NCBI GenBank assembly: GCA_026388335.1
Contig: JAPLJZ010000043.1
Span: 1-33,648 of the forward strand
Direction: 5' to 3'
Origin: Deltaproteobacteria bacterium
Lineage (GTDB): Bacteria; Desulfobacterota; Syntrophia; Syntrophales; UBA8958
Length of the DNA stretch: 33,648 nt
The notes beneath the pieces were generated by a model. That model ran no database searches. It was not told where the DNA came from and worked only from the letters and a program-made list of their open reading frames with translations. Below, one piece after another: positions 1-33,648 of the stretch; positions within the stretch are counted from its first letter, which is position 1; each line of letters begins with the position of its first letter. Position numbers and translations under genes: made by a program.

Positions 1-1950
1 AAATTCCGGATACAGTTTTTTCACACAATCAGGACAGATGCTATGGCTGAATTCTGCTTCTGAGTGATCCTTTATGTATGATTCTATCTGGTTCCAGTAA
101 CCATTGTCGTCACGAATCTTCTTACACGAAGCACATATGGGAAGTAATCCGCTCAATAATTTTACTTTATTAAGGGCGCTCTGGAGTTCGAGGATAAGCC
201 TTTCCCGCTCTTCCTCCGCCCGCCTAAGCATAACGATGTCCGCCTCCAACATTTGATTGGCTTTCATCAGCTCTTCCGTGCGTTGGGCGACGATCTCCTG
301 GAGTTCCGAGTTCATGCGCTGCAGTTCTTCCTCCATGCGCTTGCGCTCGGTAATGTCGCGAACCGATTCAATGGCGCCGATGATGCCGCCGCCGCTGCCG
401 TATAAGAGACATGCTTTCCCCCAGAGGACACGCATCTTCCCCCTTACCGGGACATCAGCCTCGGCCCAAATAACATCCCCCTCTTTCCTGACGAAAGAAT
501 ACTGCTTCTCGATCTCCTCATCGAATGCCAATGCCAGATCGATGATCAGCGGTCTCCGCACCCCGTAAAAAGGCAAGGAATATTCATAATCGCCTTTCCC
601 CAGGATATCCGCCGCGCTAACCCCGGTCATCTCTTCCATCGCCCGGTTCCAGGCCGTGACCTTGCCCTGCCGGTCGATAACGAAGGTGGCGTCGGGGAGG
701 AAGGCGATGATATCCGCAAGATGGCGTCGTGATTCCCGGAGCGCCTCGTCAGACCTCTTTTGCTCTGTGATATCCTCATAGACAACGACGATTTCCCCAG
801 CTGTCAAGTTATCGCCTACGACGGCGGTATTCAACCGGCAGGTAATCTCCCGTCCGTCTTTGCGCCGGAGGAGTATATCCAGATTGTAAGTTCTCTGTTT
901 CTCGAGGGCGTCATAAACAATCCTGCCTGTTTTCGCATAATCCTCGCCGCTCCTGTAAAGAACTCTTGTCTTTTGCCCAATCAATTCCTCCGGCTTCCAG
1001 CCGAATACGTCTTTAACGGCATTATTGGCAAAGATGATCCGGCGATCCCGCAAACCGACAACAGCGTGAGGGATGGCATCCAGGAGTGATGCTCTCAGTG
1101 CCTTTTGCTCCTCCAGCTTCTGTCTAACTTTTTTAATTTCTGTGACATCCATCGAATTTCCAAGGATCGCCCGTTTCCCCTCGTAGCTGATGGAGGTGAC
1201 CGTCTCCATGATCCACCGGGTATTTCCTTCTTGGGTGATCATCCTGAATTCGTACGGGGAGGTGCGCCTTCCCCTGAGCATATCGACGGCATTCTTCGTC
1301 ACCCCTTCCCTGTCCTCGGGGTGGACGATCTTCAGGGATTCCATCCCGATCAGCTCCTCAGGGGCATAGCCCGCATATGAGGCGGCATTTTTGTTCAGAA
1401 ACCGAAAATGACCGTCCTGCACAATATAGACGCCGGCAAACGACATTTCCGCAAGCGTTCTATATAGTTCTTCCGCCTGTTTGCGCTCGGTAATGTCGTT
1501 GAGCACGCCGTGCGCGCCCATAAACCTGCCGTCTTTCATAATAGCCTTGCTCTTTGTCCGTACCCAGATAATATCGCCGGATTTATTGATTACTCTGTAT
1601 TCCAGAGGATATTCTATCCCTTGGCAGAGTTCCCGAAACCGCTTTGTCAGTAGACTTCTATCATTTTCGTGGACATGATTGATGAAGTTCTTCCCGATAA
1701 TATCATCCGGGTCGTATCCCATTACATCCTTTACCAGCGGACTGAAATGGACGATCACCCCCTGACTGTCGATTTCATAGATGACGTCACTGCTTAATTC
1801 CAGCAGGGTTCGATATTTCCCCTCGCTTTCACGCAATAATTCCGACACCCCATTGGGTTCGCTCGTTGACTTATCAGCATCAGCTAGCCGCGCGCGTAAC
1901 GCAGTCAATTCTTCAATGAGCTGCCTTTTTGTCTTGGCTTCATCCTTCAT
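1..1950 (-). CDS. Four-PAS sensor protein with C-terminal Cys4 module (3' end off the window)
   Basis: The frame is open for 650 codons and leaves the left edge without a stop, so the C-terminus is missing or nearly so. Four PAS/PAC units are visible at about residues 40-160, 165-280, 285-400 and 405-540. The PAC ends read NDITERK, MDVTEIK, EDITEQK and RDITERK. A coiled coil follows (about 537-600), then a Cys-rich tail starting LPICASCKKIRDD with Cys606, 609, 639 and 642. This tail is recurrent at the end of delta-proteobacterial PAS and receiver proteins. No histidine kinase, GGDEF or HTH domain is seen, so the output is unknown; a signalling partner is inferred. No membrane segment is visible, so it is probably cytoplasmic. 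The ATG at 1950 has a GGGAGG Shine-Dalgarno eight bases upstream. A terminator-like hairpin lies just upstream. Confidence 0.85.
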   Translation of the reverse strand, partial: MKDEAKTKRQLIEELTALRARLADADKSTSEPNGVSELLRESEGKYRTLLELSSDVIYEIDSQGVIVHFSPLVKDVMGYDPDDIIGKNFINHVHENDRSLLTKRFRELCQGIEYPLEYRVINKSGDIIWVRTKSKAIMKDGRFMGAHGVLNDITERKQAEELYRTLAEMSFAGVYIVQDGHFRFLNKNAASYAGYAPEELIGMESLKIVHPEDREGVTKNAVDMLRGRRTSPYEFRMITQEGNTRWIMETVTSISYEGKRAILGNSMDVTEIKKVRQKLEEQKALRASLLDAIPHAVVGLRDRRIIFANNAVKDVFGWKPEELIGQKTRVLYRSGEDYAKTGRIVYDALEKQRTYNLDILLRRKDGREITCRLNTAVVGDNLTAGEIVVVYEDITEQKRSDEALRESRRHLADIIAFLPDATFVIDRQGKVTAWNRAMEEMTGVSAADILGKGDYEYSLPFYGVRRPLIIDLALAFDEEIEKQYSFVRKEGDVIWAEADVPVRGKMRVLWGKACLLYGSGGGIIGAIESVRDITERKRMEEELQRMNSELQEIVAQRTEELMKANQMLEADIVMLRRAEEERERLILELQSALNKVKLLSGLLPICASCKKIRDDNGYWNQIESYIKDHSEAEFSHSICPDCVKKLYPEF

Positions 1951-1983
1951 ATCCGGGGCCTCCCTATTAATTTCATCCGGCAA

Positions 1984-2018
1984 CAAAAAAACCCCGCTCT
2001 CTTTTGGATATCGGGGTT
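1984..2018 (-). terminator. Intrinsic terminator hairpin in front of the PAS gene
   Basis: On the minus strand AACCCCG (2018-2012) pairs with CGGGGTT (1996-1990) and is followed by a run of T. It ends only about 34 bases before the ATG at 1950, which leaves no room for a whole promoter between the two. It is either the end of the upstream unit (2262-2804) or an attenuator in the leader of the PAS gene. Confidence 0.6.
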
Positions 2019-2190
2019 CATTACATCATTCCATTCAAGCCTCCCGGACTAAGGGGCAAGGGGTTAGTTGATCAGGCTACATGGACTATTCTATAGTGAT
2101 GAGACATTCTAACACGATTATAAATTGAAATCTACGCTGAAGAATAAAAATAGTGAAAGGTTGAATTTTAGTTGGTTATCAACGTTTACT

Positions 2191-2235
2191 GATTGGCAAA
2201 AAGTTTTTATCGCGACTCAAAACTTTTTGCCAATC
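2191..2235. repeat. 17-bp perfect inverted repeat (stem-loop)
   Basis: The arm GATTGGCAAAAAGTTTT (2191-2207) is exactly complementary to 2219-2235, with an 11-base loop. It starts 27 bases beyond the stop of the 2262-2804 gene, so it could protect or end that transcript. No T-tract follows on the minus strand, so it is not a standard Rho-independent terminator. Confidence 0.75.
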
Positions 2236-2261
2236 ATGAGGGAGTCAATATATCCTACTGT

Positions 2262-2804
2262 TCACACCTTGGCCTCCGGCCGCGCCCCGGATTTTGCCGT
2301 CTCCTGTGCCCCGTTTGTCTCTTCCTTTGTCCAGCCGATGCCGCAGGCCTGTAAGAACTGCGCCCACTGGCTGTCGTTGAAGGCGGTGCAGGTCCGGCCG
2401 TATTCCGCCGCCGCTTCCCGGCAGGTCTTCAAGATCTCGGACGGGTCCTTGCGGTGCTGTATTCCGGTCCGGCAGGTCTCCATCATTTTCAAGGCGCAGG
2501 TGAACGAGGCCGTTGTCAGACCTGTACATCGCTGCTGCTGTTCCAGGCAGGCGCTAAACAGCTTCCGTACTTCCGGTTTTGAAGCGGCGGCACCCGGCAT
2601 GAAACCGTTCCGCCGGGGTGCCCATAATTTCCATACCTCCGGCGCCGGCCATGCCGGGCTTCCCTCCATACCGCCGTTTCCTGACTTTGCGAACGTCCTG
2701 TCGATCATGTCCAGCCACGGTTTGGACACCATTTTGTAGAAGTCGAACGCGGTGGCGACTTCCTTATGACCTGCTTTATTTTCCGACGATGCCGATGTGT
2801 TCAT
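2262..2804 (-). CDS. Small phasin/PhaE-like protein (tentative)
   Basis: The protein has 180 residues. The start at 2804 is chosen because AGGAGG lies six bases upstream; an earlier in-frame ATG at 2879 has no such site. There is no signal peptide or membrane segment. The N-terminal part contains AFDFYKMVSKPWLDMIDRTF, an amphipathic helix-like stretch reminiscent of polyhydroxyalkanoate granule proteins (phasins, PhaE). The middle has several cysteines in a helical context (about residues 85-150), and the end is charged and low in complexity. A PHA-synthase-like gene lies elsewhere in the window (23752-25560), which makes a granule role possible but unproven. It may form its own unit, bounded by the 17-bp hairpin downstream. 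The family assignment is weak; that it is a real gene is well supported. Confidence 0.6.
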   Translation of the reverse strand: MNTSASSENKAGHKEVATAFDFYKMVSKPWLDMIDRTFAKSGNGGMEGSPAWPAPEVWKLWAPRRNGFMPGAAASKPEVRKLFSACLEQQQRCTGLTTASFTCALKMMETCRTGIQHRKDPSEILKTCREAAAEYGRTCTAFNDSQWAQFLQACGIGWTKEETNGAQETAKSGARPEAKV

Positions 2805-2903
2805 GGATTGCCTCCTGCTTTTTCGAGGCAATATAGTGAATTGCCGATCACTGATCAATATCAATTGATTTCGGAGCAACTCTCAGGAAAGAACCCGTAT
2901 ATG

Positions 2904-4640
2904 TCAGGAGGGGCTGTCCGTCAGCGACCGGAGATAAGTCATTAGATTTGTTTTCTTATGGATCAGTCCAAGCTTCCTGCGGATATTGTCCTTATGGAAT
3001 TCAATCGAACGGGCCGAGACGTTGAGCAGCTCGGCGATCTCCTTGGCGGTCTTGCCGTTCCGGACCAGACCGGCGATCTGGATTTCCTTGGGGGTCATAT
3101 TCATGAACCGGGACGTGAGGGTTTGCAGAAAGGGCGAGATGACACTTTTCAAATTATCCTCGATCAACTGAAGATAAGCGGCCTGGGGTTCCGTCAATCG
3201 CTCCCGTTTTAATTTCTCCACAAAAGGCAGCACCAGCTTCCGGACATTGGTCAGCACCTGTTTTTCCAGGTCCGTCCGATCCTCCTCCCGGTGCCTGAGT
3301 AACACCTTCAAGGCCGTATTCACCTCCTGAAGCCGCCGGGTTTCCTCGGCCAGCTGCTGGCGCTGGTCTTTCAGATTTTCCAGGGCCTGTTTGAGTTCAG
3401 TGATATCCACCAGGGAGGCGACGCTCATGGTCGTACCGGGAATCATCGCCACCGTGGCCAGTACATCCCGTAATTTCCCGTTCTTGTCCGCAAACCGGTA
3501 TTCATAGGAGGCGGGGGCCGAGGTTGGATCTATTCGCCGGCGCCGGTGATATGTCTTCATCTTCCGGAGGTCCCGGGGGGAGACGAACTCCGTCCAGGTC
3601 TTACGCCCTTCAATGTCCCGGCGGTCCAAACCCGACTGTCTTTCAAATTCGCCGTTCACTCCGGCGATTGTCATGTCCTCATTGACGAGCATCATGGCCG
3701 TGCCGGTGGATTCAAAGATCGTCCGATAGCGGATCTCCGTCTCCTGAAGACTTTGCTGGGCCCGGACGCTCTCCGTCACATCCGACACCATTTCGATGGC
3801 GCCTAAGATGCGTCCATCTCGGTCTTTCAGGGGGGAGGCGACGATCCGGTAATTCCGGATTTCCTGTCCCCGGGGCGTAGCCGCCATCCCTTCATGGACC
3901 TGGCCGTCCTGCAAGGATCTGATCGTCGGACAATAGGCGCAGACGGTCTTTCGGGGGGGATCATTGAAGGCCCGGTAACAGAGAGGTTTTCGGGTGAGGT
4001 CAATGTCGGGAAACCAGGTCCGCATCTGGCCGTTCAGGCTCAGGATCTCCATCGCAGGGCTGATCAGGGCGATCCCGACGCCGATATGCTCCACGATGCT
4101 CCGGTTTGTTTCTTCGGAAGCCCGGAGTTCCTCCTGGGTGCGTCGGTGTTCAACAATCTCCGCCTTTAGGCGCTTTTGCTCCTCGATCAGTTCCAGGGTT
4201 CGTTCCGTAATGAGCTGCTCCAGGTGCATCTGCTTTTCATGGAGCTTCTCCTCCATGTGCTTCCGCTCCGTGATATCCAGGATCAAGGCCTGTTTCGCCA
4301 CCACGACCCCCGCCTTATACAGGGGTGTGTTGATGATCTGGTACCAGCGGTTGTCCTTGGGGCTCAGGACTTCCCAGTGGACCGTTTCCCCCTGGAAAAC
4401 CCGCTGGTTCACGCACCACGGACAAACGGAGTCGAGACCGTGGAGAACCTCATAGCAAAGCCCCCCCGTGGCGTCGTAGCCGGACCGGCGGATGAGCGGT
4501 TCATTCATGAATTCGATGCGGTAATCCTTTGAACAGACGTAGATCATGCCGTCAAAGGCGTTGATCATGGCCTCTAGTCGTTCCTTTGCCTCCTGAAGGT
4601 CCGCATATTGCGTGTGAGTATTTTGCATAATATTAACCAT
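2904..4640 (-). CDS. PAS-domain transcriptional regulator with LuxR-type HTH and Cys-rich PAS domains
   Basis: The protein has about 578 residues and no membrane segment. Three PAS units lie at about 24-126, 180-290 and 302-415, followed by a coiled coil and a C-terminal LuxR/GerE helix-turn-helix (about 514-560: MTPKEIQIAGLVRNGKTAKE, then SARSIEFHKDNI). The first two PAS domains each carry a Cys-x(10-12)-Cys-x2-Cys set (Cys62/73/76 and Cys221/234/237), suggesting metal, Fe-S or redox sensing. The ATG at 4640 overlaps the stop of the upstream kinase, implying translational coupling. GTG at 4664 and ATG at 4628 are alternatives, and none has a clear Shine-Dalgarno. As the last gene of the ercA-kinase-regulator unit, it is probably the DNA-binding output. 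It lacks a receiver domain, so how the kinase would reach it is unclear. Confidence 0.85.
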   Translation of the reverse strand: MVNIMQNTHTQYADLQEAKERLEAMINAFDGMIYVCSKDYRIEFMNEPLIRRSGYDATGGLCYEVLHGLDSVCPWCVNQRVFQGETVHWEVLSPKDNRWYQIINTPLYKAGVVVAKQALILDITERKHMEEKLHEKQMHLEQLITERTLELIEEQKRLKAEIVEHRRTQEELRASEETNRSIVEHIGVGIALISPAMEILSLNGQMRTWFPDIDLTRKPLCYRAFNDPPRKTVCAYCPTIRSLQDGQVHEGMAATPRGQEIRNYRIVASPLKDRDGRILGAIEMVSDVTESVRAQQSLQETEIRYRTIFESTGTAMMLVNEDMTIAGVNGEFERQSGLDRRDIEGRKTWTEFVSPRDLRKMKTYHRRRRIDPTSAPASYEYRFADKNGKLRDVLATVAMIPGTTMSVASLVDITELKQALENLKDQRQQLAEETRRLQEVNTALKVLLRHREEDRTDLEKQVLTNVRKLVLPFVEKLKRERLTEPQAAYLQLIEDNLKSVISPFLQTLTSRFMNMTPKEIQIAGLVRNGKTAKEIAELLNVSARSIEFHKDNIRRKLGLIHKKTNLMTYLRSLTDSPS

Positions 4641-6381
4641 TTTGTTTTTTATCCAGTACCTCACGAATGGTTTTGGCCAGTACGCTCATCCGGATCGGCT
4701 TGGTAATCAACCGGCTGATGCCGAGGGCGGTAAGTTTTCCCGGATCCTCTTTTTCCTGAAATCCTGAACAGAGCACGATAGGAATGTCCGAGCGCATACG
4801 TCTTATTTCCCCTGCCACATCGAAGCCCGTCAGATGAGGCATGGTCTTGTCCGTAATCACAAGATCGAAGGCGCCGCTACCCTCCTTGAATACCTCGATC
4901 GCCTTCACAGGGTCGGTTTCCGCTACGACCAGGTAACCAAGTTCCTCCAGCAGCTCCCTGCTCAGATCGACCACCATTTTTTCATCATCAATAAACAGGA
5001 TCGTTTCGCCTCCCCCCGGCAAGAGGGCTTCATCCATATCCTTGCCACCTTCCGCCTGCTTTACCAGCAACGGTAGGTAGACCCTGAAGATGGTTCCCTT
5101 GCCCACCTCGCTGTACACCCTGATCTCCCCGCCGTGATCCTTGACAATCCCGTGCACGACGGCGAGCCCCAAACCCGTCCCCGCTCCCTTTTCCTTGGTT
5201 GTAAAGTAGGGTTCGAAGATTCTCACGAGATTCTCCTGCGGGATTCCCTGCCCGGTATCCCTGACGGTCAATACCAGGTAATGGCCGTGCCTTATCGGCG
5301 GACGATGCAAGCGGTCATCCGCATTGATAACGACTTCTTCCAGGCCGATCTCCAGGACGCCCCCGGTCTCCCTCATGGCATGCCCGGCGTTCGTGCACAG
5401 GTTGATCAGCACCTGATGCATCTGCGTGGGATCGGCCATGATGACATCGGCAGTCTCTTCGATCTTCTGAATTATTTCTATCGTCGTCGGCAGAGATGCC
5501 CGCATAAAGTTGAAAACTTCTTTAACGATAGGAGCGAGTGCAATGGGCTTTTTTTCCTGCTCGGCCTTGCGACTGAAGGTGAGGATCTGCCGCACCAGGT
5601 CCCTTGCCCGCTCGGCGGCCTTGAGCACCTGTTCCATATGGTGGTGGACTTTCGGCCGGTCCTGCACCGCCTTCAGGCATAGTTCCGAATAACCCATAAT
5701 GCCGCTGAGGATGTTGTTGAAATCATGGGCAATACCTCCCGCCAACGTCCCAATGGCTTCCATCTTCTGGGCCTGGATGAGTTGGGTTTCAAGCTTTCTG
5801 TGATCCTCTTCCGCCCGTTTGCGCTCGGTAATATCCCGGAATATTCCCTCGACCCCGGCAAAATTACCGGCGTCGTCAAAGTACAGGTGGCTGTTCGTTT
5901 CCACCGTGACGGGCATCCCGTCCCTTCTTTTCAGGATCACTTCATAGTTGGTGACGCTTCCCTTTTCTTTGATTTGCCTGAGGAGTTCCGCGCGTTTCTC
6001 CGGGTAATAATATAAAGTTTCTGCGATGGGTTTGCCGAGGCATTCATCGAGAGACCCATATCTGAACAGGATCAAAAAACTGGGGCTTGTCATGATGAGA
6101 TTACCCCGGGCATCACTGCGGTAGAAGACATCCTGGATATTCTCGATGACGCTGCGGTAGTTGGCTTCACTTTCCCTGGCTTTACGGCGTTCCTCTTCCA
6201 GGTCTTCCATGAGCTTCTGCAAGGCCTGGGTTCTCTCTTCCAGGTCTTTTTTTTGCGCTTCGAGCTGATCGAGCCGCCTGCGCAGCTCCGGGTAGTAGCT
6301 CTTGCTTATGGACCTTTCCCCAAGGCCGATGATCTTCTGCCGAAGCAGCCTGATGTTGTCGTGGTCAGTAAGCTCGTTCAT
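4633..6381 (-). CDS. PAS hybrid histidine kinase, ErcS'-like
   Basis: The protein has 582 residues and is cytoplasmic. The N-terminus includes [20 protein letters not shown], which I recognise as the N-terminal signature of ErcS'-type kinases linked to ErcA. Then come a coiled coil (35-72), one PAS/PAC domain (73-190, ending [11 protein letters not shown]), HisKA with the H-box [11 protein letters not shown] (His219), and HATPase_c with DTGQGIP and GTGLGL (about 318-440). A C-terminal receiver spans about 459-578 with phosphoacceptor Asp511 (VITDKTMP) and Lys537-region KPI. All catalytic boxes look intact. The start lies inside the 3' end of the ercA-like gene (17-bp overlap) and its stop overlaps the start of the PAS-LuxR gene, so the three genes are translated as one unit. 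By analogy with pseudomonads it may control alcohol or aldehyde oxidation; that is inference. Confidence 0.9.
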
Positions 6382-7537
6382 AACATCCCTGTATATCTTC
6401 TACAGAGGCGACCCTGGGATTGGTGGCCAGGCAGGGATCGTTGAAGGCATTCTCGGCCAGGGCGGGGATGTCCTCTCTTTGCAGGTTCAAATCCCGCAGA
6501 CGCGGCCGTATCCCCGCGTTTTCCCGCAAATCTGAAATGGACTGCACCAAGGCGTCCTTCTCCCCCCCGCCGGCAAGCGATTCCGTATTCAGCCCCAGTG
6601 CCCGCGCCACATCGACGTATCGCTCAGCCGCGGCGTTGAAATTGAAGTCCACGACATGTTCCAGGAGGATGGCATTGCATTCACCATGGGGCAAATCGAG
6701 CAGGCCGCCGAGGCTGTGCGCCATGGCATGCACCATGCCAAGGCTGGCATTCGAGAAGGCAAGCCCGGCGAACAGGCTGGCGAGCATCATGTTTTCCCTC
6801 GCTGACATGTTTGTCGGTTGTTCCACCGCATCCAGGAGGTGTTTCCGGATCAATCTGATCGCATCAAGCGCGAAGAGGTCGGTGACCGGAGAACTGGCAT
6901 TGGACACGTAGGCTTCAACCGCATGCGTCAGGGCATCCATACCTGTGGCCGCCGTCATGTGTCGATCCATGGTGATCGTTGTGCAGGGATCGATAAGCGA
7001 TACGTCCGGGATCACCAACTTACTGACAATGGCGATCTTGACCTTCCGGACGGTATCAGTGATGATGTCAAACTGGGATATATCTGCGGCTGTCCCGGCC
7101 GTAGTGGGGATGAAGATCAGCGGCGGCCCCGGCACCGGAACCTGATCCACCCCTTCGAAGGAGAGCACATGCATGGCATTGCTGCTTGAGATACCGATCC
7201 CCTTGGCGCAATCCATCGGACTTCCTCCCCCAACCGCGACGATTACATCGCATTGTTCCTTCCGATAAACTTGTACTCCTTCCATTACCTCGTAATCCTT
7301 GGGGTTGGGGGTTACGCAGTCGAAAACGACATACGGGATATCGGCTTTTTTCAGCGATTGTTCAACGGCACCGGTCCAACCCGCCCTCTTGACACCGGGA
7401 TCAGTAACCAGCAGTATTTTCCTGGCATTATAATTGATAGCGTATTGACCGGCGAGTTCGATCACCCCGGCACCAAAAACGAATTCCGGGGCAACGAATT
7501 TCCTCATTTCCAACTGAGAGGCAGTATCGGCATTCAT
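6365..7537 (-). CDS. ercA: ErcA-like iron-containing alcohol dehydrogenase family protein
   Basis: The protein has 390 residues, the usual length for group III iron-dependent alcohol dehydrogenases. The NAD-binding GGGSPMD motif is at 103-109. The four metal ligands expected for the family appear present: Asp201, His205, His274 and His284. The start LRKFV-like MRKFVAPEFVFGAG and the partner kinase directly downstream are typical of ErcA, an alcohol-dehydrogenase-like protein known in Pseudomonas to take part in regulating ethanol oxidation. It could still be a working dehydrogenase because its ligands are intact. The ATG at 7537 has AAGGAG six bases upstream. It is the first gene of the overlapping ercA-kinase-LuxR unit. 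An ordinary catabolic alcohol dehydrogenase is the alternative. Confidence 0.85.
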   Translation of the reverse strand: MNADTASQLEMRKFVAPEFVFGAGVIELAGQYAINYNARKILLVTDPGVKRAGWTGAVEQSLKKADIPYVVFDCVTPNPKDYEVMEGVQVYRKEQCDVIVAVGGGSPMDCAKGIGISSSNAMHVLSFEGVDQVPVPGPPLIFIPTTAGTAADISQFDIITDTVRKVKIAIVSKLVIPDVSLIDPCTTITMDRHMTAATGMDALTHAVEAYVSNASSPVTDLFALDAIRLIRKHLLDAVEQPTNMSARENMMLASLFAGLAFSNASLGMVHAMAHSLGGLLDLPHGECNAILLEHVVDFNFNAAAERYVDVARALGLNTESLAGGGEKDALVQSISDLRENAGIRPRLRDLNLQREDIPALAENAFNDPCLATNPRVASVEDIQGCYERAY

Positions 7538-7679
7538 AGGTCACTCCTTTTACCATTTTGTGCAGATGCTGTTTCATTTCCTTTGAATTCAATTAGAAAT
7601 CCGGGATGAAGATGACAAATCGGTCTGTGAAGTTTACAGGAAGAAAGCAGATAAAACAACCGAAACCTATACCCTGATA

Positions 7680-7719
7680 TTTATACCTACCCATAACAAG
7701 TCATACAAATATTATTTGT
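7680..7719 (-). promoter_or_regulatory. Candidate ercA promoter with palindrome over the -35 box
   Basis: On the minus strand TTGTAT (7708-7703), a 17-base spacer and TATAAA (7685-7680) form a moderate sigma-70 promoter for the ercA-like gene. The palindrome ACAAAT-N3-ATTTGT (7705-7719) overlaps the -35 box and could be an operator. It lies just past the aminotransferase stop, so it could instead belong to that transcript end. Confidence 0.35.
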
Positions 7720-7730
7720 TAGCCGCCCTT

Positions 7731-8927
7731 TCATGTGGCTTTATCGATTGCCTCTTCGAGCAACATGAGCCCTTCTTCCATATCTTCCTGCGTGATGTTC
7801 AGGGCGGGGAATATCCTGATCATGTTTCCTTGCGTCTGCCTGACAAACAGGCTCCTATCGAGACATCCGCCGGCAACATCACCGGCTGTTTTCTCATCGC
7901 AGAACTCTATTGCCAGAAGCAACCCTCTGCCTCGGACATCATTTATCATCTCCGGATATGCCCGCATCCACTTACGCATCCGGTCAAGGGCAAACCCGCC
8001 TGTTTTCATAACATCGGCGGAGACATGGTGGTCGAGCAAATACTTGATAACAGCGTAAGCCACTGCACAACCGAGCGGATTACCACAGTAGGTTCCACCG
8101 TGATCACCGGGCTCAAGCTTCGCGGCAACGGCCTCCGACATCGCAAAGGTGCCGAATGGGAAACCTCCTGCTATTCCTTTCGCCATGGTCATAAAGTCTG
8201 CTTCAACATTCAAAGGGCCAATCGCAAACATCGGGCCGGTTCGGCAAAACCCTGTCTGTATTTCATCTATGATGAGCAGACTGCCGTTTGCCTTGCACAG
8301 TCTGCTAACTTCTTTAAGATAACCATCGGCAGGGATTATTACGCCACCCTCGCCTTGAATCGGCTCTAAAATCAGCGCCGCCACATTGTTATTAAAGGCC
8401 CTTTTCAAGGCATCCAGATCATCATAGGGGACAAACCGGTAGTTGGGCATCAACGGGTTGTACTTCTCCCTGTGCTTAGTCTGACCTGTGGCTGATGTTG
8501 TGCTGATTGTCCGACCATGGAAGCTCTGGTCCATGGCGATCACGTCCAGCCTGCCTGTTGCTTTGCGCGCCAGCTTAATAGCGGCATCGTTCGCTTCCGC
8601 CCCGCTGTTGGAGAAAAACACCCGGGTCAGGGGTGGGGGGAGGATTCCGCTCATCAACGACAGAAGACGGGCACGCGCTGGAGAGTAAGTCAGCCCCGAA
8701 TTTGGATTCTGGATGATCTTTTTGCTCTGTTCCAGGAGCGCATCGGTGATCACCGGATGGGCGTGACCAAGGCAGGTGACTCCCCAGCCTGAGGTGAAGT
8801 CTATAAACCTGTTTCCTTCTTCATCCCAGACATGGACGCCTGCACCCCGCTCAATCGAGACAGGTATCTTTCTAAAAAATGGCGGTGTGTATTTGTCTTC
8901 TACCTGAATTGTCTTAGCGGTGGTCAT
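7731..8927 (-). CDS. Class III (ornithine/acetylornithine-type) aminotransferase
   Basis: The protein has 398 residues, the normal size for PLP-dependent class III aminotransferases such as ArgD, RocD and GabT. Family landmarks are SNSGAEANDAAIKLAR (106-121), the SFHGRT loop (135-140), LLIIDEIQTGF with Asp221 contacting the pyridine nitrogen, and Lys250 in MAKGIAGGFPFG as the PLP Schiff-base lysine. It would transfer an omega- or alpha-amino group to 2-oxoglutarate; the substrate cannot be fixed from sequence. The ATG at 8927 has AAGGAG five bases upstream. It lies 67 bases downstream of the aldehyde:ferredoxin oxidoreductase gene, in the same direction, so the two may be cotranscribed. No arginine-biosynthesis genes are adjacent, which argues against a simple argD assignment. 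Confidence 0.88.
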   Translation of the reverse strand: MTTAKTIQVEDKYTPPFFRKIPVSIERGAGVHVWDEEGNRFIDFTSGWGVTCLGHAHPVITDALLEQSKKIIQNPNSGLTYSPARARLLSLMSGILPPPLTRVFFSNSGAEANDAAIKLARKATGRLDVIAMDQSFHGRTISTTSATGQTKHREKYNPLMPNYRFVPYDDLDALKRAFNNNVAALILEPIQGEGGVIIPADGYLKEVSRLCKANGSLLIIDEIQTGFCRTGPMFAIGPLNVEADFMTMAKGIAGGFPFGTFAMSEAVAAKLEPGDHGGTYCGNPLGCAVAYAVIKYLLDHHVSADVMKTGGFALDRMRKWMRAYPEMINDVRGRGLLLAIEFCDEKTAGDVAGGCLDRSLFVRQTQGNMIRIFPALNITQEDMEEGLMLLEEAIDKAT

Positions 8928-8994
8928 TGTCGCTCCTTCTCATAGGCCTTTCTTCCATTAAATCAATGACATGCGGCGATCCCGGTAATCGTAG

Positions 8995-11187
8995 TCAAGG
9001 CCTCACCGCCAGGAGTTCGGCGAGCTTCGTCCGGGTTTCTTCCTTCAGGAACGGCCACAGACCAAGGTCCTGGAGGGTCGCAACCGTCGGGATGCCGGAG
9101 ACGTTCCAGCCCCGTTCCCGATAGTATTCCTGAACCAGCTTGGCTAACTGTTCCCGGCGGTAGTTCATCAAAATAATTCGTTTTTCCGCCGTCGCCATGC
9201 TCCGGATCGCAGCGAGGGATTTGTCCATGATCCGGGAGATTTCCCCATCGTGATAGTCCCTTTCCGCCTCGTAGAGGGCGTCGTCGATGGGGGCCAGAGC
9301 CCGGTCCGGGATCCGGTCGTAACGTCCGGTGTTACCACCATAGACCATGGCATTCATGACCCGCTGGAGATTTATATCCCGGTCCGTCTGGGCAAAGATT
9401 GACTCCCAGGTCATGTCCGTGCCCAGCATCCCGTTATAGAAGTCGGCGTAGATCTCTTGGGAAGCCGGATTGATATACTTGTCCGTATCCTTGATTTTTT
9501 CCGATTCCGGATTGAAGACATCAACCCAAGGCAGCTTACAGAGGCCCATATTATCGTTCCCCAGGCGGACCCGGGGGTAGGTGATCAAGGCCCGGGCCTT
9601 GTCCTGGAAGGTCGGGAAGGCCCCCAAGAGATCCACCTTGATAAGCCAGGCTGCGGCGTGGTGCGCTCCTATGTCGCTGGCAGCGGCATAGGAGGCCTGC
9701 ATGGACAGGGAACGGTGGGTCCGGTAGAGGGAAAAGGGAAGTCCCTTGGTCTGCATGGCGAATTTCATCAGTTCTTCCCGGGGATCGATCTTGCCGTTTT
9801 TCTTCACATATTGATCGGCAACCCAGTCGATCAGCGGGAGCATGCCCTTCCCCGCCACTTTTATCATCACTGTCTCCGGACGGGCCAATTGATGGATGAA
9901 ACTCAAGACGGCCTGTTCATTACCCCAGATGAGTTCCAGGCCATCCGTATCTTCTTTCGTGAGATAGCCGCGCTGGAAGCATTCCATGAGGAAGGCAATG
10001 ATCACGGCAGTGGTGATGGTATCGATCCCGTAATTGTCGCAATGCCAGTTGGCCTCCATGATGAATTCGGCATTCCAGATGCCCAGGTTGGAGCCGAAAC
10101 CGGCGGCGGTTTCATATTCAGGGCCATCGACCCAGACCTTGCGGCCCTTATGTTCCCCGGAAGTCAAGGTAACCCCGCCCCCTTTGGTGCAGCGGAGGTT
10201 ACAGCCGGGGAAACACCCGTCCATGCCCCGGTGATCGAAAAGGTGCTCGGCATAGAATTTCCCGGTGATTGTATCGGCATGGGGATCGGATCCCAACTGG
10301 TAATTCCTCACGGGCAGGGACTGGTATTCCTGCTTGTTCATGAAGGCAATAAGCCCGGCACTGCCCTTGCGGTGCATCCGCAGGGATTGGGGATCGACTT
10401 CCTTGACGACTTTCCCCAGCTTTTCTCCTGCCTTCTTCACCCTGTCCCAGTCGGCGGCTCCAAAGGGATTTTTTCCGCGGGGATGTTCGGCAAGAACCAC
10501 AATAGCTCCGATTTTCTTTGCGTGCATTACCGTACCAAGACCGGTGCGGCCCGCCTGCTTTGTCCGGAAGAATCCTTTGGTTTCATCTTGGATCTTTGTA
10601 GCGTCGAAATAATGGCTGTTGATGCATCCATAATTAGTTTTACCGGCCCCGGCCCCTGTTGTCAGAAAGACGAGGTTCTTCTTTTCATACCCTGCCTGGA
10701 CGAACCTCTCGGCGATTGCCCGCTCCAGATCAAATACCTGGTCCGGTACGGAGAACTCCATAATGGATATTTCTTCCCGAAAACTATCGATGACGATCAT
10801 GATCTCCGTTGGGGATTTCCCGGTAATTTCCAGGGCGTCAAAACCGGCGTATTTGAGATAGGCTCCGAAATGGCCGCCGAAATTAGAGACACCGGCAATG
10901 CCGGTCAGAGGCGACAGGGAAACGGCCATACACTTGCTCGTACCCGGAAACTGGGGAATGCCGCCTAACGGGCCGGGGGAAAAGATCAGGGGATTCTCCG
11001 GGTCGGAGGAGTTTGTCCCCGGCGAAATGCCTTTATGGAGCAGATAAAGGGCCAGACCGCGCCCGCCGATAAAATAATCCCGGATTTGCGGATCGAGGGA
11101 CGTCGGCGCGATAGTCCGGTTGTTCAGGTCAATTTTGAGGATTTGATTAGCATAGCCACGGCTGAGGGGCGATCTGGTATATTTCAT
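8995..11187 (-). CDS. Tungsten-type aldehyde:ferredoxin oxidoreductase
   Basis: The protein has 730 residues, somewhat longer than archaeal AOR (about 600). The N-terminal domain begins with NQILKIDLNNRTI and FIGGRGLALYLLH, typical of the family, which binds the pterin cofactor. The [4Fe-4S] cysteines are seen as CFPGCNLRC (Cys325, 329, 333) and Cys550 in NMGLCKLPW. The enzyme oxidises aldehydes to carboxylic acids with ferredoxin, or reduces acids, in the cytoplasm; it needs a tungsto- or molybdo-bispterin. The ATG at 11187 follows a GGAAAGG Shine-Dalgarno. The start is far from the candidate promoter, leaving a leader of about 130 bases. The aminotransferase downstream suggests amino-acid-derived aldehydes as possible substrates, which is inference. 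Benzoyl- or aryl-aldehyde substrates are equally possible. Confidence 0.92.
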   Translation of the reverse strand: MKYTRSPLSRGYANQILKIDLNNRTIAPTSLDPQIRDYFIGGRGLALYLLHKGISPGTNSSDPENPLIFSPGPLGGIPQFPGTSKCMAVSLSPLTGIAGVSNFGGHFGAYLKYAGFDALEITGKSPTEIMIVIDSFREEISIMEFSVPDQVFDLERAIAERFVQAGYEKKNLVFLTTGAGAGKTNYGCINSHYFDATKIQDETKGFFRTKQAGRTGLGTVMHAKKIGAIVVLAEHPRGKNPFGAADWDRVKKAGEKLGKVVKEVDPQSLRMHRKGSAGLIAFMNKQEYQSLPVRNYQLGSDPHADTITGKFYAEHLFDHRGMDGCFPGCNLRCTKGGGVTLTSGEHKGRKVWVDGPEYETAAGFGSNLGIWNAEFIMEANWHCDNYGIDTITTAVIIAFLMECFQRGYLTKEDTDGLELIWGNEQAVLSFIHQLARPETVMIKVAGKGMLPLIDWVADQYVKKNGKIDPREELMKFAMQTKGLPFSLYRTHRSLSMQASYAAASDIGAHHAAAWLIKVDLLGAFPTFQDKARALITYPRVRLGNDNMGLCKLPWVDVFNPESEKIKDTDKYINPASQEIYADFYNGMLGTDMTWESIFAQTDRDINLQRVMNAMVYGGNTGRYDRIPDRALAPIDDALYEAERDYHDGEISRIMDKSLAAIRSMATAEKRIILMNYRREQLAKLVQEYYRERGWNVSGIPTVATLQDLGLWPFLKEETRTKLAELLAVRP

Positions 11188-11211
11188 GTAACCTTTCCTT
11201 TTGCAGCCGTC

Positions 11212-11224
11212 CCGGCGTGGCCGG
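11212..11224 (-). promoter_or_regulatory. Small GC hairpin in the AOR leader
   Basis: CCGGC-GTG-GCCGG can fold just upstream of the AOR ribosome binding site. It might affect translation. I compared the leader by eye with what I remember of the molybdenum/tungsten cofactor riboswitch and saw no convincing match. Confidence 0.25.
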
Positions 11225-11324
11225 CCGCTTGTAATCTGATCGTGACATACCCCCGGAATATAATGGAAATACCTTCCAAAGTGCCGTCAATAATAAATAA
11301 ATCGCCGGGCTTTTCAGGGGCGGA

Positions 11325-11354
11325 AACATAGGACGATAATGTTCATTTTGTCAA
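11325..11354 (-). promoter_or_regulatory. Candidate sigma-70 promoter of the AOR gene
   Basis: On the minus strand TTGACA (11354-11349), an 18-base spacer and TATGTT (11330-11325) fit a sigma-70 promoter. It faces the AOR gene and would give a leader of about 130 bases. It sits immediately downstream of the strong terminator of the 11441-11716 gene, which supports a separate transcription unit. Confidence 0.5.
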
Positions 11355-11380
11355 TGTTTTATCTTTGATGAACGGGTAAA

Positions 11381-11423
11381 ACAAAAACCCCCTGACGAAC
11401 CGGTGTCGTCAGGGGGTTTTTGT
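11381..11423 (-). terminator. Strong bidirectional intrinsic terminator
   Basis: An 18-bp perfect stem (11381-11398 with 11406-11423) contains a CCCCC/GGGGG core and A/T tracts on both sides, with a seven-base loop. It lies 17 bases after the stop of the 91-residue membrane protein gene and should end that transcript. Confidence 0.9.
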
Positions 11424-11440
11424 AAGAGATGTCTTTGGTC

Positions 11441-11716
11441 TCAGCCGACCATGTTCTTGATCGTCGTAATGACCGGATTGGTGAACAGGGCAATCAGGAC
11501 GGTATAGAGGGCGAAAACCCCGGCAACCTCACCCGTGTACATCTTCTCATACTTGTGCTTCAGGGAGATGATGACCATCCCGCCAATAATGAGGCAACCA
11601 AGCTGGAAGTAGGGGAAGTTAGACACACCGGCTGCTGCGTATTCTGCCATCGCGAAAGTTCCCGTTAAAAGAACAACCACCATTGCCGCTACCATCGTTC
11701 CTAATGTCTTTTTCAT
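11441..11716 (-). CDS. Small exported or membrane protein, unknown function
   Basis: The protein has 91 residues. A signal-peptide-like start (MKKTLGTMVAAMVVVLLTG, likely cleavage after Ala-Met-Ala at about 24) is followed by two hydrophobic segments at about 36-52 and 64-79, joined by the charged loop KHKYEKMYTGE. It would be a small inner-membrane protein of about 67 residues after cleavage. AGGAGG precedes the ATG at 11716. It is a single-gene unit with a strong terminator downstream and a candidate sigma-54 promoter upstream. That economy suggests a tightly switched, possibly abundant product. I do not recognise the family. Confidence 0.75.
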   Translation of the reverse strand: MKKTLGTMVAAMVVVLLTGTFAMAEYAAAGVSNFPYFQLGCLIIGGMVIISLKHKYEKMYTGEVAGVFALYTVLIALFTNPVITTIKNMVG

Positions 11717-11782
11717 GATCTGTGTCCTCCTATTTGTTTTTATTTATTTTTTATTTATTTGCTTTCGTTTGACTTATCTTAA

Positions 11783-11799
11783 TGAAAAATGCGTGCCAG
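11783..11799 (-). promoter_or_regulatory. Candidate sigma-54 (-24/-12) promoter
   Basis: On the minus strand the sequence CTGGCACG-CATT-TTTCA matches the consensus YTGGCACG-N4-TTGCW at all but one position (G to T in the -12 element), with the right spacing. The predicted start near 11772 gives a leader of about 55 bases ending in an AGGAGG site for the 91-residue membrane protein. Confidence 0.55.
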
Positions 11800-11816
11800 G
11801 TTGAAAACAAACGGCT

Positions 11817-11835
11817 AATAATTTTATAAATTATT
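11817..11835. repeat. AT-rich palindrome upstream of the sigma-54-like promoter
   Basis: AATAATTT-TAT-AAATTATT has perfect 8-bp arms. It lies about 20 bases upstream of the -24 box and may be an IHF-like or operator site; in AT-rich DNA it may also occur by chance. Confidence 0.4.
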
Positions 11836-11906
11836 GATTGCAAAGGCAAATATTTTTTTATTGAGACCTCGGGAAGGGAAAAAGGGGACTTGTTTGCCCT
11901 CGGCTT

Positions 11907-11923
11907 TTGAAAGAATCTTTCAA
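11907..11923. promoter_or_regulatory. Inverted repeat, candidate activator site
   Basis: TTGAAAG-AAT-CTTTCAA has perfect 7-bp arms. It is about 140 bases upstream of the predicted sigma-54 start, the usual distance for an NtrC-type enhancer, and about 50 bases upstream of the -35 box of the rightward methyltransferase promoter. Confidence 0.4.
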
Positions 11924-11971
11924 GGTGTTGAACGAAACGACGGCAGCTTGTTTTCGGAATGGATATTTTTC

Positions 11972-12000
11972 TTTACATGCAAAGCTGCTTTCCCTATACT
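11972..12000 (+). promoter_or_regulatory. Sigma-70 promoter of the methyltransferase gene
   Basis: TTTACA (11972-11977), a 17-base spacer and TATACT (11995-12000) give a near-consensus promoter. It would start transcription about 28 bases before the ATG at 12035. Confidence 0.65.
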
Positions 12001-12034
12001 TTCCTTACTCTCAGTGTTGCAAGGAGGCAATATC

Positions 12035-13021
12035 ATGAACATTACGGCGGAGACGATCCTGGAAATGTCCGGTGCCTACTGGAAGAGCTGTGCTCTTCAT
12101 GCCGCGGTTGAGCTGGGGATCTTTACCGTGATAGGCCGAGAGGCCTTAACGGCGGAAGAAATAGGACGGGCCATCGGCGGCAGTCACCGGGGCGTCCCCT
12201 TACTGTTGAACGCCCTCACGGCCATGGGTCTCCTGCGGCGGGACGGATACGGATACGCCAATACAGAGGAAAGCCTCACCCTCCTGTCCGGGAAATCGCC
12301 TCGCTATATCGGCCATCTCATCCTGCACCACCATAACTTGATGGATTCATGGAATCGTCTGGCGGAGGCCGTAAAAACGGGGCATCCCCAGCGAATCTCG
12401 GCGGCCGTGGATAACGAAACGGTCCGGAAAAACTTCCTCATGGGGATGTTCACCATCGCCAGCATCATGGGGCCCCTAGTAGCCGAGGCAGTGGACCTCT
12501 CCGGCCGAAGTCGTCTCCTGGATCTGGGCGGGGGGCCGGGGACCTACGCCATCCACTTCTGTCTGAAAAACCCGGGACTCCACGCCACGATCTTTGATCT
12601 GCCCACGACAAGGCCGCTGGCGGAGCAGACGATTCGCCGCTTCGGCCTATCGGACCGCATTGAATTTGCCGGAGGAGACTTTGTCAGCGACAATTTCGGG
12701 GGGCCTTACGACGCGGTCTGGCTCTCCCAGATCCTCCACGGGGAGGGGCCGGAGGTCTGCCGGGCCATGATCGCAAAAGCGGCCCGAGCCCTCGCACCGG
12801 GCGGGATGATCCTCATTCATGAATTCATCCTGGATGATACCATGGACAGTCCCCTCCATCCGGCCCTCTTCTCCCTGAATATGCTCGTGGGAACAGAAGG
12901 GGGGCGATCCTATGGGGAGGGAGAAATCCGAGAGATGATGGCGTCAGCAGGCTTCCGGGACATCAAGCGCCTGGCCTTCCAATCGCGGACCGATTCAGGA
13001 ATCATGGCCGGCGTCCTTTAG
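12035..13021 (+). CDS. SAM-dependent O-methyltransferase family protein
   Basis: The protein has 328 residues. The ATG at 12035 is chosen because AAGGAGG lies seven bases upstream; the frame is open further upstream but without a site. An N-terminal winged-helix dimerisation domain (about 1-90) precedes a Rossmann methyltransferase domain with the SAM motif LLDLGGGPG (161-169), an acidic residue after strand 2 (Asp188 in IFDLP) and LAPGGMILI (253-261). His235 in QILHGEG sits where the catalytic base of plant-type O-methyltransferases lies. The nearest named types are acetylserotonin/hydroxyneurosporene-like methyltransferases; the substrate is unknown. It stands alone, with its own promoter, divergent from the small membrane protein gene and convergent (17-base gap) with the queuosine transporter. 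Confidence 0.88.
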   Translation: MNITAETILEMSGAYWKSCALHAAVELGIFTVIGREALTAEEIGRAIGGSHRGVPLLLNALTAMGLLRRDGYGYANTEESLTLLSGKSPRYIGHLILHHHNLMDSWNRLAEAVKTGHPQRISAAVDNETVRKNFLMGMFTIASIMGPLVAEAVDLSGRSRLLDLGGGPGTYAIHFCLKNPGLHATIFDLPTTRPLAEQTIRRFGLSDRIEFAGGDFVSDNFGGPYDAVWLSQILHGEGPEVCRAMIAKAARALAPGGMILIHEFILDDTMDSPLHPALFSLNMLVGTEGGRSYGEGEIREMMASAGFRDIKRLAFQSRTDSGIMAGVL

Positions 13022-13038
13022 GGTTGCGGAATGTCTTC

Positions 13039-13758
13039 TCAGGCCTGGGAGATCCGGAAGGGATTGAAGTTCGTCCCGCGATCATAGTAATCTTCATGTT
13101 CTACCAGCTTGAGAGCCCCTACGGCGGCATAGGTGACCGGTGTCATAAGCACTTCGACGCCGACCTTGAAGAGGTAATTCGTTAAGGCCAGGGTAACGAA
13201 AAGGGCCGCCGGAAAGACGCCGAAGAGGACGGCAACGGCAACAAAAACGAGGGTGTCAATCCCTTCGCCGACAAGGGTGCTCCCCACGGTCCGGGTCCAC
13301 AACCAGCGTCCCCGGGTAAGGATCTTCATTTTGGCCAGTACGTAGGAATTGGAAAACTCACCCAGCCAGTAGCCCAGCAGGCTTGCCAGGACAATCCCTC
13401 CGGAAGTCATTCCCGACAGAATGGCGTTATAGGCAGCCTGCCCCGCCATCTTTTCCCAGAGCGCTTCCCCCGGCATGAGCTTCACACAGTGCAAAAGAAG
13501 GCTGGAGAGGATCAGGCAGGCAAATCCCATCCAGATCACCCGCCGGGAACGTCGATAACCATAGACCTCCGTGAGGATATCGCCAAAGATGTAACTGACG
13601 GGAAACAGAATCGTTCCTGCATCGAAGGCCAGGGGAATGCCGAATAGCGAAATCCCCCAATCGACAATCTTCGCCGAAGACAAAATATTGCTCATAATCA
13701 GGACCGTCACGAAAAGGGCCATGATCATGTCATAATATTTAAAGGTCTTTTGTTCCAA
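13039..13758 (-). CDS. yhhQ: Queuosine precursor transporter (YhhQ/VUT family)
   Basis: The protein has 239 residues and is strongly hydrophobic, with about six membrane segments. The family signature FDAGTILFPVSYIFGDILTE lies at 45-64. The family imports preQ0/preQ1 for synthesis of queuosine in tRNA. The start is TTG at 13758, supported by a GGAAGG site seven bases upstream; the first in-frame ATG (13728) would cut into the first helix. No queuosine synthesis genes are adjacent, as is common for a salvage transporter. I looked for a preQ1 riboswitch in the short leader and did not see one. Confidence 0.9.
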   Translation of the reverse strand: MEQKTFKYYDMIMALFVTVLIMSNILSSAKIVDWGISLFGIPLAFDAGTILFPVSYIFGDILTEVYGYRRSRRVIWMGFACLILSSLLLHCVKLMPGEALWEKMAGQAAYNAILSGMTSGGIVLASLLGYWLGEFSNSYVLAKMKILTRGRWLWTRTVGSTLVGEGIDTLVFVAVAVLFGVFPAALFVTLALTNYLFKVGVEVLMTPVTYAAVGALKLVEHEDYYDRGTNFNPFRISQA

Positions 13759-14019
13759 AGACTAATCCTTCCCGAACAAGAACAATTTGCCGGACCGCTA
13801 ACACAAATAGGTCGGCCCGGTCAAGGATATGATGAAAAATTCCTCAACCCTTGGGGATTTATTCACCTTTCCCCGCCGGTTCATCTGTGGCAGCCTCTAT
13901 TGGACATGCACCGATTAAGCATTTATTTTCGGCAAGTTGACACGTATAATACCCGGCACAAATATCATCATGGCGTAATATTTGCATCATTTAAGGGTAA
14001 ATATTTATAGGAGGTCCGG

Positions 14020-14445
14020 GTGAAGCGTTGGCTGGCAGTTTTATTTTTTGTAGTATTCATTTGCACAGCGCCCTCCTTCGCAGTCGATCAGTCCGATCCC
14101 TATTCGGTAAAATCGACGACGGTGAAAACCGTTCCTATTAAACCTGCTCCCAAAAAGACTCTCCCCCGGGAAACACGCATGCGAGCTACCGGGAAGGTCA
14201 TTGAAATCTCACCCGAGGCAATAAAGATCGAACGGAATGTCAAAGGCACGGTGGAAACCATGGATTTTTCCCTGGTCAAACCCCTGGACAAGATAAAGGT
14301 GGGCGATGAAGTGGGGGTAAGCTATATCGCCAAGGATAATCAGAACATCGCTAAACGGATCAGCAAAGTTACAAAGAAAAAAGTTACCCCCCCCAACGAC
14401 ACAAAGACTGCCGTCAACGTTCCCCCCGGCACACCTGGTAAATAA
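14020..14445 (+). CDS. Small secreted protein with OB-like/DUF5666-like domain
   Basis: The protein has 141 residues, with a signal peptide (MKRWLAVLFFVVFICTAPSF, cleavage after Ala21). The mature part has a Lys/Thr/Pro-rich stretch and then a short beta-rich domain (about 53-118: ATGKVIEISPEAIKI, VKGTVETMDF, VGDEVGVSYI) like small periplasmic nucleotide-free OB folds. The tail is Lys- and Pro-rich. The start is GTG, with AGGAGG five bases upstream. It lies directly upstream of a membrane histidine kinase in the same direction (53-base gap to the chosen start) and could be cotranscribed with it. The function is unknown; a periplasmic partner of the kinase is possible but only inferred. Confidence 0.7.
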   Translation: MKRWLAVLFFVVFICTAPSFAVDQSDPYSVKSTTVKTVPIKPAPKKTLPRETRMRATGKVIEISPEAIKIERNVKGTVETMDFSLVKPLDKIKVGDEVGVSYIAKDNQNIAKRISKVTKKKVTPPNDTKTAVNVPPGTPGK

Positions 14446-14498
14446 TAACTGTTAAATAATAACTTGCAGAGCCGCAAGTGTATGCTAAAGTGCTTTCT

Positions 14499-16013
14499 AT
14501 GACTATTCGTACCCGTCTGATGCTTGTTACCGTCCTTGCCATTGCCATGACCATGGCTGCCTGGGGATGGGTGCAACTACAGGTCTTCGACAATCTCCTC
14601 GTCGAACAGCAGGCCCGTCGTCTTGATGAACTTGCCGATACCGTGAGCACCTATTATGAGTATTTCCCGACCCGCCGCGGTCTGTCCGCCCTGGACATGA
14701 CCTTGAAAGACCATCTTCAGACCGATACTCGCCTGGCGCGCATCGATCTTTTCGCCGTCGAAAAGGGAACAATCGAATTTGTCGCCGGGGCAGGTCGCAT
14801 CGCCTACGACTGGCCGGATAACATCGTCGCAACAGCTATCGAAACGATGAAACCACAGTATCTGAGCATCAACACCGAGGCCGGTCCCGCCCTGGGGTTG
14901 CTCTATCCCGATGTTTCCGAACGGGACAAGAGCATCCATGTTGTTGGAATGATCAGCTTCTCCCAGACGCGGACGGAAATCCTGGGCCGGGCGAAGATCC
15001 TGCTCCTCTACAGCAGCGTCGGCCTATTGCTCATTATTTTCATCGTCCTGTTTGTCAGTTACGACTGGTTGATCGGCAGATCGCTCCGAACCATCACCAA
15101 AACGATTGATGAATTTCAAGAAGGGAAATACAAGCATCGCATCCATCTTAAAAGGCAAGACGAGTTGGGACATTTAGCCGCCCACTTCGATGACATGGCC
15201 GGGGAAATCGAACAGGTTCTGGCGCGCAATCTGGAATTGACGGAACATCTGGAGAATCGCGTTCAGGAGGAGACCCTCAAGGTCGTCCAGTTACAGAACC
15301 AGGTCAATCAGCTCCAGCAACTCACCGCCATGGGCTATCTGACGGCCACCCTGGCTCACGATATGGGGACGCCCCTCCATTCCATTGCCGGTCTTGCCAG
15401 GCTCCTCCTTGAAAGAGAACATTGGCCTCCCGATGTCAACCGCAAGCTGGAACTCATCGTTCAGCAAACACAGCGGCTCCATACGGTTATTCAGAACATT
15501 CGACGGGTGACCAGGCCGCCGGAACCCCACTTTGAGGCCACAACAGTAGAGGAACTATTGAACGAAACCCTGCCCCTCGTGGAACCCATGATCCAGAACA
15601 TGAACATCGCTATTCAGGTTCAGGCGCCCCCGGACCTTCCCCTGCTCCATGTTGACCGCTACCGGATTCAGACAGCCTTGCTGAACCTCATTCAAAATGC
15701 CACCGAAGCCCTTTCCGGAAGAGATGAAGGCGTCATTACCGTCTTTGCCGTTTTGGATGCAGTGAATCAGAGGATCGCCATTTCCATCGGGGATAACGGA
15801 CCGGGGATCCCCCCGGAGATCATGGCAAAAATCTGCGAACCTTTCTTCAGCACCCATACCGAAGAAGGATTGAGAGGACTGGGATTGGCGATTGTCCAGG
15901 ATATCGTAAAGATTCATTCCGGGCATATGGAGATCAAAGGACAACCGGGAGAAGGAACCACGGTCAGTCTTTACCTGCCGGTATATGAGCAGGCAATGAG
16001 CAGCAGGCAATAG
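14499..16013 (+). CDS. Membrane sensor histidine kinase with HAMP domain
   Basis: The protein has 504 residues from the ATG at 14499. An in-frame GTG at 14478 is possible, and neither start has a good Shine-Dalgarno. Segments: TM1 (about 4-24), a periplasmic sensor region of about 140 residues, TM2 (about 167-187), HAMP (188-240), coiled coil (240-275), HisKA with AHDMGTPLHSI (His287) and HATPase_c with NLIQNATEAL, DNGPGIPPE and GLRGLGLAIV. All catalytic boxes look intact. It is tail-to-tail with the NtrC-type regulator at 16094-17431, the kind of regulator such kinases usually phosphorylate, so they are a plausible pair. The periplasmic domain has no feature that names a ligand. Confidence 0.9.
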   Translation: MTIRTRLMLVTVLAIAMTMAAWGWVQLQVFDNLLVEQQARRLDELADTVSTYYEYFPTRRGLSALDMTLKDHLQTDTRLARIDLFAVEKGTIEFVAGAGRIAYDWPDNIVATAIETMKPQYLSINTEAGPALGLLYPDVSERDKSIHVVGMISFSQTRTEILGRAKILLLYSSVGLLLIIFIVLFVSYDWLIGRSLRTITKTIDEFQEGKYKHRIHLKRQDELGHLAAHFDDMAGEIEQVLARNLELTEHLENRVQEETLKVVQLQNQVNQLQQLTAMGYLTATLAHDMGTPLHSIAGLARLLLEREHWPPDVNRKLELIVQQTQRLHTVIQNIRRVTRPPEPHFEATTVEELLNETLPLVEPMIQNMNIAIQVQAPPDLPLLHVDRYRIQTALLNLIQNATEALSGRDEGVITVFAVLDAVNQRIAISIGDNGPGIPPEIMAKICEPFFSTHTEEGLRGLGLAIVQDIVKIHSGHMEIKGQPGEGTTVSLYLPVYEQAMSSRQ

Positions 16014-16051
16014 AATATTGGAACTGGCACAGAGGTGGCTTTATTCCCCAT

Positions 16052-16083
16052 AGCTCCCCTTGAGGGGTGGGCCGGGGTGAGGA
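16052..16083. repeat. GC-rich intergenic repeat-like hairpin
   Basis: The gap between two convergent genes carries CCCCTTGAGGGG inside a wider GC-rich block. On the minus strand it resembles the widespread intergenic repeat CCTCACCCCGGCCC... found in many proteobacteria. It has no T-tract, so it is not a classical terminator. The identification is from memory and needs a genome search. Confidence 0.35.
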
Positions 16084-16093
16084 CGGGTCTCTT

Positions 16094-17431
16094 TCAGGGA
16101 GTAAATTCCGACCCCGCTCCTTTGAATAACCCATAACGCTGTATCTTGGAGCGCAGGGTCTTACGGTCGATACCCAGGGCCGTGGCAGCGCGGGTCTGAT
16201 TCCAGATGACGTTTTTCAGGCACTGGAGGACCTGATCCCGTTCTGCCTCCTCCAAGGGAGACAGCTCATCTTTTTCTCTTTCTTTTTTCTTCTGAAACCG
16301 GACCGGCAGATACTCCGGAAGGATCAGTCCGAAAGGGGACAAAAGCAGGGTCTGCTGGATGACGTTCTGCAACTCCCGAACGTTTCCCGGCCAGTCATAG
16401 GCCAGGAAAAGCTCCATGGCCTCATCGGAAATCCTGACCGTGGTGTATCCCAGTTTCTTCAGGAGGGATTCCACGAGTTGGGGAAGATCTTCCTTATGCT
16501 CCCTAAGGGGGGGCATGTGCAGGCGAACGACAAACCGGTAGAGGAGGTCGGACCGGAAGCTGCCTTTTTTGATTTCTTCATCGATGTCCTTGTTAGCCGC
16601 CGCCACCACCCGGACGGAAACATGACGTACCGTATGCCCTCCCAGGTGCCGCACCTCTCCATCCTGCATAAACCGCAACAATTTTGCCTGAAGCCCCGTG
16701 GACATCTCGGTGATCTCATCGAGAAGAATGGTCCCATCCTGGGCGGATTCGATCAGACCCTGATGGGCATGATCGGCGCCGGTGAAGGCCCCCTTCTCAT
16801 ATCCGAATAATTCCGACTCCAACAGGGTATCGGGAATGGCGCCGCAGTGAACAACCACAAAAGATTTGTCCCGGCGGATACTTAACTGATGAAGGGAGCG
16901 GGCGGTAAGTTCTTTGCCCGTGCCGCTCTCCCCTTCGATTAGGACACTGGCCTCGGCGTCGGCCACTCGTGCCACCTGCTTGTAAAAGTCGACCATCGTA
17001 GCCGAGGAGCCGATAAACTGGTGATCCTCCTTGACCTTGTGCGCTCCTCGGCCGCGCCGCTGGCGCAATTCCCTTACATCGAGAACCTTTTTTACCATCC
17101 CCCGAATTGCCTCGGGGGAGAAGGGCTTGCTGATATAATCCCACGCCCCGAGACGCAAGGCGTCCATGGTCGTCTCCAAAGACCCGTAAGCCGTCATGAG
17201 GATCACCGGCAGATCCGGCCACTTCTCATGGACGCGCTTGAGAAACTCCAGACCGTCCATCCCCGGCATCCGGATATCCGACATGAGGAGATCAAATTGG
17301 GACAGATCTTCGGCAAGTGCAGCCTTTGCCGATGTATGGTAATGAACGTCATACCCTTCCCGGGTCAGGGCCTCCTGGAGAAACTCACAGGCAACCTCGT
17401 CGTCATCAATGACCAGAACGTGAACGCTCAT
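16094..17431 (-). CDS. NtrC-family sigma-54-dependent response regulator
   Basis: The protein has 445 residues with the full three-domain layout: receiver (1-120, phosphoacceptor Asp52 in MSDIRMPG, Lys102 in SKPF), AAA+ domain (about 138-370, Walker A GESGTGKE at 167-174, sigma-54 contact loop GAFTGA at 214-219, Walker B TILLDEI) and a Fis-type HTH (about 395-436: AATALGIDRKTLRSKI). It should activate sigma-54 promoters when phosphorylated. The ATG lies six bases after the GAPDH stop, so it is the third gene of a GAF-GAPDH-regulator operon. A convergent membrane histidine kinase lies next to it and is the likely partner. A candidate sigma-54 promoter in this window (11783-11799) could be among its targets; that is speculation. 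Confidence 0.93.
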   Translation of the reverse strand: MSVHVLVIDDDEVACEFLQEALTREGYDVHYHTSAKAALAEDLSQFDLLMSDIRMPGMDGLEFLKRVHEKWPDLPVILMTAYGSLETTMDALRLGAWDYISKPFSPEAIRGMVKKVLDVRELRQRRGRGAHKVKEDHQFIGSSATMVDFYKQVARVADAEASVLIEGESGTGKELTARSLHQLSIRRDKSFVVVHCGAIPDTLLESELFGYEKGAFTGADHAHQGLIESAQDGTILLDEITEMSTGLQAKLLRFMQDGEVRHLGGHTVRHVSVRVVAAANKDIDEEIKKGSFRSDLLYRFVVRLHMPPLREHKEDLPQLVESLLKKLGYTTVRISDEAMELFLAYDWPGNVRELQNVIQQTLLLSPFGLILPEYLPVRFQKKKEREKDELSPLEEAERDQVLQCLKNVIWNQTRAATALGIDRKTLRSKIQRYGLFKGAGSEFTP

Positions 17432-17437
17432 GCCTTG

Positions 17438-18448
17438 TTAAAATCCTTTTTGGGCGATATAATTTGAAAGATCGGCCACCCGGCACGAATATCCCCATTC
17501 GTTGTCATACCAGGCCACAACCTTGGCCATGTTTTCGTGCAGGACCTGCGTAAATTCCAGATCGATAATCGAGGAATGCTCATTCCCCTTGAAATCCGTC
17601 GAAACGAGGCGATCCTCCTCACAGGCCATGATCCCCTTGAGGGATTTTCGTGCCGCCATGATCAGGACCTTGCGGAGGTAATCCGTGGTGGTCTTCATCT
17701 TCAATTCCGCCGTGAAATCGACGATGGATACGGTAGGCGTGGGAACGCGGAGGGAATAGCCGTCAAAACGTCCGGCCAACTCGGGAATCACCAGGCTCAG
17801 TGCCTTTGCCGCCCCCGTGGTCGTGGGAATGATATTCTGGCCCGCCGCCCGGGCCCGGCGGAGGTCCTTGTGGGCCATATCGAGGATCCGCTGGTCGTTT
17901 GTATAGGAATGGATCGTCGTCATCATCCCCTTCTCGATCCCGAAGACCTGGTGGATAACCAGAACCGGCGGGGCAAGGCAGTTGGTTGTACAGGAGGCAT
18001 TGGAGATGATGTGATGCTTCTGAGGGGAATACTGCTTGTGATTTACCCCCATGACGATGGTGATGTCTTCCTCTTTGGCAGGGGCGGTAATGATCACCTT
18101 CTTTGCCCCTGCCTGGAGATGGGCCGCCGCCTTGGGACCGGTGAGAAAGAGCCCGGTGCTCTCGATAACGATGTCCACTCCCTCGTCATCCCAAGGAATT
18201 GACGCCGGGTCGCGAAAGGCAAAGTTCTTGATGGGCTGGCCGTTGATGACGAAGGTGTCCTTCTTCACGACCATGTCGCCGGAAAAACGGCCGTAATTTG
18301 TATCATATTTGAACAGGTGGGCATTGGTCTCCACATCGAAGAGATCGTTGATGGCCGCGACCTGCAGGGTCTGCGGGTATCTCTCCAAGACAGCCCTGAG
18401 CACCTGCCGCCCAATTCTTCCAAAACCGTTTATACCAAGGCGAATCAT
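17438..18448 (-). CDS. gap: Glyceraldehyde-3-phosphate dehydrogenase (type I)
   Basis: The protein has 336 residues, the normal length. It makes 1,3-bisphosphoglycerate from glyceraldehyde 3-phosphate with NAD in glycolysis and gluconeogenesis. Seen: the Rossmann start [15 protein letters not shown], Asp35 (INDL) favouring NAD, the catalytic SNASCTTNC with Cys153, His180 (TTIHSYT) and [11 protein letters not shown] at the end. The start at 18448 is chosen for the AGGGAGGT site six bases upstream; an earlier ATG at 18475 would overlap the GAF gene. It lies between a GAF-domain gene and an NtrC-type regulator, not with pgk or tpi, which is unusual for a central glycolytic gene. Confidence 0.96.
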
Positions 18449-18461
18449 CGTCGCACCTCCC

Positions 18462-19025
18462 TTAATTATCATCAATGCGGTACTTGTGCGCCGTCATCAG
18501 ATCACAACGAACCTGGAGAATCTGATGGAGGCGGGCGTTTTCAATGGCGATGGCGCTAAGGTTGGCCACGGCCTGGAGAAACTGAAGTTCCTTCTCATGA
18601 AACTCCCCGACCTTGTCACTATAGACCCGCAGTACCCCGATGACCTTTTTCTCGACCATCAGGGGCACGACGAGGACCGACTTGATGCCCTCCGCCTTTG
18701 CCTTTTCTCCATACTGGAAACCTTTATCAGTCTGGGCGTCTTTAAGGTAGATCGTCTTGCCCTTCAGCGCCTTTTTGTCGATGCCGCTTTCCTCGATCAG
18801 GATCGGTCCCTTGTGAAGGTAAGCCTCGGAAAGACCGCATGCTCCCCCCAGGATCAGTTTCTTTTCCCGATCATCGAGAAGCCGGATGCTTGAGGCCTTG
18901 ACGTCCATGGCCTTCACTACGCACTGGACGATTACCACCAGGACCCGGGCCGGTTCAAGGGAGGCATTGATCACCCTGGCCACATCATACAGGGCGGTAA
19001 AATAATCCGTCTCTTTCTTTTTCAT
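18462..19025 (-). CDS. GAF-domain protein
   Basis: The protein has 187 residues and is essentially one GAF domain (about 15-165), with [20 protein letters not shown] and [20 protein letters not shown] as typical strands. There is no output domain and no membrane segment. The ATG at 19025 is chosen for GGAGGAGGT seven bases upstream; an earlier in-frame start would run into the palindromic repeat at 19053-19177. It ends 13 bases before the GAPDH start, so GAF, GAPDH and the NtrC regulator look like one operon. GAF domains bind small molecules such as nucleotides or 2-oxoacids; the ligand here is unknown. Confidence 0.88.
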
Positions 19026-19052
19026 AATACACACCTCCTCCAAGTCGTTCTT

Positions 19053-19177
19053 GACGGCATCGTAAAAAGTCCGGATGCTGCGTTGCGCTGCATCCTTCGT
19101 CTCTGCGGCGTACGACAAGTACGCCTCATTCCTCAGGACTTGTGCGCCTTGCCTGCGGATCTTTTTACGATGCCGTC
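19053..19177. repeat. Palindromic intergenic repeat with nested hairpin
   Basis: Perfect 17-bp outer arms, GACGGCATCGTAAAAAG (19053-19069) and its complement (19161-19177), enclose a second small hairpin, GGCGTAC-GACAA-GTACGCC. The layout and the wording of the core resemble dispersed repeats that I associate with Syntrophus and Geobacter genomes. It sits between the aat 3' end and the GAF gene. A diverged core copy is proposed at 30953-31020. Confidence 0.75.
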
Positions 19178-19239
19178 GATTATGCCCAGCTTGTAGACTT
19201 TTTATGATTCATCATACTTTACTCTTTAATCTTTTTTTC

Positions 19240-20043
19240 TTATGATGACAATGATTTGTTGTTGACGAAATAGGGATCGGCATATCTGCGTCGGCAGGCG
19301 ACAAGAACGGGAGAAAACACATTTTCTGTCCCGGATGCCCCGTGGCCTTCCGCCAGAAAACACCAGCTTCCCCGCAGGGTCTCCTCAGCAAGGGCCGTGT
19401 TCAACAGACGCAGAAAACGACATCGAGAAATCATCTCCGCACCCAGGCTGTGCAGGTGGTCCGTATAGACCTGACAGTCAATGAGTCGAAAATCATATCT
19501 CGCCAGGGTTTTAACCAGAGTAATAAGCGCCGCCTTGGAGGCGTTAGGGACCTTCGTGAACATGGATTCCCCGAAAAAGCACTTCCCCAGGGAAACGCCA
19601 TAGAGTCCCCCCGCCAGAGTTCCCTCCCTCCAGGCTTCCACGGAATGGGCTAGGCCCAATTCATGGAGACGGATATAGGCCACCGTCATTGCGGCGGTGA
19701 TCCACGTCCCCTCCTCCCGTCCTTTCCGCGTTTCCTGACAGGCTGCGACTACCTCATGGAAACATTTATCGAAGGTCACGGTAAAAAGGTTTTTCTTCAA
19801 CAGACCCCTCATGCTGCGGGAGATTTTCAACTGGTCAGGAAAAAGGACAAAGCGGGGGTCCGGCGACCACCAGAGGATGGGCTCCCCCTCGCTATACCAG
19901 GGGAAGATCCCACTTTTGTAAGCCAGAATCAGGCGCTCCGGGGCCAGGTCGCCGCCGACGGCGAGAAGCCCCTCTTCGGAAGCAAGACGGGGCGGGGGAA
20001 AGACGACCTCTTCAGTCAGCCGGAATATGGGCATCGAGGACAT
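19240..20043 (-). CDS. aat: Leucyl/phenylalanyl-tRNA--protein transferase
   Basis: The protein has 267 residues, slightly longer than usual. It attaches Leu or Phe from aminoacyl-tRNA to proteins with N-terminal Arg or Lys, marking them for ClpS-ClpAP. Family motifs are plain: [33 protein letters not shown] (55-69), [21 protein letters not shown] and CFFGESMF. The ATG at 20043 (or 20034) lies inside the 3' end of clpA, with no Shine-Dalgarno, so translation is probably coupled. With clpS and clpA it forms a complete N-degron operon. Confidence 0.96.
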
Positions 20044-22270
20044 TTAGGACGATCTGATCATTCTCCACACCGGCGTGAACGGGCCCACCCGCTACCAGCC
20101 TTCCGAAAAGGACTTCCTCCACAAAGAAATTCTTTACCTTTTCCTGGATGAGACGGGCAATCTGACGGGCCCCGAAGTCGTCGGAATAGCCTCTGTCAGC
20201 TAACCAGTCAATCGCCGCCTCGGTCATATCGAGGGTAATATCCTTCTCGTCTAACTGTTTCTGGAATTCCCGGAGCTGCTTTTTCACGATATTGATCACA
20301 TCCTCCCTGGTCAGGCCATTGAAGGTCACCACGGCATCGAGACGGTTTCTGAATTCCGGGGTAAAGATCTTCTTGATCGCTTCGGTCACCGCTTGGCGGC
20401 TTATCCGGCGCTCACCGAAGCCGATTTCCACCCGGCCGATGTCCCGGGCCCCGGCGTTGGAGGTCATGATAATGATGACATTTCGGAAATCCGCCTTCCG
20501 GCCGTTGTTATCCGTCAAGGTGGCATAGTCCATCACCTGGAGAAGGGTGTTGAAGATATCCGGATGAGCCTTCTCGATCTCATCGAGGAGCAGGACGGCA
20601 TGGGGAGATTTCCGAATGGCCTCGGTGAGGAGCCCTCCTTCTTCAAATCCAACATAGCCGGGAGGGGCGCCGACGAGACGGGAGACGGTATGCTTCTCCT
20701 GATACTCCGACATGTCATAACGATGGAGAGGAATTCCCATGGACAGGGCCAATTGCCTGGCCAATTCAGTTTTCCCGACTCCCGTCGGGCCGGCAAACAG
20801 CAGCGAGGCAACGGGCTTGTTGTTATCCCCGAAGCCCGCCCGGGAGCGGCGAATGGCCTGGACAACCATGTCAATGGCCTGATCCTGTCCAAATATATGT
20901 GTTTTCAGATCCAGATCGAGGAAACGAAGCTGAGTGCTTTCCGATGAAGAAACAGACTTCTCCGGAATCCGCGCCATCCGCGCCACAATCCTTTCCATAT
21001 CTGCCGGGGTGATCGTAATGGTCCCTTCCTGATCTTCCCGGTACAGACGGGTCTTGGCGCCGGCCTCATCCATGACGTCGATGGCCTTGTCGGGCAGATA
21101 CCGCTCGTTGATGTGGCGGGCCGATAGCTCCACTGCGGCCCGCAGGGCTTCCTCCGTGTAGGAAACTTGATGATAGGACTCGTAGCGGTCTTTCAAACCC
21201 TTGAGGATACTGACTGTATCCTCCACAGATGGCTCGGGAATGTCAATTGACTGGAAACGGCGGGATAGAGCATGGTCCTTTTCCATACATTTCCGGTATT
21301 CATCATAAGTGGTGGCGCCGATGCATTTCATCTTCCCGGAGGTCAGGGCCGGCTTCAGGATATTCGAGGCGTCCATTGCCCCCCCGGAGGCGGCGCCGGC
21401 GCCGACGATGGTGTGGATTTCATCAATGAAAAGAACTACATTCTGAATCTTCTGGAGCTCAGCGATCACCTTTTTCAACCGCTCCTCGAAATCCCCCCGG
21501 TAACGGGTCCCCGCCAGCAGGGCCCCCATATCGAGGGAATAGATCTTGGCACCCTTCAGAGGTTTGGGGACCTTGTCCTGGGCAATCAACTGGGCCAGCC
21601 CTTCAGTGATGGCCGTCTTGCCCACTCCCGCCTCCCCGACATGGACGGGGTTATTCTTATAGCGACGGCAGAGGACCTGCATGGTCCTTTCAATGACGTC
21701 TTCCCTGCCGATGAGGGGGTCCAGTTCTCCCGCTTTGGCCTTCTCCACCAGTTCCGTCGTAAAGGTAGCCAGAACCTTGTTTTCCTTTTCCCCGGAGGCC
21801 GTCCGCTTGTCCCCTTCCGCCGTACCCGGTTTTTCCCTGGGCGCTGCGGCAATACCATGGGAAACGTAATTCAGCAGATCGATTCTCGTTATGCTCTCGC
21901 GATGGAGGAAAAAGGCGGCATAAGATTCCCGCTCATCGTAGATGGAAATGAGGATATCGCCGATATCGAGTTCTCCCTTCTGGGCCGAGGTGGTATGCCA
22001 GACCGCCCTTTCAATGACGTTCTGGAAACTGGCGCTCTGAACAGGCTCCGTTTCCTTTTTCATTTTCGGTAATTTGGTGGCAAAAAAATCTTCCAGACGC
22101 ATCTGTAGATTTTTTACATCACCCCCGCAGGCGCGGATAATATCACCGGAAGATTCAAAGAACAGGGCGGCAAAAAGGATATGCTCGGGGGTCAGGTATT
22201 CGTGAGACCTGAGCTTTGCCTCCGTATAGGCCGCTCTGAATATGGAATCAAGTTCTTCGCTGATTTTCAT
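20012..22270 (-). CDS. clpA: ATP-dependent Clp protease ATP-binding subunit ClpA
   Basis: The protein has 752 residues, the expected length. It is the AAA+ unfoldase that feeds substrates to ClpP. Domains: double Clp_N repeat (1-140), a flexible linker, AAA1 (about 165-410, Walker A GEAGVGKT at 212-219, Walker [10 protein letters not shown]) and AAA2 (about 450-740, Walker A GPTGVGKT at 494-501, [11 protein letters not shown]). The ClpP-binding IGF loop is at 616-618. The lack of a long middle domain separates it from ClpB and ClpC. AGGAG precedes the ATG by six bases. It follows clpS by 79 bases and overlaps aat. No clpP gene is in the window. Confidence 0.97.
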
Positions 22271-22349
22271 TGGTTACTCCTGGTTCTCATGCCAAACTGA
22301 AGCGGGACGATGGAATGATACCCGGCTTCAGGATTATTTAACTCAAAAT

Positions 22350-22676
22350 TCATGCCTTTTCGTAACTGCACTTCAAGGGAAAACCCCGGTCTTTGGCCAT
22401 GGCGTGGACCCGGGATGTCTTGGTCACCGCTATATCATATGTATAGATCCCGCAGGCACCATGACCGAGTTGATGGATATCCAGCATTATTTTCGTCGCC
22501 TCCGCTGCCGACTTTTGAAAAACTCTCATGAGGACCTCGACGACAAAGTCCATGGCCGTATAATGATCGTTGTGCAGAATCACCTTAAACATCGCCGGCT
22601 CGTCCAGGGAGACATCGTCATCCGTATCGGTCAGGCCTCCAAAGCCAGGATCTTCATGCTGAGAATCGGGGGCCAT
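22350..22676 (-). CDS. clpS: ATP-dependent Clp protease adaptor ClpS
   Basis: The protein has 108 residues, the normal size. It binds destabilising N-terminal residues and delivers them to ClpA. The core FKVILHNDHYTAMDFVVEVL (30-49) carries the N-degron pocket residues Asn36, Asp37 and Met42, with His68 further on. In E. coli the matching stretch reads NDD, whereas here it is NDH. The N-terminal acidic extension is the flexible part that engages ClpA. It is the first gene of clpS-clpA-aat and is preceded by AAGG close to the ATG. Confidence 0.95.
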   Translation of the reverse strand: MAPDSQHEDPGFGGLTDTDDDVSLDEPAMFKVILHNDHYTAMDFVVEVLMRVFQKSAAEATKIMLDIHQLGHGACGIYTYDIAVTKTSRVHAMAKDRGFPLKCSYEKA

Positions 22677-22904
22677 GCCACCTTCCCTTCCAAGTCTTTG
22701 TCTCCTATTTTATGGATTGTTGCGAGAAATGCAAGGGGGTTTCAAAGAAAGGGGCTGATTATATTTTTTTGCAAGTTATATCGAGTGGATATATCTTCTT
22801 GAAGGCCTTTCTTAGATCATCATCCTTTTACAGAGCTGATTATTTTTACCCCTTCTGGTATAGAGACATTAAAGTTTTTAATCTGCATGGGCAGGAGAGG
22901 AGGC
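22677..22904. other. Divergent intergenic region, nothing definite
   Basis: It lies between clpS (leftward) and the truncated flavoprotein gene (rightward) and is AT-rich. TTGCAA near 22780 with a TATCTT 17 bases on is a weak rightward promoter candidate. I see no hairpin, gene or repeat that I would defend. Confidence 0.4.
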
Positions 22905-23192
22905 ATGGATAACATGAAAATCGCTTGTCTTTTAGGAAGTCCAAGACCGAAAGGAAACAGTTCCACCCTGGCCAAACGCCTTTGTGAGCGGGCGAAGGAG
23001 TTAGGAGCTAAGGTCCAGATGATTCATCTCAACAAATTAACCTACCGGGGATGCCAGGCATGCATGGCCTGCAAGACCAAATTAGACAAGTGCATTCTTA
23101 AAGATGATCTGGAATCGGTCCTGGAATCGGTCCGCGGTGCCGATGTCCTCGTTATGGCCTCGCCTATTTACTACGGTATGGAATCTTATTAG
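22905..23192 (+). pseudogene. Truncated iron-sulfur flavoprotein / NADPH-dependent FMN reductase
   Basis: Only the first half of the family is present (about 95 of roughly 200 residues). It has the FMN phosphate loop GSPRPKGNSSTLAK and the cysteine set CQACMACKTKLDKC that in this family holds a [4Fe-4S] cluster. It continues to VLVMASPIYYG and then ends after four unrelated residues, MESY. In intact members the next segment is the lid and dimer helix (-LKAFIDR-), which is absent. The loss point is near 23178, and the yjbQ-type gene starts 14 bases after the stop. A deletion or rearrangement is the likely cause. A start at 22905 has GGAG six bases upstream; 22914 is an alternative. The half protein should not bind FMN normally. 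Confidence 0.8.
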
Positions 23193-23206
23193 ACGGGAGT
23201 ATTCGG

Positions 23207-23680
23207 ATGAAGATTTTCAGCTACCCTTTGACATACGCTACGTCGGCGGGAACCGACGTCATTGACATCACCGACGACGTAGCAAGCAAAGTGCGGGAAG
23301 CGCGGATCAATGAAGGCCAGGCCCTCATCTCCGTACCCGGCTCAACCGCATCCATTACGACTATCGAGTATGAAAGCGGCGTCGTCCGGGACCTCGTGGA
23401 CGCCCTGGAACGACTGGCTCCGACCGGCATACCCTACCGCCACGATGCCCGCTGGGGAGACGGCAACGGTTACGCCCACGTCCGAGCCGCCCTCCTGGGA
23501 CCGTCGGTAACCATCCCCGTCACCGAGGGGCGCCTGGTCCTCGGGACCTGGCAGCAGCTTGTCCTGATCGACTTCGATAACCGCCCCCGCCAGCGGCGTA
23601 TTTTTCTTCAGATCTCGGGCGTGCGGAAATCCGTATCGGCAACCCACAGCGGGGTTACGTCTTCCGTTCCGAAATTTTAA
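23207..23680 (+). CDS. YjbQ/UPF0047 family protein
   Basis: The protein has 157 residues. Family landmarks are DVIDITDDV, VPGSTASITTIEYE, NGYAHVRAALLGPS (87-100) and LGTWQQLVLIDFDNRPR (112-128), ending in RRIFLQISG. It belongs to the subfamily that has VPGSTA where classical YjbQ has the HTTA histidine motif. YjbQ has been linked to thiamine-phosphate synthase activity and is often called a secondary enzyme; the physiological role is uncertain. About 19 residues after ISG have no counterpart in the family and may come from a rearranged 3' end. GGGAG lies seven bases before the ATG. Confidence 0.85.
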   Translation: MKIFSYPLTYATSAGTDVIDITDDVASKVREARINEGQALISVPGSTASITTIEYESGVVRDLVDALERLAPTGIPYRHDARWGDGNGYAHVRAALLGPSVTIPVTEGRLVLGTWQQLVLIDFDNRPRQRRIFLQISGVRKSVSATHSGVTSSVPKF

Positions 23681-23751
23681 GTTCTCATATCATACTTGAC
23701 CAAATGGGTCTTTTCCCGATGGATGATTTCATCGAAGTTGTAATGTCCCAT

Positions 23752-25560
23752 TCACTTTTCATGCACATCCTCGCAGCTCTCGCCGCGCAGGAAGTCGGAG
23801 ACGATCTGCAGGTACTCCGCAAGAAGTTGTTTACTCACGACGAAGATGTGTCCGATATTCTTCTCGAAGGTCCGGTTCAGTCCACCTCTCGTCACCATCA
23901 CGTTGCCGTCCAGGTGTTGTCCCCAAAGCTGGCTTGCCACGCAGGAACCCGCCGGCGCGATGGGATCCCTCAAACCCCGGTAGTCGAAGATCCGGACGCC
24001 GGCTTCACGAAGGGCGTCCATGTTGACGGGTTTCCCATCGAGATCCGGATTCGTGGACGGCAGGCAGTAGGTACCCTCCACGAGCTGGTTGCCCATGAAT
24101 AATTTCTGTATCCAATCCCGGTGAGCCTGCGCGGGGAATTTTGTCCCGTGGGTCAGCCAGAACAGAAAGGGCGCCGAGTCTTCAATGGCATGGGAATAGA
24201 TGGCGCGACTGTAGAAACCGGACAGAACTGTGTAATGCACACCCGGCTGAATCTCATTCATCCCGAAATCGATAACCTGGGGAGGAATATTCACCGAACC
24301 AAACAGTTCATTCATAATGTAGGGATCGTAATTCTGGCTAATGAACGAACGCATGGGTCCGTGGCCACTGTCTCCGTCGTCAAACTTGGTGGGGGAGGCC
24401 ATGAGTGCAATTTTGGTGACATCCATTTGCTCCCCGCGGGCTTTCCGCTCTTCCGCCCGTCTGGCCAGGTAGGGCAGCATCAGTGTCCCGCCCATGCAGT
24501 AGCCCATGACAAAAATCTCCGACTGGGGGTTCTTTTTCTTGATGAGCTCCAGATAATGGTCTTGAACAGTCTTCCCGAAATAATCAAGTCCAAGATGGGT
24601 GTCATCGGGACCGCAATCGCCGTAATCGACCATATAAATCGTATAGCCTTCTTTCAACATCCCCTCCACCACGGATTTGCCCTCGGCAAGATCGAACAGT
24701 TCCGGCTTGTTGATGAGCGGGGTAGATAGATAAAGCACATTGCCATTCGGCTTGATGCCCTTAGGCAGATCATAATGGCGAAGCCTGACGTTATGCATCT
24801 TCGATCCCCTGACGATCTCATAGGGGGAGAAACCGATCTTTCCGTGGGTGACCCGCTCGGAATACTCCTTGGGATCGAAGGCATTGGCTTTATGCAGGCA
24901 TTCCATACGGAAGCGGTTCTCTACAAGATATTCCTCCATGGTCATAGCGTCCGTTCCGTCGGCGTTTTTCTTCATGTACGGCATATCCTCGCCTTCGAGG
25001 GGAGTCTCCGTGATCACGATCAGCAGACATTTGAGCATCTCCTTCATCGCCTTGAGTCTTGTCATGCCCAAGGCATTGTAGCTGTGCTCCAGTTGGGCGA
25101 ATTCCTGGACGAATTCCTTCAGTTTCTGGTGCCCTGCCTCTGAGGTGGCGACGCGGTGTGCTGTTTCCCGGTTGAACTTGCCGTCTGTAATGAAGTAGCT
25201 GCACATATAATAGAGCAGGCGGCTGTAATTCTTGTATATCCAGCCGTTTAGATCCCGGAACATATCCGGTTCCCTGCCGGAGCGTACGGCGATACGGGCA
25301 TGGGCCTTGATCGGTTCTATCAGGCTGGATCTAATGAAAGTGCTTTGCATGCTGGCGGCCATAGCGAAAGGTCCGAACAGCGCATAGTTGTTACTTATGG
25401 AATCGAGGAACTCCTGATACTGGAAGAGCGCCTTGGTCTGGGCGCCTCCCAGCTTGCTCTTCCAGGGAAGGGCCGTCGTTATTCCCTCCCGGTTGTCGGC
25501 GGGCGAGGGGCCCATTTGCAGCAAAAGGCTTGACGGCGTTATTCTGTTTTCAGTTTCCAT
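23752..25560 (-). CDS. phaC: PHA-synthase-like alpha/beta hydrolase (PhaC)
   Basis: The protein has 602 residues, close to class I PHA synthases. The lipase-like box GYCMGG (353-358) gives nucleophile Cys355. Asp532 (GLRDPIAPAGS) and His571 (NIGHIFVV) complete the Cys-Asp-His triad of polyhydroxyalkanoate synthases. The enzyme would polymerise hydroxyacyl-CoA into storage granules. The start at 25560 is chosen for GGGAG six bases upstream; the ATG at 25575 lies before that site. No phaA, phaB or phaR is adjacent. The N-terminal region is long and not clearly like class III. A phasin-like gene occurs far away at 2262-2804. Divergent members can have other hydrolase roles, so the polymerase function is probable but unproven. 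Confidence 0.82.
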   Translation of the reverse strand: METENRITPSSLLLQMGPSPADNREGITTALPWKSKLGGAQTKALFQYQEFLDSISNNYALFGPFAMAASMQSTFIRSSLIEPIKAHARIAVRSGREPDMFRDLNGWIYKNYSRLLYYMCSYFITDGKFNRETAHRVATSEAGHQKLKEFVQEFAQLEHSYNALGMTRLKAMKEMLKCLLIVITETPLEGEDMPYMKKNADGTDAMTMEEYLVENRFRMECLHKANAFDPKEYSERVTHGKIGFSPYEIVRGSKMHNVRLRHYDLPKGIKPNGNVLYLSTPLINKPELFDLAEGKSVVEGMLKEGYTIYMVDYGDCGPDDTHLGLDYFGKTVQDHYLELIKKKNPQSEIFVMGYCMGGTLMLPYLARRAEERKARGEQMDVTKIALMASPTKFDDGDSGHGPMRSFISQNYDPYIMNELFGSVNIPPQVIDFGMNEIQPGVHYTVLSGFYSRAIYSHAIEDSAPFLFWLTHGTKFPAQAHRDWIQKLFMGNQLVEGTYCLPSTNPDLDGKPVNMDALREAGVRIFDYRGLRDPIAPAGSCVASQLWGQHLDGNVMVTRGGLNRTFEKNIGHIFVVSKQLLAEYLQIVSDFLRGESCEDVHEK

Positions 25561-25582
25561 AAAAGTCTCCCTCACATGGTTG

Positions 25583-25599
25583 ATTCATCGTTGATGAAT
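25583..25599. repeat. Inverted repeat near the phaC-like start
   Basis: ATTCATC-GTT-GATGAAT has perfect 7-bp arms and lies 23 bases upstream of the phaC-like ATG at 25560. It may be an operator or leader hairpin. Confidence 0.4.
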
Positions 25600-25762
25600 G
25601 AAAAATGGGGCCATCCCTTTCCCCCTTTTTCCCATAGCAGCCGGTTCTTTTCAAACATACGCGATCATACTTTCTTCTCAGTATAAGAGTTTTCTACGTT
25701 AATCAGCTATTGCCGTCAATACTAAAGATGGAACTATCAATTTTTTTTATGTGGCAATAATT

Positions 25763-25777
25763 ATTGTTAGCAACAAT
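25763..25777. promoter_or_regulatory. Palindrome beside the -35 box, candidate operator
   Basis: ATTGTT-AGC-AACAAT has perfect 6-bp arms within a wider imperfect repeat. It ends four bases before the TTGACA box, a usual place for an activator site. Confidence 0.45.
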
Positions 25778-25780
25778 TAT

Positions 25781-25809
25781 TTGACATACACGACTATCCC
25801 TCTTATACT
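25781..25809 (+). promoter_or_regulatory. Near-consensus sigma-70 promoter
   Basis: TTGACA (25781-25786), a 17-base spacer and TATACT (25804-25809) form a very good promoter. Its start near 25816 gives a leader of about 90 bases for the REC-GGDEF gene. Confidence 0.7.
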
Positions 25810-25905
25810 TCCCCGTCAAAAAGTAATGTTTTATCAAAAATTTGCGGAAAGTATGCGCAGGGTGACTTGCGCGATGATTTTCTGTAAAGAAAAGGCTGAG
25901 CGAAT

Positions 25906-26856
25906 ATGCTTGTGGATATAGATGAGAAGGTCAATGGCGGGCAGTTCCGGATACTTGTTGTCGATGATCAACCGACAATGAGGCAAATGATCCGGGAGGC
26001 CGTCAACGATCTGGGCTATGGTTGCCTTGAGGCCGCAGATGGGATAGAGGCCTTGGAAATCCTTGAAAAAGAGACGATGGATTTGGTGATCACCGATATC
26101 TCCATGCCACGCCTTGATGGTATCGCCCTAACTCAGGCCATTAAAGGGAAATACGACAGCAACGTCATCGTGATGACCGGTCTGGTCGGCAACTTTACCT
26201 ACGAGGATGTCATCGCCAAGGGCGCCAGTGACTTCATCCTGAAACCTATCAGGATACAGGAACTCATCGTGAGGATCAAACGTGTCCTCAGGGAACGGAT
26301 CATCATTGCGGAAAGAAACCGCATAGAGAACGATCTGCGGGAGAGCGAGGGGCGCTATCATGAGCTGAGCATAACGGATAATCTGACAAAACTATACAAT
26401 TCTCGACACTTCTACAACCAACTTACAACGGAGACCAATCGCAGCGTGCGCTATAACCGTTCGATTTCACTAATGATGCTGGATGTAGATGATTTCAAGA
26501 AATACAATGATTCCTTCGGTCACTTAGAGGGCGACGGCGTTTTGATTCGCTTGGCGAAGGTTATCCGCAGTGGCTTGCGGCGCTTGGATCAAGCATGCCG
26601 CTATGGTGGAGAGGAATTTGTCGTTATCCTTCCGGAAACGACAGGTGAGCAGGGGTACCTCATTGCGGAACGTATCCGGGAGGGCTTCCGGCAAGAGACC
26701 TTTACACCGGCGTTGGGAAAGGACGCTCATGTAACGGTTAGCATCGGTGTGGCGCAATTGAAACCGCAAGAAGACATGATGCACTTTATCAACCGAGCGG
26801 ATAAGAATATGTATGCCGCCAAGGCTGCGGGGAAGGATAAAGTGATTTTTACCTAG
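25906..26856 (+). CDS. Response regulator diguanylate cyclase (REC-GGDEF)
   Basis: The protein has 316 residues. A receiver domain (about 14-130) has acidic residues Asp20/21, phosphoacceptor Asp64 (VITDISMP) and Lys113 (LKPI). A short helix leads to the cyclase domain (about 155-316) with the active-site motif GGEEF (234-238). The inhibitory I-site RRLD (225-228) is placed five residues before GGEEF, so it should make cyclic di-GMP with product feedback. No phosphodiesterase or PilZ domain is present. The ATG has only a weak AAAGG ten bases upstream. The gene appears to be a single unit with a strong promoter and a flanking palindrome; no partner kinase is adjacent. Confidence 0.93.
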   Translation: MLVDIDEKVNGGQFRILVVDDQPTMRQMIREAVNDLGYGCLEAADGIEALEILEKETMDLVITDISMPRLDGIALTQAIKGKYDSNVIVMTGLVGNFTYEDVIAKGASDFILKPIRIQELIVRIKRVLRERIIIAERNRIENDLRESEGRYHELSITDNLTKLYNSRHFYNQLTTETNRSVRYNRSISLMMLDVDDFKKYNDSFGHLEGDGVLIRLAKVIRSGLRRLDQACRYGGEEFVVILPETTGEQGYLIAERIREGFRQETFTPALGKDAHVTVSIGVAQLKPQEDMMHFINRADKNMYAAKAAGKDKVIFT

Positions 26857-26982
26857 GAGCAATGCCGTTAACCCTGCTCTTGCACGACTCGCAAAGAGGA
26901 CTGGCATTTTCCAGAAAAATATTGCAAACTGCTGTGCCGATGGGTTGCTATTACCCGTAATGCACATAAAGAGAGGAAAATC

Positions 26983-28230
26983 ATGATAAAAAAGGTATCT
27001 ATTCAGACATTGTTATGGGGCCTTGTTTTACTTCTGGCAATACCCTTCGGGGCTTTTGCCCAGAATCCGGCGCCACCGGCATCTTCTCAGTTCAAGCAGG
27101 AAGAGTTGGACCAGATGCTTGCCCCGATAGCCCTTTACCCTGATTCACTGCTGGTGCAGATCCTGATGGCATCTACCTATCCCCTTGAGATTGTTGAAGC
27201 GGCACGGTGGGCCAAAACAAACCCGAACCTCAAGGGAGATAAGTTAACGACAGCCCTTGAGAAACAGAACTGGGATCCCAGCGTCAAATCGCTGATAAAC
27301 TTTCCGTCAGTTCTGGCAATGATGAATGACAAGCTTGATTGGACGCAAAAGCTGGGAGACGCCTTTCTAGCCCAGGAAAAGGGCGTAATGGATACCGTGC
27401 AGAAGCTCAGGGCAAAGGCTCAGGCACAGGGTACGTTGAAAAGCACGGATCAGCAGAAGGTTACCACCCAGGCGCAGACAATTATTATTGAACCTGCCAG
27501 TCCGCAAGTGGTGTACGTCCCTGCCTATAATCCTGCCGTAGTATATGGTCCCTGGATGTATCCTGCCTATCCGCCTTATCCTTATTATCCGCCAGGTGCG
27601 GTTATAGGGGCCAGTGTCGTATCCTTTGGCGTAGGCGTAGCCGTTGGTGCAGCCTGGGGTTATGCCTGGGGAGGCTGTAACTGGAATCACGGAAGCGTCA
27701 ATGTTAATGTCAACCAAAATAATACTATTAATAATAATATCAACAGGAATAAATACGTCAGCAATGCAAATATAAGCCAGAATACTGCTAATATTAACAG
27801 AAATAACACCAATAAGGTGGGTGGCAGCGGCAGTACCGAATGGCAGCACGACCCGGCCCATCGGAAGGGTGTTGCCTATAGAGACAACGCCACACAACAG
27901 AAATACGGACAACAGCGCGACCGGGGCAGTGCAGATGCAAGACGTGATTACAGGGGACATGCCCCGGATGACAGGGGAAGAACCGGTCAAAGCACTGACC
28001 GTCAGGGTACGCAGGATCGTAAAGGTACTCCAGCGCAGAGTCGGCAGACAGACAGCAGGCAAGGATCTGCCGGCGCTTTCAATGGTATGGACCGCGGCGG
28101 CAGCGAGGCAAGGATGCAGAGTGACCGTGGTCGGGAAAGCAGTCAGGGCATGAGCTCTGCACGGGATGGGGGAGGCACGGCAAGGAGCAGTGGAGGCGGG
28201 ATGGGCCGTGGTGGAGGTGGTCGGCGATGA
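26983..28230 (+). CDS. DUF3300 family exported protein
   Basis: The protein has 415 residues and a signal peptide (cleavage after AFA at about 26). A conserved DUF3300 domain follows (about 40-195: LDQMLAPIALYPDSLLVQIL, EIVEAARW, NWDPSVKSLINFPSVLAMM). Then come a Pro/Tyr-rich stretch, a hydrophobic Gly-rich segment (about 205-230), an Asn-rich region (about 235-280) and a long Arg/Gly/Asp/Gln-rich low-complexity tail. The conserved domain is envelope-associated, and its function is unknown to me. It is followed by a DUF2950 gene, a pairing seen repeatedly in proteobacteria. The low-complexity tail suggests a disordered, possibly surface-exposed part. Confidence 0.88.
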   Translation: MIKKVSIQTLLWGLVLLLAIPFGAFAQNPAPPASSQFKQEELDQMLAPIALYPDSLLVQILMASTYPLEIVEAARWAKTNPNLKGDKLTTALEKQNWDPSVKSLINFPSVLAMMNDKLDWTQKLGDAFLAQEKGVMDTVQKLRAKAQAQGTLKSTDQQKVTTQAQTIIIEPASPQVVYVPAYNPAVVYGPWMYPAYPPYPYYPPGAVIGASVVSFGVGVAVGAAWGYAWGGCNWNHGSVNVNVNQNNTINNNINRNKYVSNANISQNTANINRNNTNKVGGSGSTEWQHDPAHRKGVAYRDNATQQKYGQQRDRGSADARRDYRGHAPDDRGRTGQSTDRQGTQDRKGTPAQSRQTDSRQGSAGAFNGMDRGGSEARMQSDRGRESSQGMSSARDGGGTARSSGGGMGRGGGGRR

Positions 28231-28280
28231 AGAACGATACTTGTTTACCCATCAAAAACCACTTGAGGAGGAAAAGGATT

Positions 28281-29246
28281 ATGATGCATATAACTTCGAA
28301 AACAAAAAATAATTTTGTACATCCCTTTGGTCTGGCAATAACCTTTGCCGTTATCATGGTCACCTTAATCTTCAGTTGCCCTGTTTCTGCCAAGGCTCCG
28401 AAGCAGAAGACCTTCGGTTCTCCCGATGAAGCATTCAAAGCCGTGGTTACGGCAATGAAAGCGCGCGATACCAGAGAATTGACGGCAATTTTTGGTCCTG
28501 ATAGTAAGAATATAGTTTTCTCCGGTGATGAGGTAGCCGATAAAAGTGGACGTGATAATTTTGTCAGGGCATATGAGGAAAAAAACAGGCTGGAAACCGT
28601 AAATGGCAATAAAGCGATCCTCTATGTAGGTAATAATGACTGGCCCATGCCAATTCCGGTTGTAAAAAAGGGTAATGGCTGGCGTTTCGATACAAAAGCC
28701 GGCAAAGAAGAGATTCTCCAGCGTAGGATCGGCAAGAATGAATTAAACGCCATCCAGGCTTGCAAGGCTTACGTGGATGCACAATTGGAATATGCACCCA
28801 GGGATTACGATGGTGACGGATTATTTGAATATGCCCAGAAGTTTCTGAGCGCACCGGGTAAAAAGGATGGTCTCTACTGGGAGACAAAAGAAGGCGAACA
28901 AAAAAGCCCGCTGGGGGCCTTCATTGCCGGCGCCGCAAGAGAAGGATACTTTCAGAAAGAAGGTAAGGGCAAAAAAATTCCTTTTCATGGGTATTACTAC
29001 ATAATTCTCAGAGAACAGGGAAAAGACGCTCCGGGAGGGGCATACAGCTATGTGGCCAACGGCAAGATGATCGGCGGGTTCGCACTGGTTGCATATCCTG
29101 CCCAATACGGTAATTCCGGTGTCATGACCTTCATCGTAAATAAAGACGGTCTGGTCTACCAGAAGGATCTTGGTAAGAATACGGCAAAGATTGCTCAGGG
29201 GATAAAGGCATATAATCCTGATAAGACATGGAAGAAGGCGGAATAA
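28281..29246 (+). CDS. DUF2950 family exported protein
   Basis: The protein has 321 residues from the ATG at 28281, with AGGAGG nine bases upstream. An ATG at 28227 overlaps the stop of the upstream gene, also has a fair site, and is an alternative. The N-terminal hydrophobic segment (LAITFAVIMVTLIFSC, then PVSA) is a signal peptide and might be a lipoprotein signal with the Cys. The conserved DUF2950 body follows (FGSPDEAFKAVVTAMKARD, DGDGLFEYAQKFLSA, GYYYIILREQG, YGNSGVMTFIVNKDG). It ends with a Lys-rich tail. It is the partner of the DUF3300 gene; a periplasmic or outer-membrane role is inferred from the signals. Confidence 0.88.
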   Translation: MMHITSKTKNNFVHPFGLAITFAVIMVTLIFSCPVSAKAPKQKTFGSPDEAFKAVVTAMKARDTRELTAIFGPDSKNIVFSGDEVADKSGRDNFVRAYEEKNRLETVNGNKAILYVGNNDWPMPIPVVKKGNGWRFDTKAGKEEILQRRIGKNELNAIQACKAYVDAQLEYAPRDYDGDGLFEYAQKFLSAPGKKDGLYWETKEGEQKSPLGAFIAGAAREGYFQKEGKGKKIPFHGYYYIILREQGKDAPGGAYSYVANGKMIGGFALVAYPAQYGNSGVMTFIVNKDGLVYQKDLGKNTAKIAQGIKAYNPDKTWKKAE

Positions 29247-29270
29247 ATTAATCAAATGCTTACAATGCAG

Positions 29271-29966
29271 TCACGGATTTATCATCCCCCCGTCTATGGC
29301 TACTTTGGTGAACGTCACCGGGATCTTTTTCCCCGCCTGCTGCATCGCCGTCTGGACAATCCGGACGAGGCCGCCGCAACAGGGGACCTCCAGGGACCGG
29401 ATGTCGTTCTTCGCAAACATCTCGGTTAGTTTTTCCACATAGAACGCCGCATTGTCCAGCTTCGGACAGGCGATGATGAGGATGCGGTTCTTTACAAAAC
29501 GGCGATGAAAGTCTCCAAAGGCGCAGGGGACGCAATCGGCGGCGATGACTACATCCGCCCCGGCTAAATAGGGGGCGTTGACGGGCAGGAGCATCAACTG
29601 GACCGGCCAGTTCTTCAATTGCGATGGTTGGGCTGCCTCCCCTGCCGCCTTCCCTTCCCCGGCCATAACTGGCCGCAGTTCCCGGATCATGGACCCCGGA
29701 CAGGCGCACGGCGGTTCTTCCCGATGGTGCAAATGGTTTGCGGCGGCCTGCTCATCAAAGACATCCGCATCTCTTTCAATCATGTCAATGGCCCCCCGGG
29801 GACACTCCCCGAGGCAGGCCCCCAGGCCGTCGCAATAGATCTCACTGACCAGTCTTGCCTTGCCGTCGATGATCTGCAGAGCCCCTTCGGCGCAAGCCGT
29901 CACGCACAGCCCGCAGCCGTCGCACTTTTCTTCATTAATGGCAATTATCTTTCTGGTGATCTTCAT
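29271..29966 (-). CDS. 4Fe-4S ferredoxin-like protein with C-terminal Cys-rich domain
   Basis: The protein has 231 residues. The N-terminal part holds ferredoxin-type cysteines CDGCGLCVTAC (Cys15, 18, 21, 25) and CDGLGACLGECP (Cys45, 51, 55), consistent with two [4Fe-4S] clusters, the second in a variant spacing. A low-complexity linker follows (about 80-118). A C-terminal domain (about 119-231) has further cysteines (Cys145, 148, 167, 196, 197) in AADCVPCAFGD and EVPCCGGLVR. This layout recurs in anaerobes as a cytoplasmic iron-sulfur protein of unknown role. GGGGAG precedes the ATG by eight bases. It is downstream of the flavoprotein gene in the same direction (131-base gap), so a shared redox job is possible. 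Confidence 0.88.
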   Translation of the reverse strand: MKITRKIIAINEEKCDGCGLCVTACAEGALQIIDGKARLVSEIYCDGLGACLGECPRGAIDMIERDADVFDEQAAANHLHHREEPPCACPGSMIRELRPVMAGEGKAAGEAAQPSQLKNWPVQLMLLPVNAPYLAGADVVIAADCVPCAFGDFHRRFVKNRILIIACPKLDNAAFYVEKLTEMFAKNDIRSLEVPCCGGLVRIVQTAMQQAGKKIPVTFTKVAIDGGMINP

Positions 29967-29983
29967 TGTTGCTTCTCCCCTTG

Positions 29984-29999
29984 TGACGCATTTTCGTCA
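29984..29999. promoter_or_regulatory. Palindrome at the ferredoxin gene start
   Basis: TGACG-CATTTT-CGTCA has 5-bp arms and lies directly upstream of the ribosome binding site. It could be an operator. The arms are short, so this is a weak call. Confidence 0.35.
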
Positions 30000-30033
30000 T
30001 GAGCGTTTCATTTTCGATCCACTAAACACAGTG

Positions 30034-30052
30034 TCATGATCCATCATCATGA
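30034..30052. repeat. Inverted repeat between flavoprotein and ferredoxin genes
   Basis: TCATGAT-CCATC-ATCATGA has perfect 7-bp arms and lies after the stop of the flavoprotein gene on the minus strand. It could be an mRNA-end hairpin or a binding site; no T-tract follows. Confidence 0.45.
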
Positions 30053-30097
30053 AGTCATTCCCCGACTTGATCGGAGAATCCAGAACAACTGTATCAT

Positions 30098-30760
30098 TTA
30101 CTGTTTCAAAGACTTCAGCATACCGGCGGTGCGAACCGCTTTTTTCATCATCATACCAGCAGCCTGAAGGGCCTGCTTGTCTTCCCGTACCCCGAGTTTG
30201 TCCGTCTTGTAGGAAAGGTCCTCGTTCATCTGTCCGGAAACGGCCCCGACGCCGAAAATGGCCCCAGCGGGGTGGACGGACGGGGTCCACATCTCATGGA
30301 GAAGGAAAGCGCTATGGATGCTTTCCAAGGTCGTTTCTATACCGCCGTTTCTTGTCCAGGCGACAGACAAGGCAATTCCGACCTTCCCTTTCAAGGCCAG
30401 ATGCTTCTCCTTGCCAAAGATAAAGCAGCGGGTCCGATCGATGAGACACGCCATCAGTCCCGAAAGTCTGGCAAAATAGACCGGCGAAGCGAGAACCAAG
30501 ACATCACAATCCCGAATTTTCATGAGGATCGGCGAGATGTCGTCATCAATCTTACACAGTTGCGCCGGGGTCTGTTTTCTCATACACCAGTTGCACTGCG
30601 TACAGTCAGAAAAAGCAAGACCGGTCAGGGCCACAGCTTCCGTTTCCACGTCCCTCCCTTTTGCCGCCTCCTGCAGGGCATGCTCCAGAAGATATGCGGT
30701 GTTTCCCCCCCGGAAAGGACTTGAATGGATACCCAGAACCCTTATCTTTTGTACCTCCAT
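30098..30760 (-). CDS. Iron-sulfur flavoprotein / NAD(P)H-dependent oxidoreductase
   Basis: The protein has 220 residues with a flavodoxin-like fold. The FMN phosphate loop is SSPFRGGNT (13-21). The cysteine set Cys53/56/59/69 (CTQCNWC plus a later Cys) matches the compact cluster motif of Isf-type proteins from anaerobes. LVLASPVYFARLSG (88-101) follows, and the lid and dimer helices are complete, unlike the truncated relative at 22905. It is probably a cytoplasmic electron carrier or quinone/oxygen-detoxifying reductase. AGGAGG lies eight bases before the ATG. Confidence 0.9.
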   Translation of the reverse strand: MEVQKIRVLGIHSSPFRGGNTAYLLEHALQEAAKGRDVETEAVALTGLAFSDCTQCNWCMRKQTPAQLCKIDDDISPILMKIRDCDVLVLASPVYFARLSGLMACLIDRTRCFIFGKEKHLALKGKVGIALSVAWTRNGGIETTLESIHSAFLLHEMWTPSVHPAGAIFGVGAVSGQMNEDLSYKTDKLGVREDKQALQAAGMMMKKAVRTAGMLKSLKQ

Positions 30761-30819
30761 AGAAAAAACCTCCTCTTTTTCTTTCCTTGCATGAGATGGC
30801 CACGCTTATCCAGTTCCCC

Positions 30820-30848
30820 CTGTTAAGGAATTCATCCCACCTTGTCAA
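30820..30848 (-). promoter_or_regulatory. Candidate sigma-70 promoter of the flavoprotein gene
   Basis: On the minus strand a consensus TTGACA (30848-30843), a 17-base spacer and TAACAG (30825-30820) face the flavoprotein gene. The -10 box is poor. Confidence 0.35.
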
Positions 30849-30952
30849 GACCGTAAATATTCCTAACTAAAATTTGTTAAAAAAAGGCTTTTAATAAAGA
30901 GCGTTACATGTTACTCCGGTTGCAAATCAAAGATGATATCGAGGCGGCAAAA

Positions 30953-31020
30953 AGGAGGCGACGCAGGCGTATAGTGGAATACGTCGAGGAGCCGACGATG
31001 CAGCCAACAAAGAGAGCGCT
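30953..31020. repeat. Diverged copy of the intergenic repeat core
   Basis: The segment with AGGCGTATAGTGGAATACG and then GACGATGCAGCC parallels the core of the 19053-19177 repeat read on the minus strand (AGGCGTAC...GTACGCC, then GGATGCAGCG). The long outer arms are missing. Family membership is judged by eye. Confidence 0.45.
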
Positions 31021-31085
31021 TTGATTTGGAATTGGAATTAGACGGGCGGCAACATCACCCTTACGAAGGACGGCAAGCGGGAAGG

Positions 31086-31871
31086 ATGGGAAGGAAAGAA
31101 ACAGCTTCTTCAGGCGGCTACCTGAAAAAGGCAAGGGAATCAAAAAAGATATCCATAGCGGAGCTTTCAAGGAAAACTCAACTAAGCCCGGAATTGCTCC
31201 TCGCCATGGAGGAAAATCGCTTTGATTCCTTTTCTCAGCCGGAATTCATTCCCGGATATCTCAGGCTCTATGCCCGCCAGTTGGGTCTTGATGAAGCCGA
31301 AACGCTGAGGGAGTACAAGGCTTTCGATCAAATCCCTAAGCAGATAAAAGACATCCCCATACAGACAAATCTATTTCTGGACTATAATCCTCCGATCCGT
31401 GCCGCAGAACAGGCTAAAAAACCAGTCTCCCGTAACAACAGGAATCTCTTCAAGCATGCCTTCCTGACCCTCTTTACGATCCTTGCCCTCTCCCTGTTTT
31501 TCTACATCCCATCTGAATACAAGGGGCCCAGAGAAATCAGGTCTGATACATCATCTCGTGTCGTCGAAATGAAAAAAGATGCCCCAGGAACTCTCCCCGT
31601 TCCCCAAACCGCTTCTTCGTCGCCCCTCGCGGATACTACACCGTCGGGCAAGGCCCCCCCGCCCCACGCCTCTCCGCTCGCGAGCACTACCCCTGCTTCC
31701 TCCGTAGATCGGGAACCTGAAAAAATGATCAAGGTCATTGGGAACCGGGACAGCAAAAGGTACCATTTATCGGGAATGAAATATTACGATCACGTCGCCG
31801 CCTACCACCGCGTTGTTTTCGCCTCTGAAGAAGCGGCCATCAAGGCAGGTTATCACAAAGCCTCGCGCTGA
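31086..31871 (+). CDS. RodZ-like HTH membrane protein with C-terminal extracytoplasmic module
   Basis: The protein has 261 residues from the ATG at 31086; a TTG at 31026 is an alternative and neither has a clear site. A cytoplasmic XRE/HTH_25 domain (about 11-75: YLKKARESKKISIAELSRKT, PEFIPGYLRLYARQLGLD) is followed by one membrane helix (about 122-141) and a Pro/Ser/Thr-rich linker (166-208). The C-terminal module (about 215-261) reads KVIGNRDSKRYHLSGMKYYD, then HRVVFASEEAAIKAGY. That module is related to Ada-like/metal-binding tails in which the Met231 position is usually Cys; here no cysteine is present. RodZ-type proteins help organise the cell-shape machinery. Its 3' end overlaps the convergent gene by 19 bases. 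Confidence 0.8.
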   Translation: MGRKETASSGGYLKKARESKKISIAELSRKTQLSPELLLAMEENRFDSFSQPEFIPGYLRLYARQLGLDEAETLREYKAFDQIPKQIKDIPIQTNLFLDYNPPIRAAEQAKKPVSRNNRNLFKHAFLTLFTILALSLFFYIPSEYKGPREIRSDTSSRVVEMKKDAPGTLPVPQTASSSPLADTTPSGKAPPPHASPLASTTPASSVDREPEKMIKVIGNRDSKRYHLSGMKYYDHVAAYHRVVFASEEAAIKAGYHKASR

Positions 31872-32878
31872 TCGCTGTGACCACTGAAGGCTGTTTCGGC
31901 CTCCTCAATCAGCTGATCTTCCCATCCCCGATACTTGGGAGAAAAATGGAAGGGGATCATTCGCTTCACCCCTGCCTTCCCGGCAAGGGCGCCGGCCTGC
32001 CGGGCCGTCAGATGGTACTTTCTGGCTGCCTGATCGGCCTCGACATCAAGGAAGGAACCTTCGATAAAGAGGATATCGGCGTCCCGGGCTAAATTGACAA
32101 TGATCCCGGCATTGTCTTCACTGTAAACGGCGTCGGTCACATAGGCTATCTTCTGTCCTGGGGTAATCTTGACAATCCTTTCCACAAGCGTCCCCAGTGG
32201 CGCCCACCTTTCCATGGACAAACCCGCTTCGTTTTTCCACCAGATCCGGACCGGGAAATCCGGGGGACAGTCATTTACGAGACAATCCTTGAGGCCGTTG
32301 AGCCATGGCCCGGTGGGCAATCCCAATTCATGAAGGGCGTCTTTGCGGATGTTGATCCTTCTTTTCTCTTCGACTCGAAAGGCGAGACAGGGAATCTTGT
32401 GATCAAGAAAGGCCCCTTGGAGCGAGAAATATCTGTCTTCGAAAAGAGATCCGTCAAAAGGCCTGACCTCATCTTCACCTTCCGCCCGGAAGGCACGCCG
32501 GCAAGGGAAACGTCGCGTCTTCATTCGGCCCTTCGGATCGACTTCTGTGGCAATGAGAACGAAATCATTTACATATTGTTCGACGAGGTTCCATGTATAG
32601 GCATGTAGACGGCTTTCGACCTGCTCCAGAAAACCCGGGGGCCCATAAAGTGCGATATGGCGGTCCCGGCCAAGGCAGATGCGGACAAGGTGATCGAAGC
32701 CGATAAAATGGTCCATGTGGGTATGGCTTACACAGATATGCTCAACCTTCAGGATGTTCCGGGGAGGCAGGACATGCAGATCCCCCAGATCAAAGAGGAG
32801 GGCCCGGCGCCGGTATTTCATTTCCAGATAAACGCAAGGGTCGCCACCGGGGCCGTTCACCAGGACGGTATTAAACAT
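31853..32878 (-). CDS. RNase Z-like metallo-beta-lactamase fold protein
   Basis: The protein has 341 residues. The metal motif HTHMDH (His52, His54, Asp56, His57) is present, with Asp249 (YVTDAVYS), His289 (KYHLTARQAG) and His311 (FHFSPKYRG). The HLTA and HFSPKY motifs are typical of RNase Z/ElaC, which cuts tRNA precursors at the 3' end. The middle part (about 110-230) is longer than in compact bacterial RNase Z, so the substrate may differ. The start overlaps the 3' end of the upstream unknown gene by eight bases, so both form one unit. It overlaps the RodZ-like gene tail-to-tail. Confidence 0.85.
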   Translation of the reverse strand: MFNTVLVNGPGGDPCVYLEMKYRRRALLFDLGDLHVLPPRNILKVEHICVSHTHMDHFIGFDHLVRICLGRDRHIALYGPPGFLEQVESRLHAYTWNLVEQYVNDFVLIATEVDPKGRMKTRRFPCRRAFRAEGEDEVRPFDGSLFEDRYFSLQGAFLDHKIPCLAFRVEEKRRINIRKDALHELGLPTGPWLNGLKDCLVNDCPPDFPVRIWWKNEAGLSMERWAPLGTLVERIVKITPGQKIAYVTDAVYSEDNAGIIVNLARDADILFIEGSFLDVEADQAARKYHLTARQAGALAGKAGVKRMIPFHFSPKYRGWEDQLIEEAETAFSGHSDQREAL

Positions 32879-33648
32879 GGGGGCGACCTACTTCCCGAAG
32901 GCTTTCCATGATCTTGACGGCAATCTGTCCGATGAGGAGCTGGGCTTCTCCGTCTCTGATTGTTTCATCGCCGGATAAAATAAATGGCATAACCTCCACC
33001 CTGCCCGCAAAGACCTTGGTCAGCAGCTCCATTGTTCTTTGTTGCCGCGCCGCCACCCTTGCTTCCTGCCCATAATGATCACCCGCAACTTCATTGGCGC
33101 CGAAGTCATCGACCAGGAGCATATGATACCCGGACGTCCAGCCTGTTTGTTCACGCACCCGGACCCAGAATTCTTCCTCATCCTTGTGGTAACCAAGATC
33201 GGCGGAATTGGCGATAAAAATACATCCCCCTGACTCAGCGGCCCCCGCCGGCAAAGGGACTGCTTCCATCTGCATATCCTGAAATTGACCTTTGATGGCC
33301 TCCGTTGCCTCGGCATAGTGATCGGTAGCCACAACCGTCGTAATCAGGGGATGGTTATACAACTCCCGCAGGAGGGGGCGCCAAAGGGGATCGATCCTGG
33401 AATGGGAAAAATACTGCCCTACGAAAATACCGGCAGCTCTGTCGAGGGCGGCAAGAGAGGTGTCCTTCCGGCTCGCGGTCCATGCCTCGCTAATCTTGTC
33501 GACCATAAGGCGGCGGTAGCCGATGGGGCTCCGGCTCCCCTTTTCCCAGGTGGGGTTGACAACGCTGTTCCAGAATATCTCCGGGGAGGCAACGCCGAAA
33601 TCGGCAAGACCGGAGAGGTGTAATTGCCTTTCCAAAACATCGTTTTTC
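32871..33648 (-). CDS. Unidentified protein (5' end off the window)
   Basis: The frame is open to the right edge and continues beyond it; a TTG at 33635 could be read as a start, but in-frame codons upstream (KNDV) carry on. About 259 residues are visible. There is no signal peptide or membrane segment and no motif I can name. Regions such as CIFIANSADLGYHKDEEEFW and LLVDDFGANEVAGDHYGQEA look like conserved soluble-domain sequence. It overlaps and is probably coupled with the RNase Z-like gene. No function is proposed. Confidence 0.75.
   Translation of the reverse strand, partial: KNDVLERQLHLSGLADFGVASPEIFWNSVVNPTWEKGSRSPIGYRRLMVDKISEAWTASRKDTSLAALDRAAGIFVGQYFSHSRIDPLWRPLLRELYNHPLITTVVATDHYAEATEAIKGQFQDMQMEAVPLPAGAAESGGCIFIANSADLGYHKDEEEFWVRVREQTGWTSGYHMLLVDDFGANEVAGDHYGQEARVAARQQRTMELLTKVFAGRVEVMPFILSGDETIRDGEAQLLIGQIAVKIMESLREVGRPHV

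Follow-up and report, generated by a model that had tools for sequence, protein, structure and literature searches.

An ErcA-type dehydrogenase relative and its motif-bearing kinase partner as a candidate two-gene sensory module

The gene encoding an ErcA-type relative of the iron-dependent alcohol dehydrogenases (Fe-ADHs) in our window, by which we mean the whole 33,648-nucleotide stretch of DNA analysed, is followed directly downstream and on the same strand by a partner gene, and this arrangement recurs across phyla. The ErcA partners begin with a motif of about 30 residues, LRxKIIGLGExSxRKSYYPELQxRLxELE, and carry several kinds of output. We interpret the window pair as a two-gene sensory module in which ErcA would supply the input, received through the motif by a PAS hybrid kinase, with interchangeable outputs elsewhere, and we put the probability of this reading at roughly three in four. 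The original prediction was of an ErcA, a kinase and a PAS-LuxR protein forming a three-gene, translation-coupled unit. Its three open reading frames proved real and overlapping, all on the minus strand, as judged from the sequence and the ORF coordinates (Table 1); coupling is suggested by those overlaps, and the unit itself did not hold, with no LuxR-type gene in the 45 other loci surveyed. What emerges more strongly is a conserved input, ErcA, that goes with a single motif and with several outputs. The motif marking the ErcA partner is new in this analysis; the earlier work had missed both it and the variety of outputs.

Table 1. Features of the ErcA locus and its upstream context, in window coordinates.
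Feature	Position	Strand	Length and basis
ercA	6365-7537	minus	390 aa; Pfam Fe-ADH + ADH_Fe_C
Hybrid histidine kinase	4633-6381	minus	582 aa; Pfam PAS-HisKA-HATPase_c-Response_reg
PAS-LuxR (GerE) protein without receiver	2904-4664	minus	Pfam PAS domains + GerE
ercA end / kinase start overlap, 17 nt	6365-6381	minus	sequence
ErcA-partner motif, putative docking element	6250-6354	minus	profile match + conservation
Aldehyde ferredoxin oxidoreductase-like protein, upstream context	8995-11187	minus	Pfam AFOR_N + AFOR_C
Class-III aminotransferase, upstream context	7731-8927	minus	Pfam Aminotran_3

Identity and distribution of ErcA

The window protein scored 612.8 bits against the NCBIfam ErcA model NF041833, passing its curated cut-off of 550, and each of its 16 other NCBIfam matches was below its own cut-off. 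Six other Fe-ADH matches in the same genome were 27-41% identical to it. A FastTree phylogeny built from 158 iron ADHs placed 60 ErcA rows, the window included, in one clade with an SH-like support of 100; these rows had been labelled ErcA before the tree was built, 37 by score and 23 by motif partner. The ErcA clade had an SH-aLRT of 91, below the 95 mark, in a smaller IQ-TREE phylogeny of 65 rows. The predicted ErcA identity is thus borne out by the model cut-off and by clade membership, and the window dehydrogenase lies outside the ordinary iron ADHs, among which its placement had been named in advance as the refutation. An ordinary catabolic ADH was considered and found no support in either tree, and a sensing rather than a catabolic role, as originally proposed, is likely.

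The metal ligands (D201, H205, H270 and H284) and the GGGSxxD nucleotide motif are kept in the window ErcA, and both the ligands and GGGS-D are identical in all 60 clade rows. In place of the usual SExT stretch, the window protein has ADIS(Q): D152 is found in 97% of the ErcA clade versus 3% of 92 other Fe-ADH rows, and S154 and Q155 are each found in 100% versus 5%, positions 152 and 154 being E and T in most of the 92. Assuming that these metal-ligand, nucleotide and SExT residues have the roles known from FucO-type enzymes, we read ErcA as a putative metal- and nucleotide-binding protein with an altered active-site stretch. The fold and the metal site are common to ErcA and the catalytic iron ADHs (FucO, Zymomonas ADH2, 1,3-propanediol oxidoreductase), from which ErcA differs in its own clade, its own letters in the SExT stretch and its motif partner. 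A structure model of the window protein (mean pLDDT 89) matched solved Fe-ADHs, the nearest being alcohol and methanol dehydrogenases and the best 3bfj, a 1,3-propanediol oxidoreductase, at 44% identity. Both these nearest folds and the complete ligand and nucleotide sites are in favour of an alternative that we consider unlikely, in which ErcA is a working alcohol or aldehyde dehydrogenase, the downstream PAS protein itself senses alcohol, redox or product, and the gene overlap only sets stoichiometry; the clade-specific letters in the SExT stretch argue against it.

Within the window's order, ErcA above the cut-off was found in only one of 155 genomes, that of the window itself; across its phylum, it was found in 19 of 395 genomes (22 genes). 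Named members of the clade come from Desulfobacteraceae, Fundidesulfovibrio, Spirochaetes, Bacteroidetes, Verrucomicrobia, Gammaproteobacteria, Telmatospirillum and Clostridia. Because the occurrence is sporadic, ErcA may have been acquired horizontally.

The partner motif and its association with ErcA

Of the 60 clade loci, 59 were readable and all 59 contained the motif; the strict pattern was present in 54, and the remaining five (L049, L179, L201, L209 and L210) matched the motif profile, which comprised 26 rows drawn from ErcA neighbours with the window row included (profile A1). The only match at E <= 0.01 in the window's own genome was the window kinase (E 3e-17, its own row being in the model). 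This partner is in an ErcS-like position, directly downstream of ercA and with the N-terminal motif, and is a soluble PAS hybrid histidine kinase, in agreement with the original pairing of ErcA with a sensor kinase. From the N-terminus, it consists of the motif, a long helix, and PAS (residues 74-184), HisKA (211-273), HATPase_c (317-438) and receiver (461-572) domains. The motif core is the most conserved part of the kinase N-terminus, yet is of low confidence in the monomer AlphaFold model (mean pLDDT 77, from a shallow alignment of 10 sequences), where residues 14-29 fall below 50 and are followed by the long helix into the PAS domain. As modelled, this N-terminus resembles what a partner-binding segment could look like.

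Three genome scans for the motif covered the window's own phylum (395 genomes), the order of the Marinomonas genome G534 (244 genomes) and the phylum of the Anoxynatronum genome G543 (353 genomes), the latter two of which we take to be Pseudomonadales and Bacillota, respectively. Among the 57 places recovered, 52 lie immediately behind ErcA or an ErcA-like protein, three lie behind a broken ErcA, and two are chance matches. The own-phylum scan gave 23 places in 20 genomes, 22 of them adjoining the 22 ErcA genes above the cut-off and the last (in G160) beside an ErcA without its middle, a count that is partly circular because the motif rows came from ErcA neighbours. The other two scans were almost wholly held out from the motif model. 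For the order of G534, the motif and ErcA above the cut-off occurred in the same 18 genomes and were adjacent in 18/18, with 17 of these genomes held out and one in the model; 12 further genomes with only sub-cut-off ErcA relatives (E <= 1e-110) had no motif. For the phylum of G543, a looser threshold (E <= 0.01) gave 16 places in 15 genomes, none of these places being in the model: 12 after ErcA or an ErcA-like protein, two after a broken ErcA (L251, and L253, which is the same as L263), and two by chance, L255 being late in a radical-SAM-like protein as judged by eye and L261 within a 40-residue frame. Chance matches to the profile arise near E 1e-4 to 1e-2, as with these two and G534:C1.

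A pilot set of 30 chosen genomes had shown the same association, with 21 places in the 18 genomes with ErcA above the cut-off and none in the other 12. When 20 genomes holding ErcA loci were searched at E <= 0.01, 19 had a motif match, with 20 strong places, a weak match in G544 (the genome of L066) and the weak chance match G534:C1; G545 (L067) had none, and two extra strong places also had ErcA in front. The presence of the motif beside ErcA and its absence from genomes with only sub-cut-off Fe-ADHs count against ErcA being a working dehydrogenase next to a self-sufficient sensor.

At L247 (G160), L251 (G1001) and L263 (G857), the ErcA neighbour of the motif partner is missing its middle or all but its last ~30 residues; here the partner may act alone, or the loci may be decaying or misassembled. 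Among the weaker matches, a variant motif, LTGxxSSKKSYYVELKxK, lies beside ErcA-like proteins 41-46% identical to the window ErcA, so the pairing may predate the curated ErcA family. Loci L066, L067, L070, L254 and L256-L260, in which ErcA-like proteins stand beside variant-motif proteins of the SSKxxYYxEL type, are likely a sister branch of the ErcA pair.

A start codon giving exactly the 17-nt overlap was present in 45 of 54 ErcA-clade loci, so the ErcA-kinase overlap is beyond chance; its recurrence may be due in part to the conserved ErcA C-terminus, whose Tyr-Glu codons can supply an ATG. The gene overlaps suggest translational coupling, and ErcA is probably translated in coupling with the PAS hybrid kinase. 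Coupled translation could account for the adjacency, but not for the conserved motif sequence. As for gene order in relatives, whose absence was the other refutation named in advance, the two-gene order was found elsewhere in the phylum as well as outside it and was absent from the rest of the window's own order, and the three-gene order was not recovered at the 45 other loci surveyed.

Output variety and gene neighbourhood

Thirty-four partners, from the 46 loci with neighbours listed, were aligned and assigned Pfam domains: HATPase_c (19), HisKA (20), Response_reg (16), GGDEF (10), EAL (8), SpoIIE (3) and HD-GYP (2); 20 partners were additionally scanned singly for domains. BLAST domain probes divided the 60 clade rows into 41 kinases, nine GGDEF-EAL proteins, two GGDEF-HD-GYP proteins, three SpoIIE proteins and five rows without a class, namely L018 (HisKA by single Pfam scan), L051 (PAS domains only), and L061, L062 and L180 (contig ends). 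The 18 of 41 kinases with a receiver are an undercount, since the sequence used was truncated 1.5 kb past the motif at 17 loci. With the rows without a class left out, output changed at least five times on the ErcA tree. Behind the ErcA motif, kinases are one kind of output among several.

The neighbour survey found no recurrent alcohol genes next to ErcA-partner pairs, and a constant link of the pair to such genes was therefore dropped as an explanation. Genes resembling aldehyde ferredoxin oxidoreductase (AOR) lie beside the pair at three loci (the window, L067 and L068), and an ALDH-like family, recognised by eye, at two (L066 and L069). The AOR-like gene of the window would fit the probable strict anaerobe of the original prediction. 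The gene after the partner, scanned at 10 loci, encoded a kinase, a PALP enzyme, a B12-binding protein, a methyltransferase, trigger factor, CheW, sigma-54 response regulators (twice; L066 and L067), a histidine phosphatase and one protein without a match. A simple -24/-12 scan of the window gave no site at the threshold used, and counts of promoter-like sites (22 versus 8.9 in shuffles) and terminator-like sites (15 versus 13.4) in positions 1-12000 were of no help.

The PAS-LuxR protein matched Pfam PAS and GerE only, and the earlier description of it as a LuxR-type protein without a receiver stands. The receiver domain defines a classical response regulator; without it, the protein cannot be a classical phosphate acceptor. 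With GTG 4664 as start codon, its gene would overlap that of the kinase by 32 nt; with ATG 4640, the more likely start as read from the sequence, the overlap would be 8 nt. This overlap was seen only at the window locus; an iterated profile search found a LuxR-type ORF at one of 46 ErcA loci, the window's, although at L061 and L062 the downstream sequence is shorter than 500 nt and such a search may overlook LuxR proteins that have diverged strongly. Within the window's order, 17 of 155 genomes, the window genome included, had a match to the PAS-LuxR protein at E <= 1e-90. Among the other 16 genomes, the LuxR end was covered by the match in 11 and only the PAS part in five, and none of those 11 (of 154 other genomes in the order) had ErcA above the cut-off. 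The window's own genome had 16 other matching places, nine of which reach the LuxR end. Based on the 45 loci without LuxR and these 11 genomes, we rejected a three-gene ErcA-kinase-LuxR module; the PAS-LuxR gene is a local neighbour outside the recurring pair and may be co-expressed with it. That all three proteins form one dedicated pathway acting one after another on the aldehyde genes next to them (AOR and aminotransferase) is very improbable, the overlapping frames, the same-strand position of those upstream genes and the lack of minus-strand terminator-like sites in 7538-7730 being outweighed by the same distribution and by the missing receiver.

Cysteines are clustered in two PAS regions of the LuxR protein, in the patterns C-x10-C-x2-C and C-x12-C-x2-C (CYEVLHGLDSVCPWC; CYRAFNDPPRKTVCAYC), and may mark metal or redox sites. 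Directly after the LuxR gene, an ORF of 205 aa (2262-2879) matched nothing in Pfam or NCBIfam at E <= 0.001, and a multi-PAS signalling protein on the same strand (1-1986) runs off the window edge.

Known systems and proposed mechanism

According to the accessible part of PMC12997753, the Pseudomonas partner of ErcA is ErcS (PA1992), and ErcS' is NahK (PA1976), which is paired with NosP; the original prediction had named ErcS'-type kinases beside ErcA, an assignment that this pairing contradicts. The NahK/ErcS' model NF041831 (cut-off 1500 bits) is absent from the best 25 of the kinase's 133 matches, the weakest of the 25 scoring 87.6 bits. The same part of PMC12997753 reports that the ped cluster is repressed when either yiaY (ercA) or PP_2683 (ercS) is lost, that AlphaFold3 predicts contact between the N-terminal domains of YiaY and PP_2683, and that H281 of YiaY matters, and the accessible part of PMC7427536 describes evolved strains with yiaY mutations and fewer ethanol-oxidation transcripts. 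Such drops in ethanol-oxidation transcription in ercA/yiaY mutants argue further against a working dehydrogenase, in favour of which PMC12997753, as far as accessible, leaves open direct kinase sensing versus redox coupling with YiaY; it describes how the ADH-like YiaY takes part in Pseudomonas signalling as unresolved.

The ErcA-ErcS (PA1991-PA1992) and YiaY-PP_2683 pairs resemble the window in having the same ErcA family directly upstream of a PAS sensor kinase. In the 17 held-out genomes of the order of Marinomonas, ErcA is likewise followed by a kinase-size motif protein, the Pseudomonas side of this comparison being taken from the accessible part of PMC12997753. The window differs in belonging to another phylum, in having no PQQ or ped genes that we could see within it, and in its extra overlapping PAS-LuxR gene; other lineages differ in output, which is c-di-GMP turnover or SpoIIE.

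H-NOX is like ErcA in being one sensor family paired with kinases or diguanylate cyclases (c-di-GMP enzymes), and unlike it in sensing NO through haem with an unrelated fold. NosP belongs to the FIST type and does not have a dehydrogenase fold. The NosP-NahK pair (PA1975-PA1976) resembles the window in that a separate cytosolic sensor acts on an adjacently encoded hybrid kinase (PMC12997753, accessible part). Each of the 17 held-out genomes has one motif match, which is the ErcA neighbour. The accessible parts of PMC12997753 and PMC7427536 make no mention of the motif or of non-kinase partners, and those of PMC10891947 and PMC5125639 hold nothing further. Among the papers listed by literature searches, titles and the beginnings of abstracts likewise did not combine ErcA with GGDEF/diguanylate cyclase or with the motif, a claim limited to those texts and with the first ercA paper (Hempel et al. 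2013) outside its scope.

From co-occurrence, adjacency, conservation and the published model, we infer that ErcA docks on the motif; the signal would run from ErcA to its partner. In the two-gene sensory module, ErcA, a regulatory iron-ADH relative with its metal and nucleotide sites kept, would bind the ~30-residue motif at the kinase N-terminus, and its state (alcohol or aldehyde, metal or NAD(H) occupancy) would be passed through the long helix to the PAS domain and the kinase. The kinase would then autophosphorylate and pass phosphate to its own receiver and onward through a phosphorelay, with the overlapping PAS-LuxR gene as a local addition. The same ErcA-motif input may drive GGDEF-EAL, GGDEF-HD-GYP or SpoIIE outputs in other lineages. 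We lean, with somewhat less confidence than for the module itself, towards the broader view that ErcA is a portable dehydrogenase-fold sensory subunit, used in several phyla with one docking motif and at least four kinds of output, that places phosphorelays, c-di-GMP and partner-switching under alcohol/aldehyde or NAD(H) control.

The motif pairing extends ErcA to bacteria other than the aerobic pseudomonads, and the role of ErcA in signalling can be tested directly by mutating a short sequence that its partners share in distant phyla. A further prediction is that c-di-GMP enzymes and SpoIIE-type phosphatases are under alcohol or redox control, which would not be suggested by their domains alone.
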